From NCBI RefSeq assembly GCF_000826655.1, contig NZ_JXJO01000024.1, forward strand, positions 1-64,000: a stretch of 64,000 bases of DNA, in the 5' to 3' direction. Both the position numbers and the translations under genes were made by a program. Position 1 is the first letter of the stretch, and the number at the start of each line of letters is the position of its first letter. The notes under the pieces are model-generated. The model was not told where the DNA came from. It did not search any database and was given only the letters and a program-made list of their open reading frames with translations. Origin of the DNA: Psychroserpens damuponensis. GTDB lineage: Bacteria > Bacteroidota > Bacteroidia > Flavobacteriales > Flavobacteriaceae. Below, piece by piece: positions 1 to 64,000 of the stretch.

Positions 1-1094
1 AATTTAGCTTGAGCCTCAGTTTCTTCTTCAACTCCCAATTGTGCAGCAGTTTCATTTTCCGAAGTTACCTTAGCAACAGTCGCTGATTTACGGTTTGTTA
101 CTTTAGCAATTTTTGGCTTTTTCTTGTCGTCGGAAATGAGCAAACCACCAACTTCATCTCCACTACTATAATCATATCTATCATTACTTTTAAACCTATA
201 CGCTACTGTGAAATCATGTGAAGGACCAAAGGTTGATAAATCACCTATAGCTTTTTCATAATTATATTCTAGTGCTATTTGAGATGTAATGTTTATGCCT
301 ATTCCGCCAGAAACACCATAACGTGTATTGTAACCAGCTTGTGCCCAAATTCCTTTAGGTACAGTGAGCATTGCCATTGCAGATAAAATGGTTTCCTCTT
401 TTTGAAATTCAGACTTAATTAGACCTGTAAATTTGGCTTCATCAAAAAAACCACGACTCCGCATCATATATCCAGTATACATAATATGGGCTTGAATGCT
501 TTGTTGTGGATTATCTTCGATTAATGTTGATGATTCAAAATTGTATAATGCCAAATTATTAATTGATAAACCAAAATCTAGAAATCCCATACCGTAGTTT
601 ATTCCTGGATTAATGGTAAGTAAAAAGTTTTCGGGTATGTTTTGTAAAGAAGGATCGTCAAAATTTGTAATAACATTACCCGTGTTTACACCACTTTTAT
701 AAGCACCAATGTTTACACCAAAAGTTAAATTACTGTCTCGATCTAATTGTGCATTATAGGCGAAGTTTAGTGTACCACCAAACGTAGTTAATACACCATA
801 ATTTTGTTGAAACACACCAATACCTGCTCCAATATTTTCACCAAACCTACCAGAATAACTTGCTAAATAGGTGAGTGGTGCATTTTCAAAATCTACCCAT
901 TCTCGTTTATTAAAAATACTAATGTATTTAGTTTGTTCTCTAACAAAACTAAAGGTTGGGTTAATGGCGTAACGATTAAATGTTAATGAGTTTCTTATTG
1001 GTAGGTCAAGCGCAACCACTCCATCATCTTCTTGAGAATAGAACATCTGTATAGTACAGATACATAATATTAAAACCAAAAGAGGTGTTTTCAT
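1..1094 (-). CDS. PorP/SprF family T9SS outer-membrane protein, 3' end outside window
   Basis: I translated this from the ATG at 1094-1092. It stays open to the window edge, so at least 364 residues are present. It begins with a signal peptide (MKTPLLVLILCICTIQMFYS). A PorP/SprF-type beta-barrel follows, with the typical NRYAINPTFSFVREQ opening and repeated glycine/aromatic strands such as GENIGAGIGVFQQNYG. After about residue 320 there is a charged linker (DDKKKPKIAKVTNRK and onwards). The family usually ends near residue 300, so an extra C-terminal domain probably lies beyond the edge. The start is one base from the stop of the upstream adhesin gene, so the two are co-transcribed. By analogy with SprB/SprF it would help export or anchor that adhesin at the outer membrane. 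Family assignment is solid; the partner role is inference. Confidence 0.85.
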   Translation of the reverse strand, partial: MKTPLLVLILCICTIQMFYSQEDDGVVALDLPIRNSLTFNRYAINPTFSFVREQTKYISIFNKREWVDFENAPLTYLASYSGRFGENIGAGIGVFQQNYGVLTTFGGTLNFAYNAQLDRDSNLTFGVNIGAYKSGVNTGNVITNFDDPSLQNIPENFLLTINPGINYGMGFLDFGLSINNLALYNFESSTLIEDNPQQSIQAHIMYTGYMMRSRGFFDEAKFTGLIKSEFQKEETILSAMAMLTVPKGIWAQAGYNTRYGVSGGIGINITSQIALEYNYEKAIGDLSTFGPSHDFTVAYRFKSNDRYDYSSGDEVGGLLISDDKKKPKIAKVTNRKSATVAKVTSENETAAQLGVEEETEAQAK

Positions 1095-1095
1095 A

Positions 1096-2559
1096 TTATT
1101 TGATTACTGTTATTGACCCTTTCTTAGTGTCGTTATTACTGGTTGTTATCACGTAATAAAATACTTGATTTATGCTATTTAAATTTAAATCACTCTCTGG
1201 CCAATTATTGAGATAATTATCGGTGTCTACAACAATTTTTCCTGTATTGGTCATAATCATGACTTTGGTGTTGGTTCCACTTGTGAAATTCACAGGTATA
1301 GTCCATGTATCGTTGATACCATCACCATTTGGGCTAATTACATTAGGGATGTTTTCAACATCTGGAAATGGATCATAAGCTTCTTGTATTTCGAATACAA
1401 ATTCTCTAGAACCAGTACAACCAGAAGTTTCAGTTACAATAACTTTATAACTTCCAAATTGTGTAGCTTCAAAGTTATCTTCGGAAATATTAGTAATTAC
1501 AACATCATTTAAATACCATTCAAATTCAGGATTAATCGCATTTGTCGTCACATTTACGGAGAGAGATTCGCCTTCTTCAATTGTATTTATGTCAGACACA
1601 TTAATAGAGCCATCAAATAATTCGCTTAAGAGCTCAATTTCACCAGATGCCATGCATTCACCTAAATCTACCTGTACTGCATACGTGCCAGACTCACTAG
1701 TGTCATACATTTGCGATGTTGCATCAACGATTATATTTCCATCTTTAAACCATTGGTATGAGTTGCCCGAAATAGTAGTTAAAGTAGTAGCTCCATTTGC
1801 TGGGCAAAACGGATTTCCTAAACTAGAAGAAATCCCAGCATCAGAATTACCTGAAGTGACTTCGCTAATAGCAACCCGATTAGAAAAAGAATCTGAAGTA
1901 CAGCTACCATAATTAGTTTCTACAAAAAAGGTTCCTGATTCACTTACGGTTAATGTTGGACCATCAGACACAAAACTAGATGTTGTTGGACCAGTTTCTT
2001 TATACCATTTATAAGTAAGAGAAGGGTAGTTAAGAGGAGAATTGTTTGTTCCATTTCCTGGATTGTCAATGGTAAGTAAATAACTTCCTCCTGCACAGTA
2101 AACGCCTGTTGAAACGAGGTTGTTTATAGAAAATGGAGCATCTTGAATTTTGTAATAAGCTGCAAATGTCGAAGAACCAGAACTCGTGGCTGCAGGAGCA
2201 CTACTTTTTATTCTAATTCTATAACCTTCTCCAGCTGTTGTAGGTGGTAATGAAAAATCAATTGTTGCTGGTGAGGTTGTAATTGATCCAGGAGTTGAAG
2301 TAAATATTACTGTAGCAGCTGAAAAATCACCATCAGCATCAGATAATTCAATTGAGAATTGGTTTGAAGCACTTAAACCACTTTCTGGAGAAAACACAAA
2401 AGTTGTACTGTAGGTATTAAATGTATCGCTTGCGCATGCTTGACTAAATCCTAAATTCGGAGAACCTATAACGATTTGTGCGTTTAGATTTTCCGAAGAA
2501 AAAAATAAGATGACAAGCAGTGTGAAGACTAGTCTATTAAGGGAATTAGAGTAATACAT
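1096..2559 (-). CDS. Ig-like surface protein with gliding-motility type C-terminal domain
   Basis: A 487-residue secreted protein. The signal peptide (MYYSNSLNRLVFTLLVILFF) ends at LNAQ, near residue 28. The middle carries several Ig/PKD-like modules with conserved Cys and Trp, for example YKWYKETG, YQWFKDGN and FEWYLNDV, each followed by SESGTYxVxV strands. This is the architecture of SprB-like adhesins. The last 90 or so residues match the type B T9SS C-terminal domain, starting with NVISPNGDGINDTWTIP and ending in KKGSITVIK. It lies one base upstream of the sprF-like gene on the same strand, as in other adhesin/SprF pairs. Expected location is the cell surface. Ligand and any gliding role cannot be read from the sequence. 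Confidence 0.85.
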   Translation of the reverse strand: MYYSNSLNRLVFTLLVILFFSSENLNAQIVIGSPNLGFSQACASDTFNTYSTTFVFSPESGLSASNQFSIELSDADGDFSAATVIFTSTPGSITTSPATIDFSLPPTTAGEGYRIRIKSSAPAATSSGSSTFAAYYKIQDAPFSINNLVSTGVYCAGGSYLLTIDNPGNGTNNSPLNYPSLTYKWYKETGPTTSSFVSDGPTLTVSESGTFFVETNYGSCTSDSFSNRVAISEVTSGNSDAGISSSLGNPFCPANGATTLTTISGNSYQWFKDGNIIVDATSQMYDTSESGTYAVQVDLGECMASGEIELLSELFDGSINVSDINTIEEGESLSVNVTTNAINPEFEWYLNDVVITNISEDNFEATQFGSYKVIVTETSGCTGSREFVFEIQEAYDPFPDVENIPNVISPNGDGINDTWTIPVNFTSGTNTKVMIMTNTGKIVVDTDNYLNNWPESDLNLNSINQVFYYVITTSNNDTKKGSITVIK

Positions 2560-2606
2560 TAGTTGTGCGTATTTTTTATTCTATAAGCAGTTTGTCTTAA
2601 ATTAGG

Positions 2607-3923
2607 TTAATCTTCATCGTCATCAATAAGATCGTTAGATGCATAAATTCCATTAATTCGTAATCTATAATCTGGACGTGATGTACTAGTTGCATCTATA
2701 AAAGTTTCAGAGTCTGGACCTTTAGAATAAACGTTGTCGAAAGATCGACTACCATACCAGTTTTCTAAATCAGCATTATCTGTAAATCCATTTCTAAAGA
2801 TGTTTCCTTTACAATTATTAAAATAGGTTCTTGTAAATTTTAATCGGTTTAAACTTTCTTGATTAATATTAATGTCTTCATCAAGTATAACGGCAGGATT
2901 AAAGCCAGATAAAACACTGGTGTCAATTGAAAAAGAGGCATCTGCACCAATGTATATGGCTTCATTGACTAAGCCAAGTTTAATGTCGTTATTCAAATCA
3001 GAACTAAGGTTTATGAGTGTTAAATTTGCTGCAGCAACAAAGGTTTGGTCTTTACTAAAATCGGTATCGTCTTTAATATCATAATCTACAACATATATGC
3101 TTCTTGAAATATCTGAATTAGAGACATAAGGAGACCTAACCGCTAGAGAGTTCTCTATCCATACTTGAGCTCCGTTATTAAATTTGTAATCATTACCACT
3201 AGATTTGTAAGAAACCATTTGATCTAAAATGAGTTTTCCGCCAAGAACATTGAAAGCATTTCCTTCGCTATAACTTACCATGATATTCTCAATTATAGTT
3301 TGTTGACCAACACCTGCTAAAGTTAATGCACTAAAATACCCGTAATCTCTTGTTCGTTTTCCTGCAAATTCTATGCGTACGTATTTTAAAATTCCTGAGT
3401 TACTATCTGGATTATCACCTCCAAAAGTTAACGTGTTTGATGCAGAAGAACGTAACCCATAATTTAAAGCTGACGTGCTACCAAATGCGTTTGTTGGCGC
3501 ATCTCCAAGAATAAATAATCCTCCCCAATCTCCAGGTTTTTTAACACTTTTACTAGATGTGAAAATGATAGGATCTGTGGAGCTACCTTCTGCAATAATT
3601 TTAGAACCATTACTTATAGTTAAAGATCCTTTGGTTTTAAAATCACCAATAATTACGGTGCCAGGCTCAATGGTTAATGTGGTACTATCTGTAACAAAAA
3701 CATCACCTAAAAGAAGATATACATCTCTCTTTGATAATGTTGTGTTTTTAGAAATATTGCCGCTTAGTATTTGGGTAGGTTTACCATATTCAACTTTGTT
3801 GGGTTTAAATTCTGTCCAAGGATTTAACCAATTATTATAGCCAATTATGCCTTTTTCTTGCTGGGCAAATAAATTGCCTATAACTAAAAATAAGATTAGA
3901 GTTAAAAACGTAACTTTTTTCAT
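2607..3923 (-). CDS. secreted beta-helix-like protein of unknown function
   Basis: A 438-residue protein with a signal peptide (MKKVTFLTLILFLVIGNLFAQ). The body has a recurring pattern of short strands around SGNISKNTTL, TTLTIEPGTVIIGD, GSKIIAEGSSTDPIIFTSS and DWGGLFILGDAPTN, with 'GGD' and 'YVRIEFAG' strands later. It looks like a right-handed parallel beta-helix and resembles abundant Bacteroidota surface proteins that I cannot name precisely. The C-terminus is acidic (NDLIDDDED), and no T9SS sorting domain is evident. It is 47 bases downstream of the preceding adhesin's start and on the same strand, so it may be its upstream operon neighbour. Its upstream region carries phased direct repeats (3990-4018). 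Confidence 0.6.
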   Translation of the reverse strand: MKKVTFLTLILFLVIGNLFAQQEKGIIGYNNWLNPWTEFKPNKVEYGKPTQILSGNISKNTTLSKRDVYLLLGDVFVTDSTTLTIEPGTVIIGDFKTKGSLTISNGSKIIAEGSSTDPIIFTSSKSVKKPGDWGGLFILGDAPTNAFGSTSALNYGLRSSASNTLTFGGDNPDSNSGILKYVRIEFAGKRTRDYGYFSALTLAGVGQQTIIENIMVSYSEGNAFNVLGGKLILDQMVSYKSSGNDYKFNNGAQVWIENSLAVRSPYVSNSDISRSIYVVDYDIKDDTDFSKDQTFVAAANLTLINLSSDLNNDIKLGLVNEAIYIGADASFSIDTSVLSGFNPAVILDEDININQESLNRLKFTRTYFNNCKGNIFRNGFTDNADLENWYGSRSFDNVYSKGPDSETFIDATSTSRPDYRLRINGIYASNDLIDDDED

Positions 3924-3989
3924 AGCAGGTAAATGTTTAATTAGATTAGTGGGTGCTAATTTATATAATCAAAAATAGCGTTTTTACAC

Positions 3990-4018
3990 ACGAAACGCAA
4001 ATAATATCGACGAAATGC
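3990..4018. promoter_or_regulatory. two direct repeats, 20-bp period, upstream of the beta-helix gene
   Basis: ACGAAACGC (3990-3998) and ACGAAATGC (4010-4018) are direct repeats exactly 20 bases apart, 67-95 bases upstream of the start at 3923. The same 9-mer series recurs at 4743-4811 upstream of the next gene. Two-turn phasing suggests a dimeric or multimeric regulator. The regulator is unknown. Confidence 0.4.
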
Positions 4019-4140
4019 ATAAATATATATGATTTTAAAGAAAAATCTTACAGCTAAATGCGTGATTTTTTTAAATTTTAAATTGATCAATTAATTCAGT
4101 CTAATCATAGCTCAAAATTAATAGCGTAGATGACCAAAAA

Positions 4141-4166
4141 AAACCTCAGTAAAAAAACTGAGGTTT
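4141..4166 (-). terminator. rho-independent terminator after the 4195-4647 gene
   Basis: A perfect 10-bp stem (AAACCTCAGT, 4141-4150, with ACTGAGGTTT, 4157-4166) encloses a 6-base loop. On the minus strand it is followed by a run of T. It sits 29 bases past the stop of the minus-strand gene. Confidence 0.85.
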
Positions 4167-4194
4167 AGAATTATTAACAATAAAAAACTATGAA

Positions 4195-4647
4195 TTAGTC
4201 AGTTTTAAAATCATTATAGGTATGCAAAGATTTAAGTGTTTCTTCATAGAACAATATGGCAGCAATTAAATCTCTTGTATCGGAATATGGTAATATTTTC
4301 TTTTGAAATTCTACGGTACTATCAAAATACTCTACAGATGCATCTCTGTTAATCTCTAAAGCTTTTTTATTGTCTTTGGTTTCTGGTATTCCAAGAGAAG
4401 CCATAGTTACACCTGGTTTTGTTGCAAATGCAATGTTTGGCAATATATTTACAATAACTTGGATGCGTTCACTATATAATTTAAGTAATTCTCCTTTAGA
4501 CATTTTGTCTAATTGTGAAAAGTTATGGTATTTAGAAATATTTACTTTACCATCAATAATAGTGATTTCTTTGTCTTTTTTTTGAGCGAAAGTTATACTT
4601 GCCATTAGAAAGAAAATAGCAATACATAAAGTAGATTTTGTTTTCAT
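4195..4647 (-). CDS. small secreted protein of unknown function
   Basis: A 150-residue protein if translation starts at 4647 (MKTKSTLCIAIFFLMASITFAQ), which gives a clean signal peptide. An ATG 14 codons upstream (4689) would put charged residues before it and is less likely. The mature part (KKDKEITIIDGKVNISKYHNFSQLDKMSKGELL) is helix-rich and has no motif I recognise. It contains one asparagine-rich turn and ends in YNDFKTD. It is a single-gene unit with its own terminator, and its upstream region carries four direct repeats at a 20-bp period (4743-4811), so it is probably specifically regulated. Function unknown. Confidence 0.6.
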   Translation of the reverse strand: MKTKSTLCIAIFFLMASITFAQKKDKEITIIDGKVNISKYHNFSQLDKMSKGELLKLYSERIQVIVNILPNIAFATKPGVTMASLGIPETKDNKKALEINRDASVEYFDSTVEFQKKILPYSDTRDLIAAILFYEETLKSLHTYNDFKTD

Positions 4648-5048
4648 TTTAAAGTTTTTTATAGATCTAGGTGAGACAAATCTATACAAATTATTAAAAA
4701 TTCCAACTTAATTTTGTGTTTTTTTTAAAATTATTTTTATCTACGAAATGCATATTTTACAGATTAAAGGCTCAAATAGTGGATTAAACGCAATTTTGTC
4801 CGATGAAATACCATGTGTTTTTTTTTGCTTTTGATTTCTTTAAATCGTAACAATTTAAGCAAAATTATAGCTTGATATGTTTGATAAAGTGGGTGTACTA
4901 TAATTATTTATGAGCTCATGTGAGGTGTCATTTCATCGTTAAAAATTGCATGGCTTGTCTGTTTGTCGCATAAATGAGTGTATTGATAAGATTTTTAAGG
5001 GTTTATGATATATATCAGCCATTTTTGACTGAATTTATACTTAGCCTA
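4648..5048. other. 401-base divergent intergenic region
   Basis: This region separates the minus-strand gene starting at 4647 from the plus-strand gene starting at 5049. The notable content is the set of four phased 9-base repeats at 4743-4811. The remainder is AT-rich with homopolymer T runs near 4720 and 4820. I see no small gene or RNA. Confidence 0.5.
4743..4811. promoter_or_regulatory. four direct repeats at exact 20-bp period
   Basis: ACGAAATGC (4743), ATTAAAGGC (4763), ATTAAACGC (4783) and ATGAAATAC (4803) share the pattern A-pyrimidine-K-AAA-N-R-C and start exactly 20 bases apart. They lie 96-164 bases upstream of the 4647 start. Near-copies at the same period occur at 3990 and 4010. 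This looks like an array bound on one DNA face. LytTR-type regulators bind 9-bp direct repeats with a similar but slightly longer period, so they are one candidate. Confidence 0.45.
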
Positions 5049-5702
5049 ATGAAAAATCTAATCACTCTTTGTTCTCTAATTTGTTTAATCGGACTTCAAT
5101 TTACTGTAACAGCGCAGGAAATAACAACTATTTCTGGTACTTCAACTGCGCTCATTACAAATACGCAAAAAGAAGATGTTTTAGAGCGTCATCCTATTTA
5201 TGATTATAATGCTCTAGATATAAGTGCTACAGATAGTATTCCTGATTTTGACACAAAGCAACAGCCTTTAAAAATTACAGGTACTATTTATAAAAGCGAT
5301 GGTGTAACTCCAGCTCAAGGTGTTATTCTTTATATTGAACAAGCAGATGAAAATGGTGATTTTGATTTAAGAGAAAAAAATAATAAACGTTACGCTCATC
5401 ATAGAGGTTGGGTAAAGACAGATGTTAATGGTCGTTATACGTTTTATACATTTATACCAGGAAATGACAGACGATATAATCAACTTTCTCAATTGTTTCC
5501 TACAATAAAAGAACCTTCACAACCTGCTTACGACTTAGCATCATTCTATTTTGATAATGATCCAATGCTTACCAAGTTATGTCGTAAAAGAATTTCAAAA
5601 AAAGGGGATTCAACAAGAATATTGAAACCCATTAAAAAAGACAACTTATTAATTGTAGAGAAAAATATTGTTTTAATTTCAAATACAGTAGCGTCAAAAT
5701 AA
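5049..5702 (+). CDS. intradiol dioxygenase-fold protein lacking the iron-binding His pair
   Basis: I start this at 5049 (MKNLITLCSLICLIGLQFTVTAQ), because that gives a signal peptide; an upstream ATG at 4974 adds 25 unlikely residues. The 217-residue protein has the core of intradiol ring-cleavage dioxygenases: ITGTIYKSDGVTPAQGVILYIEQ, then YAHHRGWVKTDVNGRYTFYTF with IPGND. It then has FPTIKEPSQPAYDLASFYFDNDP, corresponding to the region that normally reads HxH-PTxKEP. Here the expected His-x-His reads Gln-Leu-Phe, so the canonical ferric-iron site looks incomplete. It is secreted, single-gene, and convergent with the next gene (4-base gap). It probably keeps the fold as a binding or structural protein; catalysis is doubtful. 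Confidence 0.65.
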   Translation: MKNLITLCSLICLIGLQFTVTAQEITTISGTSTALITNTQKEDVLERHPIYDYNALDISATDSIPDFDTKQQPLKITGTIYKSDGVTPAQGVILYIEQADENGDFDLREKNNKRYAHHRGWVKTDVNGRYTFYTFIPGNDRRYNQLSQLFPTIKEPSQPAYDLASFYFDNDPMLTKLCRKRISKKGDSTRILKPIKKDNLLIVEKNIVLISNTVASK

Positions 5703-5706
5703 TAGC

Positions 5707-6624
5707 TTATTTTTCTATTACTAGCTTTTGACCAATTTTAAGAACCGAGTTACGTTTAATCGTATTGGTTTTACAAATGGAAGTAATGGTCACATTATTG
5801 CGTTTAGAAATTCTAGATAAGGTGTCTCCAGATTTAACAACATAAATAGATTTTTGTTTAATAAGGCTTGCTAATGCTTCTTCTTCGGAAATTAGAGGTT
5901 TTATAATGCTTTCTCTTTTGGAATTATGATAAATAGGTCGCGTCCATTTTTTTGTCACCCAAAGTTCATTTGCTCTAATTTTATTATGACTATTAAACTC
6001 AAATAAATATTCTGGGTTTATAGATACACCATTATAGTTTATAACCAAATGTAAATGGCTTCCTCTTGCATTACCTGAGACACCACCTTTACCAAGGTAT
6101 TGGCCTTTTGATAAGGTGTCGTTTTCTTTTACGCCATATTCAGACAGGTGTGCATACACAGTCTCTAGTCCGTTAAAATGTCTTACAACAACGGTTTTGC
6201 CATGACCTCTGCTATAACGAGACATTCTTACAATACCATCAAACATGGTAAATAAACTATCTCCTGTTACCAAATCAATATCAATACCTTTGTGAGCACG
6301 ACCTCTTCTCCAGCCATAACGAGAAGTGATTACCTTATTTTTTCCAATCGGTGAGTGGTAGGTAGAATCTTTAAACTTTAGTTGTAAAGGAAATTCTACG
6401 GTTGTTTCATGGTAAGGATTGTATACTGTGTTATCCCAATAATTAGCTTTAATATCTTTTGTGATAACAGTGTCTTTTACAGTAACTAATACTGGTTTTA
6501 CAGAGTCATTTTGTGTGGTGTTAATTTTTAATTCTGAAAAGTCAATCAAAAGAGGATTAGGCTTCTCTTGTGCATTTAGGCTTATTGTTAGAAGTAATGT
6601 TAAAAAGGTAATTATAGATTTCAT
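5707..6624 (-). CDS. M23 family murein DD-endopeptidase with C-terminal LysM
   Basis: A 305-residue exported protein with a signal peptide (MKSIITFLTLLLTISLNAQ). The LytM/M23 domain (about residues 95-205) shows the zinc ligands in HKGIDIDL and GSHLHLVINY, plus the conserved YGWRRGRAHKG entry and VYAHLSEYGV. A LysM peptidoglycan-binding motif closes the protein (IYVVKSGDTLSRISKRNN with TICKTNTIKRNSVLKIGQKL). It is expected to cleave peptide cross-links of peptidoglycan in the periplasm or at the cell surface. It is a single gene. A CTTCGGAAA motif copy lies 29 bases upstream of its start. Confidence 0.9.
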   Translation of the reverse strand: MKSIITFLTLLLTISLNAQEKPNPLLIDFSELKINTTQNDSVKPVLVTVKDTVITKDIKANYWDNTVYNPYHETTVEFPLQLKFKDSTYHSPIGKNKVITSRYGWRRGRAHKGIDIDLVTGDSLFTMFDGIVRMSRYSRGHGKTVVVRHFNGLETVYAHLSEYGVKENDTLSKGQYLGKGGVSGNARGSHLHLVINYNGVSINPEYLFEFNSHNKIRANELWVTKKWTRPIYHNSKRESIIKPLISEEEALASLIKQKSIYVVKSGDTLSRISKRNNVTITSICKTNTIKRNSVLKIGQKLVIEK

Positions 6625-6844
6625 ATGTTGAAATAGTACTTTAAATTTTCAGTTTCCGAAGATATAAAAATTATAAACGTTTCAACCTACTAATGTATTG
6701 TTGGTATTATTAGAAAGATTATTGGTCACTAAAATTGTGAATTATTCGAGCTCATTTAGATTAAAAAGTAAATGAGTTAACAATTTATGTGTTACCAATA
6801 TTCTATTCTATGAATTAAAATGACCTTTGAAAAAAAATTAAACA

Positions 6845-7474
6845 ATGGAAAAAATATTAGTAGCAGGTGCCACAGGTACCACAGGAAAAAAGGTCGTACA
6901 ATTATTAAAAGCGTCTCAATATTTTGAGCCTATTGCTATGGTGAGAACCCAAGAGCAACAAAATGAATTCAAGGCTCACGATGTAAAAACGGTTATGGGA
7001 GATTTAGAAGATAAAGTTGCACATACTGTAAAGGATATAGATAAGGTTGTTTTTGCAGCAGGTTCTGGTGGAAAAAAAGTAAAAGCAGTTGATCAAGATG
7101 GTGCTAAAAAATTAATAGAAGCATCTAGTCAAGCGCATATTAAAAAGTTTGTGATGCTAAGTTCTATGGGAGCAGATAATCCTGAATCTAGCAATGAGTT
7201 AAAAGAATATCTAGAAGCAAAACATAACGCAGATGAGTTTTTAAAATCATCTCAGCTAAATTATAGTATTATAAGGCCTGGAAGTTTAACTAACCATAAG
7301 GGTGAAGGCAAAATAAAATTAGCAAATTCATTAAATGAAAGAGGGGAAATATCAAGAGATGATGTTGCTCAAACTTTAGTGAGAGCTCTACATGATGATG
7401 CTGTAAATAAGGCCGTTTTTGAAATTATTAAAGGAGACACTTTAATAGGAGAGGCTATTAATACATTAAATTAA
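6845..7474 (+). CDS. atypical SDR, NAD(P)-binding NmrA/YwnB-like protein
   Basis: A 209-residue Rossmann-fold protein. The N-terminus MEKILVAGATGTTGKKVVQLL holds the GxTGxxG dinucleotide-binding motif. VVFAAGSGGKK, KFVMLSSMGADNPE and YSIIRPGSLTN are the usual landmarks of single-domain atypical SDRs that bind NAD(P) or act as redox sensors or reductases. There is no YxxxK pair in the classical position. It is monocistronic. The substrate is not predictable. The longer SDR-like genes at 31062 and 62753 are paralogs of the same broad type. Confidence 0.8.
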   Translation: MEKILVAGATGTTGKKVVQLLKASQYFEPIAMVRTQEQQNEFKAHDVKTVMGDLEDKVAHTVKDIDKVVFAAGSGGKKVKAVDQDGAKKLIEASSQAHIKKFVMLSSMGADNPESSNELKEYLEAKHNADEFLKSSQLNYSIIRPGSLTNHKGEGKIKLANSLNERGEISRDDVAQTLVRALHDDAVNKAVFEIIKGDTLIGEAINTLN

Positions 7475-7553
7475 GGATTATCATCGATCTATAAGTACAA
7501 GCTCATACACTTAAATTTAGATCGAAAATGTAATAATATTATAACAAAGAGTT

Positions 7554-7579
7554 ATAATACTAGTATTATTATATTTTTG
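7554..7579 (+). promoter_or_regulatory. 16-bp palindrome abutting a TAnnTTTG -7 element
   Basis: ATAATACTAGTATTAT (7554-7569) is a perfect 16-bp palindrome. Two bases later comes TATTTTTG (7572-7579), a fit to the Bacteroidota -7 element TAnnTTTG, 18 bases before the ATG of the giant adhesin. No clear TTG -33 element is seen, so the palindrome may bind an activator or a repressor. Confidence 0.45.
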
Positions 7580-7596
7580 TTCTAAATTCATGTTTG

Positions 7597-10500
7597 ATGA
7601 AAAAATTACTACTTACAGGCCTCATAGTCTTTTCATTATCGTTTAGTTTTGCTGCAAATGTTTATGTAGATCAATCTGCGCCTCCAAATGGAGATGGGAC
7701 GAGTTGGGCAACTGCCTTTAACGACATACAAAGCGCTGTAGATGTGGCAGCAGCCAATGATGTGATTTTTTTAGCTGAAGGCATTTATAAGCCTCAATCT
7801 GATATTGATATTTTCATACCACTAACGATCAAAGGTGGCTATCCTCAAGGAGGAGGAGTTCAAAATATTCCGGCTCATATAGCGCAAATTCAAGCAGATT
7901 TTGATCCTAATGATTTGTTCTTCCTAATTTTTGATGTTTCTAGTAATTCTGAATTTGAAATTGAAGGCGTTCGGTTTTTTCAAACAAGAAGAGCAATTCA
8001 TACCGATTCAAATATCATAATAAATAAAGTTCAATTTGAAGGATTAACTAACAATGGTCTAACAATTGGAAGCGATATTGATAGTGTATCAATCACAAAT
8101 AGTATTTTTTCAAATAGTGAAGATACAAGTATCAATAATGGAGGACGTGTAGTTGCAGATTTTACTTTAGAAAATTGTGTCTTTCAAAATGGTCAAACAA
8201 CTGCAATTCAAATTTCTGATGCTGTTGTCAATTTTACAATGTCAGATTGTACTATTAAAGATTATAATTCGTCTTCAACTTTAATGGGTTTTAGAGATAA
8301 TAATGTGTTATTAGATAATTTATTGGCCGAAAATAATACTCTAGAGACTAGCGCTTTAATTGGTTTGTCTACAACAACACTTACTATTAGAGATTCTCAA
8401 ATAATAAATAATATTGGTGAATCAGCTGTTTGTTTTAGTGGTAGTAATTGCGATGTCACTTTAGAAGGCAGTAGTTTTAGTAATAATACATCTAATGGTT
8501 CATTTGCTACTGGTGTTTTTAGCTCCTATAATTCTACAATATCTGCTACAAATTGTAGCTTTAACAATAATGATACTGTCGGATCTCAGCCTAATGGAGT
8601 AGGTACTTCAAATGGAGCAGAGACGGTTTTGTCATTTGATCGTTGTGAGTTTAAAAATAATAAGGCAGATGGTTCTATAGCATATGGCTTATTCAAACTA
8701 TTTACAGGTGTTTCATTAACCGTTACAAACTCTATTATTGATGGTAATGAAGGTAATAATGGTTGTGCTATTAACATGTTTACTCTAGGTGAAATGATTT
8801 TAGAAAATAATATTTTTAGAAATCATAATAATGGAGGTCCTGTTATTGATACTTATAATTCAACTTCTGGTGTTGTCATTATAAATAATAACATTTTTGA
8901 AGAGAATTCAGTACCAGATCTTAATATAACAAACACAGCAAGTTTAACGTCAACTAACAATATATTCAATGGACCTAGTGCTTTTGTAAATATTTCTGGC
9001 GTTAATACGGCGAGTTTGTACAATGATTATTTTAAAGGAAATGAGAATGATGCAGAGTTTTTATCTTTAAATAATACAAATGCAAGCATAACGAACACTG
9101 TTATGATTTCCGAAAAAAATAGTGGTACACATGATGTAATTGAATCAGGAAACGGTGTTGCTCTAAATATTTTAAATAGTACATTTTCTTCAAGAACTCT
9201 AAGCAATATCAATGTAAGACTAGATTTTGATGATGGTCAACCTTCAACAATTTACAACTCAATAATTTGGGCAGGTAACGATTTAACAAATAGTGGTCTC
9301 ACTGGAAATTTAAGTGACTTAACTGTAGAGTATTCTTTAATTAAAGGAGAAAATCTAGGAGGAATAGGAGATTTAGATGGTACGTTAAATGATAATAGAC
9401 CATGGTTTGTAGATCAAAACTCTTTAGACTTCAGACTTCGAGCTTGCTCACCAGCTGTTAATGCAGGAAATAATAGTTATTTCACTGACACGTTAGATCA
9501 TTTAGGCAATCCTAGAATTTTTGAAACAACTATAGATATGGGTGCTTACGAGTTACAAGAACCTGCTAGCGCAACCTGTGAAGAGCCTGTTATACCACTT
9601 TGTACTAATTTAATCGCACCTGTTAACAACGAAACTAATGTGCCTATTGATACCAATTTAAGTTGGTCTGCTGTTCCAGATGCAGTTCAATATCAGCTTG
9701 TTGTTGGTACGTCAGCTGGTAGTGCCGATATTTTATCTGTTTTTTTAGGGAACGTTACAAATTACAATCTCGCAAATGATTTACCCGAAAACACTCAAAT
9801 ATATGTAAGAGTAACTCCAATTAATGGAGCAGGTGCTAACCAAAATTGTGTAGACGAAAGTTTTACCACAGCGATAGGAGATATGGTTTCTAATGTAGGA
9901 TGTAGTATCCTTATTCTGCCAGGTAATGGGTCAGTAAATGAAGAAGTAGATTCAGATATTACCTGGAGTGAAGACACAAACGCTAATGGCTATAGGTTAA
10001 CTGCTGGCACAACGTCTGGCGGAAATGACATTCTCAATAATTTTGACGTCGGAAATGTAACTACCTACGATTTCCCGTCTGATTTACCAGAAAACACAGA
10101 AATCTTTATCATAGTCGTTCCATATAATGCGATAGGTAGTTTCGAAACTTGCCCTGAGCGAAGTTTTACAACAGGTGCAGCACCAACAATACCAAATTGT
10201 ACAATCTTAAATAATCCAAATGATGGAGCCATTGACGTTTCTGTAGCGACAAATATAAACTGGAACGCTATTGTAGATGCAGATGGTTACATCATAACTA
10301 TTGGAACAACATCAGGAGGAACAGACATCATAAATAATCAAGATGTTGGTAACATCACAACATTTGATATTCCTACCAATTTGCCAGAAAACACTGAGAT
10401 TTTCGTAACGATTATACCTTACAATTCCGCAGGAAACGCAACAAGTTGTGCTGAAGAGAGTTTTACTACAGAATCTGCTTCTATAGATTTAGAATGTACT

Positions 10501-12849
10501 ATTATTAATTCTCCTTTAGCTAATGCTATGAATGTTCCTGTGAATACTAATATATCATGGAATGCAGTTTTGGGAGCCACAGGCTATAGAGTTAATATTG
10601 GAACAGATTCTGGTGTTTGGGACATTTTAGACGATTTTGATGTAGGTAATACAACAACTGTAAATCCTCCAATCGATTTACCAGAAAACACTGAAATCTT
10701 TGTTTTAATAACACCGTACGATACAATTGGAACTTTATTAAGTTGTGAAGAGGAATCTTTTGGGACTGAATTTACTGAAACCATTCCAAATTGTACGTCT
10801 TTAAGTACGCCTTTAAATAATGCTATTGATGTCTCTATCTTTACAGACTTAACTTGGAACGCCATTTCTAACGCAGAGGGTTATATACTTACTATTGGAA
10901 CCACTTCTGGAGGAACTGATATTATTAATAACATGGATGTTGGTAATGTCACAACATATGATATTCCTGCAGACTTACCAATTACTACCGAAATCTTTGT
11001 AACCGTTACACCTTACAATGCCTTAGGAAATGCAATTGATTGTATTGAAGAAAGCTTTATTACAGAATTGCCGCTTCCCGAATGCTCAAACCTTTTAATG
11101 CCTTCATTTCAGGAATTAGATGTTCCTGTAGATACAGATCTTATATGGTCTGCAAGTCAATATGCCGAAGGCTATACAGTAAATATAGGGACATCTACAG
11201 GAGCAACAGATATTTTAGATGTTACAGATGTTGGTAATGTTACAACGTATGATATTCCTTTTGATTTACCTGGAGGTACGGTTATCTATATAACTATTGG
11301 TTCATATAATAGTTCTGGCGGAACGGTTTGCGGTGATGATCAATTTACGACAGAAATTCCCTTTGTTGGTTGCTCAAGTTTAATAGATCCATTAAATGGC
11401 GCTACAAATGTGTCGGTTACTACAGATATTACATGGAGTGCAGCAGATAATGCAGATGGCTATATTTTAAATGTAGGGACGTCTCCCACGGTTAACGATA
11501 TTCTTGACGGTTTTAATGTTACAAATGGCAATACATCACACGATTTTGTAAATGATTTACCCGCAAATACTGAGATTTTTGTAAAATTAATTACAGTTAA
11601 TGCGTTTTCAGTAGATGAAACTTGTACTCAAGAAAGTTTTACAACTGGTGCTGCAAATTCTATGCTTGATTGTACAACGTTGACTTTGCCGTTGGCTGGT
11701 GAAACGAATGTATCTGTATCTACAAACTTCTCGTGGAATGCTGTAGAAGGCGCTAATGGTTATTTAATAAGTGTAGGTACAGCTGCTAATTTATTAGGAG
11801 GAGATGATGTTGGTAATGCGTTAACTTATGATTTACCTTTTGATTTACCCGAAAACACTGAAATAATTGTACAAATATCTCCATATTTAACACCTAATGA
11901 CACTTTTGGCTGTGCTTCAGAGTGGTTTACAACCGGTTCTGCACCAGCTGTTCCAGATTGCACCAGTTTAATTTTACCAGTTGATGACAGTGTAAATGTG
12001 CCAATTTCCGAAGATATTTCATGGAACGCTGTTGCAAATGCAAGCGGTTATTTACTCAATATTGGGACTACTTCTGGAGGAACAGATATTGCAAATACTA
12101 TTGACCTCGGAAATGTAACCACTTATGATATACCTGGAGATTTACCAGAAAATACAGTGATTTTCGTGACTGTAACTCCGTATAATTTGGAAGGCAATGC
12201 TATAAGTTGCACAGAAGATAGTTTTACAACGGAAACTTTAGCAACTATACCAGAATGTACTTATTTAATTTCACCGGTTGATGGCAGTGTAAATGTGCCA
12301 ATTTCCGAAGATATTTCATGGAACACTGTTGCAAATGCAAGCGGTTATTTACTCAATATTGGGACTACTTCTGGAGGAACAGATATCATAAATACTATTG
12401 ACCTCGGAAATGTAACCACCTATGATATTCCAGTAAATTTACCAGAAAACACAGTGATTTTTGTGACTGTAATTCCGTATAATTCTGAAGGAAACGCGCA
12501 AAGCTGCGATGAAGAAAGCTTTACAACCGAAACCCAAATTGTATTTCCAGAGGTTGAAGAAACAAAATATGGATTTTCACCAGATGGCAATGGAATTAAT
12601 GATTTTTGGGAAATTAAAGGCATACAAAACTTTACAGATAATGTGGTGTATATCTACAACAGATGGGGAGATTTAGTTTTTGAGATTAAAGGATATGATA
12701 ATGCTTCTCGAGTTTTTAGAGGTGATGCAAATAAAAAAAATAGGCTAGGAGCAGGACGATTACCATCTGGAACTTACTTTTTTAATATTCAAATTAATGG
12801 TCCTCACAATCTAAAGAAAACAAAAGGTTTTGTTGTTTTAAAGCGCTAA
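7597..12849 (+). CDS. giant T9SS adhesin: beta-helix, ten Fn3-like repeats, gliding-type CTD
   Basis: 1750 residues from the ATG at 7597; a TTG one codon earlier is less likely. After the signal peptide (MKKLLLTGLIVFSLSFSFA), residues of about 25-650 form a right-handed beta-helix with NNIF, NCSF and NSIF turns. This section ends in IDMGAYELQEP, a 'choice-of-anchor Q' style signature. Ten Fn3-like repeats of about 98 residues follow (about residues 668-1648). Each has a Cys-Thr opening, a (I/L)(S/T)W(N/S)A strand, GTTSGG(T)DI, DVGNVTTYDIP, DLPENTEIFV and SFTTE. The last two repeats are almost identical in DNA. The final 100 residues are a type B CTD (YGFSPDGNGINDFWEI through RWGDLVFEI to KKTKGFVVLKR). 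Its stop is 3 bases from the start of a PorP/SprF gene. It is a surface adhesin; the ligand is unknown. Confidence 0.9.
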   Translation: MKKLLLTGLIVFSLSFSFAANVYVDQSAPPNGDGTSWATAFNDIQSAVDVAAANDVIFLAEGIYKPQSDIDIFIPLTIKGGYPQGGGVQNIPAHIAQIQADFDPNDLFFLIFDVSSNSEFEIEGVRFFQTRRAIHTDSNIIINKVQFEGLTNNGLTIGSDIDSVSITNSIFSNSEDTSINNGGRVVADFTLENCVFQNGQTTAIQISDAVVNFTMSDCTIKDYNSSSTLMGFRDNNVLLDNLLAENNTLETSALIGLSTTTLTIRDSQIINNIGESAVCFSGSNCDVTLEGSSFSNNTSNGSFATGVFSSYNSTISATNCSFNNNDTVGSQPNGVGTSNGAETVLSFDRCEFKNNKADGSIAYGLFKLFTGVSLTVTNSIIDGNEGNNGCAINMFTLGEMILENNIFRNHNNGGPVIDTYNSTSGVVIINNNIFEENSVPDLNITNTASLTSTNNIFNGPSAFVNISGVNTASLYNDYFKGNENDAEFLSLNNTNASITNTVMISEKNSGTHDVIESGNGVALNILNSTFSSRTLSNINVRLDFDDGQPSTIYNSIIWAGNDLTNSGLTGNLSDLTVEYSLIKGENLGGIGDLDGTLNDNRPWFVDQNSLDFRLRACSPAVNAGNNSYFTDTLDHLGNPRIFETTIDMGAYELQEPASATCEEPVIPLCTNLIAPVNNETNVPIDTNLSWSAVPDAVQYQLVVGTSAGSADILSVFLGNVTNYNLANDLPENTQIYVRVTPINGAGANQNCVDESFTTAIGDMVSNVGCSILILPGNGSVNEEVDSDITWSEDTNANGYRLTAGTTSGGNDILNNFDVGNVTTYDFPSDLPENTEIFIIVVPYNAIGSFETCPERSFTTGAAPTIPNCTILNNPNDGAIDVSVATNINWNAIVDADGYIITIGTTSGGTDIINNQDVGNITTFDIPTNLPENTEIFVTIIPYNSAGNATSCAEESFTTESASIDLECTIINSPLANAMNVPVNTNISWNAVLGATGYRVNIGTDSGVWDILDDFDVGNTTTVNPPIDLPENTEIFVLITPYDTIGTLLSCEEESFGTEFTETIPNCTSLSTPLNNAIDVSIFTDLTWNAISNAEGYILTIGTTSGGTDIINNMDVGNVTTYDIPADLPITTEIFVTVTPYNALGNAIDCIEESFITELPLPECSNLLMPSFQELDVPVDTDLIWSASQYAEGYTVNIGTSTGATDILDVTDVGNVTTYDIPFDLPGGTVIYITIGSYNSSGGTVCGDDQFTTEIPFVGCSSLIDPLNGATNVSVTTDITWSAADNADGYILNVGTSPTVNDILDGFNVTNGNTSHDFVNDLPANTEIFVKLITVNAFSVDETCTQESFTTGAANSMLDCTTLTLPLAGETNVSVSTNFSWNAVEGANGYLISVGTAANLLGGDDVGNALTYDLPFDLPENTEIIVQISPYLTPNDTFGCASEWFTTGSAPAVPDCTSLILPVDDSVNVPISEDISWNAVANASGYLLNIGTTSGGTDIANTIDLGNVTTYDIPGDLPENTVIFVTVTPYNLEGNAISCTEDSFTTETLATIPECTYLISPVDGSVNVPISEDISWNTVANASGYLLNIGTTSGGTDIINTIDLGNVTTYDIPVNLPENTVIFVTVIPYNSEGNAQSCDEESFTTETQIVFPEVEETKYGFSPDGNGINDFWEIKGIQNFTDNVVYIYNRWGDLVFEIKGYDNASRVFRGDANKKNRLGAGRLPSGTYFFNIQINGPHNLKKTKGFVVLKR
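11986..12487 (+). repeat. recent 297-bp tandem duplication inside the adhesin
   Basis: Positions 11986-12190 and 12283-12487 are nearly identical at the DNA level, offset by 297 bases (99 codons, one Fn3-like unit). The other eight units are related only at protein level. This is a fresh, in-frame repeat expansion and a likely site of further copy-number change. Confidence 0.9.
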
Positions 12850-12852
12850 TTT

Positions 12853-13782
12853 ATGAAATTTACAAAATTATATAATAGCTTATTGCTAAGCGTTTTATTG
12901 CTCTTTTGCGTAAGTAAACATTTAAATGCGCAGCAAACAGCTTCGTTTCCCGAGTATAACTATAATCCGTTTATAATTAATCCTGCCTATGCTGGATTAT
13001 TGCCAACTACCGAAATGACTCTAGCTAATACAGGTTTTAGTGCATTTGATGGAAGTCCTAAAAATATCAGTTTTAGTTTTCATACACCAATTGCAGATCG
13101 CAAAATGGGCATTGGAGCAGGAATTATTAGAGACGAAATAGGTGTTACAACATCTACTAGTGCTTTTGTAGCTTATTCTTATAAAATAAGATTTGACTTT
13201 CAAGATGATAGGCCATATTGGCAAAATTATGAGCCAGGAACATTATCTTTTGGATTGACAGCTGGATTACAACAATATCAGGATAATTTATTAGAGTTGA
13301 ATATTATGGATGATATTCAATTTAGTGAAAATATAAATATTACGATTCCAACAATTGGTCTTGGGTTTTTATTTAATCATTCTCGTTTTTATGCAGGAAT
13401 ATCTGCACCTAACGTTATGGGAACGTCTTTAGCGTCAGAAGATGCTGTAAACCTAGAATTTCCTGTTTATGGTTATTTTGGATATCGCTTTTTTAATAAT
13501 CGTTTTGAGAATTTTATGATTAAGCCAAGCTTATTCTTGAAACACGAAAAAGGAGCACCTTTGTTAGCAGATATGAATGTATCTGTGAGTTACCAAAATA
13601 AATTTGAATTAGGAGCAGGTTATAGATCAAGCTCTGCATTTAACGTACTAGCAGGACTTTATATCGCAAAATCATTGCGATGTATCTATCATTATAGTAT
13701 AATTTCTGGTACGTCTCCTTTAGGAAATCAACACGGACTCATATTAAGCTTTAGGTTTAAAGAAGGCTACAAAACGAAATAA
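12853..13782 (+). CDS. PorP/SprF family T9SS outer-membrane protein
   Basis: 309 residues with a signal peptide ending at LNAQ (about residue 26). The family opening PEYNYNPFIINPAYAGLLP is followed by MTLANTGFSAFDGSPKN, MGIGAGIIRDEIGVTTS and a barrel that closes with GLILSFRFKEGYKTK. It starts 3 bases after the giant adhesin gene, the arrangement seen for SprB-SprF. SprF is required for SprB to reach the surface, so this protein probably delivers or anchors the 1750-residue adhesin. Unlike the copy at 1-1094, it has no C-terminal extension. Confidence 0.9.
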   Translation: MKFTKLYNSLLLSVLLLFCVSKHLNAQQTASFPEYNYNPFIINPAYAGLLPTTEMTLANTGFSAFDGSPKNISFSFHTPIADRKMGIGAGIIRDEIGVTTSTSAFVAYSYKIRFDFQDDRPYWQNYEPGTLSFGLTAGLQQYQDNLLELNIMDDIQFSENINITIPTIGLGFLFNHSRFYAGISAPNVMGTSLASEDAVNLEFPVYGYFGYRFFNNRFENFMIKPSLFLKHEKGAPLLADMNVSVSYQNKFELGAGYRSSSAFNVLAGLYIAKSLRCIYHYSIISGTSPLGNQHGLILSFRFKEGYKTK

Positions 13783-13832
13783 AATAAAGTAACTGTAAAT
13801 TATTTGATTTTATAAGTTTTCCAATTGACTTG

Positions 13833-14573
13833 TTAGTTTTTAACTCTTATAGGTTTAAGCTTAATAAAACCTAGAGCATCTAATACTTTTATAATTACAT
13901 AGGTGACATCAATTTCGTACCATTTTACCCCAAAATTTGCGCGACTTGCATGCTTATGATGATTATTATGATAACCTTCACCCATCATTAAAAAATCAAA
14001 CCTGAAGAGATTTTTACTCGTATTCTTCATTTTAAAATTCACATAACCATAAATATGGCCAAACCAATTTATAATCACACCATGAATTGGAGCCATTAAA
14101 AATGTAATTGGCAGTAATAACCATTGCCACCAAGCTGTTGCAAAATATACAAAAACTAAAATGTAGAGCGCAATCCAGAGCAGTCTAGATATACGAGAAC
14201 TAGCGAATGTATCAAAGGTTTTCCATTGCGGCACATTTTTAGTAAAACGCTCATCTACAGCAACACGTTGCTTATTAATATCTTGATATACGGTTTTTGT
14301 TTTCCACATCATGGCAAACACATTTGCATCATGAGATGGAGAGTGCGGATCTTTTTCTGTATCAGTATAAGCATGGTGCATACGATGCATTACGCCGTAA
14401 CCATAAGCACTTAAATAACTTGAGCCTTGAAAAATCCAAGTTAGAACGAATGTTAAACGCTCCATTGTTTTAGACATCGTAAATACTTGATGCGCAGCAT
14501 AACGATGTAAAAAAAATGACTGAAAAAATAAGCCTCCATACCATAGTATTAAGACAAAAATGATGATAACCAT
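13833..14573 (-). CDS. acyl-CoA / fatty acid desaturase
   Basis: A 246-residue integral membrane desaturase with the three histidine boxes that hold the di-iron centre: HRYAAH (about residue 23), HRMHH (about 64) and GEGYHNNHHKH (about 200). Hydrophobic pairs flank the boxes (IIIFVLILWYGGLFFQ and LLWIALYILVFVYFATAWW). It would introduce a double bond into saturated acyl chains for membrane fluidity, which suits a cold marine habitat. It is monocistronic with a promoter very close to its start. The Crp-type regulator gene lies upstream on the same strand but 140 bases away. Confidence 0.9.
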   Translation of the reverse strand: MVIIIFVLILWYGGLFFQSFFLHRYAAHQVFTMSKTMERLTFVLTWIFQGSSYLSAYGYGVMHRMHHAYTDTEKDPHSPSHDANVFAMMWKTKTVYQDINKQRVAVDERFTKNVPQWKTFDTFASSRISRLLWIALYILVFVYFATAWWQWLLLPITFLMAPIHGVIINWFGHIYGYVNFKMKNTSKNLFRFDFLMMGEGYHNNHHKHASRANFGVKWYEIDVTYVIIKVLDALGFIKLKPIRVKN

Positions 14574-14584
14574 AACTTTTTTTG

Positions 14585-14615
14585 CAAAGATACTTGCAGC
14601 TTATGAGCTATACAA
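14585..14615 (-). promoter_or_regulatory. promoter of the desaturase gene
   Basis: On the minus strand TTG (14615-14613) is followed after 20 bases by TATCTTTG (14592-14585), an exact TAnnTTTG -7 element. The start codon is only 11 bases further on, so the transcript would have a leader of only a few bases. Confidence 0.55.
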
Positions 14616-14716
14616 TGAACCCAAATCAATTAAAGGCTTAAGATTTTCTTAATTAATAGAAGCAAGAAATTTAATTATCACACTCTTTTAAAAAATGTAA
14701 AATACTTAAAATTAGA

Positions 14717-15286
14717 TTATATACGTTTTCTAATTCTACTCAATGCTTGAGCAGTGACACCAATATAAGAGCTAATGTACTTTAAGGGAATGACCTTTAA
14801 TAATTCTGGACGTTCTTTAAAAAGTTTTAGATAGCGTTCTTCTGCTGTTAAATTTAATAGATATTGCTCGCGTTTTGATTTTAACAAAAAGAGACGTTCT
14901 GCAGTTAATCTGCCAATGAGATTGCCTATTTGAGTGGTTTTATAAACGTCTTGTAAATCTTGGTAGGTAATGCTTAATATCGTAGTTTTAGTTAAGGCTT
15001 GCAATTGATAAGCAGAAGGTGTTTGCGTTAAAAACGAATCGTAAGCACTAACAAATTGGTCTTTAAAGCTAAATCCAAAAGTGATTTCTTTTTCTGAATT
15101 TTCCTTCGGAATAAATAAACGCACCACACCAGATTCTATAAATGAAATATGATTTTCTATATCATTAAGCTTTAAAAATACTGTTTTTTTTGGTATTTCA
15201 CGACGCTGTAATCTAGATGAGAAAAACTCCCAATCGGCATTTGAAATCGTAGCAATTTGATCTATGTAGGCTTTTATTTGGTGCAC
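14717..15286 (-). CDS. Crp/Fnr family transcriptional regulator
   Basis: 189 residues, the usual length for Bacteroidota Crp-like regulators. A cyclic-nucleotide-binding-type beta roll occupies residues of about 25-115 (FLKLNDIENHISFIESGVVRL, FGFSFKDQFVSAYDSFL). A helix with LTAEERYLKLFKERPELL follows. A short C-terminal helix-turn-helix (PLKYISSYIGVTAQALSRIRKRI) ends the protein. No Fe-S cysteines of Fnr are present, so oxygen sensing by a cluster is unlikely. Its target is unknown. Confidence 0.85.
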   Translation of the reverse strand: MHQIKAYIDQIATISNADWEFFSSRLQRREIPKKTVFLKLNDIENHISFIESGVVRLFIPKENSEKEITFGFSFKDQFVSAYDSFLTQTPSAYQLQALTKTTILSITYQDLQDVYKTTQIGNLIGRLTAERLFLLKSKREQYLLNLTAEERYLKLFKERPELLKVIPLKYISSYIGVTAQALSRIRKRI

Positions 15287-15335
15287 TTAGTTGTAAGCTT
15301 GAAAAATTAGAGCGTGAAGATACGGGTTTGTGATA

Positions 15336-16673
15336 TTATAACTCTACCATTTTATGCTTTAAAATCTTTTGAATATCCATATTGTCTTTTTGTTTAATAA
15401 GATAATGCTGCAAATCCTCCTCATGCGTTATTTGCTCTTGTTTATCAATAAAACCGTAGCCTAAATACACATTATTTTTAATCCAGATGAAGGCTTCTTC
15501 ATTCGCTGCTCTCCCTTTTTCTTTTAAAATGATATCTTTTTTACCTTCAGAAATAGCTTTAATAGCTTCAATAACTCGTTCGTTATAATCACTAATAGAC
15601 TCTTCATTTCTACAAATACCTTTGCAATTGGTTATATTGTAATGTGAGCATTCCCAAACAGATTCTTGCAAATGGCAATATTTAGGACATAGATTGAATT
15701 GTGAACAAATTTTTTCCATATACAAGCGCACATCTCTTACATTAAAAAAAGTAACTAAAGGATTTGGTGTTAAACGCCCTTTATTCATAGCGAGATGAAT
15801 GATACCATTTCTATCCTCATAAGAAAAAATGGAATAGGATTGAATGGTTCGTTTTGCAACTTTATTATAAATTGGAAAGTTCTGTTTTATTGCAGCATCT
15901 TCCATTAATAATGCAATTAGTTCACTGCCAGATAATTCGAAATCGATATCTCTAGTTTCTCTAACCATATCAAGCGATTTTTTCGTTTTACTATAAAAAT
16001 GGCTCAATACTCTTTTCTTAATATCTTTGGCTTTCCCAATGTATATAATTGTACCCTTTTTATCTTTAAAATAATAAATACCTGGCGAATTTGGTAAGGT
16101 TTCAAACGTTTCTTTTGATAAATTAGGAGGCAGAGTAGATTCTCTAGAATTTTTGTTCAGAAAGTCACTAAAAGCCTCACTAGCGTTAGGTTGTTTTAAT
16201 AATAGTTCAAATAAAACTACTGTAGCTTCAGCATCTCCACGAGCTCTGTGTCTTCCTACTAAATCAATAGACAATGCCTTACAAAGTTTTCCTAAACTAT
16301 ATGATTTATGTCCAGGAAGCAGTTTTCTAGACAAACGTACTGTGCACAATTTTTTTCTTCGGAAATCGATACCTAAACGCTTAAATTCGCCTCCAATGAC
16401 ATTATAATCAAAATTAACATTATGCGCTACAAAAATGGAGTCCTCTGTGATGTCAAGTATATGTTGTGCAACATCCTCAAAAACTGGCGCGTTTGAAACC
16501 ATCTCATTGTCAATACCTGTGAGAGCTGTAATATGAAATGGAATATCACTCTGCGGATTTACGAGTGTTGTAAATTCGTCAATCACACAGTTTCCATCAT
16601 ATTTAAAAACAGAAATTTCAGTGATACGATTTCCACGTCCAGTAGTTTCAACATCAATTATGGTGTAGATCAT
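15336..16673 (-). CDS. DnaQ-like exonuclease fused to GIY-YIG endonuclease domain
   Basis: 445 residues. Residues 1-170 are a DEDDh 3'-5' exonuclease: YTIIDVETTG and ITEIS (Exo I), VAHNVNFDYNVI (Exo II) and HRARGDAEAT (Exo III). Residues of about 195-275 are a GIY-YIG nuclease like that of UvrC/Cho: SPGIYYFKDKKGTIIYIGKAK with KRVLSHF. The remainder contains a cysteine-rich segment (CSQFNLCPKYCHLQ, CSHYNITNCKGIC) that could bind metal. It is probably a DNA-repair nuclease comparable to DnaQ-UvrC fusions known in other bacteria. It is monocistronic. Confidence 0.85.
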   Translation of the reverse strand: MIYTIIDVETTGRGNRITEISVFKYDGNCVIDEFTTLVNPQSDIPFHITALTGIDNEMVSNAPVFEDVAQHILDITEDSIFVAHNVNFDYNVIGGEFKRLGIDFRRKKLCTVRLSRKLLPGHKSYSLGKLCKALSIDLVGRHRARGDAEATVVLFELLLKQPNASEAFSDFLNKNSRESTLPPNLSKETFETLPNSPGIYYFKDKKGTIIYIGKAKDIKKRVLSHFYSKTKKSLDMVRETRDIDFELSGSELIALLMEDAAIKQNFPIYNKVAKRTIQSYSIFSYEDRNGIIHLAMNKGRLTPNPLVTFFNVRDVRLYMEKICSQFNLCPKYCHLQESVWECSHYNITNCKGICRNEESISDYNERVIEAIKAISEGKKDIILKEKGRAANEEAFIWIKNNVYLGYGFIDKQEQITHEEDLQHYLIKQKDNMDIQKILKHKMVEL

Positions 16674-16767
16674 GTATTAAAATAGATTTAGTGCTTTTAA
16701 CCTTTAAAATTATAAAATTTAGAAGATTTTAAATGAGACTGTAAGATAAATGTTTAAAAGCAAAATT

Positions 16768-16833
16768 TGTAATTTTACTTTTTAAAAATTACAGATTTAT
16801 GTAATTATTTTCAGAAAAAACTGTAATTATTTT
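16768..16833. promoter_or_regulatory. TGTAATT repeat cluster upstream of the cold-shock gene
   Basis: TGTAATTTT (16768-16776) faces AAAATTACA (16785-16793) as an inverted pair with an 8-base gap. TGTAATTATTTT then appears twice as a direct repeat (16800-16811 and 16822-16833), 22 bases apart. The cluster lies in the 289-base gap before the cold-shock gene. It is a candidate operator. A TATTTTTG -7 element follows at 16898-16905. Confidence 0.4.
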
Positions 16834-16962
16834 AATTCTACTCGTATAGCAATAAAAGACGATTATCTTTGTTGAAAATTAAATTAAATTAACTTGTTAT
16901 TTTTGTAGCGTTAATGATTTACAATACTAATAAGAAAGTACAAACATAAAATATAAGTAATA

Positions 16963-17220
16963 ATGATTAATTGGTTAAAAAAACTATTTGGTTCAAGTAA
17001 TGATTCAGGTTCTAATAAAGGAACACAAGAAGGAACCGTGAAATTTTTTAATTTTAGAAAAGGGTTTGGATTTATAACTCTTGCTGATTCTAACGAAGAG
17101 ATTTTTGTTCACAAATCAAATGTTATCGGTAAAATTAAAGATAAAAACAAAGTCACGTTCAATATTGAACAAAGTGACAAAGGACCTATCGCAACAAATG
17201 TAAAGGTTATAAAAAAATAG
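16963..17220 (+). CDS. cold-shock domain protein with N-terminal extension
   Basis: 85 residues. A short amphipathic N-terminus (MINWLKKLFGSSND with a Gly/Ser linker) precedes a complete cold-shock domain. This carries the RNP1-like motif KGFGFIT and the RNP2-like motif EIFVHKSNV, after QEGTVKFFNFRKG. It binds single-stranded RNA or DNA and probably acts as an RNA chaperone. The extension of about 22 residues is not in CspA. Two DEAD-box helicase genes follow downstream after a terminator, a sensible cold-adaptation neighbourhood. Confidence 0.9.
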   Translation: MINWLKKLFGSSNDSGSNKGTQEGTVKFFNFRKGFGFITLADSNEEIFVHKSNVIGKIKDKNKVTFNIEQSDKGPIATNVKVIKK

Positions 17221-17240
17221 ACGATCATAATGCCATTAAG

Positions 17241-17266
17241 AACCATCGTAATTGATGGTTTTTTTT
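17241..17266 (+). terminator. rho-independent terminator after the cold-shock gene
   Basis: AACCATC (17241-17247) pairs with GATGGTT (17254-17260) around a 6-base loop, followed by a T run. It separates the cold-shock gene from the helicase genes. Confidence 0.85.
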
Positions 17267-17355
17267 ATTTATTATTTTAAAGTATCGTTAAATTCATTTA
17301 GCGCTATGATGTTATTCTATAACAAGGTATAGCTATCTTTATCAAAACTATTTTT

Positions 17356-18696
17356 ATGTCACAACGTTTTTCAGAATTAGGAATTAATGATTCACTGCAA
17401 CAGGCTTTAGCTAATTTAAAGATTTCTGTTCCTACAGATATCCAGGAAAAGTCAATTCCGGTTATTCTCAACCAAACCGAAGATCTTGTAGCTATTGCAA
17501 AAACAGGAACTGGAAAAACAGCAGCATTTGGTTTGCCGCTATTGCAAAAAGTTAATTTAGAAAGCGCGTCGGTTCAAATACTAATTTTAGCACCAACGAG
17601 AGAATTAGGGCAACAGATTTATAATAATTTAGTCGATTTTTCCGAAGAAAACTCTAAAATATCCATTGCGTCTGTATGTGGAGGAATCCCTATTAAACCA
17701 CAAATTGAACGGCTTAAAGAAACCACTCACATTGTGGTAGCAACGCCTGGACGTTTAGTTGATTTGGTTAAACGCGGTGCAATTGATATTAAAAGCTTAA
17801 ATTATTTGGTTCTTGATGAAGCTGATGAAATGGTAACAGCTTTAAAAACTGATCTCGATGTTATTATTAAAGCGATCCCTAAATCGAGGAGAACCTTACT
17901 ATTTACAGCAACGCTATCTGGTGCGATCAAACAATTGGTTCAAAATTACATGTCAAAACATGTTGTGCAGGTAGAAGCGCATATGGAAACTGTTGGTCAT
18001 CAAGGCATAGATCATCAATATGTTGTTGTAGAACCTATTGAAAAATTAGAAGTATTACTCCATTTTTTAAATTCTAAAGAAGGTCAACGTGGCATCATAT
18101 TTTGCAAAACTAAAGCTGCAGTGAATAAGTTAGCTAAAAAACTGGCTATCAATAAATTTTCATCTGGAGCTATTCATGGAAGCTTAACTCAAGGTATTCG
18201 TGATCGTATCATGGGACAATTTAGAGAAGGGTTTATTGATATTTTGGTTGCAACAGATTTAGCTGCTCGTGGTATTGATGTTAAAGACGTGGCTTATGTT
18301 GTTAATTACCATTTACCTGATACGTATGAAGCTTATGTTCATAGAAGTGGTCGTACAGCTAGAGCAGGAGCAAAGGGCTTATCATTAAGTGTGATACAAA
18401 AGGAAGAAGTTGAAGAAATCCCTGAATTTGAAGACGAATTAGGGCTAGTGTTTACTGAATTTAAAAAAGCAAATGCGCAAAGTATAGCCGAAAATAATGG
18501 TTTACTTTGGGCTAAAAAGATTTTTAAAACCAAGCCTAATCGTCAAGTTTCTGAAGATTTTAAATCTCAAATTAAAACCATCTTTCACCATTTAACAAAA
18601 GAGGAACTGGTTGATAAAATATTAGCAAATTATTTAGCTCAAAATCCTACCGACATATCAAAACCTGAAACTGCTAAACAAGCTAAAAAGAAGTAA
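17356..18696 (+). CDS. DEAD-box RNA helicase (RhlE-like)
   Basis: 446 residues with all core motifs in order: Q-motif region (FSELGINDSLQQAL), motif I AKTGTGKT, Ia PTRELG, Ib TPGR, II DEAD, III TAT, IV IIFCKTK, V TDLAARGID and VI HRSGRTARAG. The C-terminal tail is short and lysine-rich (KPETAKQAKKK). It unwinds short RNA duplexes with ATP; likely roles are ribosome assembly or RNA turnover in the cold. It is followed after 4 bases by a second, divergent helicase gene, so the two form an operon. Confidence 0.9.
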   Translation: MSQRFSELGINDSLQQALANLKISVPTDIQEKSIPVILNQTEDLVAIAKTGTGKTAAFGLPLLQKVNLESASVQILILAPTRELGQQIYNNLVDFSEENSKISIASVCGGIPIKPQIERLKETTHIVVATPGRLVDLVKRGAIDIKSLNYLVLDEADEMVTALKTDLDVIIKAIPKSRRTLLFTATLSGAIKQLVQNYMSKHVVQVEAHMETVGHQGIDHQYVVVEPIEKLEVLLHFLNSKEGQRGIIFCKTKAAVNKLAKKLAINKFSSGAIHGSLTQGIRDRIMGQFREGFIDILVATDLAARGIDVKDVAYVVNYHLPDTYEAYVHRSGRTARAGAKGLSLSVIQKEEVEEIPEFEDELGLVFTEFKKANAQSIAENNGLLWAKKIFKTKPNRQVSEDFKSQIKTIFHHLTKEELVDKILANYLAQNPTDISKPETAKQAKKK

Positions 18697-18700
18697 GTCT

Positions 18701-20014
18701 ATGGCTCATGATATTAAAAATCGGCAGGATATTCTAAATAAGTTGAATATTGCTGCCTTAAATCCAATGCAAGAGGCAGCGACATCAAGTATTGCACAGG
18801 TTGAGAATACTGTAATTTTATCACCAACAGGAACAGGGAAAACCTTAGCATTTGCATTACCACTTTTAGAGTTATTAGATGTTGAATCATCAGAAATACA
18901 AGCCTTAATCATTGTACCGTCAAGAGAGTTGGCTATTCAAATAGAACGCGTCATTCGATCTATGGGTTCTGGTTATAAAGTGAATGCTGTTTATGGAGGC
19001 AGGCCAATGTCTAAAGATAAAATTGAGCTCAAACATAATCCTGCAATATTGGTAGGAACTCCTGGTCGTATTCTAGATCATTTTGATAATGATCGGTTTT
19101 CTAAAGCACATATCAAAACCTTAATTTTAGATGAATTTGATAAGTCTTTAGAGCAAGGTTTTGAAGAAGAAATGCAAGCTATTCTCTATTATTTGCCTAA
19201 TTTAAATAAACGCATATTAACCTCTGCTAATCAAGCGGTTGATGTTCCTGATTTTGTAGGTTTAGAGCAGCCAAATATTATCGATTATTTAAATGAAAAA
19301 GACGAGTCTCGTCTAGCACTCAAATTAGTGATTTCTCCAGATAAAAAGAAATTATCAACCTTACTAGATGTTATTTTGCATATAGGAAATGAGCCAGGAA
19401 TTATTTTCTGTAATTTTAGAGATAGTATCAATTTGGTGAGTGATTTTTTAAATAAAAACCAAATTAGCCATGCTTGTTTTTCAGGAGGCATGGAGCAAAA
19501 AGATAGAGAACGTGCACTTATAAAATTTAGAAATGGTACTTGCCAATTATTAGTTGCTACAGATTTGGCAGCACGTGGTATCGATATTCCTGAGATGAAA
19601 TTTATTATTCATTATGAATTGCCTATTCACGAAGAGGAGTTTATTCATAGAAATGGTAGAACAGCACGAGTAAAAGCTTCAGGAACGTCTTATATTATAA
19701 AATGGAAAGACCAACTGCTTCCAGACTTTATTAACGTCAAAAATCCTATTGATGTGTCTAGCAAAGCGCCTTACAAAAAGCAATATTGGGAAACTTTGTT
19801 CATTTCCGGAGGGAGAAAAGATAAAATATCAAAAGGTGATATTGCAGGTTTATTTTTTAAACAAGGCGGACTTAAAAAAGACCAATTAGGTACCATTGAG
19901 TTGAAACCAGATTGTGCGTTTGTAGCGGTTCCTGTGGCTTTGGTAGATCAATTGATTAGTACTTTAAACAATAGTAGATTGAAAAAGAAGAAGGTTAGAA
20001 TTACCGTTCTTTAA
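18701..20014 (+). CDS. divergent DEAD-box helicase with DEFD motif and DbpA-like tail
   Basis: 437 residues. Motif I (SPTGTGKT), Ia (VPSRELA), Ib (TPGR), V (TDLAARGID) and VI (HRNGRTAR) are intact. Motif II reads DEFD rather than DEAD, and motif III reads TSAN where SAT is expected. The C-terminus (LGTIELKPDCAFVAVP through KKKKVRITVL) resembles the RNA-binding fold at the end of DbpA. Co-transcribed with the helicase upstream. It is probably an RNA helicase or RNA-binding remodeller of ribosome assembly. The altered motif III may weaken coupling of ATP hydrolysis to unwinding. Confidence 0.85.
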   Translation: MAHDIKNRQDILNKLNIAALNPMQEAATSSIAQVENTVILSPTGTGKTLAFALPLLELLDVESSEIQALIIVPSRELAIQIERVIRSMGSGYKVNAVYGGRPMSKDKIELKHNPAILVGTPGRILDHFDNDRFSKAHIKTLILDEFDKSLEQGFEEEMQAILYYLPNLNKRILTSANQAVDVPDFVGLEQPNIIDYLNEKDESRLALKLVISPDKKKLSTLLDVILHIGNEPGIIFCNFRDSINLVSDFLNKNQISHACFSGGMEQKDRERALIKFRNGTCQLLVATDLAARGIDIPEMKFIIHYELPIHEEEFIHRNGRTARVKASGTSYIIKWKDQLLPDFINVKNPIDVSSKAPYKKQYWETLFISGGRKDKISKGDIAGLFFKQGGLKKDQLGTIELKPDCAFVAVPVALVDQLISTLNNSRLKKKKVRITVL

Positions 20015-20081
20015 TTCATTTTCATGTTTTTCTTCGGAAATGTTTAAGCTACACCAAAAGTCTATTGTAGTAAACTATGAT

Positions 20082-20834
20082 CTAATTCGCACGAACCAAA
20101 GGTTCTAAAACATCCCAAACTGTGTTGGCAACAATCTTGTGACCTTCTTCGGTTGGATGAATACCATCGTTTTGGTTGAGCTCAGCAATACCACCAACAT
20201 CTTTTAAAATAAACGGAATAAATTCTAAGTTGTTTTCTTTAGCTAAATCAATATAAATCTGTTTGAATTCTGTGGTATACGATTGACCCATATTTGGAGG
20301 CAATTGCATACCTGCTAGAATAATTGTAGTGTCTTTACTTTTTTGCTTTACAACATCAATGATTGATTGAAGGTTTGCACGAGTTTCAGATAAAGCAACA
20401 CCACGCAAACCGTCGTTAGCACCCAATTCTAAAATAAATATCGAAATGTCTTGTTTTAAAATCCAATCAATTCTACTTTTTCCTCCAGCAGTTGTTTCGC
20501 CGCTTAATCCAGAATTAACAACAGTATAATCTGCACCTAAGGCATCTATTTTTTGTTGTAGTAGAGCAGGAAAAGCATCGTTAGTATCATCTAAGCCATA
20601 ACCAGCAGTGATACTATCTCCAAAACATAAAATGGTTTTTGTTTTATTGTTAGTGACATCTTGCTCAGATTCTTTGTTAGTGTTTTCTACTGTTTCTGAT
20701 TTCTCGACGGTTTTTGGAGTTTTCTCATTTCCGCAGGAAAACAGAAGACACACGAGCAGAAAATAACAAAACTTTAAGTATTTATGTACGATTGAAGTAG
20801 GTAACTTTGCAAGCAATTGATTATTTTGAACCAT
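20082..20834 (-). CDS. tesA: SGNH-hydrolase lipoprotein, arylesterase/TesA family
   Basis: 250 residues. The N-terminus ends in a lipobox (CLLFSCGNE), so it is probably an outer- or inner-membrane lipoprotein. An acidic Thr/Glu linker follows. The SGNH blocks are ILCFGDSITAGYGL (nucleophile Ser), GLSGETTAGG (Gly), LGANDG (Asn) and DGIHPTEEGH (Asp and His). It hydrolyses aryl or lyso-phospholipid esters. It is divergent from the ABC genes at 20861-24100, the same order as tesA and ybbA-ybbP in E. coli. The start at 20834 leaves only 26 bases to the ABC gene's ATG. Confidence 0.85.
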   Translation of the reverse strand: MVQNNQLLAKLPTSIVHKYLKFCYFLLVCLLFSCGNEKTPKTVEKSETVENTNKESEQDVTNNKTKTILCFGDSITAGYGLDDTNDAFPALLQQKIDALGADYTVVNSGLSGETTAGGKSRIDWILKQDISIFILELGANDGLRGVALSETRANLQSIIDVVKQKSKDTTIILAGMQLPPNMGQSYTTEFKQIYIDLAKENNLEFIPFILKDVGGIAELNQNDGIHPTEEGHKIVANTVWDVLEPLVRAN

Positions 20835-20860
20835 AGACGTAAGTTGTGAATTTTATTAAA

Positions 20861-21556
20861 ATGAATACATCAAAGATATTAAAGATTACTGGCTTAGAAA
20901 AGACATATGCTAGTGGTAACAAAGAATTAACGGTTTTGCAGGACATCTCATTTGATGTAGATCGCGGACAAACATTTTCAATTATTGGACCATCAGGTAG
21001 CGGAAAAACAACCTTACTTGGGTTATGTGCTGGATTAGATGAGCCAAATGCTGGTAGTATAGAATTATGCGGACATGATTTAAGCTCTTTAAATGAGGAT
21101 CAGCGTGCGCAATTACGTAATAAAGAAGTTGGGTTTATATTTCAAAATTTTCAATTGCTACCAACACTTACTGCTTTAGAAAATGTGAGTGTTCCGTTAG
21201 AATTGCAAGGAGCAAAAGATGCGGAAAAACGTAGTTTGATCTTACTAGAAAAAGTAGGATTGGCAAATCGCGTGCATCATTATCCGTCACAATTGTCAGG
21301 AGGAGAGCAGCAACGCGTGGCTTTGGCAAGAGCGTTTGCCAATGAACCCTCTATTTTATTTGCAGATGAACCGACAGGGAATTTAGATGAAGACACTGGA
21401 GAAAAAGTGATTAAACTCTTATTTGACCTTAATAAAGAAGCTGGTACAACATTGGTTATAATATCTCATGATTTAGATCTCGCTAACCGAACCCAACAAA
21501 TTTTGCGCTTAAAAGGCGGACAAATTTTAACCAATACACGCACAACAGTACAATAA
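20861..21556 (+). CDS. ABC transporter ATP-binding protein, YbbA/LolD type
   Basis: The ATG at 20861 gives 231 residues; a GTG at 20846 is also possible. Walker A is GPSGSGKT, the Q-loop region is FIFQNFQLLPTLTALENV, the signature is LSGGEQQRVALARA and Walker B is ILFADEPTGNLD. It energises the FtsX-type permease encoded 18 bases downstream. MacB/LolD-class ATPases drive mechanotransmission or lipoprotein release rather than classical import. The gene neighbourhood with tesA points to the YbbA-YbbP complex, whose physiological substrate is uncertain. Confidence 0.9.
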   Translation: MNTSKILKITGLEKTYASGNKELTVLQDISFDVDRGQTFSIIGPSGSGKTTLLGLCAGLDEPNAGSIELCGHDLSSLNEDQRAQLRNKEVGFIFQNFQLLPTLTALENVSVPLELQGAKDAEKRSLILLEKVGLANRVHHYPSQLSGGEQQRVALARAFANEPSILFADEPTGNLDEDTGEKVIKLLFDLNKEAGTTLVIISHDLDLANRTQQILRLKGGQILTNTRTTVQ

Positions 21557-21574
21557 TTAAGAGTTTATTAGATT

Positions 21575-24100
21575 ATGAATCCAAGTACAAAATGGCTCTT
21601 TAAAATGGCATGGCGAGATGCCAAAGCAAGTAAAGTACGATTACTTTTGTTTATGAGTTCAATAGTTTTAGGAATTGCAGCTGTAGTTTCTATACAATTA
21701 TTTAGCATCAATCTAAAGGATAATATACAGCGCCAATCAAAAGTATTGATGGGAGCAGATTACATTATTGATTCTAGACAAGAACCAACAAAGAGAGCTC
21801 AAGTAATTATTGATTCTTTGCAGCCTAATGCTCAAGAAGTCAACTTTGTATCTATGATTGCGTTTCCAAAAAATGGAGGTGCTAAATTGGTAAAAGTAAG
21901 AGGAATTGAAGGTGCGTTTCCATTTTATGGTCAAATACAAACAAAACCAGCAGTTGCTGCAACGAGTTATCAAAATTCAGGTGGAGCCTTGGTAGACGCA
22001 ACCTTATTGCTTCAGTTTAATACCAAAGTTGGTGATTCTATAAAAGTAGGTGAGCTTACATTACCAATTGTTGGAGCTTTAAAATCTATTCCTGGTAGCA
22101 ACGCTATTTCTAGCTCAGTTGCACCTCCAATTGTGATTCCTTATCATTTTTTAGAAGACACCAAGTTGTTGCAATTTGGGAGTAGAAAAGAATATCAGTT
22201 TTTTTATAAAACGACCAACGATTTCGATTTAGAAGCTTTTGAAGATATTATTGACCCTATGTTGGATTTTGAAAATGCCGATTTAGACACACATACCAGT
22301 ACAAGTAAGCGTTTGGGTAATCGTTACGATAATGTGGACAAATTTTTGAATCTAGCTGCATTTATAGCCTTATTATTGGGTTGTATAGGTATTGCGAGTT
22401 CTGTTCATATTTATATAAAGGAAAAATTAAAATCGATAGCGGTTTTAAAATGTATGGGAGCATCTAGACGACAAAGTTTCATGATATTTCTAATTCAAAT
22501 TGCAGGTATTGGTATAATTGGCGGACTTATAGGATCCATCATTGGGATTGCTCTGCAAGAGCTATTTCCATATCTGTTGCAATCGTTTTTACCGTTTACA
22601 GTTGAAATCAGTATTTCATTTTTACCAGTTATAATAGGTGTTTTTCTAGGTTTATTTATGTCTGTGCTTTTTGCACTATTGCCACTTATTAATACTTGGT
22701 ATGTGTCACCTTTAGAAGTTTTAAGAGTAGGAGAGAGTGCGTCAAAAAGTTCTAATAAAACACAGTTAATCGTTGTAAGTGGTATTGTAATATTCTTGAT
22801 ATTGTTCTCATTTATTCTAGTAGGTAATATAAAATATGCTTTAGGTTTCGTGTTAGCAACTCTTGTGACTTTTGCAATTTTAGCAGGTATTGCTTTATTG
22901 AGTATGAAGGCAGTAAAAACGTTTTTTCCAAAGCGTTTTGGATTTGCAGCTCGCCAAAGTTTGTTAAATTTATTTAGACCTAACAACCAAACTATGGTAT
23001 TAGTTGTTGCTATTGGATTAGGGACATTTTTAATAAGCACTTTATATTTTACTAAAGATATTTTATTATCTAAAACAGAAGTAGCAGATACTGCAGATGC
23101 CGCAAATATTATTATTTTAGATGTTCAAAATGAGCAAAAAGACGCTGTAGAAAAACGCATACAAAGTTTAGAATTACCCATTTTAGATAATATTCCAATT
23201 GTAACCATGCGTGTTCATAGTATTAAGGACCAATTGGTAAATACGTTACGTCAAGATTCAACACGTCAAATTAGAAGTTGGGTTTTAAACCATGAATTTA
23301 GAGCAACCTATCGAGATGCGCTTACGACTTCCGAAGATATTATATCTGGAGAATGGACACCAAAAATTAAACCCAATGCTCCAATTCTTATTTCCTTATC
23401 AGAAAATTTAGCGTTAGACGCAAAAGTTAAGGTTGGTGATGCCATTGTATTTAATGTGCAAGGTGTACTTATGAATACTGAAGTGGGAAGTATTAGACAG
23501 GTAGATTGGGCACAAATAAAACCAAATTTTACTATTCTTTTTCCTAAAGGTGTTTTAGAACAAGCGCCTCAATTTAATGTAATAACAACTGCTGTTCCAA
23601 ACGAGGAAAAATCTGCAGAGTTGCAACGAGAATTAGTGTCTGGATTTCCAAATGTATCGGTTATTGACTTACGACAAGTGTATACAGTTGTTGAAGATAT
23701 ATTAGATAAAGTATCATGGATTATAAACTTTATGGCATTTTTTAGTATTCTCACAGGAATTATTGTATTGATAGGTTCTGTTAGAACCAGTAAATATCAG
23801 CGTATTAAAGAAAGTGTTTTACTGAGAACGCTAGGTGCGCAAAACAAGCAAATTTTAAAAATAGCATCGTTAGAATATCTCTTTTTAGGAATTTTAGGCA
23901 GTTTAGTAGGCATTTTATTGGCATTGGCTGGCAGTATGTGCTTAGCATTATTTGTGTTTAACGAGCCTTTTGTGCCATCTATGATTCCGTTTTTTGTGTT
24001 TTTACCAGGCATTAGCCTGTTGGTGGTTGTGATTGGGTTGAGCAATATTCAAACGGTTTTACGCAGTTCGCCATTAGAGGTTTTAAGACGAGAAGGCTAG
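21575..24100 (+). CDS. FtsX-family ABC permease, YbbP type
   Basis: 841 residues. TM1 near residue 25 (LLLFMSSIVLGIAAVVSIQLF) is followed by a large periplasmic MacB-like domain. Two FtsX cores come next (about 255-390 and 715-835), with further TM segments at about 400-450 and 475-495. The C-terminal SPLEVLRREG motif repeats the internal SPLEVLRVGE, typical of FtsX duplication. Pairs with the ATPase at 20861. As in E. coli, it is divergent from the TesA-like esterase. Confidence 0.9.
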   Translation: MNPSTKWLFKMAWRDAKASKVRLLLFMSSIVLGIAAVVSIQLFSINLKDNIQRQSKVLMGADYIIDSRQEPTKRAQVIIDSLQPNAQEVNFVSMIAFPKNGGAKLVKVRGIEGAFPFYGQIQTKPAVAATSYQNSGGALVDATLLLQFNTKVGDSIKVGELTLPIVGALKSIPGSNAISSSVAPPIVIPYHFLEDTKLLQFGSRKEYQFFYKTTNDFDLEAFEDIIDPMLDFENADLDTHTSTSKRLGNRYDNVDKFLNLAAFIALLLGCIGIASSVHIYIKEKLKSIAVLKCMGASRRQSFMIFLIQIAGIGIIGGLIGSIIGIALQELFPYLLQSFLPFTVEISISFLPVIIGVFLGLFMSVLFALLPLINTWYVSPLEVLRVGESASKSSNKTQLIVVSGIVIFLILFSFILVGNIKYALGFVLATLVTFAILAGIALLSMKAVKTFFPKRFGFAARQSLLNLFRPNNQTMVLVVAIGLGTFLISTLYFTKDILLSKTEVADTADAANIIILDVQNEQKDAVEKRIQSLELPILDNIPIVTMRVHSIKDQLVNTLRQDSTRQIRSWVLNHEFRATYRDALTTSEDIISGEWTPKIKPNAPILISLSENLALDAKVKVGDAIVFNVQGVLMNTEVGSIRQVDWAQIKPNFTILFPKGVLEQAPQFNVITTAVPNEEKSAELQRELVSGFPNVSVIDLRQVYTVVEDILDKVSWIINFMAFFSILTGIIVLIGSVRTSKYQRIKESVLLRTLGAQNKQILKIASLEYLFLGILGSLVGILLALAGSMCLALFVFNEPFVPSMIPFFVFLPGISLLVVVIGLSNIQTVLRSSPLEVLRREG

Positions 24101-24331
24101 GCATACATTTTTTGTTTAAACACTTTTATTTCTGAAATGTGCCAGATTCAAATTCGTCGTTCTAAAATCTATTGGTTTAAACGGGTTTGTAGGTTTTACA
24201 TTTCCGAAGTAAATAAAACATAGAATCTAAGAATAATCTTATTTGCCTAATGTTGCAATTTGTATCTTGCACCACAAATTAGGAATCGTTGCATGTAACG
24301 TATTTCTGAAAAAAATGAGTCATTTTCCGTT

Positions 24332-25867
24332 ATGAGTGAGCAAAACTTTAAAAAAAATGTCGATTTCTGTATTACGACCTTACAAAAAATATTAGATGAT
24401 TCTAATCAACTCTATGACCTTCCCGAAGACCAAAGAGTTGCGCTTATTAAAGTGGCTGGACAACTTTCTAGACCAAGTCGTGATGAGCATAAACGTCGTA
24501 AAAAAGATGCTAAAAAAGCTATAAAACGTAAGATGATTGCTCGTGATAAACATGCACGAAAAACAACTGGAATACGTTCGGCTAGAGAAGCGAGTATTTT
24601 TACAGCACCAAAATTATTGGCTCCTGCACAAACTCAAAAAGATACTCCAGAATTAGAATCACCAAGAAACTGTTACGTGTGTAAAACGGTGTACACAAAA
24701 TTGCATCACTTTTATGATACTATGTGCACAGAATGTGGTGATTTAAATTATGCGAAGCGTTTTCAAACCGCCGATTTAACAGATCAGGTTGCTGTGATTA
24801 CTGGCTCTCGATTAAAAATTGGGTATCATATTACGTTAATGTTATTACGATCTGGAGCAACGGTAATTGCAACAACTCGTTTTCCGGCAGATTCTGCTAT
24901 TCGATTTTCAAAAGAAGATGATTATAGTACATGGAAAGATCGTTTGCATATTCATGGATTAGACTTACGTCATATACCAAGTGTCGAGATATTTTGTAAT
25001 TATATAGAGCAACAATATGATCGTTTAGATATTTTAATTAATAATGCAGCTCAAACGGTTAGACGACCTTCTGGATTTTATTTTCATTTGATGGAATATG
25101 AAAAGAAGCCTATTTCAGAATTGCCACAACGCGCACAAGAGTTGTTAAAGAGTCATGTGAGTTGCCTGCAAGAATTGTCAGATTTGAGTGTGTCTACCTC
25201 AAAAACCGCTAAAAATGATGTGTTGCCTGTGACTTGGCATGGTCCAGAACCCGGAATTGGTTTGCGTTCTTCGGCAGAGTTATCACAAATACCTTATAGT
25301 TTTGATAATGCGTTACAAGCTAAAGAAGTATTTCCTGAAGGAGAATTAGATGCCGATTTGCAGCAAGTAGATTTAAGAAAAACCAATAGCTGGCGCTTAA
25401 CTTTGGGTGAAATACAAACTACCGAAATGGTAGAAGTACAGCTAGTAAATGCCGTAGCTCCTTTTGTACTTTGTAATCGTTTGTCTAATTTAATGAAGAA
25501 AGAGAATACTGGTAAAAAGCATATTATTAATGTCTCTGCTATGGAAGGAAAATTTCATAGATTTAAAAAGGAAGACCGTCATCCGCATACCAACATGGCA
25601 AAAGCAGCTTTAAATATGTTAACGCATACATCATCTGCAACTTTTGCAAAATCTGGAATTTATATGAATGCAGTTGATACAGGTTGGGTAACCGATGAGG
25701 ATCCTGCAGAATTATCAAAACGTAAAGTAGAAATTCATGATTTTCAACCACCTTTAGATATCGTAGATGGTGCAGCTCGTGTTATGGATCCATTAATTGA
25801 TGGTATTAATACTGGTAAGCATTGGTGTGGTAAATTTTTGAAGGATTACTTTCCAATAGATTGGTAG
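24332..25867 (+). CDS. SDR-fold protein with N-terminal zinc ribbon and altered catalytic Tyr
   Basis: 511 residues. The N-terminal 100 are basic and helical ([20 protein letters not shown]). A two-CxxC zinc-ribbon candidate follows at about 110-137 ([14 protein letters not shown] ... MCTEC). A Rossmann SDR domain runs from about 148, with [16 protein letters not shown] replacing the usual TGxxxGxG, then DILINNAAQ (the NNAG block) and NVSAMEG (catalytic Ser). At the expected YxxxK the sequence is HTNMAK: Lys is kept but Tyr is Thr. It is well conserved in my memory of distant homologs, but I cannot name its substrate. It is monocistronic. Confidence 0.7.
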
Positions 25868-25906
25868 AACAACCATTTTTATATAAACTAGTTTTAACCT
25901 AACTAC

Positions 25907-26821
25907 ATGATTATAATGCCTAAATTAAGCTCTAAAGCCTTAATCATTATTGCGTTTTTTGCTATATACGTGATTTGGGGTTCTACATATTTGCTCAATA
26001 AAATCTCTGTAACTGAGTTGCCTCCATTTTTCTTGGCTGGTATTCGCTTTTTTTGTGCAAGTATATTGATATTTAGTATTGCAAGAGTACTAAAGTATAG
26101 TTTAAAAATTACAAAGAAACAGCTTCTTAATTCAACCTTTGTAGGCTTTTTGTTTTTAGTGTATGGCAATGGTGTGTTTGTTTGGGCTTTGAAGTATGTA
26201 GATAGTGGTTTTGGAGCTTTATTGGCATCTACACAACCCTTGTTTGTATTGCTTTTAATGCGATTGATAGATAACAAAAAAATGAAACCAAAATCTCTAA
26301 TAGGTGTTGGACTTGGTATTGTAGGCATGTATCTTTTAGTAAGTCAGAAAGAAATGGTTACCAATGAAGATACTTTATTAGGTATTTTTATGATTTTTAC
26401 GTGCGTATTAGGTTGGAGTTATGGTAGTGTTTTTGTAGCTAAAGCCGATGTGCCTAAAAATTATTTTGTAAGTACAGGATATCAAATGTTAATTGCAGGA
26501 GTTATTCTTTTAGCCACTAGTCTCTTGTTTAAAGAACCTTGGGTATCACCAGTTCATTGGAGCTCAAAAGTGCAATTAGCGATGTTAGCCCTTATAACAG
26601 TTGGTAGTATTGGTGCTTTTACAGCTTTTAATTATCTTTTAAAACAAGTATCTACAGAGAAAGTGGCAACGTCAGCATATATAAATCCAATTATTGCTAT
26701 GCTTTTAGGATGGTATGTTTTAGATGAAACATTAAGTGTACAGTCTATAATTGCTGCTGCCATATTACTTACAGGTGTTTATTTTATTACGTCTAGAAAA
26801 AAGCCTCATACATTATCGTAA
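25907..26821 (+). CDS. EamA-family DMT superfamily exporter
   Basis: 304 residues with about ten transmembrane segments in two EamA repeats. Repeat one begins IIIAFFAIYVIWGSTYLLNK and contains the PPFFLAGIRFF block. Repeat two contains GCVLGWSYGSVFV-like and GSIGAFTAFNYLLKQVSTEKVATSAYINPIIAMLLG. An ATG three codons downstream (25916) is an alternative start. The family exports amino acids or other metabolites; the substrate cannot be assigned. It lies 40 bases after the zinc-ribbon SDR gene, possibly in one transcript. Confidence 0.85.
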   Translation: MIIMPKLSSKALIIIAFFAIYVIWGSTYLLNKISVTELPPFFLAGIRFFCASILIFSIARVLKYSLKITKKQLLNSTFVGFLFLVYGNGVFVWALKYVDSGFGALLASTQPLFVLLLMRLIDNKKMKPKSLIGVGLGIVGMYLLVSQKEMVTNEDTLLGIFMIFTCVLGWSYGSVFVAKADVPKNYFVSTGYQMLIAGVILLATSLLFKEPWVSPVHWSSKVQLAMLALITVGSIGAFTAFNYLLKQVSTEKVATSAYINPIIAMLLGWYVLDETLSVQSIIAAAILLTGVYFITSRKKPHTLS

Positions 26822-26869
26822 TTCATTTAAAAATAGGTTGTACTTTCGCGCGCTCAAACTACAGTTGAA

Positions 26870-27319
26870 ATGAAACGTATAAAACAATACAAGAAACTTT
26901 TTGGTATAGAAAACGAGATTGATTTAAAAATTCTTAAAAAATCGTATCGTAATTTGGTGAAAGAATGGCATCCTGACAAATTTCAAGATGGACATGAATT
27001 ACAAGAGGAAGCAGAAATCCAAAGTAGAACTATTATCGATGGGTATCACTTTTTAGTGAGTATGGCTCCAGAAACAAAAGCTGCTAATTTGGAAGCCTAT
27101 ACTGAAACAATAACTAATGTAGGTATAGAAGATTATCAACACAAAGGGATGTTGCTAGAAATCAGTTTTCTAGATGGATCAACTTATGAGTATTTTGGTG
27201 TTACAAAACAAGTGTACATTAAAATGATTAATAGCGGAAAAATTAATCGTTTTGCAAAACGCTCTATTTATCCTAAATATACGTATAGAAAATCTAAGCG
27301 TACACTTGAAAATGCTTAG
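26870..27319 (+). CDS. J-domain fused to KTSC domain
   Basis: 149 residues. The N-terminus is a J domain with the HPD tripeptide in EWHPDKF (about residue 35), preceded by LKKSYRNLVK. The C-terminus (about 85-140) is a KTSC-type domain: LLEISFLDGSTYEYFGVTKQVYIKMINS with KIN. J domains stimulate Hsp70 ATPase, while KTSC domains are linked to lysyl-tRNA synthetase and RNA-associated proteins. This compact fusion suggests delivery of DnaK to an RNA or ribosome-related target. A bidirectional terminator follows. Confidence 0.8.
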   Translation: MKRIKQYKKLFGIENEIDLKILKKSYRNLVKEWHPDKFQDGHELQEEAEIQSRTIIDGYHFLVSMAPETKAANLEAYTETITNVGIEDYQHKGMLLEISFLDGSTYEYFGVTKQVYIKMINSGKINRFAKRSIYPKYTYRKSKRTLENA

Positions 27320-27354
27320 ATATGGATTTTAATAATCTACTTAATGATATATAA

Positions 27355-27386
27355 AAAAAGGGTTAACCAATTGGTTAACCCTTTTT
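27355..27386. terminator. bidirectional terminator between convergent genes
   Basis: GGGTTAACC (27360-27368) pairs with GGTTAACCC (27373-27381) around AATT, flanked by A5 and T5 runs. It serves the plus gene ending at 27319 and the minus operon ending at 27405. Confidence 0.9.
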
Positions 27387-27404
27387 GATACTATGTAATA
27401 GAAC

Positions 27405-28211
27405 TTATTTTAAGCTTTCTAATAATTTTTCTGCAACTAACTCAGATGATGCTGGATTTTGTCCAGTAATTAAATTTCCATCTTGAATAGCGTAAGCTGC
27501 CCAATCTTCTTTTTTAGAGTAGATTCCTCCATTTTCATTTAACATGTCTTCCACTAAAAATGGAACGACCTTTGTTAAACCAACAGCATCTTCTTCAGAA
27601 TTTGTAAACCCTGTTACTTTTTTACCTTTTACTAATGGTTCTCCATCTGTTCCTTTAACATTTTTTAAGGCTGCTGGAGCGTGGCATACAAATGCTACAG
27701 GCTTCTCTTGTGTGTTAAATTTTTCGATTAAAGCAATGGACGTTTCATCGTTTGCTAAATCCCATAATGGTCCGTGACCTCCTGGATAAAATACAGCATC
27801 AAAATCGTCTGCGTTTAAATCGGCTAACGTGTGTGTATTTGCAATTAGAGCTTTTGTTTCTTCGTCTTTATTGTAACGCTCAGTATCTTCTGTTGCTGCA
27901 TCTGGTGAATCGCTACTTGGGTCTATTGGTGCAGCACCACCATTTGGTGTTGCAATAGTGATTTTAGCACCTTTGTCTAATAATGTGTAATATGGATTTG
28001 CGAATTCTTCAACCCAAAATCCTGTTTTCTTTCCTGTGTCTCCTAATTTATCGTGTGATGTTAATACAAATAATACGTTCATATCCTTTTCTTTTTTTGT
28101 TCTTGTTTTTTCTTCGGAAACGATTTCCGAAGCAACCTTATTTTTAGCATCATTGCAGCTTGAAGCTGTAATAATGGTTAGTGCTAAGGCCATAGTTTTG
28201 ATTACTTTCAT
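27405..28211 (-). CDS. Hsp31/DJ-1 family glyoxalase III-like lipoprotein
   Basis: 268 residues. Residues 1-19 form a signal ending in a lipobox (IITASSCND). A charged linker leads into the catalytic domain at Met44 (MNVLFVLTSHDKL). The domain has the Hsp31 active site: acidic GFWVEEFANPYY (Glu68/69), YPGGHGPLWDLA and the nucleophile elbow AFVCHAP (Cys176-His177). Hsp31 enzymes convert methylglyoxal to lactate without glutathione and deglycate proteins. The lipobox would place this one outside the cytoplasm; initiation at Met44 would make it cytosolic. It is the last gene of the TetR operon. Two facing CTTCGGAAA motifs lie in the linker. Confidence 0.85.
   Translation of the reverse strand: MKVIKTMALALTIITASSCNDAKNKVASEIVSEEKTRTKKEKDMNVLFVLTSHDKLGDTGKKTGFWVEEFANPYYTLLDKGAKITIATPNGGAAPIDPSSDSPDAATEDTERYNKDEETKALIANTHTLADLNADDFDAVFYPGGHGPLWDLANDETSIALIEKFNTQEKPVAFVCHAPAALKNVKGTDGEPLVKGKKVTGFTNSEEDAVGLTKVVPFLVEDMLNENGGIYSKKEDWAAYAIQDGNLITGQNPASSELVAEKLLESLK
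28112..28132. repeat. facing pair of CTTCGGAAA motifs forming a perfect hairpin
   Basis: CTTCGGAAA (28112-28120) and TTTCCGAAG (28124-28132) are a perfect 9-bp inverted repeat with a 3-base loop. They are the only closely facing pair among the 24 copies in the window and lie inside the linker-coding part of the Hsp31-like gene. Confidence 0.9.
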
Positions 28212-28227
28212 TTAAATTCTTAAAAAT

Positions 28228-29385
28228 TTAGTAGGCCATTTTTACAATTTTCTCTGCATCTTCTGGCATTAAAGCTTGACGTTCGCCTAGTTTCCAACCT
28301 CTAGCTTTAAAACGTTTAGCGACTTCTTCTGCAGTGCCTTCGTAATTGTTAGTGTAGTCTGATAACTTCGTATCAATACCTAGTTCATGGAAAAACGCTT
28401 CAGTTTTAGCAATAGCTTCATAGGCTTTATCGTCTGTACTACCTTCAGTAATATTCCAAACACGCTCACCATATTGTGCTAATTTTTCTTTTTTAGCTTC
28501 AAAATTATATTTGTAATGACTTGGTGTAATTACAGCCAAGGTACGTGCATGATCTATTCCAAATAAAGCTGTTAATTCGTGGCCCATCATGTGGATTGCC
28601 CAATCTCCTGGAACTCCTTTTTGTATTAGTCCGTTGAGCGCCATCGTACAACTCCACATAAAGTTAGACGCTGCTTGGTAATTTGTGGGATCTTTTAAAA
28701 CCGTTGGTGCAACTTCCACTAAGGTTTGTAGTATACTTTCTGCAAAACGATCTTGTAATAATGCGCCAATTGGATACGTCATGTATTGTTCTAAAACGTG
28801 TGTAAACGCATCGGTTAATCCATTTGCTAATTGACGCTCTGGAATAGACGTAATCACTTGTGGATCTAAAATAGAGAACTTAGGAAATAAACCTGGTCCA
28901 CCCATGGCAAGTTTCTCTTTAGTTTCTTCACGTGTAATAACTGCTCCAGAATTCATTTCAGATCCTGTTGCCGGTAGCGTTAACACAGTTCCAAATGGCA
29001 TTCCTTTTTCGGTTCTAATATTTTTAGTTAATATATCCCAAGGCGTGTCACCATCATAAACTGCTGCTGCAGATAAAAATTTAGTTCCGTCAATTACAGA
29101 GCCACCACCAACTGCTAGTAAATAGGTGATATTTTCATCTTTAATAACTTTTAAAGCCTCCATTAATGTAGCATATTCTGGATTTGCAGGAATACCTCCA
29201 AACTCAGTGACATCAACATCTGCTAAAGCGGTTTTTACTTGGTCGTAAATTCCGTTTTTCTTAATACTTCCTCCACCATAAAGTAATAATACTTTCGCAT
29301 CTGCAGGAATTTCTTGGTTTACTTTTTCTATAGTATCCTTTCCAAAAATAATTTTGGTTGGGTTTTTAAAATCAAAATTGTTCAT
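28228..29385 (-). CDS. YqhD-type iron-containing alcohol dehydrogenase / aldehyde reductase
   Basis: 385 residues. It opens with MNNFDFKNPTKIIFGKDTIEKV, typical of YqhD/BDH enzymes. The GGGSIKKNGIYDQV and AVGGGSVIDGTKF segments form the nucleotide site. GLTDAFTHVLEQY, HMMGHELTALFGIDH and the following His provide the metal ligands (one Asp and three His). YqhD is an NADPH-dependent reductase of short-chain, often peroxidation-derived, aldehydes including methylglyoxal. It is 17 bases upstream of the Hsp31-like gene and 22 bases downstream of the reductase gene at 29407, inside the TetR operon. Confidence 0.9.
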   Translation of the reverse strand: MNNFDFKNPTKIIFGKDTIEKVNQEIPADAKVLLLYGGGSIKKNGIYDQVKTALADVDVTEFGGIPANPEYATLMEALKVIKDENITYLLAVGGGSVIDGTKFLSAAAVYDGDTPWDILTKNIRTEKGMPFGTVLTLPATGSEMNSGAVITREETKEKLAMGGPGLFPKFSILDPQVITSIPERQLANGLTDAFTHVLEQYMTYPIGALLQDRFAESILQTLVEVAPTVLKDPTNYQAASNFMWSCTMALNGLIQKGVPGDWAIHMMGHELTALFGIDHARTLAVITPSHYKYNFEAKKEKLAQYGERVWNITEGSTDDKAYEAIAKTEAFFHELGIDTKLSDYTNNYEGTAEEVAKRFKARGWKLGERQALMPEDAEKIVKMAY

Positions 29386-29406
29386 CTTCTTTTTCTGTTT
29401 TGGTTA

Positions 29407-30402
29407 TTATATTTTTACAATCATTTTTCCTTTGTTTTTACCTTCAAATAAATCGATAAAAGCTTGAGGAATATTATCGAAACCATCAACAATAGTTTCG
29501 GTATAGGTTAATTTGTCTTCAGATAACCAACCTGATAATTTTTGAATCGCTTCTGGAAATTTTTCAGCATAATTACTAACAATAAAACCTTGCATTAGCG
29601 CACTGTTTTTTACTAAAAATGGTTGTACACTTAAACTAGTTGGTAATTCACTTTCATTATACACTGAAATGGCACCACAAATTATAATTCTTGCAAACTG
29701 ATTTATACTGAATAAAACAGCGTCAGATATTGGTCCGCCAACATTATCAAAATACACATCCACACCATTTGGCGCAGCTTCTGCAATGGCAGATTTCATA
29801 TCTTTTGTGGTGTTGTAATTGATACCTTTATCAAAACCGAATTTACTTTTTATCATCTCGATTTTTTCATCTGTACCAGCAATTCCAATAACACGTAAAC
29901 CTAGAATTTTTGCTATTTGTCCAACAACGCTACCAACTGCTCCTGCAGCTCCAGAAACTACAATGGTTTCGCCTTTTTTAGGTTTTCCTATTTCGGTTAA
30001 GCCTAAATAAGCTGTTAATCCTGTCATGCCTAAAACACCTAAATAGGTACTTAAAGGTGCTTTTTTTGGATTTACTTTATTTAAGCCTTCACCATTAGAC
30101 ACTTGTTGTGTAGACCAGTTTAACATTCCAGAAACGTAATCTCCAACTTGGAATTTTTCGTTTTTAGATTCTAAAACTTTGGCTACAACACCAGAGTGTA
30201 CAGGTTCGTTTAATTTAAATGGCGGAACGTATGATTTTGCATCGCTCATGCGTCCTCTTAAATAAGGATCTACAGAAACATAAGCTGCTTCTAATAAAAT
30301 TTCATCATCTGCGGTTGTAAGTGTTTTATCTTCTTCTACAAATTCAAAATTTGAAAGTGTAGGTTTCCCTTCAGGTCTACTTTTTAATTGTATCGTTTTC
30401 AT
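29407..30402 (-). CDS. medium-chain NADP-dependent reductase (CurA / LTB4-DH type)
   Basis: 331 residues from the ATG at 30402 (MKTIQLKSRPEGKPT, the usual family start). Upstream ATGs at 30429 and 30411 would overlap the preceding gene and add a lysine-rich tail. It has the zinc-free MDR fold: a GroES-like part (DPYLRGRMSDAKSY), ATYLGVLGMTGLTAYLGL-like segment and the cofactor motif VVSGAAGAVGSVVGQIAK. DVYFDNVGG and IICGAISVYN are further signatures. Such enzymes reduce alpha,beta-unsaturated ketones and aldehydes with NADPH, which fits the electrophile-detoxification operon. Confidence 0.85.
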   Translation of the reverse strand: MKTIQLKSRPEGKPTLSNFEFVEEDKTLTTADDEILLEAAYVSVDPYLRGRMSDAKSYVPPFKLNEPVHSGVVAKVLESKNEKFQVGDYVSGMLNWSTQQVSNGEGLNKVNPKKAPLSTYLGVLGMTGLTAYLGLTEIGKPKKGETIVVSGAAGAVGSVVGQIAKILGLRVIGIAGTDEKIEMIKSKFGFDKGINYNTTKDMKSAIAEAAPNGVDVYFDNVGGPISDAVLFSINQFARIIICGAISVYNESELPTSLSVQPFLVKNSALMQGFIVSNYAEKFPEAIQKLSGWLSEDKLTYTETIVDGFDNIPQAFIDLFEGKNKGKMIVKI

Positions 30403-30421
30403 ATTCATTTTCATTTTTAAT

Positions 30422-31054
30422 TTATTCAATTACAGTTACAATCTCGTTAATAGGTCTTCTAACCTTAACAAGATTTACTAACCAATCTTCATCCTCTTTT
30501 CTATAGCCAATAGGTAATAACACAGCACTACGCAATCCTTTTTCGCGTAATCCTAAAATTTTATCTACAGCATCTGGCTCAAAACCTTCTAAAGGCGTTG
30601 CATCTACACCTTCAAAAGCTGCAGCTGTTAAAGCTTCGGTAAATGCAATGTAGGCTTGTTTTGAAGCGTGGATAAAGTTTTCTTCTGGATCTTTTTGAGG
30701 ATACATGGCTAAAAGCATTTGTCTATAATTTTCCCAACCTTCGTTTTTAAAACCACGAATATCGTTGGTTAAATCGAACATATAATTAATACGTTCTGGC
30801 GTGTAATGGTCCCAAGCAGCAAAAACTAAAAGGTGAGAACAGTCTGTAATAACAGATTGATTCCAGGCCACTGGTTTAATTTGTTCTTTAATATCATGGT
30901 TTTTTATAACAAATATTTCAAAAGGTTGTAAACCTGATGATGTAGGAGCTAAGCGTGCCGCTTCAAGAATCCGTTCTATTTTATCTTCGGAAACTTTCTC
31001 GCCATTCATGGCTTTTGCAGCGTACCTCCAATTTAATTTGTCTAGTAATTCCAT
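30422..31054 (-). CDS. NfsB-like nitroreductase / NAD(P)H oxidoreductase
   Basis: 210 residues with the flavin-nitroreductase pattern: WRYAAKAMNGEKV, AARLAPTSSGLQPFEIFVI (FMN-binding), the central YIAFTEALTAAAFEGVDATPLEGF and LGLREKGLRSAVLLPIGYR near the C-terminus. It is an FMN-dependent two-electron reductase of quinones or nitro compounds. Overlap-free, 8 bases from the SDR gene upstream, within the TetR operon. A second nitroreductase of the window (44294) shares the overall pattern but is regulated by HxlR. Confidence 0.9.
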   Translation of the reverse strand: MELLDKLNWRYAAKAMNGEKVSEDKIERILEAARLAPTSSGLQPFEIFVIKNHDIKEQIKPVAWNQSVITDCSHLLVFAAWDHYTPERINYMFDLTNDIRGFKNEGWENYRQMLLAMYPQKDPEENFIHASKQAYIAFTEALTAAAFEGVDATPLEGFEPDAVDKILGLREKGLRSAVLLPIGYRKEDEDWLVNLVKVRRPINEIVTVIE

Positions 31055-31061
31055 ATCTATT

Positions 31062-31727
31062 TTAATTATTTTTCGTGATTCTTTTTATATCGTTTGAAGT
31101 AATAATGACTTCGGCATGACTTTTACTATTGGCTAAATTTATCATGGCTTGAGCCATATTTTTAGGATCTGTAATTTTGTATTTCTTTAATTTTCCGAAG
31201 AATAAAGGCTGAATAACTTTAAATACAGCTTTGCCAATATCTTCTAAAGTGCGATTTTCTTTACGGTCTCCACCAATTAATGATGGTTGAAAAATGAACG
31301 TTTTTTTAATGCCTTGTTTTAACACATCGCGTTGCATTTCGCCTTTCGTTTTATTGTAAAACACGCTACTTTTTGCATCTGCACCTAAAGCTGAAATGAC
31401 TAAAAAAGTTTCAATGCCATTGGTTTTAGCTAATTTTGCTGCCGATACAGGAATGCCATAATCTATTTTTTTATATAAATCTTTATTTGGTGTTTTTGAT
31501 TTTGTGGTACCAATACAACAGAATACTTGATCTCCAGTAAAATCGCTTTTAAACTGTTCTAGCTCTAATAAATCACCTATAAACTGCGTGACTTTACTTG
31601 GTAAACCTTCAAGTTTTGAACGTGAAAATAACTTGATGCTATCATAACGCTCATCTTTAATCAATTGGCCTAATAATAAACCTCCTGTTAATCCTGATGC
31701 ACCTAATATAATTGCTGTTTTTTTCAT
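31062..31727 (-). CDS. NAD(P)-binding SDR-like protein of the TetR operon
   Basis: 221 residues. KKTAIILGASGLTGGLLLGQLI carries the GxxGxxG motif. QVFCCIGTTKSKTPNK, FLVISALGADAKSSVFYNKTKGEMQRD and FIFQPSLIGGDRKENR match the atypical SDRs resembling HTATIP2/TIP30 or YwnB. It contains a YNKTKGE stretch with a YxxxK pair. It is probably an NADPH-binding reductase or sensor. It starts one base after the stop of the tetR gene, so it is translationally linked to the repressor. Confidence 0.8.
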   Translation of the reverse strand: MKKTAIILGASGLTGGLLLGQLIKDERYDSIKLFSRSKLEGLPSKVTQFIGDLLELEQFKSDFTGDQVFCCIGTTKSKTPNKDLYKKIDYGIPVSAAKLAKTNGIETFLVISALGADAKSSVFYNKTKGEMQRDVLKQGIKKTFIFQPSLIGGDRKENRTLEDIGKAVFKVIQPLFFGKLKKYKITDPKNMAQAMINLANSKSHAEVIITSNDIKRITKNN

Positions 31728-31728
31728 G

Positions 31729-32313
31729 TTATTGACATACTTTTATGCTGCTCCAAGCAGATTGATAAGCTTCTTCTAAATGGGTTTTATCCAATGTAAA
31801 AACACCACGTTTTTGTATGATCATTAAAAACGATAACGGATTAATAGCATAAGCATACAATAAATAATCAGACAACGGCTTTATAATACCTTCTTGTTTA
31901 CCACGTTGCCACAGGTCGAGTAGTGGCTGCAGGTGTTTAATACCTTCTTGTCTACTTACTTCATCAATCATTGGTGTGTTATCACATTGTGCTAAAAACA
32001 TGGCATTTTCGCACTCCTTTAGTTTGAAGTCTGCAATACGATTCCAAATTAATTTAAAACCAGCTTCTACAGACATCGTTTCGTTATATGTAGCAAATGC
32101 ATATTTTGTGTATTCGGCTTTAACTTCTACATAAGTTTTATTTACTAAATCTTGTTTATTTTCAAAATATAGATAGATTGTAGCTGGTGAGACCTTAGCC
32201 ATTTTAGCTATTTTACTCATTGGTGTCGCATGAAAACCGTTGTTATTAACCAACTCTATTGTCGCTTTGACCAATGCGTTTCGTTTATCTATACTTTTTT
32301 GAAGTTTTCCCAT
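31729..32313 (-). CDS. TetR-family repressor
   Basis: 194 residues. The N-terminal helix-turn-helix is classical: ATIELVNNNGFHATPMSKIAKMAKVSPATIYLYFENKQDLVNKTY. The C-terminal domain contains scattered Cys and aromatic residues (LKECENAMFLAQCDN) and would form the ligand pocket. It is the first gene of the minus-strand detoxification operon and diverges from the Old Yellow Enzyme gene. A 14-bp palindrome lies in the shared 162-base promoter region. By analogy with NemR it may sense electrophiles, but no sensor cysteine can be assigned with confidence. Confidence 0.9.
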   Translation of the reverse strand: MGKLQKSIDKRNALVKATIELVNNNGFHATPMSKIAKMAKVSPATIYLYFENKQDLVNKTYVEVKAEYTKYAFATYNETMSVEAGFKLIWNRIADFKLKECENAMFLAQCDNTPMIDEVSRQEGIKHLQPLLDLWQRGKQEGIIKPLSDYLLYAYAINPLSFLMIIQKRGVFTLDKTHLEEAYQSAWSSIKVCQ

Positions 32314-32332
32314 TTCAGTTTAAATTCTGATG

Positions 32333-32340
32333 CAAATATA
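32333..32340 (-). promoter_or_regulatory. -7 element of the tetR operon
   Basis: On the minus strand TATATTTG (32340-32333) fits TAnnTTTG, 20 bases before the tetR ATG. The palindromic operator begins 6 bases upstream of it, so a bound repressor would cover the promoter spacer. Confidence 0.55.
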
Positions 32341-32346
32341 TATAAA

Positions 32347-32360
32347 AATGAACGTTCATT
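32347..32360. promoter_or_regulatory. TetR operator, 14-bp perfect palindrome
   Basis: AATGAACGTTCATT is a perfect palindrome between divergent tetR and the Old Yellow Enzyme gene. Its TGAACGTTCA core is a typical TetR-family operator. It lies between the two start codons, 33 bases from the tetR start. Direct binding is inferred. Confidence 0.75.
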
Positions 32361-32424
32361 CTTTTTTTTTAACAAAGGTTTATCGTTTACTCTAATACTT
32401 CGTTAAACTTATTAAAATTAGTCG

Positions 32425-32452
32425 TTGAGCAAAATGTTGTATTATAGTTTTG
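32425..32452 (+). promoter_or_regulatory. promoter of the Old Yellow Enzyme gene
   Basis: TTG (32425-32427) and, 17 bases later, TAGTTTTG (32445-32452) match the Bacteroidota -33/-7 pattern. The ATG is at 32476, giving a leader of roughly 15-20 bases. Confidence 0.5.
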
Positions 32453-32475
32453 CATGAAAAGAAATCAAAACTAAG

Positions 32476-33564
32476 ATGAGCAAGCAACACCTTTTAACAC
32501 CGTATAATAAAAATATTTCATTAAAAAATAGAGTCGTGATGGCACCAATGACGCGCAGTCGTGCCGATAATGATGGTAAAGTGCCAACTAACGCTTTACA
32601 GGGTTTGTATTACGAGCAACGTGCATCGGCTGGATTAATAATTACTGAAGGATCTCAAGTCTCTAAACAAGCTGTTGGTTATATAAACACACCAGGAATC
32701 CATACCAAAGCACAAGTAGAAGGTTGGAAAAAAGTTACACAACGTGTACACGATAAAGACGGTAAAATATTTATACAATTATGGCATGTTGGACGTATAT
32801 CGCATCCAAATTTTCATGATGGCGATTTACCAGTTTCGGCTTCAGCCATAAATCCAGACGCTAAATCGTTTACACCAGATGGTTTTAAAGATACAGTAAC
32901 ACCAAAAGCAATGACTACTGAAGAGATTAAACAAACCGTTAAAGATTTTCAAAATGCAGCAGCAAATGCGGTAGAAGCTGGTTTTGATGGTGTTGAAATA
33001 CATTCGTCTAACGGTTATTTATTTCAGCAGTTTTTTAATGCTTGCTCCAATGAAAGAAGCGATGAATATGGAGGTTCGATTGAAAATAGAGCGCGTTTCT
33101 TTTTTGAGGTTTTAGATGCTATGAAGGAGGTAATTCCGCAGGAAAAAATTGGCGCACGTTTTAATCCGTCGTTGCATGGAATGTCTGGGATAACTGTAGA
33201 TGAAGAGACCATTCCTACGTTTGAATACATCATTAAAAAATTGAATGATTACAACTTAGCGTATATTCATTTATCTGAACCATTTACAGATGTCTCTGAA
33301 GTGCCTTTTGCTGTCACAGAAATTGCAAAACATTTTAGACCATTATACAACGGAACATTAATGATTAATACCGATTTTGATCAAGAGAAAGGAAACCAAG
33401 TTTTAGAAACTGGTGATGCCGATTTAGTAGCCTACGGAAAACCATTTATTTCTAATCCAGATTTAGTAGAACGTTTTGAAGACAATATTGAATTAGCAGA
33501 TTGGAATAAGGATACATTTTACACCACAGGACCTGAAGGTTATACCGATTACCCGAAGGTATAA
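32476..33564 (+). CDS. Old Yellow Enzyme family alkene reductase (NemA-like)
   Basis: 362 residues. TIM-barrel FMN enzyme: LKNRVVMAPMTRSRAD, YYEQRASAGLIITEGSQVS, FIQLWHVGRISHPNF (the WHxGR block), AVEAGFDGVEIHSSNGYL with the catalytic HxxN-type pair, and RSDEYGGSIENRARFFFEV. It reduces activated C=C bonds of enones, quinones and nitro-compounds with NADPH. Divergent from the TetR-led operon across the palindromic operator and hence most likely controlled by the same repressor. Confidence 0.92.
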   Translation: MSKQHLLTPYNKNISLKNRVVMAPMTRSRADNDGKVPTNALQGLYYEQRASAGLIITEGSQVSKQAVGYINTPGIHTKAQVEGWKKVTQRVHDKDGKIFIQLWHVGRISHPNFHDGDLPVSASAINPDAKSFTPDGFKDTVTPKAMTTEEIKQTVKDFQNAAANAVEAGFDGVEIHSSNGYLFQQFFNACSNERSDEYGGSIENRARFFFEVLDAMKEVIPQEKIGARFNPSLHGMSGITVDEETIPTFEYIIKKLNDYNLAYIHLSEPFTDVSEVPFAVTEIAKHFRPLYNGTLMINTDFDQEKGNQVLETGDADLVAYGKPFISNPDLVERFEDNIELADWNKDTFYTTGPEGYTDYPKV

Positions 33565-33991
33565 AGCCATAAAATAATAAACATAAAAAGCGTCTAAATT
33601 AATTTTTTTGGCGCTTTTTTCATTTAATTTAAATCCTAACAAAACTAAATTTTAGTGCTATAACATGTGTTAATTTTTTAGAGAAAGTTTATGAGATGAT
33701 AGATTTAATAATAATCAATAAATAAATGTGAGTTATAAGTGTATCACTTCGGAAATGTAAAACACTTTATAATTAGAGATTAATATTCATAAGACGTAAA
33801 ACTAGAGAAAACAAAAATTGAAAGCGCTTATAGACTGAAACATTACGAATATATGTTTAACTTGTGTATACATTGATTATCTGTTTATAATTAGGTTCTT
33901 AATTACTATCATTAGTTTTTTTAGATTTGAGATAGAAAACCTTTATACTGAAATTAATGAAAAACACTATTAACGTGTGTTAGTTTAAACT
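33565..33991. other. 427-base gap upstream of the sensor kinase
   Basis: This gap begins with the terminator of the OYE gene (33585-33620). A CTTCGGAAATG motif lies at 33747-33757. The rest is AT-rich with no open frame, palindrome or recognisable RNA that I could support. The promoter of the kinase gene must lie in its last 150 bases, but I could not place it with confidence. Confidence 0.5.
33585..33620 (+). terminator. terminator after the OYE gene
   Basis: AAAAAGCG (33585-33592) pairs with CGCTTTTT (33612-33619) across a T-rich loop and is followed by T. It lies 20 bases past the stop. Confidence 0.6.
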
Positions 33992-36184
33992 ATGAAAAAC
34001 ATCAAATTATCAATAATATTTTTAATCGTCTTGATGACTTTTCAAACATTCACTTTTTCACAAGAGAGAACGATAGATAGTTTAAAAAATGCTTTAATTC
34101 TTCACAAAACAAATGATACTACCAAAGTTAACCTACTAAATAAACTATCCTTAAGTTACAATAGTTTTGATGTGAACAAATCTATTGAAATTGCTCAAGA
34201 GGCGAATGATTTGGCAAAACAACTTAACTATAAAAAAGGTGAGGCGAGGAGCCTCATTAGACTAAGTAATATTCATCGTAAAAAAACCGAATTAGATGAA
34301 GCTAAAACTTTAGGTCATCAAGCACTCCAGTTATATGAAGAACTTAACGATGAAAGCGGAATTAATGATTCTTATATAAGTCTAGGCAGTTTGGCATATC
34401 GAAATAACAATCCAAAAACAGCCTTAGAATACTTTGAAAAAGCACTAATATATAGTCAAAAAACAGATAATTTAAAGCAACAAGCCTTTATATTAAATAA
34501 CATAGGTACGATAAGCTATGCGCAAGGTAATTTGGACGATGCATTGTCTTATTTTAAAAAATCATATGCTATTAGAGACCAATTAGGTGATAAAAAATTA
34601 GCCTTAGATGCCATAAGTAATATTGCAACTATTTGTCTTAATCAAGGAAAATATACCGAAGCCTTAGAAAATTATAACCATTGTTTAAATATCTATCGAG
34701 AAGATAATAATAAGCGTGGTATTGCACATATAACTTATAATATGAGCGCAGTATATTATGAATGGCAACAATACGATAAAACACTTAAGTATTTAGAGGA
34801 GTCATTAGCGCTTCATAAAGAATTAAAAAATAGGGGAATGATAGCCAGCTGCCTAGTCAATATAGGAGCTGTTTATGCCGATTTAAAAGAATTCCCCAAA
34901 GCTTTGGAGTTTATCACAGCATCATTAAACCTAAGTAAAGAAATTGATGATATATCAGAACTAAGTGCTTGTCATTTTCAACTTGGAGACTTACGTTTTT
35001 TAATGGGACAACCAAAAATAGCCCTAAAACATTATAAAACTTGTTTGGAGCTAAGCGAGACTTTAGATAGTAAAATATTTATATGTCATTCTCATATAGG
35101 CATGGCTAAAACATATATTGAATTAAAAAATTATACAAAAGCTTTGCATCATGCTTTAGAAGGAAAAAAAATAGCCGATGAGTTACAACTTTTATCGCAA
35201 CAAAAATTAGCATCTGGAATTCTGGCAACAGTTTATAGTAAAATGGATAATTATAAAAATGCATTTAAAAGCCATCAAGAGTTTAAAGCGCTAAACGATA
35301 GTCTTTTTAATAAGGAAAATGTAGAAAAAATAACACAACTAGAATACGAATATAAATATAAGCAAGCCTTAGATTCTGCAAGTATTAGAGAATTAAAATT
35401 AACAAAAACAGTAAAAGATACGAATCAAAATCTCGAGAAATCTCAGCGCAATTTGTTTCTTGGTGTCATAGCTTTTTTAATTTTGGCTATAGTTTTAGGT
35501 GCTATAATTTTCTTTTTAAAATTACGCAATGAAAAAGCTAAAACTCAAAACATTGAAATAGAACAAAAATTATTACGTTCTCAAATGACACCTCATTTTA
35601 TTTTTAATTCTTTATCAGTTTTACAAGGCATGATTTTGAATAAAGAAGATAAAAAATCGGTACTATACCTTTCTAAGTTTTCAAAATTATTGCGTATCAC
35701 ATTAGAAAACTCAAGAGATAAAGTTGTGCCATTGCATGAAGAATTAACCGCAGTAAATAATTATTTAGAGCTTCAAAATTTAGAAGTTAGTCAATCCTAC
35801 CAATACACTATTTTAGTAGATGAAGCTTTAGATGTATCTGTGTTTGAAATACCTCCAATGCTTATCCAACCATTTATTGAAAATGCCATTGAGCACGGTT
35901 TTAAAAATCAAAAAGAAAATAGAAAAATTGATATTCAACTTAAGTACCTTAATAAAGATTTAATTTGCACAATTAAAGACAATGGTGTGGGTATTAATGC
36001 ACAAAAAGAACCTAAAAAGAGACATAAAAAATCATTGGCAACGACAATCACCAACGAACGATTAAAGATAGTTTCAAAAGAGTTTAAAACAAATGGATCT
36101 ATTCATATTGAAAACAGAAAAGTTTATGATGAGCAAGGTACAATTGTAACATTAATAATCCCATATAAAAAGCGAGTAGTATAA
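33992..36184 (+). CDS. TPR-containing LytS-type sensor histidine kinase
   Basis: 730 residues. Signal peptide (MKNIKLSIIFLIVLMTFQTFTFSQ), then about nine TPR units (for example AYRNNNPKTALEYFEKALIYSQ and NIGTISYAQGNLDDALSYFKKSYAIRD) to about residue 430. A TM helix follows at about 490-512 (LFLGVIAFLILAIVLGAIIFFL). The His_kinase domain has the phospho-acceptor His in SQMTPHFIFNSLS and the N-box FIENAIEHGFKN with DNGVGI. The periplasmic TPR part presumably senses a protein partner. Overlaps the LytTR regulator gene (TAATG), so they are a two-component pair. Confidence 0.92.
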   Translation: MKNIKLSIIFLIVLMTFQTFTFSQERTIDSLKNALILHKTNDTTKVNLLNKLSLSYNSFDVNKSIEIAQEANDLAKQLNYKKGEARSLIRLSNIHRKKTELDEAKTLGHQALQLYEELNDESGINDSYISLGSLAYRNNNPKTALEYFEKALIYSQKTDNLKQQAFILNNIGTISYAQGNLDDALSYFKKSYAIRDQLGDKKLALDAISNIATICLNQGKYTEALENYNHCLNIYREDNNKRGIAHITYNMSAVYYEWQQYDKTLKYLEESLALHKELKNRGMIASCLVNIGAVYADLKEFPKALEFITASLNLSKEIDDISELSACHFQLGDLRFLMGQPKIALKHYKTCLELSETLDSKIFICHSHIGMAKTYIELKNYTKALHHALEGKKIADELQLLSQQKLASGILATVYSKMDNYKNAFKSHQEFKALNDSLFNKENVEKITQLEYEYKYKQALDSASIRELKLTKTVKDTNQNLEKSQRNLFLGVIAFLILAIVLGAIIFFLKLRNEKAKTQNIEIEQKLLRSQMTPHFIFNSLSVLQGMILNKEDKKSVLYLSKFSKLLRITLENSRDKVVPLHEELTAVNNYLELQNLEVSQSYQYTILVDEALDVSVFEIPPMLIQPFIENAIEHGFKNQKENRKIDIQLKYLNKDLICTIKDNGVGINAQKEPKKRHKKSLATTITNERLKIVSKEFKTNGSIHIENRKVYDEQGTIVTLIIPYKKRVV

Positions 36185-36921
36185 TGAAAGCAATAATCGT
36201 AGAAGACAAAGCATACATTAGAAAAGGTCTACTTAATTTATTAGATCTTTTAGAAACGGAAACTCAAATTATTGGAGAATGCGAATCTGTAAAGGACGCT
36301 GTAATTGTCGCAAATGCTTGTAAGCCTCAACTTATATTTCTTGATATCAATCTTACAGATGGGACTGGGTTTGATTTTATCGACCAAACAGAACACCTAA
36401 ACTATAAAATTATTTTTATAACGGCTTACGAAGAATTTGCTCTCCAAGCTTTAAAAATTGGAGCCGTAGATTATTTATTAAAACCAGTAGATGTTGACGA
36501 ACTTCAAATCGCTTTAAAAAAAGTACATGCATTGCCTATTTCCGAACAAAAAAAACAAATACAAACAGTAAAAAAAATCTGGAATAACGAAGGCTCTCAA
36601 TTAATATTATCACTCCATGATAGTTTTCAAGTTATAGATTTAAACGAGTTGTTATTTTGCGAAACAGATAAAGGTTACACCACGTTTTACTGTAGTGATG
36701 GTAAAAAATACATGGTGTCTAAAACCTTAAAAGAATTTGAAGAGCAACTATCTAATGCAAATTTTACGCGTCCGCATCAATCATTTATGGTTAATTTAAA
36801 GTTTATCGATAAATATGACAAGTCTGGACAAATTCATTTAAAAAACGGAAAAAAAATCCCAGTATCCTCAAGAAAAAAAGAGTCTTTTCTATCAACATTT
36901 TTAAACTGGAACAAAAGCTAA
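36184..36921 (+). CDS. LytTR-family response regulator
   Basis: 245 residues. Receiver domain 1-120 with VEDKAYIRKGL, the phospho-acceptor Asp in LIFLDINLTDGTG (Asp57 approx.), ITAYEEFALQALKIGAVDYLLKPV. LytTR DNA-binding domain about 145-240 (LHDSFQVIDLNELLFCETDKGYT and FTRPHQSFMVNLKFIDKYD). It is co-translated with the sensor kinase at 33992 and should bind paired 9-bp direct repeats. Target genes are unknown; the downstream genes are one possibility. Confidence 0.93.
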   Translation: MKAIIVEDKAYIRKGLLNLLDLLETETQIIGECESVKDAVIVANACKPQLIFLDINLTDGTGFDFIDQTEHLNYKIIFITAYEEFALQALKIGAVDYLLKPVDVDELQIALKKVHALPISEQKKQIQTVKKIWNNEGSQLILSLHDSFQVIDLNELLFCETDKGYTTFYCSDGKKYMVSKTLKEFEEQLSNANFTRPHQSFMVNLKFIDKYDKSGQIHLKNGKKIPVSSRKKESFLSTFLNWNKS

Positions 36922-36999
36922 ACTCTTTTCTTTATCAAGTTAGCATTTCAACCTCGCACAAGATCCTCTATTAACCCATTAGATAAATAATTTGAAACC

Positions 37000-37073
37000 A
37001 TTTCCTATTTACGGATAATGCATCAACTATCGCACTTATTGATTCTTAACGCACTGAAATAGATTTCCTATTT
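37000..37073. promoter_or_regulatory. two ATTTCCTATTT direct repeats, 63 bp apart
   Basis: ATTTCCTATTT occurs at 37000-37010 and 37063-37073 between the LytTR gene and the broken small gene. The 63-base offset is about six helical turns. Could be a regulator site. Weak evidence. Confidence 0.25.
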
Positions 37074-37123
37074 CATTCTTCTTTCTTACCATATACATTT
37101 ATATCTCAAATCGATAAAATTAG

Positions 37124-37360
37124 TATATCAACACTATCAAATCAAAATTAGGCAAAGGAGGTTTGCTACTTGCAGCACTAGGCATTATGTCTATTGTTCT
37201 CTCATTTTTTAACTACAATGTTAGATTGCTCTCATGGATAGATCTTTGGGGAAACACGATGGATTAGATTATTAGAATCCTACTAATTGTTGGAGGAGGA
37301 GCTTTGTTTTTTCTCTTCGGAAATGAGCTAGACACAAACCTTGATACTGATGTTGACTAA
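37124..37360 (+). pseudogene. broken small two-TM membrane protein gene
   Basis: One frame encodes a coherent protein: SKLGKGGLLLAALGIMSIVLS, then FFNYNVRLLSWIDLWGNTMD, then a TAG at 37265-37267, then IIRILLIVGGGALFFLFGNE to a stop at 37358-37360. Intact flavobacterial relatives known to me read G-W-I-I-R at that point, so a Trp codon (TGG) probably became TAG. There is also no ATG in this frame after the upstream stop at 37121, so the start is lost too. The reading is my own manual translation. It could alternatively be expressed from a non-ATG start with readthrough, which is unlikely. Confidence 0.75.
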
Positions 37361-37389
37361 CATTTATAAATAACTAAACTCAAAATAAA

Positions 37390-37953
37390 ATGAAAACTTT
37401 AAAATTATTAATACTTGTAATTATAGTAAGAACGCTAACATCTTGTGGAGAATCAGGAACACAACCAGCAACAGCAGATGGTTTTTTAGACATACAAAAT
37501 CAAATACAAAATGAATTTGGTGATGATGCTTATTATACAGATATCAGTATCGTTTATAATGAAGCCATCGGTAATATTGTAGGAGTGACGGTCACCAAAG
37601 ATCCAAGCTCATTAAAAATGGGGCAATGGAATCAAACACAAGGCGTTTGGCAACAAAACCAAGATATCTCATTAGAAGTGCCAAGTGGGACAAAAGCAGA
37701 AGATTATATGTATCAACTTAATGAGCAGATTAATCTCAAAAAACTGGGTGAACTCATAGAAAAGTCTATAGCTCAATTAAAATCTGAAAAAAGCATAGAC
37801 AAACCAACCTTGAATATGGCTTTAGTGAAATTTCCTGAAAATGGAGATGTTTCAAAAACTGAATACACAGTTATGTTACAACCACAACATGGTGGTACAA
37901 CGTTTACATTTCGCTATGATCTTAAAGGTACACTTATAAACATGAACTATTAA
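37390..37953 (+). CDS. lipoprotein of unknown function
   Basis: 187 residues. The N-terminus (MKTLKLLILVIIVRTLTSCGES) ends in a lipobox with Cys at residue 19. The mature domain has two halves, the first with YYTDISIVYNEAIGNIVGVTVT and the second with YTVMLQPQHGGTTFTFRYDL. This alpha/beta pattern resembles small periplasmic sensor or chaperone-like domains, but I do not recognise the family. It follows the broken membrane-protein gene by 29 bases and precedes the LRR protein by 42 bases. It may belong to the LytTR-regulated set. Confidence 0.6.
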   Translation: MKTLKLLILVIIVRTLTSCGESGTQPATADGFLDIQNQIQNEFGDDAYYTDISIVYNEAIGNIVGVTVTKDPSSLKMGQWNQTQGVWQQNQDISLEVPSGTKAEDYMYQLNEQINLKKLGELIEKSIAQLKSEKSIDKPTLNMALVKFPENGDVSKTEYTVMLQPQHGGTTFTFRYDLKGTLINMNY

Positions 37954-37995
37954 TTTATTTACAAAACTCAACACAAATTTATAACACAATATATT

Positions 37996-39780
37996 ATGAA
38001 AAAAGAACTACTAATTTTAATGAATTTTATAGCTATAGCTACATTAAATTTTGGATTAAATGCACAAAACGTAAACATACCAGATGCGAATTTTAAAGCT
38101 TATTTGCTAGGTAATTCTTCAATTAACATTAATAACGATAACGAAATTCAAATAAGTGAAGCAGCCAGTTTTACAGGACTCATTAATTGCTCAAATAATG
38201 GAATATCTAACTTAACAGGAATAGAAAGTTTTATTAATTTAACTGCTTTGGTTTGTTTGGGTAATAATTTATCGTCTATAGATGTCAGTCAAAATACAGC
38301 TTTAATAGCCATAAATTGCTCAAATAATAATTTAACATCCCTTGATGTAAGTCTTAATACTGCTTTAACAAGTTTGTTCTGTATACAAAACAATATTAGT
38401 GTTTTGAATGTAGATCAAAATACTGCGTTACAAGAACTGTATTGTTCTTCAAACAACTTAAGCGCCATAAATCTAAACCAAAATACAGGTTTGACTAGTT
38501 TTGAGTGTGAGCAAAATAATGTAAATGTCTTAGACTTAAGTAACAACCCTAATCTATCCTATTTAAACTGTCAAGAAAATAATTTAACCGTAATGAATAT
38601 GAAAAATATTAGCACCAGCACTTTGCAATCTTCATCTTTTCTTGCTGCGTCAAATCCAAATCTCACATGTATAGAGGTTGATAATGTGGCTGCAGCCACT
38701 TCTAACTGGACAAACATAGACCCTGTTTCTAGTTTTAGCACAGATTGTGGTTCTTTAGTAGTAGGTGATACTTTTGTTTCAGATTTTATTACCTATGAAG
38801 TTACGTCATTAAATCCTAATACTACAAAAGCCATAGATTATAATGAGGCAGGAGGCACTGTTGTTAATATGCCTGGCACTGTTTCTTTTAATGGTTTCAC
38901 TTATAGTATTACGAGTATTGGTAATCAAGCTTTTTTTCAAAACGGATTGACTAGTGTGTCAATTCCAAACAGTGTCACGATAATTGATGATGCTGCTTTT
39001 CGTGGAAATAGCTTTACAAGCTTTACGATACCAAATAGCGTTATTACTATAGGTAATAGTGCTTTTAGAGATAATATGTTAATGACTAATATTACACTAG
39101 GTAATAATATAACTAGTATTGGTCAAGAGGCTTTTGCTTTTAATGATTTACAGAGCCTTACAATTCCTGATAGTGTTCTTACCATTGGTTATGGTGCATT
39201 TGTTCAAAACACTAACCTCAATAATTTAATCTTAGGAAATAACCTTACCAGTATTGATGACCTTGCTTTTGCTTATGCTTTTATTTCTAATATTACTATA
39301 CCTGCTAGTGTTACCACTATTGGCGCTAATGCTTTCTTGAATAATAATGTATTAGTTGATGTGACATCTCTAAGCACTACACCACCAATTATTACTACAG
39401 GAACTAATGATACTTTTGGTAGTATTGCTAATCGTGGTACTATTAATTTACATATACCTCCAAATACAACAGGTGCTTATGTTACAGATACTGGAGCTCT
39501 ATGGACGGACTTTATGACTGTTACTGAAGACGCCTTATTAGGTACTTCAGCGTTTAACATTTCAAACGCTATAAAAATTATTACAACTCTAGACTATATT
39601 AAAGTAGTAACATCAAATGGTGTGATACTAAACCAATATGAGGTTTATAATATTTCCGGAGCAAAAATTACAACAGGACATGTAAATAATATACCTACGA
39701 CGTTTTTGTCTAGTGGAATCTACCTTTTAAAATTAGAGTTTAATCAAGGCACAATAACTAAAAAGATACTAATAAAATAG
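37996..39780 (+). CDS. hybrid leucine-rich repeat protein with T9SS sorting domain
   Basis: 594 residues with a signal peptide (MKKELLILMNFIAIATLNFGLNAQ). Residues of about 40-215 contain 21-residue LRRs of the pattern NTALxxLxCxxNNLxxLDVSQ, with a Cys in each unit. Residues of about 255-480 switch to BspA-type LRR_5 units (IPNSVxxIGxxAFxxN, seven or so). The last 75 residues are a type A T9SS sorting domain (NAIKIITTLDYIKVV through NISGAKITTGH to GIYLLKLEFNQGTITKKILIK). It should be surface-bound or released. Two LRR families in one protein is unusual. A terminator follows. Confidence 0.85.
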   Translation: MKKELLILMNFIAIATLNFGLNAQNVNIPDANFKAYLLGNSSININNDNEIQISEAASFTGLINCSNNGISNLTGIESFINLTALVCLGNNLSSIDVSQNTALIAINCSNNNLTSLDVSLNTALTSLFCIQNNISVLNVDQNTALQELYCSSNNLSAINLNQNTGLTSFECEQNNVNVLDLSNNPNLSYLNCQENNLTVMNMKNISTSTLQSSSFLAASNPNLTCIEVDNVAAATSNWTNIDPVSSFSTDCGSLVVGDTFVSDFITYEVTSLNPNTTKAIDYNEAGGTVVNMPGTVSFNGFTYSITSIGNQAFFQNGLTSVSIPNSVTIIDDAAFRGNSFTSFTIPNSVITIGNSAFRDNMLMTNITLGNNITSIGQEAFAFNDLQSLTIPDSVLTIGYGAFVQNTNLNNLILGNNLTSIDDLAFAYAFISNITIPASVTTIGANAFLNNNVLVDVTSLSTTPPIITTGTNDTFGSIANRGTINLHIPPNTTGAYVTDTGALWTDFMTVTEDALLGTSAFNISNAIKIITTLDYIKVVTSNGVILNQYEVYNISGAKITTGHVNNIPTTFLSSGIYLLKLEFNQGTITKKILIK

Positions 39781-39801
39781 TGCGCCATATTTATAAAAAC
39801 T

Positions 39802-39839
39802 AAAAGCCACTTTACCTTATGGGTTAAGGTGGCTTTTTT
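39802..39839 (+). terminator. terminator after the LRR gene
   Basis: AAAAGCCACTTTACC (39802-39816) pairs imperfectly with GGTTAAGGTGGCTTTT (39822-39837) and is followed by T. It ends the LRR transcript. Confidence 0.75.
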
Positions 39840-39979
39840 AATAGAAACTAAATTTTTTTAAAGCGATAGAAAAAATAATCACAGTTAAAAACGCGTATAA
39901 TACTAGATGCCTATCTTAAAATATATTACCTTACATTTAAGGTACGTAAACCATTATATAATCAGCCGTAAACGATAGT

Positions 39980-40657
39980 ATGCGATTTAAAACATTAAAG
40001 CTTTATACTCATATATTAGAGGCAGAATTACATTTTTATTCGGAAATTTTAGGTTTTGAATTAATAGATAAAAGCAACAACACTTTTACTGTAAAAGTAG
40101 GTTGGAGTATGCTGACATTTGAAAGATCTGAAAAAATTTCACAATATCATTACTGTTTTTTAATTCCTGCTAATCAGTTACATCAAGCTTTAAAATGGAT
40201 GAGTGAAAGAGTAGATGTTATTGAGCTTGATAAAGGTAAAAACATCCATAATTTCAAAACTTGGAATGCCGATTCTTTTTATTTTTATGACGCTAGCGGA
40301 AATATAGCCGAGTGTATTGTGCGTTACGATTTAAACACTAATAACGATTCAAATTTTGATAGTAGTAACGTATTATGCATTAATGAAATAGGTATGCCAA
40401 CTGCAAATGTTGATAAATTAAATAAACAACTTGAAACTGAATTGCATACGAGATTTTGGAAAGGCGATTTAAAAATATTTGGAACTAATGGCTCACAAGA
40501 AGGGCTTTTTCTTCTGCCAAATTACGAGGTAAAAGATACCTGGTTTCCTACGTCCATAAACATCAAGCCAGAGCCTTTTGAAGCTGTTGTAGATAATGGT
40601 ACTCAAGATTTTAAAATAGTATATCGAGATAAAAAATTAACAACAAAAGCCTTATGA
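39980..40657 (+). CDS. glyoxalase/VOC-fold protein
   Basis: 225 residues, about twice the length of one VOC module. MRFKTLKLYTHILEAELHFYSEILGFELIDKS is the first module (it lacks the typical first metal His). A second half has CINEIGMPTANVDKLNKQLETEL. Possible metal ligands are HNFKTW and DPE-type residues, but no complete set is clear. Related proteins in Bacteroidota are annotated as glyoxalase or bleomycin-resistance proteins. It overlaps the next gene by four bases (ATGA), so the three genes 39980-41714 form an operon. Confidence 0.7.
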   Translation: MRFKTLKLYTHILEAELHFYSEILGFELIDKSNNTFTVKVGWSMLTFERSEKISQYHYCFLIPANQLHQALKWMSERVDVIELDKGKNIHNFKTWNADSFYFYDASGNIAECIVRYDLNTNNDSNFDSSNVLCINEIGMPTANVDKLNKQLETELHTRFWKGDLKIFGTNGSQEGLFLLPNYEVKDTWFPTSINIKPEPFEAVVDNGTQDFKIVYRDKKLTTKAL

Positions 40658-41061
40658 TAACTTATCAAACAGAACCCAATTTATCTCCTATGGAGTTTAG
40701 AGATGTGCTTATAAAATCTACTTTAGGAGAACGACGGCCTGTAAATGACTTAGAACGAATTACAGCGATGGTCAAAAATGCGAATTTAATTGTTACTGCA
40801 AGAGATGCCGGAAAATTAGTTGGTGTCTCAAGATCTGTAACAGATATGGTATATTGTACTTATCTTTCAGATTTGGCAGTAGATACAATGTATCAAAAAA
40901 GAGGCATTGGTAAAGAACTTATTAGATTAACAAAAATAGAAACACCCAAAGCAACACTCATTTTATTGGCAGCTCCAGAGGCTGTAGACTATTATCCGCA
41001 CATAGGAATGACTAAAATAGATGTCTGTTTTTTGTTGAGAGAATTAAATGACCTAAAATGA
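40654..41061 (+). CDS. GNAT-family N-acetyltransferase
   Basis: 135 residues. The acetyl-CoA-binding motif is in DTMYQKRGIGKELIRLTK (Q/RxxGxG/A), preceded by TYLSDLAVD. The following LILLAAPEAVDYYPHIGM is the typical motif B. The substrate is unpredictable from sequence. It overlaps the neighbouring genes at both ends by four bases, which suggests co-translation with the VOC protein and the lipoprotein. Confidence 0.88.
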   Translation: MITYQTEPNLSPMEFRDVLIKSTLGERRPVNDLERITAMVKNANLIVTARDAGKLVGVSRSVTDMVYCTYLSDLAVDTMYQKRGIGKELIRLTKIETPKATLILLAAPEAVDYYPHIGMTKIDVCFLLRELNDLK

Positions 41062-41714
41062 AAAAGTACGCATTATTGCTTATAATATTTGGCTGTTTAA
41101 GTTGCAGCATTCAAAAAGTAGAACTCAATAACGCCTTACCTAAAGATTATGTTATATATGAGACCTATTTTGCCGATTTGAATAATGACCAACAAGAGGA
41201 CTGCATTTTAATAATTAAAGACACAAACAAAGCTAAAAAACGTTTAAATAGGTTTGATACTATTGTAGATCGAAATAGAAGAGGTATCATTATTTTATTT
41301 AAAAAGAATAACAACTATACCTTAGTAGACAAAAACTATGATTGTTTTTCTTCGGAAAATGAAGAGGGTGGAGTTTATTATCCGCCTCAATTAAGTATTG
41401 AGACCCAAAAAGAAGATCTCATTATTCAATATAACCATGGTAGATACGGTTCTTGGAGTTATAGATTTAGGTTAATAGAGGCCAACTTTAAGCTTATAAA
41501 ATATGAAGCAACCCGTAACTATGGTCCAATTATTACTAAAGAAACCACTCTTGATTTTTTAACTAAAAAGAAATTAGTGCGAAAAAACATCAATGAAAAC
41601 GCTAAAGGCGGAGATGAAGTTTTTGAAAACAAGTACACTACAATTGTTATAGATACATTAATAGAGCTTTCTAAAATTGAAGATTTTGATAATCTCGATT
41701 TGAGCATTTATTAA
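41058..41714 (+). CDS. lipoprotein of unknown function
   Basis: 218 residues. Signal with lipobox MKKYALLLIIFGCLSCSIQ (Cys at about residue 16). The mature protein contains ADLNNDQQEDCILIIKDT, a calcium-binding-like DxNxD loop found in many Bacteroidota lipoproteins, and a basic, aromatic C-terminal half (YNHGRYGSWSYRFRLIE). No family name can be given. It overlaps the GNAT gene by four bases. A CTTCGGAAA copy lies at 41350-41358 within it. Confidence 0.65.
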   Translation: MKKYALLLIIFGCLSCSIQKVELNNALPKDYVIYETYFADLNNDQQEDCILIIKDTNKAKKRLNRFDTIVDRNRRGIIILFKKNNNYTLVDKNYDCFSSENEEGGVYYPPQLSIETQKEDLIIQYNHGRYGSWSYRFRLIEANFKLIKYEATRNYGPIITKETTLDFLTKKKLVRKNINENAKGGDEVFENKYTTIVIDTLIELSKIEDFDNLDLSIY

Positions 41715-41833
41715 GTCATGAAAAAACATGTTGCATCTTAATATTTAGTTCATGATTGTAAAATGAGATGGGTTCTTCGGAAATGTGATAGCTACATGTA
41801 TTTAAAAGTTTAAAAATTATAGATAGTATAGTA

Positions 41834-42175
41834 ATGAATGTAATAAAGCGAATATTTAATTATGGTATATGGACGTTAATTGCTCTACTATTAACAATTG
41901 GTTATATGCGTATTATTTTAGGACCTCCACCAGAGCCGTCAAATAATTTTATGAGAATGTTTGATTGGGTATATAGTTATGTCTTTATTCATGTAGGATT
42001 GATCATTGGGAGTATAGTTACTTTTTTATTCATCTTAATTGATATCGTCTTTCTTAATAGAAAACTAGAACATAAGGCAAATAAAAATTTAATTCGATTG
42101 CTTATCATGATTTCCATATCCATTATAACTGGCGGAATACACTACTTACTAGAAAAAGTGATTGATGTTATATAA
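41834..42175 (+). CDS. small three-TM membrane protein of unknown function
   Basis: 113 residues. Hydrophobic stretches are at about 8-27 (IWTLIALLLTIGYMRIILG), 47-72 (YVFIHVGLIIGSIVTFLFILIDIVF) and 86-105 (LIRLLIMISISIITGGIHYL). A short loop carries PPPEPSNNF. I recognise no motif. It is 119 bases downstream of the lipoprotein gene; a CTTCGGAAATG copy (41775-41785) lies in the gap. Function unknown. Confidence 0.55.
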   Translation: MNVIKRIFNYGIWTLIALLLTIGYMRIILGPPPEPSNNFMRMFDWVYSYVFIHVGLIIGSIVTFLFILIDIVFLNRKLEHKANKNLIRLLIMISISIITGGIHYLLEKVIDVI

Positions 42176-42206
42176 TAAAATTAACTAGTATACAAACCTA
42201 AATACA

Positions 42207-42275
42207 ATGAAAAGCATAGCTATAATCTTGTTGCAGTTTACAACTACTGGTTACCTATATTTAATAGGTGATTAA
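42207..42275 (+). other. 22-codon open frame, possible membrane micropeptide or gene remnant
   Basis: An ATG at 42207 opens MKSIAIILLQFTTTGYLYLI plus GD, ending in TAA at 42273-42275. It resembles the N-terminal hydrophobic segment of a membrane protein cut short. It is in the 211-base gap between two small genes. It could equally be chance, because the gap is AT-rich. Confidence 0.2.
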
Positions 42276-42386
42276 ATATTGATTATAAGTTGATTAAGTT
42301 GCATTATCTTAATGATTTAATTAAGCTATTTAAGTGCTTGGTATTCAAAAATAATCCTATTTTTAAATGCGTTTTTAATAACCAGA

Positions 42387-42833
42387 ATGAAAAGATATTT
42401 TTTTATATTAATTATAAGTTTCGCAGCATGTAGTGATGGCTTTAATTATGAAACTCTAGTAACTTACAAAGCTAAAAAATCAAATTTAACAGCTAATCTT
42501 ATAGCATCTGGTCATATACTTAATGGCCATGATTTAGATGAAAATGGCATTGTTAATGGCTATATAGTGAGTACAGCTTTTTCAGATACTTTATTTATTC
42601 AGTCAACAGAGTACAACTTATTAGTGTTTACAAATAAAAAGGATTCAATTAATTTACATAGTGCAAACATCAAAAATTACCTTGACCAACTGCACTATGA
42701 AAAGTATAATACAGATGAAATCACTGAGTTAGAAAAAGTTATAAAAGCGACCGCTTATGGTCCAAAAGGAACATATGTACAAGGGCAAACCGAATTTTTA
42801 GAAGTTGTGGATGTAGATTTTGTTTTCAATTAG
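42387..42833 (+). CDS. small lipoprotein of unknown function
   Basis: 148 residues, with a signal and lipobox MKRYFFILIISFAACSDG (Cys at about residue 15). The mature sequence, IASGHILNGHDLDENGIVNGYIVST, has a DxDxNG-like loop and few other landmarks. I do not recognise the family. It is monocistronic between two AT-rich gaps. Lipidation should place it in the inner leaflet of the outer membrane or on the cell surface. Confidence 0.55.
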   Translation: MKRYFFILIISFAACSDGFNYETLVTYKAKKSNLTANLIASGHILNGHDLDENGIVNGYIVSTAFSDTLFIQSTEYNLLVFTNKKDSINLHSANIKNYLDQLHYEKYNTDEITELEKVIKATAYGPKGTYVQGQTEFLEVVDVDFVFN

Positions 42834-42945
42834 CAACATTTGGTATCTCCGCTTTGAAAAGCAAATAAAACTCTTCATAAGTATTATCAAAACATTAAGA
42901 TAAACTATCAATTAAATACCATTATTTTGATCTTTATTTAAATAG

Positions 42946-43707
42946 ATGATTATGATGACAAACAAAATGATTGGTATAGTAGGAGGAGTAGGAAGTTACG
43001 CAGGAATCGACCTAATTAAAAAGGTCTACGATTTAACCGAAGCCACTTCAGATCAAGACCATTTACCAGTTTCAATGTTGTCTGTGCCTCATAAAATTAT
43101 AGATAGAACAAAGTATCTGTTAGGCGAGACCAAAATAAATCCTGGTATTGCAATTGCCGAAATTATTACGTCGTTAATCGCTAATGGATCGTCTATTATT
43201 GGGATTCCTTGTAATACTGCTCATGCCAAACCTATTTTAAGTTTAATTGAAAAAAGCATTCCTGAATCTTGTGTTTTAGTCAATTTAATTGAAGAAGTAG
43301 GTCTTCATATTTCTACAAAGCACCCACAAATTACTAAAGTTGGAGTTTTAGGAACTACCGGAACTATTTTAGCAAAAGTATATCCCGAAGTATTGTCTAG
43401 ATATAATATTGAAGTTATTCAACCATCTGAAGATATACAGGATTTATTTGTACACCCTTCAATTTATGATACCTCTTACGGAATTAAAGCTTTCTCAAAT
43501 CCTGTAAACGAAAAAGCCAAAGAAAATCTAAGCATGGCAGCAACTTATCTGTCTAGAAAAGGTGCGCAAGCTGTGATTTTAGGTTGTACTGAAATTCCTT
43601 TAGCCATTCAATACGAAAAGATTGAAGATAGTTTAATAATTGATGCTACAACAGTTTTAGCAAGTGCATTAATTAGAGAATCTAGAAAAATGGAAATGGC
43701 CATTTAA
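42946..43707 (+). CDS. Asp/Glu racemase family protein
   Basis: 253 residues from 42946 (MIMMTNKMIGIVGGVGSYAG); the ATG at 42955 is equally plausible. The racemase fold is clear: the catalytic cysteines are Cys in GIPCNTAHAKP and Cys in AVILGCTEIPLAI. It interconverts L- and D-aspartate or glutamate, providing D-amino acids for peptidoglycan or other uses. It is convergent with the HxlR gene with a one-base gap. Compare the single-cysteine relative at 55613. Confidence 0.88.
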   Translation: MIMMTNKMIGIVGGVGSYAGIDLIKKVYDLTEATSDQDHLPVSMLSVPHKIIDRTKYLLGETKINPGIAIAEIITSLIANGSSIIGIPCNTAHAKPILSLIEKSIPESCVLVNLIEEVGLHISTKHPQITKVGVLGTTGTILAKVYPEVLSRYNIEVIQPSEDIQDLFVHPSIYDTSYGIKAFSNPVNEKAKENLSMAATYLSRKGAQAVILGCTEIPLAIQYEKIEDSLIIDATTVLASALIRESRKMEMAI

Positions 43708-43708
43708 T

Positions 43709-44053
43709 CTATTTTGTATAATCTCCTTTTTCTTTAATCGTAGCTACTCCCCAATCTGCAATGGCCTGCACCACAGGAACAAGTGTTTTGCCAAAATCGG
43801 TTAATGAGTATTCTACTTTTAAAGGCGGTTTTGAGGTATAAACTTTGCGTTTTACTAAACCATCTTCTTCCAAGGTTTTTAATTGTAAACTTAGTGTTCG
43901 CTCAGTAACCGATGGCATTTCTTTGCGCAGTTCGTTATATCGAAGTGTTTTTTCTCTTAGATGGAATAGAATAACTGTTTTCCATTTTCCGCCAATAAAT
44001 CCCATTGTTAAGCTTGCGCAACAAGGATATTCTTTACCATTTAACGTGTACAT
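43709..44053 (-). CDS. HxlR-family redox-sensing regulator
   Basis: 114 residues, complete winged-helix HxlR protein: MGFIGGKWKTVILFHL, LRYNELRKEMPSVTERTLSLQLKTLEEDGLV and the wing VYTSKPPLKVEYSLTDFG. A Cys-Cys pair at residues 11-12 (YPCCASLT) matches the position of the redox Cys in YodB/HypR-type regulators. It is divergent from a nitroreductase gene, as HypR is with HypO in Bacillus. Two identical-type inverted repeats lie in the intergenic region. Likely a thiol-switch sensor of quinones or disulfide stress. Confidence 0.9.
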   Translation of the reverse strand: MYTLNGKEYPCCASLTMGFIGGKWKTVILFHLREKTLRYNELRKEMPSVTERTLSLQLKTLEEDGLVKRKVYTSKPPLKVEYSLTDFGKTLVPVVQAIADWGVATIKEKGDYTK

Positions 44054-44108
44054 AACCTCTAATATTAATTTTGATACAAAGATAGAATACTATCATAAAT
44101 TACACAAC

Positions 44109-44126
44109 TATACTTTTTATAGTATA
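44109..44126. promoter_or_regulatory. HxlR operator 1
   Basis: TATACT (44109-44114) and AGTATA (44121-44126) form an inverted repeat with a 6-base spacer, 56 bases upstream of the HxlR start. The half-sites are identical to those of operator 2. This suggests autoregulation. Confidence 0.75.
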
Positions 44127-44244
44127 TTTAACATTATCTCAAACCACACGTTATTAAGGGTTTAATAGGTTATTGAAATGTAAATCTTATACTATCCTTT
44201 TTGACCGTTCTTGTATAAAATATATACTAAAACTACATTTGCAC

Positions 44245-44262
44245 TATACTTTTGATAGTATA
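44245..44262. promoter_or_regulatory. HxlR operator 2
   Basis: TATACT (44245-44250) and AGTATA (44257-44262), again with a 6-base spacer, 32 bases before the nitroreductase ATG. Same half-sites and spacing as operator 1. Confidence 0.78.
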
Positions 44263-44293
44263 CTTATTTATAAACTCGAAAAAACACATACAC

Positions 44294-44953
44294 ATGAATT
44301 TAAAAGAAATACTTAACTGGAGATACACCACTAAAGAATTTGACCCAACCAAAATAATATCTGAGGCAGATATGGCAGACGTAAAAAACTTATTAAGAAT
44401 GAGCCCTTCTAGCGTCAACTTACAACCTTGGCATTTTATTGTTGCAGAAACTAAAGAAGGTAAAGCTCGTATGGCAAAAGGAACTCAAGGTTTCTTTCAT
44501 TTTAATGAACCTAAAGTAACTAAAGCTTCAGCAGTTGTATTATTCTGTTCAAAAATTGATGCAGGTGATGACTATTATCAACACATTGCAGATACTGAAG
44601 ATAAAAATGGAAGATTTCCAAATGAAGACATAAAAAACGGATTCCTTGGTGCTGTTAAAGCGTTTGCTGGTATTCATAAATACGATTTGAAAGACCAACA
44701 ACACTGGATGGAAAAACAGGTGTATTTAAATATAGGAAGCTTTTTATTAGGTGTGGCGAGTTTAGGGATTGATGCTACTCCAATGGAAGGCATAGATGTA
44801 AAAGCATTAGATGAAGAATTTGGTTTAAGAGAAAAAGGTTATACCGCTTTAGTTGCTGTGTCGATAGGTTATAGAGCAGACTCTGACTTTAATTCAACAG
44901 ATAAAACACCAAAATCTAGATTGCCAGAAAGTGAATTATTTACCGAAATATAG
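44294..44953 (+). CDS. NfsB-like nitroreductase
   Basis: 219 residues from the ATG at 44294 (MNLKEILNWRYTTKEFDPTK), the family start; upstream residues are a leader reading. FMN-nitroreductase motifs: RMSPSSVNLQPWHFIV, LGVASLGIDATPMEGI and FGLREKGYTALVAVSIGYR. It reduces nitroaromatics, quinones or FMN with NAD(P)H in two-electron steps. Divergent from the HxlR regulator, with an operator 32 bases upstream, so it is most likely induced by quinone or disulfide stress. The gene for a DUF4437 protein follows 27 bases later. Confidence 0.92.
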   Translation: MNLKEILNWRYTTKEFDPTKIISEADMADVKNLLRMSPSSVNLQPWHFIVAETKEGKARMAKGTQGFFHFNEPKVTKASAVVLFCSKIDAGDDYYQHIADTEDKNGRFPNEDIKNGFLGAVKAFAGIHKYDLKDQQHWMEKQVYLNIGSFLLGVASLGIDATPMEGIDVKALDEEFGLREKGYTALVAVSIGYRADSDFNSTDKTPKSRLPESELFTEI

Positions 44954-44980
44954 TCCGTAGTGCAATAGAAATTTAATGAT

Positions 44981-45814
44981 ATGAAAAACAATATCTTAAT
45001 CGTATTAGGGTTAGTAGTAGGAGTTTTTGTAAACGCACAGACACCAACCATAGATGATGTAAAATCTGTAAACGAGGTAGTTACTGCAGACAACATAGAA
45101 TGGGGTTGGTTGAATCCGTTACGAGGCGATAAAAGTCCAGCAGCTGGAAAACTTTGGGGAGACCGAACAAAAAACGAACCTGCAGGTTTCTTAGTGAAAT
45201 TTAAAAAAGGATTTTCTTCACCACCACACATTCATAATATTACATATCGTGGTGTTGTTATAAAAGGTTTTTTACACAATGATGATGAAAATGCAGAAAA
45301 ACAATGGTTGCCAGCTGGTTCTTATTGGCAGCAACCAGCAGGAGAAGCACATATAACCGCTGCAAATGGTCAAGAAAACATGGCTTTTTTAGACATTCAA
45401 GAAGGGCCATATTTAGTGAAACCAACTTCTGAAGCTTTTGATAATGGAGAACGACCTATAAATGTTGATACATCCAATTTAGTATGGTTAAATGCCAATG
45501 ATATAGAATGGGTTACTGAAAAACGTAACGTAGAAATTGCATTTTTATGGGGAAAGTATGAAAAGAACCAACTACGTGCAGCACTTCTAAAATTACCAGC
45601 TGGTTTCAGTGGGAAAATCAAAAATTTGAGTCCTAATTTTAGAGCTGTAGTTATTTCTGGCGGAATTTCACACCAGTTTTCTAAAAAAGAAGATAAAAAG
45701 GAGTTAAAAGCACCATCTTATTTTGGAGCAGAAGAAAATGCAACTTCAATTATTTCAGCAGAAAAAGAAACCATTCTTTACATTAGAACTAATGGAGAAT
45801 TTAAGGTGAAATAA
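44981..45814 (+). CDS. DUF4437 cupin-like secreted protein
   Basis: 277 residues with a signal peptide (MKNNILIVLGLVVGVFVNAQ). Two cupin-like halves occur: WLNPLRGDKSPAAGKLWGDR ... AGFLVKFKKGFSSPPHIHNITYRGVV with HIH as likely metal ligands, and VWLNANDIEWV ... AALLKLPAGFSGKIKNLSP without an obvious pair. Family DUF4437 (anti-sigma/ChrR-like cupin) is the best match I can name. Co-located with the nitroreductase, possibly an exported cupin enzyme induced by the same stress. Confidence 0.75.
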   Translation: MKNNILIVLGLVVGVFVNAQTPTIDDVKSVNEVVTADNIEWGWLNPLRGDKSPAAGKLWGDRTKNEPAGFLVKFKKGFSSPPHIHNITYRGVVIKGFLHNDDENAEKQWLPAGSYWQQPAGEAHITAANGQENMAFLDIQEGPYLVKPTSEAFDNGERPINVDTSNLVWLNANDIEWVTEKRNVEIAFLWGKYEKNQLRAALLKLPAGFSGKIKNLSPNFRAVVISGGISHQFSKKEDKKELKAPSYFGAEENATSIISAEKETILYIRTNGEFKVK

Positions 45815-45934
45815 TGATTGATTATGACCTGATTATTTATTAATAGTAGGAAAAACCGACAATATTGTGGATTCTTCCATTTTAAATATTTTGAAATTTC
45901 ATTAAAATATGGCTAGAACAATCCTAGAAAATAA

Positions 45935-46108
45935 CCTGATGAAGCATCTACAGGTTCAGTAGTAGATTTTTATGATAAAGTTTCAAGTAAAGCCTTCATC
46001 AGTTTACCTGATGCACCAAAAGATACTTCAGCACCATTTAAAAAATATAGAATACATGACGAGGCAAAAATTGAAAATTTATTAGTGATTACGAGTAGTT
46101 TGGTATAA
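45935..46108 (+). pseudogene. orphan 3' fragment of an unrecognised gene
   Basis: A frame of 57 codons opens right after a TAA (45932-45934) and runs to the TAA at 46106-46108 without an ATG. It reads PDEASTGSVVDFYDKVSSKA, then FISLPDAPKDTSAPFKKYRI, then HDEAKIENLLVITSSLV. The composition is coding-like, so this looks like the C-terminal remnant of a deleted gene. I do not recognise the family. Confidence 0.45.
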
Positions 46109-46242
46109 GAAATCTATATATTAAATATGGAATTTGATTTGAACCAATTTTTAATTGGATTGCGTTAAGGCAACTTTTGGTTTAGCTGTAATTTTATAAG
46201 AGTAGACTAATAATAGTTTATTTAATTTTAAAATTTATAAAA

Positions 46243-46443
46243 ATGTCAAAGCCAATAGAAGATAAATTAAAAGGAAACTGGAATATTGCTAAAGGAAAAC
46301 TAAAGCAAAAATGGGGAGATTTAACCGATGATGATTTAGATTACCAAGAGGGTAAAGAAGATGAGTTGGTTGGTAGAATTCAGAAAAAAACTGGAGAAAC
46401 CAAAGAGAACGTAAATGATTTTTTAGATAGCATGAAATTCTAG
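46243..46443 (+). CDS. CsbD-family stress protein
   Basis: 66 residues. The sequence matches the CsbD motif throughout: [39 protein letters not shown] and [15 protein letters not shown]. CsbD-type proteins are abundant general-stress proteins in many bacteria with no defined biochemical activity. The gene is monocistronic, preceded by a remnant gene and followed by a strong terminator. Confidence 0.92.
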
Positions 46444-46467
46444 TTATCAAATATCGTTTAAATTAAA

Positions 46468-46499
46468 ATGCTGAGATTAATTAAATTTAATCTCAGCAT
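46468..46499 (+). terminator. strong terminator after the CsbD gene
   Basis: ATGCTGAGATTAA (46468-46480) pairs perfectly with TTAATCTCAGCAT (46487-46499) around a 6-base loop, then T-rich DNA. Confidence 0.88.
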
Positions 46500-46654
46500 T
46501 TCTTATATTATAAGCAAAATGACATCATTTTTAAATGAAATTGTAAACTGTACACAGGTATGTTTCATTCAAAATAATTTGTCTTAAATAAAACCAAATA
46601 ACTTGTTATATCAGATGATATTCTAGTTCTTGCACGATTAAATTTTTTGATAAA

Positions 46655-47275
46655 ATGGATAACCTAATAACCTTTTCAATTACAGTTTTTACTGCTTTTT
46701 TCGCTATTACAAACCCAATATCAAATATGACAGTTTTTTTATCCTTAACTCAAGGTGCTGATAAAAAAACGAAGCATGATATTAATAAGCGTTCTAATTT
46801 TATAGCTTTTATTATAGTCACTGTATTTGTGCTTTTAGGAAAGTATATTTTCGAATTATTTAATATTAGTATTCCAGCATTTAAAATTACAGGTGGCATT
46901 TTAATTTTCTTTATTGGTTTTGACATGCTTCAATCAAAAACTTCTAATGTAAAAAGTATAGATAATGTAAACATTGATGAAAACATAGCAGTCTCACCTT
47001 TAGCAATCCCAATTTTAGCTGGCCCAGGAACCATTGTAACAGCTATGAATTTTGTTGCTAATGTAGAAACTATCCATATTATTTTAGTAATTCTCATATT
47101 TGGTAGCATGAGTCTATTAACTTATTTCACATTTAAATTAAGTGATTTTATTGTGAACGTATTTGGTAATAATGTGATTTCTGTAATTGGGAAAATTATG
47201 GGATTAATCATTGCTATCATTGGTACAGGTATGATTATACAAGGAATTAAGATTTCTTTTAATTTATTAACCTAA
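46655..47275 (+). CDS. MarC-family integral membrane protein
   Basis: 206 residues with six hydrophobic segments. The first, ITFSITVFTAFFAITNPISNMTVF, and the AIPILAGPGTIVTAMNF block are typical of the MarC/NAAT family. Members are multi-pass proteins of unresolved function; early links to multiple antibiotic resistance were not confirmed. It precedes the KefF-like gene by 29 bases and may be in one transcript with it. Confidence 0.88.
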   Translation: MDNLITFSITVFTAFFAITNPISNMTVFLSLTQGADKKTKHDINKRSNFIAFIIVTVFVLLGKYIFELFNISIPAFKITGGILIFFIGFDMLQSKTSNVKSIDNVNIDENIAVSPLAIPILAGPGTIVTAMNFVANVETIHIILVILIFGSMSLLTYFTFKLSDFIVNVFGNNVISVIGKIMGLIIAIIGTGMIIQGIKISFNLLT

Positions 47276-47304
47276 AGTATTTTAGTTGTAATTAAGTATG
47301 TAAA

Positions 47305-47907
47305 ATGAAAAAAATTCTAATTCTATTTTCACATCCTAAACTTGAAAAATCTAGAGTAAATTTATCGTTAATTAACCATATTAAGGATAAAGAAAACGTG
47401 ACCCTTCATGATTTATATGATGAATATCCAGATTTTCATATCGATGTACCAAAAGAGCAAAAATTATTATTACAACACGATATAATTATTTGGCATCATC
47501 CTTTTTATTGGTATAGTTGTCCGCCATTAATGAAACAGTGGATTGACATGGTTTTAGAGTTTAATTGGGCTTATGGGCCAGAAGGTAAAGCGCTTCAAAA
47601 TAAAACATGTTTAAATGCTATAACAACTGGAGGTTCTAAAGAAGTGTATTGTTCTGCTGGATATAATAGTTTTACGGTAGAGCAATTTTTACGTCCTTTT
47701 GAGCAAACAGCAAACTTATGCGGCATGACTTATTTACCACCTTTTGCAGTGATGGGAACCCATAATCTTTCCGAAGAAAAATTGAACGATTATAAAATTA
47801 ACTACGGAAAATTAATCGATTTACTTCAAGCCGAACTGACTATAAATGATTTTGAGAAAATATCATTCATTAATGATATTCCACAACTTAAAGCTCATAA
47901 TACATGA
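47305..47907 (+). CDS. KefF-like NAD(P)H oxidoreductase / antiporter ancillary protein
   Basis: 200 residues, flavodoxin-like fold. ILILFSHPKLEKSRVN begins it; HDIIIWHHPFYWYSCPPLMKQWIDMVLEFNWAYGPEG is the KefF/KefG signature. It is a quinone reductase-like FMN protein that activates the potassium-efflux antiporter in E. coli. The stop overlaps the start of the KefC-like gene (ATGA at 47904-47907). A CTTCGGAAA copy lies at 47768-47776 and encodes a Ser-Glu pair. Confidence 0.9.
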   Translation: MKKILILFSHPKLEKSRVNLSLINHIKDKENVTLHDLYDEYPDFHIDVPKEQKLLLQHDIIIWHHPFYWYSCPPLMKQWIDMVLEFNWAYGPEGKALQNKTCLNAITTGGSKEVYCSAGYNSFTVEQFLRPFEQTANLCGMTYLPPFAVMGTHNLSEEKLNDYKINYGKLIDLLQAELTINDFEKISFINDIPQLKAHNT

Positions 47908-49805
47908 CAGGAAGTTTACTTTTTGAAGCCATTGTGTTTTTAGCTGGAGCCATAATTTGTGTATCTATAGCTAAACGTTTGGGCTTAAGTTCTGTTATAG
48001 GCTATCTATTAGCAGGTGTTTTAATTGGGCCTTATGTATTAGGTTTTATTGGAGAAGAAGGCGAAGATATTTTACATTTTGCAGAATTTGGTGTCGTAAT
48101 GATGTTATTTCTTATTGGCTTAGAAATTGAACCCAAAAATTTCTGGAACATGAGAAAAACCATACTTGGCATGGGAAGTATTCAAGTAGGAGGCACCATG
48201 CTGCTATCATTTTTTCTCTTCACACTATTAGGTTTTAACTGGAAAGTAGCGCTAGTAATTTCTATGGCTGTAGCATTATCATCTACAGCGATTGCTATGC
48301 AAACTATTAAAGAAAAAGGGTTGATGGAAACCACATTTGGGACATCAGCTTTTTCTATATTATTGTTTCAAGATATTGTCGTTATTTTTATGATTGGTGC
48401 CATGCCTTTATTAGCAAACATGAGTGATGACACAACTGCAAATAACCATAATGAATCGTTAAGCTTAATAGAGAGCTTACCCTTAGGATTTCAAACCTTA
48501 GCCATCATAGCATCTGTTATTGTAATCATCGCTTTAGGACGTTACGTTGTCGTACCTATGCTTAGAAAAGTGGCAAAAACTGGAGTGCGAGAATTATTGA
48601 TTGCTGCTGCCTTTTTAATTGTTTTTGGTATTTCATTTATCATGGAATTGGTGGGATTAAGTCCTGCATTAGGTGCTTTTTTAGGAGGCGTTGTGTTATC
48701 AAATAGTGAGTTTAAACACGAGCTAGAAAGTACTTTAGAGCCTTTTAAGGATTTACTTTTAGGCTTATTTTTTATGGCTGTTGGAGCATCTATCAACTTT
48801 ATTGTAATTGCAAAAAGCCCACTCACAATTGCCGGATTTTTAATTGGTGTCATTTTTCTTAAAGCCCTAGTTTTATTTATAACTGGTCGCGCTTTTAACT
48901 TAAAATTAGATCAAAAATTGCTATTAACGTTTAGTTTAGCGCAAGTGGGAGAGTTTGCTTTTGTATTGCTATCATTTGCATTCGGACTTAATATTTTAGA
49001 ACAAGAACAAATGGACATGTTGTTAGTGATTACAGCATTAAGTATGGCTTTAACACCAATTATAAGTATTGTAAATGAGCGGTTTATTCTTCCTAAAGTT
49101 GGTACTAAAGAGTCTATTCAACGCCCTATGGATCATATTGCAAAATCACACAAAATTATATTAGTAGGTTTTGGCCATTTTGGGAGTACAGTTGGTCGTT
49201 TTTTAAGATCTCATGGTGTAGAAGCTACCGTTTTAGATCAAGATTCCAATCGTGTCGATTTTCTTCGGAAAATGGGATTCGAAGTATATTATGGAGATGC
49301 AACACGATTAGATCTATTAGAATCGGCTGGTATTGCAGACGCAAAAATTGTAATTATAGCCACTAACAAATTAAGTGTTACAAAGGCCATAAGTAAAATT
49401 GTAGACCAAAAATATCCTCATATAGAACTTATGATTAGAACAAAAAACCGATATGATGCCTATGAGTTGTTAAATCTTGGTAGAGAACATATTTATAGAG
49501 AATCATTAGACACATCGTTAGCATTAGCTAGTGATGTTTTACATAAACTTGGGTTTAGAAAATACACTTTAAATAGACAGGTTAAAAATTTCATTAAATA
49601 CGATGAAGCAAGTTTAAGACGACTAGCAAAAGCACCTAAACAAGAAGCTGACTATATATTTAAAGCTAGAAAAGAGTTGCAAGAGCAGGAAGAATTGTTG
49701 AATTCTGACTTTAAACGTGGTATTGTTGCCTTTGATAACCATTGGGATAGTGATTATATTAGAAAAGCTTTAGAAAAGGTAACTACAAAATATAACTCGA
49801 AGTAA
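47904..49805 (+). CDS. KefC-type CPA2 monovalent cation:proton antiporter
   Basis: 633 residues. About 12 TM segments form the Na_H_Exchanger domain (residues 1-385), with VIGYLLAGVLIGPYVLGFIG at the start and GLSPALGAFLGGVVLSNSEF mid-domain. A TrkA-N/RCK nucleotide-binding domain follows (about 410-530: KIILVGFGHFGSTVGRFLRSHG and DATRLDLLESAGIADAKIVI). In E. coli, KefC is gated by glutathione adducts and protects against electrophiles by acidifying the cell. Whether this organism uses glutathione is unknown, so the gating ligand is open. Operon partner of the KefF-like gene. Confidence 0.92.
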   Translation: MTGSLLFEAIVFLAGAIICVSIAKRLGLSSVIGYLLAGVLIGPYVLGFIGEEGEDILHFAEFGVVMMLFLIGLEIEPKNFWNMRKTILGMGSIQVGGTMLLSFFLFTLLGFNWKVALVISMAVALSSTAIAMQTIKEKGLMETTFGTSAFSILLFQDIVVIFMIGAMPLLANMSDDTTANNHNESLSLIESLPLGFQTLAIIASVIVIIALGRYVVVPMLRKVAKTGVRELLIAAAFLIVFGISFIMELVGLSPALGAFLGGVVLSNSEFKHELESTLEPFKDLLLGLFFMAVGASINFIVIAKSPLTIAGFLIGVIFLKALVLFITGRAFNLKLDQKLLLTFSLAQVGEFAFVLLSFAFGLNILEQEQMDMLLVITALSMALTPIISIVNERFILPKVGTKESIQRPMDHIAKSHKIILVGFGHFGSTVGRFLRSHGVEATVLDQDSNRVDFLRKMGFEVYYGDATRLDLLESAGIADAKIVIIATNKLSVTKAISKIVDQKYPHIELMIRTKNRYDAYELLNLGREHIYRESLDTSLALASDVLHKLGFRKYTLNRQVKNFIKYDEASLRRLAKAPKQEADYIFKARKELQEQEELLNSDFKRGIVAFDNHWDSDYIRKALEKVTTKYNSK

Positions 49806-49820
49806 CTTGAGTATTGCGAG

Positions 49821-50957
49821 ATGGGAAAACGAATTTTAAAAATATGTAAACGAATGGTAATAAGCATTGGTATAATATTAGGATTATTAGCACTTATTGT
49901 AATTGTATTCGTAAATACAAGTCCAGAATTTGGAGGTAAAGCGAGTCCTGAAAAATTAGCGATTTACAACACATCTAAAAACTATAAAGACGGTAAGTTT
50001 GTAAATACAAATGCTGTAAATTTAGATATGAGTTTAAGCGATATAGGTAAAACGTTAATAGCTTATTTTAAGTCTCAGCCCAATACTATTCCAGATACTA
50101 ATATTTCCGTAGAAAAAATAGATTCCTTACACATTGATAATTACAAGGATCGTACGAGGCTTATGTGGTTTGGTCATTCTACATTTTTATTACAAATGGA
50201 TCAAAAAACTATTTTAATAGATCCCATGTTTGGTGATGTTCCTGCTCCTCATCCTATGCTAGGAAGTAAGCGTTTTAGCGATGAATTGCCCATAACTGTT
50301 GAGAAATTACCAAATATTGACGCTGTACTTATTTCACACGATCATTATGATCATCTAGATTATGGTTCAATTATAGCTTTAAAAGATAAGGTAGATGTCT
50401 TTTACACACCTCTTGGAGTAGGAGCGCATTTAGAAAAATGGGGCATAAATAAAGATAGAATTATAGAATTAGATTGGTGGCAAGAAGCAACCTTAGATGG
50501 TGTACAGTTTAAATGTACACCAGCACAACATTTTTCAGGTAGAGGACTCACAGATCGCACAAAAACATTGTGGTGCTCTTGGGTTATTAAATCGGGTACA
50601 GATAATATTTTTTTTAGTGGAGACAGTGGGTATTCTACTCATTTTAAAGCAATTGGTGATGCCTATGGACCATTTGATTTGGCGATGATAGAATGTGGTC
50701 AATACAATGAAAAATGGCCAGATATACACATGTTTCCTGAAGAAAGCGTAAAAGCAGGAATTGATGTAAAAGCAAAACAAATGATGCCAATACATTGGGG
50801 AGCTTTTAAATTAGCAATGCACCCTTGGACAGATCCAGTAGAGCGCGTTACAAAAAAAGCTGAAGAATTAAATGTATCTATAATAACGCCTAAAATTGGA
50901 GACGTTTTTTTTCTGAAAAGTGAAAACTCCATACCACAGCAATGGTGGATTAAATAA
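49821..50957 (+). CDS. membrane-anchored metallo-beta-lactamase-fold hydrolase (NAPE-PLD-like)
   Basis: 378 residues. One TM segment near the N-terminus (VISIGIILGLLALIVIVF) anchors the protein. The MBL domain has ISHDHYDHLDY (HxHxDH), GDSGYSTHF and IHWGAF. Sequence landmarks RLMWFGHSTFLLQMD and MIECGQYNEKWPDIHMFPEE are typical of NAPE-hydrolysing phospholipase D-like enzymes. It may hydrolyse a phospholipid or phosphodiester at the membrane. The AraC regulator gene starts nine bases downstream. Confidence 0.85.
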   Translation: MGKRILKICKRMVISIGIILGLLALIVIVFVNTSPEFGGKASPEKLAIYNTSKNYKDGKFVNTNAVNLDMSLSDIGKTLIAYFKSQPNTIPDTNISVEKIDSLHIDNYKDRTRLMWFGHSTFLLQMDQKTILIDPMFGDVPAPHPMLGSKRFSDELPITVEKLPNIDAVLISHDHYDHLDYGSIIALKDKVDVFYTPLGVGAHLEKWGINKDRIIELDWWQEATLDGVQFKCTPAQHFSGRGLTDRTKTLWCSWVIKSGTDNIFFSGDSGYSTHFKAIGDAYGPFDLAMIECGQYNEKWPDIHMFPEESVKAGIDVKAKQMMPIHWGAFKLAMHPWTDPVERVTKKAEELNVSIITPKIGDVFFLKSENSIPQQWWIK

Positions 50958-50966
50958 TTGTAAATC

Positions 50967-51845
50967 ATGTCTAAAGAAATCCCTCATATTTCATTTAAAT
51001 CTTCAAATCCAGATAACAATGGTATTGAAATTTTAACGATTGAAAGTCTTGCGGCTCGCAAGAAAGATGCAAATCATAATCCGGAAAGAGCACATCAAGT
51101 GGCATTTAATATGATTGTTTTTTACACACATGGCGAGAGCAAACACTTGGTAGATTTTATTTGGCATCCTGTAAAAAAAAATACATTAATTCATATTTCT
51201 AAAGGTCAGATTAACCGTTTTCAATTTCAACCTGGTTTAAAAGGTTATATTTTATTATTTACCGATGATTATTTAAAAAATCAAATACATACATTGCCGA
51301 AAACTGAAATAGACAGGTTATTTAATTCACAATTATTTTCTCCTATCATTGAAGTGCCTGCTGAGTCTAATATTGAAAGATATATGACATTATTTGATGA
51401 AGAATATTCAAATTTAAATGATAACCTTAATCAAAATGCTATTTGTAATGCACTTTATACTATCATTTTTTCGAAGTTAGAACGGTTGAAGAAATTTCAA
51501 ACCCATCATTTAAAACACTCTGAAAAACTAAGTACGTTTTTAGAGTTTAAGTCTCTTTTAGAAAATCACTTTAATGAAAGTCGAAATGCCGATTTTTATG
51601 CCATCAAGTTACATATTACTTATAAACATCTTAATACAATTTGTAAGGACATTGTTGCCATAACTGCCAAACAGTTTATAGATGAGTTCATAGTTTTAGA
51701 AGCTAAACGATTACTTATAAATTCTAAAATTAAGAGCACTCAATTAGCTTATTCTTTAGGTTTTGATGAACCCACAAATTTCGTAAAGTATTTTAAGAAA
51801 CATACAGGATTTACCCTAAATCAGTTCAAAAAAGACTATTTATAA
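50967..51845 (+). CDS. AraC-family transcriptional regulator
   Basis: 292 residues. An N-terminal cupin-like sensing domain (FYTHGESKHLVDFIWHPVKKNTLIHIS) leads to the AraC-type double HTH at about 195-290: NFNES/ADFYAIKLHITYKHLNTIC and TQLAYSLGFDEPTNFVKYFKKHTGFTLNQFKK. It sits nine bases after the MBL hydrolase gene and probably regulates that gene or an adjoining pathway. The ligand is unknown. Confidence 0.92.
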   Translation: MSKEIPHISFKSSNPDNNGIEILTIESLAARKKDANHNPERAHQVAFNMIVFYTHGESKHLVDFIWHPVKKNTLIHISKGQINRFQFQPGLKGYILLFTDDYLKNQIHTLPKTEIDRLFNSQLFSPIIEVPAESNIERYMTLFDEEYSNLNDNLNQNAICNALYTIIFSKLERLKKFQTHHLKHSEKLSTFLEFKSLLENHFNESRNADFYAIKLHITYKHLNTICKDIVAITAKQFIDEFIVLEAKRLLINSKIKSTQLAYSLGFDEPTNFVKYFKKHTGFTLNQFKKDYL

Positions 51846-51935
51846 GTTTAAGGGTTCGGTATTAACCATTTATAAGGGCATATTTATCTGTTACAATATA
51901 AAAGGTTTCATGACATTTGTTACAAAGAAATAACA

Positions 51936-52130
51936 ATGTCAGATATAAAAACCTGCCCAAAATGTGGCGCTAAAGCAACCTATAAAATTAAAGGAACTAT
52001 TGAAGCTTTTGAAGCTGTTCAAGATGATGAAGCCTTTAAAAAAATCGGGCAACTTAAAAAAGCAATGCAAAAATATAAGGATAAAGCAGAAGCTTTAGAG
52101 CAAGAATTACAAACACTAAAATCATTATAA
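51936..52130 (+). CDS. small zinc-knuckle/coiled-coil protein
   Basis: 64 residues. A Cys-x-x-Cys-Gly (TCPKCGAKATYKI) near the start resembles half of a zinc ribbon, so a homodimer would be needed to bind a metal. The rest is a coiled coil (FKKIGQLKKAMQKYKDKAEA, then LEQELQTLKSL). I do not recognise the family. It is 4 bases from the SnoaL-like gene downstream, so they are co-transcribed. Confidence 0.55.
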   Translation: MSDIKTCPKCGAKATYKIKGTIEAFEAVQDDEAFKKIGQLKKAMQKYKDKAEALEQELQTLKSL

Positions 52131-52134
52131 AGTT

Positions 52135-52512
52135 ATGGATATTCAGCACAATAAAAAAAATGCTATTGCCTTTTATAAAATGGCTTATGAAGGGAATCCA
52201 GAAAAAGCGGTCGAATTATATGTTGGAGAGCAGTATATTCAACACAACCCAATGGTGGCAGATGGACCTCAGGCATTTATAGATTATTTTAATCGTATGC
52301 AAAAAGAATATCCTGTAAAAACTATGGATTTTGTACGAGCTATTGCTGAAGATGATTTGGTAGCCTTACATACGCATCAAGTTTGGCCAGGTAACGATCA
52401 TTATATTACCATGGATTTCTTTAGGTTTGATAGCCAAGGGAAAATTATTGAGCATTGGGATAGTATTCAACAAATACCTGAAACATCAGCCAACAATAAC
52501 ACAATGTATTAA
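52135..52512 (+). CDS. SnoaL-like (nuclear transport factor 2 fold) protein
   Basis: 125 residues. FYKMAYEGNPEKAVELYVGEQYIQHNPMVADGPQAFIDYF is the SnoaL/NTF2 opening, with HNP a key active-site loop. The second part has VALHTHQVWPGNDHYITMDFFRFDSQGKIIEHWDSIQQIPE, the typical ending. Members can be isomerases, dehydratases or ligand-binding proteins. The role is unassigned here. It follows the small zinc-knuckle gene by 4 bases. Confidence 0.85.
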   Translation: MDIQHNKKNAIAFYKMAYEGNPEKAVELYVGEQYIQHNPMVADGPQAFIDYFNRMQKEYPVKTMDFVRAIAEDDLVALHTHQVWPGNDHYITMDFFRFDSQGKIIEHWDSIQQIPETSANNNTMY

Positions 52513-52709
52513 AGCGTAAACGCTACAAGTTTATACGTCATTGGCTTAGATTTAACTTGAGTATTTTTACTGTTATAAACTAAACCCTTACATTTATTAC
52601 CACAGAAAAGCTTACAATCTTATTGAACTACAGACTTTTGTTTTTAGTCGTTTTTTAATCTGTAATCTTTTAAAAATCGATGCGACTGAAATCACAATAA
52701 ATTTAAAAG

Positions 52710-53453
52710 ATGAAAAAACAAATGCATTTAGCTGCTCAATATTTAGCAGCTGCAGGAATTAGCTTTTTAGAAAAAAAAGATGACGATAGTCACACTAACT
52801 TAGGTTTTAATATTAAGGACGCTTTATTAGAAACGCATGTATTATCAAATAATGGAGATCAATTATGTTTAAATTATAATACATTTTCATTGCAATGGAA
52901 ATCTGGTGAAGGTTTTATAACGTCATTTTTATTAGATGGAAAAACACATAAAGAAGTTTTAACATGGTTAAAAGACACTTCTAAAAAGCATTTAAATAAA
53001 GCATACAATTATCATTTACATTACGATTTACCGTATACAATACATGACGACTTTGTTTTTTTACTAAAGACTACTTCACAGTTAGACGCATTAGTACATT
53101 TAAGAACAATGGCTCAATTAAGTTTAGAGCAAATCAATTTAGATTTTAAAACAAATGCAAGTATTAGAGTTTGGCCTCATCATTTTGATACTGGTATCTA
53201 CACCACATTAGTCGATCAAACTATAAGTTTTGGACTTGGTTTAGCTATTCCTGATGATTTAAGCGAAGTTCACTATCTTTACATTAGTGCTTATAAAGAT
53301 GGTCAAGCGGTTACAACTTCTGGTTTTAGTCCGCTTCAAAAAGGTAGATGGATAAATAATAACTTTAAAGGCGCTATATTACCAGCAACAGGAGTCACTA
53401 AACAAGACGCTATCATCTTTTTTAAAGCTGCTATTAATCATTACAATCAATAA
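52710..53453 (+). CDS. unknown protein, first gene of the ergothioneine-type cluster
   Basis: 247 residues. It carries HLHYDLPYTIHDDFVFLL, SIRVWPHHFDTGIY, and a C-terminal TSGFSPLQKGRWINNNFKGAILPATG. The WPHHFD stretch reminds me of the DUF5996 family, but I hold that weakly. No signal peptide or TM segment is seen, so it is cytoplasmic. Its stop is 8 bases from the egtB start, so the two are co-transcribed, and a shared role in histidine-betaine chemistry is a reasonable but untested guess. Confidence 0.6.
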   Translation: MKKQMHLAAQYLAAAGISFLEKKDDDSHTNLGFNIKDALLETHVLSNNGDQLCLNYNTFSLQWKSGEGFITSFLLDGKTHKEVLTWLKDTSKKHLNKAYNYHLHYDLPYTIHDDFVFLLKTTSQLDALVHLRTMAQLSLEQINLDFKTNASIRVWPHHFDTGIYTTLVDQTISFGLGLAIPDDLSEVHYLYISAYKDGQAVTTSGFSPLQKGRWINNNFKGAILPATGVTKQDAIIFFKAAINHYNQ

Positions 53454-53461
53454 TTAAAATT

Positions 53462-54616
53462 TTGACAAAAGACATTATTACGAGATATAAAGATGTAAGG
53501 CAAGCAACGCTAGAGTTTTGCAAACCTTTACATATTGAAGATTTTTCTATTCAAGTGGTTCAATTTGCAAGTCCTGCAAAATGGCATTTAGCGCATACCA
53601 CTTGGTTTTTTGAAACCTTTATTCTTAAGAAATATGTCACAGATTATAAAGAATTTGATTCTAATTTCAATTTTCTATTTAATAGTTATTATAATGGTGT
53701 TGGTGATAGAATTTTACAAAACAATAGAGGTAATATGTCACGTCCAAGCACAGATAAAGTGTTTGAGTACCGAAACTATGTTGATACAAAACTGTTAGAA
53801 TTTTTAGTTGATGTTTCCGATGAAAACATTATCAAGCTTATCATACTTGGTTTACAACATGAGCAACAGCATCAAGAATTGTTGATGACAGACGTAAAAT
53901 ATATGTTTGGTCATAATCCAATTTTACCAGTATATCAAGACAATTTTAATAAGGTTAACGATACAAATACCACAACAAATAGTATTAAAGTTACCTCTGG
54001 ATTATATAAAATTGGACACCAAGCACCCGATTTTTGTTATGATAATGAATTAGGTGTGCATCAAGTTTATGTTGACGATTTTGAAATACATAATCATTTG
54101 GTTACCAATGGTGAATATATTGAGTTTATGGAATCTGGTGGTTATTCTAATTTTAATTTTTGGTTAGATGACGGTTGGTCTTGGGTAAATAGCAACAAGA
54201 TTACAGCACCAATGTATTGGCATAAAATAGATGGAGAATGGCAGTATTACACACTTTCTGGATTGAAAAAAGTGAATAAAGATGCTATTGTAGCTCATAT
54301 TAATTTTTATGAAGCTTCTGCATATGCCGAATGGAAAGCTATGCGTTTACCCACCGAATTTGAATGGGAAATTGCAGCTCAACATTTGGATTGGGGAAAA
54401 CGATGGGAATGGACCAATAGTGCCTACTTGCCTTACCCTAATTTTGAAACTGAAAATGGAGCAGTAGGAGAGTACAATGGGAAATTTATGAGTAATAGAA
54501 TGGTGCTTCGTGGTGCTTCTGTAGCAACATCAAAAAACCATAGCAGATCAACATATCGTAATTTTTTTAACCCAACAGAACGTTGGCAATTCACCGGAAT
54601 TAGATTAGTAAAATAG
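53462..54616 (+). CDS. egtB: ergothioneine biosynthesis protein EgtB (hercynine oxygenase)
   Basis: 384 residues from a TTG start (53462-53464); the N-terminus MTKDIITRYKDVRQATLEFC and the following AKWHLAHTTWFFETF match the family, and no nearby ATG fits. The DinB-like iron-binding domain shows HLAHTTWF and HEQQHQELLMTDVKYM (HxxxHxE). The FGE-sulfatase domain ends with RWEWTNSAYLPYP and FFNPTERWQFTGIRLVK. EgtB forms the C-S bond between hercynine and a cysteine-type thiol. It lies 47 bases upstream of egtD. At 384 residues it is shorter than the actinobacterial type of about 430. Confidence 0.9.
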   Translation: MTKDIITRYKDVRQATLEFCKPLHIEDFSIQVVQFASPAKWHLAHTTWFFETFILKKYVTDYKEFDSNFNFLFNSYYNGVGDRILQNNRGNMSRPSTDKVFEYRNYVDTKLLEFLVDVSDENIIKLIILGLQHEQQHQELLMTDVKYMFGHNPILPVYQDNFNKVNDTNTTTNSIKVTSGLYKIGHQAPDFCYDNELGVHQVYVDDFEIHNHLVTNGEYIEFMESGGYSNFNFWLDDGWSWVNSNKITAPMYWHKIDGEWQYYTLSGLKKVNKDAIVAHINFYEASAYAEWKAMRLPTEFEWEIAAQHLDWGKRWEWTNSAYLPYPNFETENGAVGEYNGKFMSNRMVLRGASVATSKNHSRSTYRNFFNPTERWQFTGIRLVK

Positions 54617-54663
54617 AAGTTAGATACCATACAAACCAACAAGAAAACACAAATAAACAAATT

Positions 54664-55611
54664 ATGATTGACGCATTTAAGACTGAAGTGGCTAACGGAC
54701 TCAATTCAAATCCTAAAACATTGCCTTCAAAATACTTTTATAATGCTATTGGTGATGCTCTATTTGTAGAAATCATGAATCTCCCAGAATATTATTTAAC
54801 ACGTAGTGAGTTAGATATATTTAAAAATAAAACAGAAGATGTTATCAATGCCCTTCAAATTAACTTGAATTCGCATTTTGATTTAATTGAATTAGGAGCT
54901 GGAGATGGCTTAAAAACCAAAGAGCTATTAAAATCGTTAGTCAAACAAGATTATAAGTTTAATTATCTACCTGTTGATATTTCATCAAATGCTTTACATT
55001 TATTAGAACAAGACCTTTCTAAAACCTTACCTAATTTATCAGTAAAAACACAACAAGGTGATTATTTTCAAATATTAGCCTCTTTAAAAGAAAACAATAC
55101 GCCTAAGGTGATTTTGTTTTTAGGTTCTAATATTGGTAATATGAATGATGAAAGAGCCGCAAAATTTATTTACAATCTTGGTGCTAATTTAAAACCTGGA
55201 GATCAATTGCTTTTAGGTGTAGATTTGATAAAGTCTAAAGCTATTGTCCTTCCTGCATATGACGACAGTAAAGGAGTTACAGCAAAATTTAACCTCAATT
55301 TACTGCACAGAATTAATGAAGAATTAGATGGTGATTTTAACCTTAATACATTTAAACATCAACCAGAATACGATGAAAAGGAAGGTATTGCTAAAAGTTA
55401 TATTGCAAGCACCATTGATCAAACCGTTACTATAAAAGCCATTGGTAAATCTTACGATTTTAAAGCAGGAGAAAAAATACATACCGAAATTTCAAGAAAA
55501 TACAACGATGCGTTAGTTCAAAAAATAATTACTAATACCGATTTTAAATTAACCACTAAAATTTTGGATAGTAAAGCCTATTTTGCCGATTATATTTTGA
55601 CAAGACATTAG
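54664..55611 (+). CDS. egtD: L-histidine N-alpha-methyltransferase EgtD
   Basis: 315 residues. The SAM-binding motif is LIELGAGDGLKTKELLKSL; YLPVDISSNALHLLE and VILFLGSNIGNMN follow. LLLGVDLIKSKAIVLPAYDD with GVTAKFNLNLLHRINEELDGDFNLNTFKHQ is the EgtD signature. It trimethylates histidine to hercynine, the EgtB substrate. The start is an ATG at 54664, after a 47-base gap. The third-gene partner begins 1 base after this stop (55613). Confidence 0.93.
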   Translation: MIDAFKTEVANGLNSNPKTLPSKYFYNAIGDALFVEIMNLPEYYLTRSELDIFKNKTEDVINALQINLNSHFDLIELGAGDGLKTKELLKSLVKQDYKFNYLPVDISSNALHLLEQDLSKTLPNLSVKTQQGDYFQILASLKENNTPKVILFLGSNIGNMNDERAAKFIYNLGANLKPGDQLLLGVDLIKSKAIVLPAYDDSKGVTAKFNLNLLHRINEELDGDFNLNTFKHQPEYDEKEGIAKSYIASTIDQTVTIKAIGKSYDFKAGEKIHTEISRKYNDALVQKIITNTDFKLTTKILDSKAYFADYILTRH

Positions 55612-55612
55612 A

Positions 55613-56281
55613 ATGCCACAAACAAAACTTGCTATTTTAGGACTTGGAAGTCGTTCTACGCTTTATTATTTAAGCGAGCTAAATAGGTTGTATCATCTAG
55701 CAAAAGGTGGTTATAGCACGTGTCCGTTTTTGTTATTAAACACCAATTTTGATACAATTAATAGCTTGTTACCAAATACTTCAAAAGCTTTAGATGCAGC
55801 TGTAAATCATTATATTAATGATATAGAAAAGCTTGAAGTGCAACAACTCATCATCCCAAATATTACACTTCACAGTACCATAGATCGCTTACAAATTTCT
55901 AAGCATATTATTCATCCTATTGTTTTAAGTATTGAAAAAATCAAAGCACAACAATGGCAAACAATTGTGTTATTTGGTTCGTACTACAGTATGACATCTC
56001 CCTATATTGCACAGCACCTAGAAGCTAGTGGTATTGAAGTTTTACTTCCTACAGAAAGCGATATGCGTTTTTTAGATGTTGTAAGAAGGCATGTGTATTA
56101 CAACACTGAAACCAATGATGTGATAACCAAATATCATAACTTAATTCATCGTTATTTGGCTAAAACGCCTGTGATTTTATCTTGTACAGAATTATCTATT
56201 TTAAAACCTATCGGAAATGTGAAGCTACTAGATATGGCAGATATACAAATAGAACAAGCCATACAAACTATTATAGAATAG
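55613..56281 (+). CDS. Asp/Glu racemase-fold protein with one catalytic Cys, EgtBD-linked
   Basis: 222 residues, shorter than the 253 of the racemase at 42946. The fold is recognisable: KLAILGLGSRSTLYYLSELNR, a central QQLIIPNITLHST and a closing PVILSCTELSIL. The first position, Cys in typical racemases (PCNT), is Asn here, while the second Cys is retained in SCTE. Single-Cys relatives such as arylmalonate decarboxylase do not racemise by the two-base mechanism. It starts one base after egtD, so it is translationally coupled. Its role in ergothioneine or hercynine metabolism is unknown. Confidence 0.8.
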   Translation: MPQTKLAILGLGSRSTLYYLSELNRLYHLAKGGYSTCPFLLLNTNFDTINSLLPNTSKALDAAVNHYINDIEKLEVQQLIIPNITLHSTIDRLQISKHIIHPIVLSIEKIKAQQWQTIVLFGSYYSMTSPYIAQHLEASGIEVLLPTESDMRFLDVVRRHVYYNTETNDVITKYHNLIHRYLAKTPVILSCTELSILKPIGNVKLLDMADIQIEQAIQTIIE

Positions 56282-56507
56282 AGCTCAGATTTACCATTTT
56301 TTGACACAGATGTATCATTATTTTGATCGTAATTAGTCCAATTTTTGCAAATTATTATTTTTCGAATTAGTAGTGTTGAAATCGAGATCATGTCCATCTT
56401 AATACTGCTTAACATATAGTTCTATATAGTTTAAAATAAAAACATAGTACATATAATGATAATGACACGTTAACTATTAAAGTAATAGTAATTTGTGATT
56501 AATAGCG

Positions 56508-56536
56508 AAAAAGGTTGTCGTGTAGGCAACCTTTTT
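56508..56536. terminator. bidirectional terminator between convergent genes
   Basis: AAAAAGGTTG (56508-56517) pairs perfectly with CAACCTTTTT (56527-56536) around a 9-base loop, with A and T runs built in. It serves the egt cluster (plus) and the thiE gene (minus). Confidence 0.9.
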
Positions 56537-56569
56537 CATGTTCTAAAACTTTTTTAAATAACCGAGGTC

Positions 56570-57211
56570 TTAAAATGTGTGACGTTGCTCTTGAGTTGAA
56601 GACGCGTTTAATAATTGATTAAATATTTTAATCGTATCAAAATTTTGTTCAATAGCGGTTGTAGCAGCAATACCCGAAACACCAGTATTTAAAATCGCCC
56701 TAACATCAGTAGTGGTAATACCTCCAAAACCAAGAATTGGCGTTTCGGTTTGTAAAACATCTACGATACTTGTAAATCCGTTTAATCCTAAAACAGTATC
56801 AAATTGGTCTTGAGTTGTAGTTGTTCTAAACGGACTCAACATCACATAATCTACCTCTTTAGCAATGAGCATTTCACAATCTTGCAAGGTGTTTGCTGTA
56901 GCACCAATCATTTGCCAAGGTTCTAAATGTTTTCTAGCTATCGTAGGGCAGACATCGGTCTTTTCTAAATGCACACCATCTGCTTTTATCGCTTTTGCAA
57001 CCTTATAATGACCATTTATAATGAGCCTAGTTTGATAATGAGATGTAATTTCTATGATGTTTTTTGCGAGTTTTAACACCTTTTTTTCTGAGCCATTTTT
57101 AACGCGCAATTGCACCAATTCTATTCCTGAGGTGCAGGCTTTTTGAATGTGTTCTAAACACGCTTTTGGTGTCGTATCTTGTGATATATAATGTAATTTA
57201 GGAATCATCAT
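56570..57211 (-). CDS. thiE: thiamine-phosphate synthase
   Basis: 213 residues. Landmarks of ThiE/TenI: LVQLRVKNGSEKKV, RLIINGHYKVAKAIKADGVHLEKTD, IGATANTLQDCEMLIAKEVDYVMLSPFRTT and the closing ILGFGGITTTDVRAILNTGVSGIAA. It couples hydroxymethylpyrimidine diphosphate to thiazole phosphate. Some ThiE features vary (NGHY in place of the more common NDR motif), so a TenI-like paralog role is possible. It is monocistronic. A second ATG codon (57208) could also be the start. Confidence 0.85.
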   Translation of the reverse strand: MMIPKLHYISQDTTPKACLEHIQKACTSGIELVQLRVKNGSEKKVLKLAKNIIEITSHYQTRLIINGHYKVAKAIKADGVHLEKTDVCPTIARKHLEPWQMIGATANTLQDCEMLIAKEVDYVMLSPFRTTTTQDQFDTVLGLNGFTSIVDVLQTETPILGFGGITTTDVRAILNTGVSGIAATTAIEQNFDTIKIFNQLLNASSTQEQRHTF

Positions 57212-57530
57212 GGTGAAGCGCAGTCATTGTTATTAGCCTGTAAAAATACAACTTTTAAAAGCAGTATCTCATGTGTTGCGTTTTCCAAAATATCGATTTT
57301 TTGTTGACTTCGGAAATGAGCCAAATCACCATTTTTGGCATTATGAGTCGTGTTTTGTTAAGGGATTAAAATTCATACGGTTATCTTCAAATAATCTAAA
57401 TACGCTTTAAGACTAGATGCCATTTGGTTTGTATGTAATTCCTCACACATTTAACACTACCAATTTTGGTTTTCTGTTATGATTTCCGAAGAAAAAAAGT
57501 ACCTTTAAATCCAATTAACTATTTATAAAC
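57212..57530. other. 319-base divergent gap between thiE and the TPR-HTH regulator
   Basis: This gap contains two CTTCGGAAA copies, one on each strand (57308-57316, reading CTTCGGAAATGAGC, and 57483-57491). The second is 40 bases before the GTG start at 57531. No TPP riboswitch or other RNA fold was recognised. Otherwise nothing to report. Confidence 0.5.
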
Positions 57531-59294
57531 GTGGATTTTAAATATTACTATGTAGCGCTTTTTTTACTATTAAGTTTAGGAACCCAAACCCTTTGGTCAC
57601 AATCTGCGATACCTTCTAGCGAAGAAGCGTATGCAGCATATAAAGCCATAAGCGATTCTATGGCTATAGAATTTCCTGAGGATAATATTAGAACGTTTAG
57701 ACGTGAATCCTTTTCTGATGCTCAATTGCAAACCTACGTATCGCTTCATTTTAAACGTTTAGATGCTTTACAATATATAGATGGTCATCATACCTTTGTA
57801 TTAGACAGTTATTTGCATTCTGGTAATTGGTTTAAAGAAATTGGTTTTCCTAAAGAGTGTATCAAATCCTATTTTAAATTTTTTAACTATTACCAAAATA
57901 ATGAAGCGTCTCTCACAGCTTTAGAGCGTGAAAAATATATAGAAATGCGTAGCTATGCTAGAAGTTTAATGGCTGATAGTTATGCCAAACTTGGTGTGTT
58001 GGATAGTGCTGCTATACAGCATAAAAAAAATATGAATTTCACTAAAAATTATGACTATATACATAAACCTTCATCTATTAATAATTATGGTCTCTTTTTA
58101 TATTGGCATAAAAAGGAACTAGATTCTGCGTTGTATTATTTTAATTTAGCGCATACTATTACTAAAGCAAAATTTCCTTCACATACGCTTATAGGAAGTA
58201 TACGGGATAATATTGCAGATGTTAATATAGATCAACACAATTATGAAAAAGCCTTACCCTTGTATGAGGCCAATTTCGACTTTTATAAAAATGCTATAAA
58301 TGAACGTTCTTTAACTAAGGATATTCCTAGATTAATAAGTGCAGGTGCACAATTGGTGACTACAAATTCAGTTTTAAATAGAGTAGAGGAAGCACAACAA
58401 AACTTTAATGAACTAGAAGCAATTGTTATCAAACAAGAACGTAATAATACATTGTTGGCTAGTTCAAAATTAGAATATCTAAAATCTAAACAAGTACTTT
58501 TAGAGCAGCAACATAAATTAGCTGCAGCTTATGTTACAGCAAAACAAATAAAACAGTACTCAGATAGTTTACATCAAATTACTAAAGCTGCCGATAATAA
58601 ATGGCAAGAAGAGCTTAATGATGTTACTATGGATCGTATTGCGCTTAATTTTAAATTGGATAGTATACAAAAGGAGAATAAAATTAAAAGTCAGAAAACA
58701 AAACTGTGGATTATTGGTTTATTGTCATCCATTTTTATCATCCTATTAATGGGACTTATTTTGAGTAGACGTCAGCATCTTATCAATGCCAATAACAAGC
58801 AATTATTAGCAGAGCAGAAATTAAAAATGACCTCTTTAGAAGTAGCTCAACTTAATTCAGATATTAAATCTAAAGAACGTGATCTTTCTGACTTTGCAAT
58901 AAAATTAACTCAAGATCAAGATTGGGCTAAAGACATTGCCAATCAAATTGAAACTATTAAGCAAACAGCATCAAATAAACGTGACGAGCTTATTGCTGAG
59001 CTTGACCAAACGATTACTAATAAATTAAATGTAGATAGTGATACTAAAGATTTCTTTGAACATTTAGATCATTTAAATAATGCATTTTATAGTAAGCTCA
59101 CTGATGCGTATCCTAATTTGAGTAAAAATGAGATACGGTTATGCTCACTTATTCGCTTAAAAATTGAAAGCCGAAACATTGCCACACTTCAAAATATTAC
59201 GGTTGCATCGTTAAATACGAGTAGATATCGTCTACGAAAAAAACTAAACCTTACTGAAAACACAGATTTAGATCTCTTTATTCAGAATATATAA
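57531..59294 (+). CDS. TPR protein with membrane segment and LuxR-type HTH
   Basis: 587 residues from a GTG at 57531; no better ATG gives the signal peptide (YYYVALFLLLSLGTQTLWSQ). Periplasmic helical/TPR region about 40-380. One TM helix at about 395-415 (LWIIGLLSSIFIILLMGLIL). A long coiled coil follows. The C-terminus (LSKNEIRLCSLIRLKIESRNIATLQNITVASLNTSRYRLRKKLNLTEN) is a LuxR/GerE-type DNA-binding HTH. This is a one-component or partner-linked regulator typical of Flavobacteriia, with DNA binding in the cytoplasm and sensing outside. Its target may be the gene at 59490. Confidence 0.8.
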   Translation: MDFKYYYVALFLLLSLGTQTLWSQSAIPSSEEAYAAYKAISDSMAIEFPEDNIRTFRRESFSDAQLQTYVSLHFKRLDALQYIDGHHTFVLDSYLHSGNWFKEIGFPKECIKSYFKFFNYYQNNEASLTALEREKYIEMRSYARSLMADSYAKLGVLDSAAIQHKKNMNFTKNYDYIHKPSSINNYGLFLYWHKKELDSALYYFNLAHTITKAKFPSHTLIGSIRDNIADVNIDQHNYEKALPLYEANFDFYKNAINERSLTKDIPRLISAGAQLVTTNSVLNRVEEAQQNFNELEAIVIKQERNNTLLASSKLEYLKSKQVLLEQQHKLAAAYVTAKQIKQYSDSLHQITKAADNKWQEELNDVTMDRIALNFKLDSIQKENKIKSQKTKLWIIGLLSSIFIILLMGLILSRRQHLINANNKQLLAEQKLKMTSLEVAQLNSDIKSKERDLSDFAIKLTQDQDWAKDIANQIETIKQTASNKRDELIAELDQTITNKLNVDSDTKDFFEHLDHLNNAFYSKLTDAYPNLSKNEIRLCSLIRLKIESRNIATLQNITVASLNTSRYRLRKKLNLTENTDLDLFIQNI

Positions 59295-59333
59295 ATACTT
59301 AATTACCAACTACTTAGCGTTTAAATATAGTAC

Positions 59334-59374
59334 TTGTCTATCAATTGTCTATTGCCTGTTGATTGCTTGTCTAT
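59334..59374. promoter_or_regulatory. three TTGTCTAT repeats phased at 11 and 22 bp
   Basis: TTGTCTAT occurs at 59334-59341, 59345-59352 and 59367-59374, i.e. offsets of 11 and 22 bases, one and two helical turns. It lies 116-156 bases before the secreted-protein gene at 59490 and just after the HTH regulator gene. It is a candidate binding array for that regulator. Confidence 0.45.
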
Positions 59375-59489
59375 CTTAATATTACGATTAAACAACTCAT
59401 TCACTGTACTTTAGAGGTGTTGAATGTTGCTACCCATTTTTAAGGTCCAACATGATTTAATTAAGTATAATCTATAAACACTATCTCTC

Positions 59490-60020
59490 ATGAAAACTCG
59501 TATTCTTGGCTTATGTCTTTTAGGTCTTGCCAACCTGCTCTCTGCACAAAATGAAATTGCTATGGTTACTAATGATGTAACTCACAATACGTACAAACCT
59601 AAAACGGTAAACGTTAATAATGCACAGTATTTAAATGTTAGTTTTAATAATAATGATTTGCAAATGGCAGAACGCATTAAAAAGTTACAACAAATAGCTG
59701 CAAATTATGATATCACTAAAGATCCTATTTACAGTACTAATAAAACAGTTACTTATGATGTGTTGTTTGAATCTAATGCTAATTTTATAAAAGCAGTTTA
59801 CGATTATAATGGTGATATTTTGAGCACTGAAGAGTATTATGAAGGTATTAGAGTCCCTTATGAATTAAGTAAACAAGTGGCTCAAGAATTTCCAGGATGG
59901 TCGTTTAATTTAAATCGTTGTAAAATCACCTATGCAAAATCGGGCGCAGCAATTTTAACGTATGATATGTTACTAAAAAAAGGGCATCAATCTAAATCTA
60001 TTTCTCGTACATTTAGATAA
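59490..60020 (+). CDS. secreted protein of unknown function
   Basis: 176 residues, signal peptide MKTRILGLCLLGLANLLSAQ. Mature part begins NEIAMVTNDVTHNTYKPK. A strand-turn pattern (VLFESNANFIKAVYDYNGDIL, with STEEYYEG) resembles PepSY/BLIP-like small folds. No catalytic motif is seen. It is preceded by three phased TTGTCTAT repeats and followed by a terminator, so it is an independent unit. Function unknown. Confidence 0.65.
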   Translation: MKTRILGLCLLGLANLLSAQNEIAMVTNDVTHNTYKPKTVNVNNAQYLNVSFNNNDLQMAERIKKLQQIAANYDITKDPIYSTNKTVTYDVLFESNANFIKAVYDYNGDILSTEEYYEGIRVPYELSKQVAQEFPGWSFNLNRCKITYAKSGAAILTYDMLLKKGHQSKSISRTFR

Positions 60021-60045
60021 TTAAAAATTTTGATCAATCCCTATT

Positions 60046-60080
60046 AAAGGCAGTCTTCTTTCTAGAAACTGCTTTTTTTT
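60046..60080 (+). terminator. terminator after the secreted-protein gene
   Basis: AAAGGCAGT (60046-60054) pairs with ACTGC plus T run (60068-60080) around a 13-base loop. Confidence 0.75.
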
Positions 60081-60145
60081 ATTTAAAAAGGAGGGAAGCC
60101 TACTACAAATGGATTTCATATATTTAGAGTATATATGATGTTATT

Positions 60146-60793
60146 ATGATTAAAAAAACCGTGTTTTCATTACTATGCTGCTTGTTGTGTTACATTTCCG
60201 AAGGGCAAATATTTGTAAATGATGTAGAACGTGTGGCTATTGTGGTAATTGATTATTGTGTAGATTCTAGCGGAAATCGTTATAATTTGACCATTAACGA
60301 TGAAAAAAGTACTTATAAAGATAAGGATTGGCAATACAATTGCATGACGCATTTTGAGGAAAGTAGATTGATGTATCCTGAAAAAATGGGAGATCAATGT
60401 TGGCAGGCAGTTTATTATTTTGTGAATCCGAAATATAAAACCTACGAATTACCAGCAGCCGAAAGAGCAAAATGTAAAGACTTACACAAAGGTGAATTTA
60501 AATACGAAAGTCCTGCATATAACCAAACGCGAATTATACGACGGAAACATAAACAGTTAGAATTGAATCCAGAAAAAGATCAACGACAAGTGTATGATAT
60601 CAATTGGCTAGACGATCATGTGTATACGTTAAAGGCTTTAAAACTACCATTAGCTAAGGACGATAGTAAAATTGGACGAACTATAAAAGTTGAAATTATA
60701 GAACTGCTAAATGATTCGTCATATTTATATCGTGCTTCAGAAAGTGATGATGATCCTAATGTGGTGTATGGTGTGATTACAAAAGTAAAATAA
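60146..60793 (+). CDS. secreted protein of unknown function
   Basis: 215 residues, with an N-terminal hydrophobic signal (MIKKTVFSLLCCLLCYISEGQ). A conserved-looking C-terminal half (INWLDDHVYTLKALKLPLAK through DDDPNVVYGVITKVK) has acidic and aromatic residues but no motif I can name. Several Cys residues (CVDSSGNRY, YNCMTHF, GDQCWQ, AKCKD) could form disulfides in the periplasm. A CATTTCCGAAG motif copy lies at 60193-60203, encoding Ile-Ser-Glu at the signal end. Confidence 0.55.
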   Translation: MIKKTVFSLLCCLLCYISEGQIFVNDVERVAIVVIDYCVDSSGNRYNLTINDEKSTYKDKDWQYNCMTHFEESRLMYPEKMGDQCWQAVYYFVNPKYKTYELPAAERAKCKDLHKGEFKYESPAYNQTRIIRRKHKQLELNPEKDQRQVYDINWLDDHVYTLKALKLPLAKDDSKIGRTIKVEIIELLNDSSYLYRASESDDDPNVVYGVITKVK

Positions 60794-61868
60794 ACGGACT
60801 TTAGATATTTTCAATCTGAAACTTTCTAAATAGTACATTGCTTATAAATCGCGTATTTGAAAACTATAGTAGGATTATCCAGAATATACAATTTAGAGAA
60901 AAGGTTTATTTATTGACAAAAGGGAATATACAGTATGTTTTAAATATTTCTATTTTACATAATGTAAATTATAGTACAAATGTGTTTGTGTGAGAAAATA
61001 GCGAATAAAACTTTTGGGTTCTATTTTACATAGTTGCAGATATGACGCCTTTAGGTTCATATCGATAGATAAATCGACATTAGGAGATTCACGAAATCCA
61101 TAAATCAAAATATAAATGTGTGAGTAATTATGTAACAGCTATTTTACGTGAAGTTATTTGTAAACATTCGTAGGCTATAATTCTATACTATGTAAAATAC
61201 CCCAGAAACATTTGTCTACTAAAGAAACTACAGAACTTGGGGCAATTAAACTTATAAGCGGTTTGCTTCGCAGATTTTATAAAACATTCTGTACTATAAT
61301 TTGACGTTATGTAAAATATCCGCTGCCAACGCTTATTGTTTTTACAAATCAAATTGCTTATTGCAATTTATTTATAACTCAATTTCCAGCCGCTTGCCAG
61401 CGCCAAAATAAAAGCTAACCTTTTCGCTATGTTTTAAAACTCGCGTATTCGACAAAATGTACGTCAAAAAAAATTTTAAGCGATTCTCGTCAACTTGCCA
61501 CAAGAGCATAAATTTTAAGAAAAATAAAATTCCATGCACTTGTTATATTTAATCTACTAATTGAAGTTTTCTTTTAATGTTTCATTGTCTTTTGTCTTGA
61601 AACAAAAGAAACAAAAATTCAAGGCTGCATATAATTTTGGAAACAATTTACGTCTCACTCGCTATATTTTAGGAAACTTCTGAACTGATTAAAATTGTTC
61701 TGAAATACCATTTATAATTGAAAGTCTTAAGATTGTTTATTGCTAAATCCCTAAAATATACACGCTCACTTCACCTTATTGTTTTGCAAAATTTTATGAG
61801 GCCAAGTTTAACATCTAGATTTTATTTTACATAATACTATGAAATAAGAATTAATGGTTAATCTAAAT
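60794..61868. other. 1.07-kb gene-free region with repeated words and hairpins
   Basis: This region has no open frame I would support. Repeats of TATGTAAAAT or its complement occur near 60953, 61020, 61191, 61310 and 61823. Hairpins include AAATTGC (61351-61357) with GCAATTT (61363-61369), and a distant ATAAGCG (61254-61260) with CGCTTAT (61330-61336). A second repeat, described in its own entry, lies at 61589-61623. It may be a remnant of transferred DNA or a regulatory or structured RNA region. Confidence 0.4.
61589..61623. repeat. overlapping alternative hairpins resembling a Bacteroidota interspersed repeat
   Basis: CTTTTGT (61589-61595) pairs with ACAAAAG (61602-61608) around the loop CTTGAA. 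That loop can instead pair with TTCAAG (61618-61623). The word order CTTTTGTCTTGA plus a TCAAGGCT ending resembles a sequence I recall from many flavobacterial genomes. No gene is associated. Confidence 0.35.
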
Positions 61869-62723
61869 TTACAAGCTATTTAATATCTTCTCTTCTATCT
61901 CATTGAACCCTTTATTACTAGGTACGTGTTTAGATTCGTTAAGTAAAACTACTTCCTTTAAAGTTGGAAAAATTCTTTTCGATCTTTTTATCATTTTCCC
62001 TCCAGGAAACATAAGATCTTTTTCTGCTGCAAAAATTGTAATTGGTGTATTTATATTTTGAGCATTCTTCTTTGATATTATTGGTAAAGGCGAAAAATCC
62101 ATGTTGCAATGCTGAAAAGTAGTTGACATAAATGTTAATGCAAAATCATCATATTCGGTAAAAAGCACATTCATTACTTTTTTAATGTATTGCTGATTAT
62201 TTGTTTTTATGAACTTTTTTAAAGGCAAAAACAATTTAAAAAAGCCTAAAAGAGGATTTCCGTTTACTATATAAACAGGCGCTATTAGAAAGACTTCTTT
62301 TATTTGTATTTGACTAAATTCTAGAGCTTTTAAGCTGATGAGTCCACCAAAAGAAAATCCGACTAAAGTCACGTTGGTAAGACCTAATTTAATAATAACC
62401 TCTAATAACCATTGTCCGTAGTCTAGGGTTTTCATTTGTAACCTCTTTTCATCGCTTTTATTTGGCTGTGCCAATACGTCTACTGCATAAACACAATAAT
62501 TCTTTGTTAAGCCTGAAAATGATTCTAACATTAAAGGTGCACAACCTCCAGTGCCATGAATGAGGACTAAAGGTGGTAGTTCTGTATCTCCTGTTACTAT
62601 AACATTGGTATTTCCAAATTGGGTTTCAGCTATTTCTTCAGTATAAGTAATATTAAGATTTTGAAGCTTTTGACTATAAAGTTTTAGAATTATTTCTTTC
62701 CCTTCTTTTGATTTAAAAAACAT
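61869..62723 (-). CDS. alpha/beta hydrolase
   Basis: 284 residues. LVLIHGTGG contains the oxyanion region, GFSFGG the nucleophile elbow (Ser in G-F-S-F-G), and the C-terminal HVPSN holds the catalytic His. The catalytic Asp is probably in TIFAAEKDLMFPG. It starts MFFKSKEGKEIILKLYSQKL with no signal peptide, so it is cytoplasmic. Substrate unknown. It lies 29 bases downstream of the SDR gene, and both start regions contain a TTGA-type repeat. Confidence 0.88.
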   Translation of the reverse strand: MFFKSKEGKEIILKLYSQKLQNLNITYTEEIAETQFGNTNVIVTGDTELPPLVLIHGTGGCAPLMLESFSGLTKNYCVYAVDVLAQPNKSDEKRLQMKTLDYGQWLLEVIIKLGLTNVTLVGFSFGGLISLKALEFSQIQIKEVFLIAPVYIVNGNPLLGFFKLFLPLKKFIKTNNQQYIKKVMNVLFTEYDDFALTFMSTTFQHCNMDFSPLPIISKKNAQNINTPITIFAAEKDLMFPGGKMIKRSKRIFPTLKEVVLLNESKHVPSNKGFNEIEEKILNSL

Positions 62724-62752
62724 GAAAATATTCGTTTTTGATTGATGATTGA

Positions 62753-63478
62753 TTAATGTGATACACTATAAATTACAGGCATTTGCCCTTTCCATTTATT
62801 CCATAATTTGCTATCAGTGATTAAGCTAGTCATAAAGTGACCTACATTAATACGGCTTACCTTACCAGCATTAAAAATAGCACTCCTTGTTGGAGAAGGA
62901 TGTATCTCATAATCGGTGACTTCCTCTTCGTTAATTAAGCCATCTGGTCGCACTGCAATCCATTCAATAGCATTATTGTTTTGACCAATTTGTGTTCGTA
63001 AATAATCAGCAGCTTTTTCATTATCTACATGAGGTGGCAATAACAAACGAAGAAGACCAATGACGCATTTTTGAGCAAAAGAAATGGGTTCATTTAAATC
63101 GCGATTACGATTTCCTGTGGTATTCATTAAAACAAACTTTGTTGGACTTTGTAGGTTATTTGATGTTATGGCATTGCATAAACGTCTTGTGGCATCTGTG
63201 ACTAGTTTTCTAGGTTGTCCGTAGATGCCTTTCCAAGTTAAATTATGCCCAAGGCAAGACGCAACTGCATTACAATCGCTTACAATTTCGCGCATTTCTG
63301 TATCACTTAAGTCTAATACACTTGCAGTGATAATTTGTAAGTTCTTATTGGTTTTCCAGGATTCTGGTAATTTATCTGGTGATCTAACAATGACTTTTAC
63401 TTTATGTTTCCCTATTAGAAGTTGCTCTACTAATTTGCTTCCTGTGGCACCACTTGCACCTACTACTATAACTGTCAT
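62753..63478 (-). CDS. NAD(P)-binding NmrA/SDR-like protein
   Basis: 241 residues. VIVVGASGATGSKLVEQLL is the nucleotide-binding motif; AVASCLGHNLTWKGIYG, FVLMNTTGN and WIAVRPDGLIN are family landmarks. It resembles the atypical SDRs around 6845 and 31062 but is longer, with a C-terminal tail around YEIHPSPTRSAIF. It is probably an oxidoreductase or NADPH-responsive protein. Operon with the alpha/beta hydrolase. Confidence 0.85.
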   Translation of the reverse strand: MTVIVVGASGATGSKLVEQLLIGKHKVKVIVRSPDKLPESWKTNKNLQIITASVLDLSDTEMREIVSDCNAVASCLGHNLTWKGIYGQPRKLVTDATRRLCNAITSNNLQSPTKFVLMNTTGNRNRDLNEPISFAQKCVIGLLRLLLPPHVDNEKAADYLRTQIGQNNNAIEWIAVRPDGLINEEEVTDYEIHPSPTRSAIFNAGKVSRINVGHFMTSLITDSKLWNKWKGQMPVIYSVSH

Positions 63479-63486
63479 ACTATTTT

Positions 63487-63506
63487 TTGATTGATTGATT
63501 GATTGA
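63487..63506. repeat. TTGA tetranucleotide tract
   Basis: Five perfect copies of TTGA lie directly upstream of the SDR start (63478). A related TTGATTGATGATTGATTA stretch lies at 62737-62754 just upstream of the hydrolase start. It may be simple slippage or a translational leader. Confidence 0.4.
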
Positions 63507-63565
63507 TGTATCTTAAAGACGATGAGCCACTATAATTGTTTCACTTACTAATGCTTTTATTTATT

Positions 63566-64000
63566 CTATGTGAATGGCGTACCTATAACATGGAAAACCA
63601 AATCGAATACTATGTGAGCTATAATAGCTACCAAAAGACCTCTTTTCCAAAATATCCATCCAAAAGTTGAACCAGTTATTAAGTTTCCAACCATAGTGAC
63701 ACCAATTGAAAAAGGGCTTAACTCCACAAAATTCTTTGACAATGGAAGATGTATTAATCCAAAAAATAATGCAGAAATGATAATACCTGACCAAACTATT
63801 TTATTGGAAGGACTTTCTACTTTTCTTATAAATTGAATAATCGCAATTATTAATGACATTAAGCCTAACCTAAACATGATCTCCTCACTAATACCTGCAG
63901 AAAAGGCAACAAGCGCGTAAAAAGGTTTTTCTGGCCTAGACATTTTACCAACAACAGGATACAATTCTTTCTGTAATTCAAATAATCCTAATAGAATTAA
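63566..64000 (-). CDS. CPBP-family intramembrane metalloprotease, 5' end outside window
   Basis: The frame stays open to the window edge, so the N-terminus is missing. At least 145 residues are seen. The motifs are EEIMFR (EExxxR), FFGLIHL (FxxxH) and HIVFD (HxxxD/N), the three signature blocks of CPBP (Abi/Rce1-like) proteases. The hydrophobic segments between them fit a multi-pass protein. The family cleaves prenylated or signal substrates and is sometimes linked to bacteriocin immunity; this one's role is open. Confidence 0.85.
   Translation of the reverse strand, partial: LILLGLFELQKELYPVVGKMSRPEKPFYALVAFSAGISEEIMFRLGLMSLIIAIIQFIRKVESPSNKIVWSGIIISALFFGLIHLPLSKNFVELSPFSIGVTMVGNLITGSTFGWIFWKRGLLVAIIAHIVFDLVFHVIGTPFT

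Follow-up and report, generated by a model that had tools for sequence, protein, structure and literature searches.

Two promoters near the beginning of the Psychroserpens damuponensis sequence analysed here (hereafter the window; 64,000 nucleotides at the start of contig C24 in a 3.95-Mb genome) carry short direct repeats with a 20-bp period, and these almost certainly represent a real, conserved family of operators. The operators probably serve a LytTR protein. The fuller reading, in which a LytTR response regulator binds the repeats as operator half-sites and the orphan LytTR encoded beside rpsF is the protein most likely to use them, has in our judgement about an even chance of being correct, as judged from sequence comparison.

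The first-pass annotation had reported six 9-mers with this period, and all six were confirmed at their positions: ACGAAACGC at 3990, ACGAAATGC at both 4010 and 4743, ATTAAAGGC at 4763, ATTAAACGC at 4783 and ATGAAATAC at 4803. The distances given for them also proved correct (67–95 nt before the ATG at 3923 and 96–164 nt before the ATG at 4647), while the pattern A..AAA.GC described five of the six, the 9-mer at 4803 ending in AC instead of GC. The sites are better read on the minus strand, the strand of both downstream genes, on which the unit is about 13 bp long and resembles TGYATTTCRTCGA. Four such units at 20-bp steps precede a 150-aa gene (4195..4647, minus strand): GGTATTTCATCGG at 4800..4812, farthest from the gene and conserved in relatives; TGCGTTTAATCCA at 4780..4792; AGCCTTTAATCTG at 4760..4772, the poorest match to the unit; and TGCATTTCGTAGA at 4740..4752. 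A putative two-unit operator precedes a 438-aa gene (2607..3923, minus strand), with its distal unit TGCATTTCGTCGA at 4007..4019 and its proximal unit TGCGTTTCGTGTG at 3987..3999, all six units lying on the minus strand.

Chance repetition in A+T-rich DNA was rejected as a source of these units on the basis of simulation, a spacing test and column conservation, and its probability is negligible. A four-unit matrix derived from 22 relatives, with the window excluded, scored 55.4 at the array, compared with −19.6 for the runner-up elsewhere in the window and a maximum of −18.4 over 100 simulated windows. Across the 22 promoters, the mean number of mismatches was 10.4 of 52 at a spacing of 20 and at least 23.8 at every spacing of 15–19 and 21–26; since these promoters are related by descent, the spacing test gauges conservation and not independent origin. 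The modal-base frequency over 23 promoters (the window's included) was 0.91 in the units, 0.78 between units and 0.65 in the flanks. The loose patterns run on the window's own genome lean towards chance, being barely above their controls: 36 matches versus 25 at the correct gap, so that most of these are chance matches and only the closest were pursued, and 5 versus 2 at three mismatches or fewer. Scans with a gap one base too long, which served as an unplanned negative control, gave 1 match versus 2 and 36 versus 41. Against chance, control patterns gave no match at all in either 57 or 199 genomes (see below).

For pairs of units, a matrix was trained on 80 sites from other genomes; some of these sites are orthologous to the window's promoters, and all score at least 27.5. 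Over both strands of the window, the five best matches to this matrix all fell in the present region, at 3986−, 4739−, 4779−, 4927+ and 4759−. The fourth of these is a weaker partial site (4927..4960, plus strand; score −2.0) that faces a divergent 217-aa gene (5049..5702, plus strand); its counterparts in the 22 related promoters scored −21.9 to 17.0, mostly with one good unit only.

The 150-aa protein is secreted to judge by its N-terminus (by eye), has no Pfam or NCBIfam match and gave a low-confidence helical model (pLDDT 71.9, pTM 0.55). The 438-aa protein, also without a Pfam or NCBIfam match, gave a beta-helix-like model (pLDDT 75.7, pTM 0.80) with weak structural matches, none of them at E ≤0.001 in the structure search (best E = 4.9e-3). 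A 487-aa gene (1096..2559, minus strand) encodes a CHU_C type IX sorting domain, with Pfam CHU_C above its cut-off and NCBIfam TIGR04131 just below its own, and the divergent 217-aa product showed a faint similarity to intradiol dioxygenases, far under the cut-offs. Between the 150- and 438-aa genes, at 4137–4168, a hairpin (AACCTCAGT...ACTGAGGTT) with runs of T or A after it on either strand (by eye) is a likely terminator for the 150-aa gene. The 487-, 438- and 150-aa genes occurred together in all 26 related loci (L008–L033), with the 217-aa gene beside them in 22. In relatives the cluster extends further: all 10 loci compared have a PorP/SprF-type gene next, and 9 of them a large gene after it, the remaining locus being cut short by the end of its contig. 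In the one cluster scanned, these carried a PorP_SprF domain and SprB repeats, respectively. The earlier description of the two genes as encoding secreted proteins of unknown role can thus be sharpened, as the relatives' clusters hold both genes together with CHU_C-type, PorP/SprF and SprB-repeat proteins.

TTTG at −33 and TAnnTTTG at −7 are known promoter elements of Bacteroidetes according to PMC6847099, and both were found before the 438-aa gene on the minus strand: a presumed −33 box, TTTG, at 3998..4001, counted as contained in the proximal unit, which overlaps it, and 20 bp further on a presumed −7 box, TATTTTTG, at 3970..3977. Before the 150-aa gene the presumed −7 box is TAGATTTG (4677..4684, minus strand); all 23 promoters compared have TAnnTTTG there. 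With the T of TA set at −12, following PMC6847099, the distal unit of the 438-aa promoter would occupy about −54 to −42 and the proximal unit about −34 to −22, a position that corresponds to that of a class II activator. The array of the 150-aa gene is placed farther upstream: 68 bp separate the start of its last unit from the TA of the −7 box, so that the array would span about −140 to −68. This placement bears on whether the two-unit form is simply an extended promoter sequence and no operator. Its copies do keep a constant spacing to the −7 box, though the search patterns required that; the array has the same unit and period, yet its last unit starts well away from its −7 box, and the copy before a PID-CTERM-like gene (described below) stands at 26 bp (by eye) in place of 20, which leaves this explanation very improbable. 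A second conserved element, TGTARG...CTAC-like, was seen about 20–30 bp upstream of the two-unit site (4034–4053, minus strand). It recurs at the corresponding position upstream of the 438-aa gene in L008–L033, is palindromic by eye in, for example, L013, L021 and L031 and less so in the window, and is possibly the site of another regulator.

The array is conserved well beyond the window. The four-unit fit at 20-bp steps was obtained in 22 of the 26 related loci (L008–L029), at a nearly constant distance to the gene (about 12 bp nearer in L029), and was not found in the remaining four promoters (L030–L033). In L030–L032, half-sites in opposite orientation were observed close to the start of the 150-aa gene, at about −38 and −59. 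In the GTDB set, 25 loci with the 150-aa gene were usable (L269 and L292, in which this gene lies at the locus edge, were left out). Of these, 15 fitted with 10–14 mismatches of 52, including Winogradskyella loci L219, L221 and L227; three had 16–18 mismatches, and seven had 24–26, which amounts to no fit, including loci of Gelidibacter (L217, L280), Subsaxibacter (L255) and Lacinutrix (L242).

Before the 438-aa gene the two-unit site scored at least 27 in 25 of 27 promoters, the exceptions being L029 (7.0) and L033 (−27.9). Using patterns that required a fixed distance to the −7 box, as did all scans of the 57 relatives, the 199 genomes and GTDB, we found the full pattern (two mismatches or fewer) in 27 of 57 relatives, among them 23 of 23 of the same genus, with no match for the reversed control; a variant pattern of two-unit site and −7 box (one mismatch or fewer) matched 86 sites in 51 of 199 family genomes, again with none for its reversed control. 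The exact pattern occurred in at least 119 stretches of GTDB genomes, with 80 loci among the matches listed. By name, these loci belong to Winogradskyella, Algibacter, Lacinutrix, Gelidibacter, Flaviramulus and others, including one Flavobacterium (genera of the Flavobacteriaceae, as is Psychroserpens), or to metagenome-assembled genomes labelled Flavobacteriaceae, Flavobacteriales, Bacteroidia or Bacteroidetes. Two such assemblies bear the gammaproteobacterial name Algicola, probably in error, because their sites are letter-identical to those of G012 and G017, both of the window's genus. In the window's own genome, a good two-unit site (G000:C24:188171-188200, minus strand; L005, L148; score 35.8) lies between porX-like and tsaE-like genes (by eye) and faces the 3′ end of the porX-like gene.

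Further 20-bp arrays, for which the first-pass annotation had proposed a search, are therefore present before other genes. As the same element stands before unrelated genes in this genome and in related ones, its proposal that one shared regulator acts on both window promoters is well supported. The genes downstream of two-unit sites form unrelated groups: the 438-aa family, large secreted proteins (the one scanned has choice-of-anchor D, MAM and laminin-G domains), choice-of-anchor L proteins (the one scanned carries a type IX type B sorting signal, and the promoter box in this group often ends in TTTC) and single cases. At 4 of the 80 listed GTDB loci the downstream open reading frame was absent or shorter than 50 aa by script, two of these (L225, L235) being of the 438-aa family. 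The best reading of these annotations is that the regulon would be a set of exported surface-protein genes. PorX, a response regulator of the same phylum, is not known to have a LytTR domain. Accounts of PorXY/SigP likewise tie a response regulator to type IX secretion, but that pathway concerns the secretion machinery, whereas here it is exported surface proteins that bear the sites.

The family consensus of LytTR binding sites is [TA][AC][CA]GTTN[AG][TG], with which the unit agrees at seven of nine bases and differs at two (by eye). The geometry is that of the family: the gap in LytTR direct repeats is usually 12 bp and in a minority 11 or 13 bp (PMC6193735), and the 9-bp core and 11-bp gap observed here fall within this range. 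PMC6193735 describes the HdrR/BrsR (LRS) operators of S. mutans, which share with the present sites direct-repeat pairs about two helical turns apart from start to start, a position near the upstream promoter box and a copy of the repeats in the promoter of the regulator itself, here the candidate regulator. They differ in their usual gap of 12 bp, compared with 11 bp here, and in their position 4–11 bp upstream of −35; in the present Bacteroidetes promoter the proximal unit reaches into the −33 box. The unit's CATTTCGTC agrees by eye at seven of nine bases with CCGTTCGTC, the core bound by the LytTR response regulator AlgR of Pseudomonas aeruginosa; AlgR sites are single, far apart and in either orientation according to PMC4064291, unlike the 20-bp phasing found here. 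The putative arrangement here resembles that of AgrA in Staphylococcus aureus, where a LytTR dimer occupies a pair of direct repeats directly upstream of a promoter, although the promoter-proximal AgrA repeats are centred near −60 (PMC4227749) and the site of the 438-aa gene would be centred at about −38, as reckoned from the −7 box.

The genome contains 18 LytTR genes. One of them, a 231-aa orphan receiver-LytTR gene (G000:C35:14576-15268), lies beside rpsF without a kinase gene in its 3-kb locus; both of its domains scored above cut-off (PF00072, 70.1 bits; PF04397, 67.6 bits), and a search of solved structures matched mainly receiver domains. When LytTR profiles were compared over eight genomes, it was the sole group 95–99% identical in the motif-positive G027, G028, G030 and G031 and 60–65% identical in G023, G029 and G032, four of the 16 LytTR matches of G023 having been examined and matches shorter than 90 aa, including one G017 fragment, having been dropped; no full copy was confirmed in the motif-positive G017. 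The orphan was present at 86–100% identity in 70 of 199 genomes, the next best being 74%, and these 70 include 45 of the 51 motif-positive genomes (Fisher P=4e-20, not corrected for phylogeny) and 32 of the 33 with an exact match. Twenty-five of the 70 had no match to the pattern at one mismatch or fewer, six of the 51 had no close copy of the orphan, and the co-occurrence falls largely inside one group of related genera. Twenty-nine of the 86 sites, in 28 genomes, lay 34 kb or less from the orphan and 10 more farther off on the same contig, a closeness that may be due in part to conserved gene order. Over the 30 best-matching loci, a choice that favours the orphan, its median identity was 96.8%, whereas rpsF reached 87.5% and, over 29 loci, a priA-like fragment 76.7%.

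In all 30 loci examined, the best match in the orphan's own promoter, at −78 to −82, is a weaker form of the site with a diverged second unit (scores −14.2 to 11.6). Its score in this genome, −9.2, was the top forward score among the 17 LytTR genes with enough upstream DNA (L182, with only 13 bp, lay outside the comparison), compared with at least 27.5 for the 80 training sites; because a score of this size was reached by 1% of 1,999 random 300-bp blocks and 17 promoters were compared, the weight of this site comes from its conserved position. Among three distant orthologues, a comparable site was found in L363 (−5.3), an opposite-strand match only in L359 (−6.3) and none in L351. The orphan may thus regulate itself. 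About 60 bp upstream of the orphan were nearly invariant over the 30 loci (L396–L425), including an extra TTGTCGA just past the −7-like box. The hint at LytTR regulators in the first-pass annotation is thus supported indirectly, by 9-bp direct repeats with an 11-bp gap, by LytTR genes beside sites and by the recurrence of the site at a constant position in the promoter of one LytTR gene.

LytTRs of two other groups also adjoin sites, and we therefore infer the exact protein. That another LytTR uses the sites, whether the kinase-coupled type on contig C10, the HK-Hpt-LytTR type on C16 or paralogues with one half-site code, is rather unlikely overall, with evidence on both sides. The C10 type is present in 22 of 23 same-genus genomes, and the site in the 300 bp after its gene scored 1.1 to 43.3 (at least 13.8 in 20 of 22), but it was not found in the motif-positive G017, G027, G028, G030 and G031. 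In Flavobacterium sp. I-STPP5a (L296), the record's one site (1407–1452) lies 37 bp after an HK-Hpt-LytTR gene group that includes an orthologue of the C16 type (64% identity), yet the C16 type was not seen in the motif-positive G017 and G028; neither LytTR gene has a site in the preceding 300 bp in the window's genome (forward scores −44.0 for C10 and −40.5 for C16). Paralogous LytTRs may share the half-site code. Polysaccharide export-like and glycosyltransferase-like genes were noted farther along L296 (by eye). On C10, the kinase–LytTR pair is followed by the small PID-CTERM-like gene mentioned above (G000:C10:116064-116264; L153; L187–L208; 20.1 bits at a cut-off of 26), with its two-unit site in front. 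The window holds a pair of its own, a TPR-histidine kinase and a LytTR response regulator (33992–36921; LytTR gene 36184–36921), which was set aside as prime candidate, as the 300 bp upstream of its LytTR gene contain no site (best forward score −42.3).

A direct-repeat regulator of another class (AraC, MerR/BldC-like or of no known kind) is an unlikely user of the sites. Direct repeats two helical turns apart are not exclusive to LytTR proteins, since multimers of the MerR-like BldC bind direct repeats (PMC5859096), and our regulator survey covered the LytTR class alone; against this stand three independent LytTR links, namely sites beside the C10-type genes, beside the Flavobacterium LytTR and in the orphan's promoter.

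Under LytTR control, one LytTR domain would bind each TGYATTTCRTCGA-like unit, and two units 20 bp apart (9 bp plus the 11-bp gap), lying on one face of the helix, would be occupied by a dimer. Before the 438-aa gene, and likewise before its counterparts, such a dimer would extend from about −54 to −22, overlapping the −33 box, and would act on RNA polymerase directly as an activator. On the four units of the 150-aa gene, two dimers at about −140 to −68 would act from a position further upstream. The orphan receiver-LytTR beside rpsF would bind these sites and also control its own promoter. We tentatively extend this, with less than even confidence, to a proposal that the orphan, which in the compared loci is more conserved than ribosomal protein S6, regulates both itself and, as master switch, the surface-adhesin secretome across a large group of marine Flavobacteriaceae, using a fixed 20-bp operator code in which a four-unit array serves cooperative assembly.

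In the open-licence literature, judged mainly from listings, we found neither a LytTR operator or regulon in Bacteroidetes nor LytTR control of SprB-type adhesins, and a LytTR-type control circuit for surface proteins has apparently gone undescribed so far. With an operator and a specific candidate protein in view, experiments can address directly how surface proteins exported by the type IX route are controlled, and the operator code offers a means of assigning the other LytTRs of this genome.
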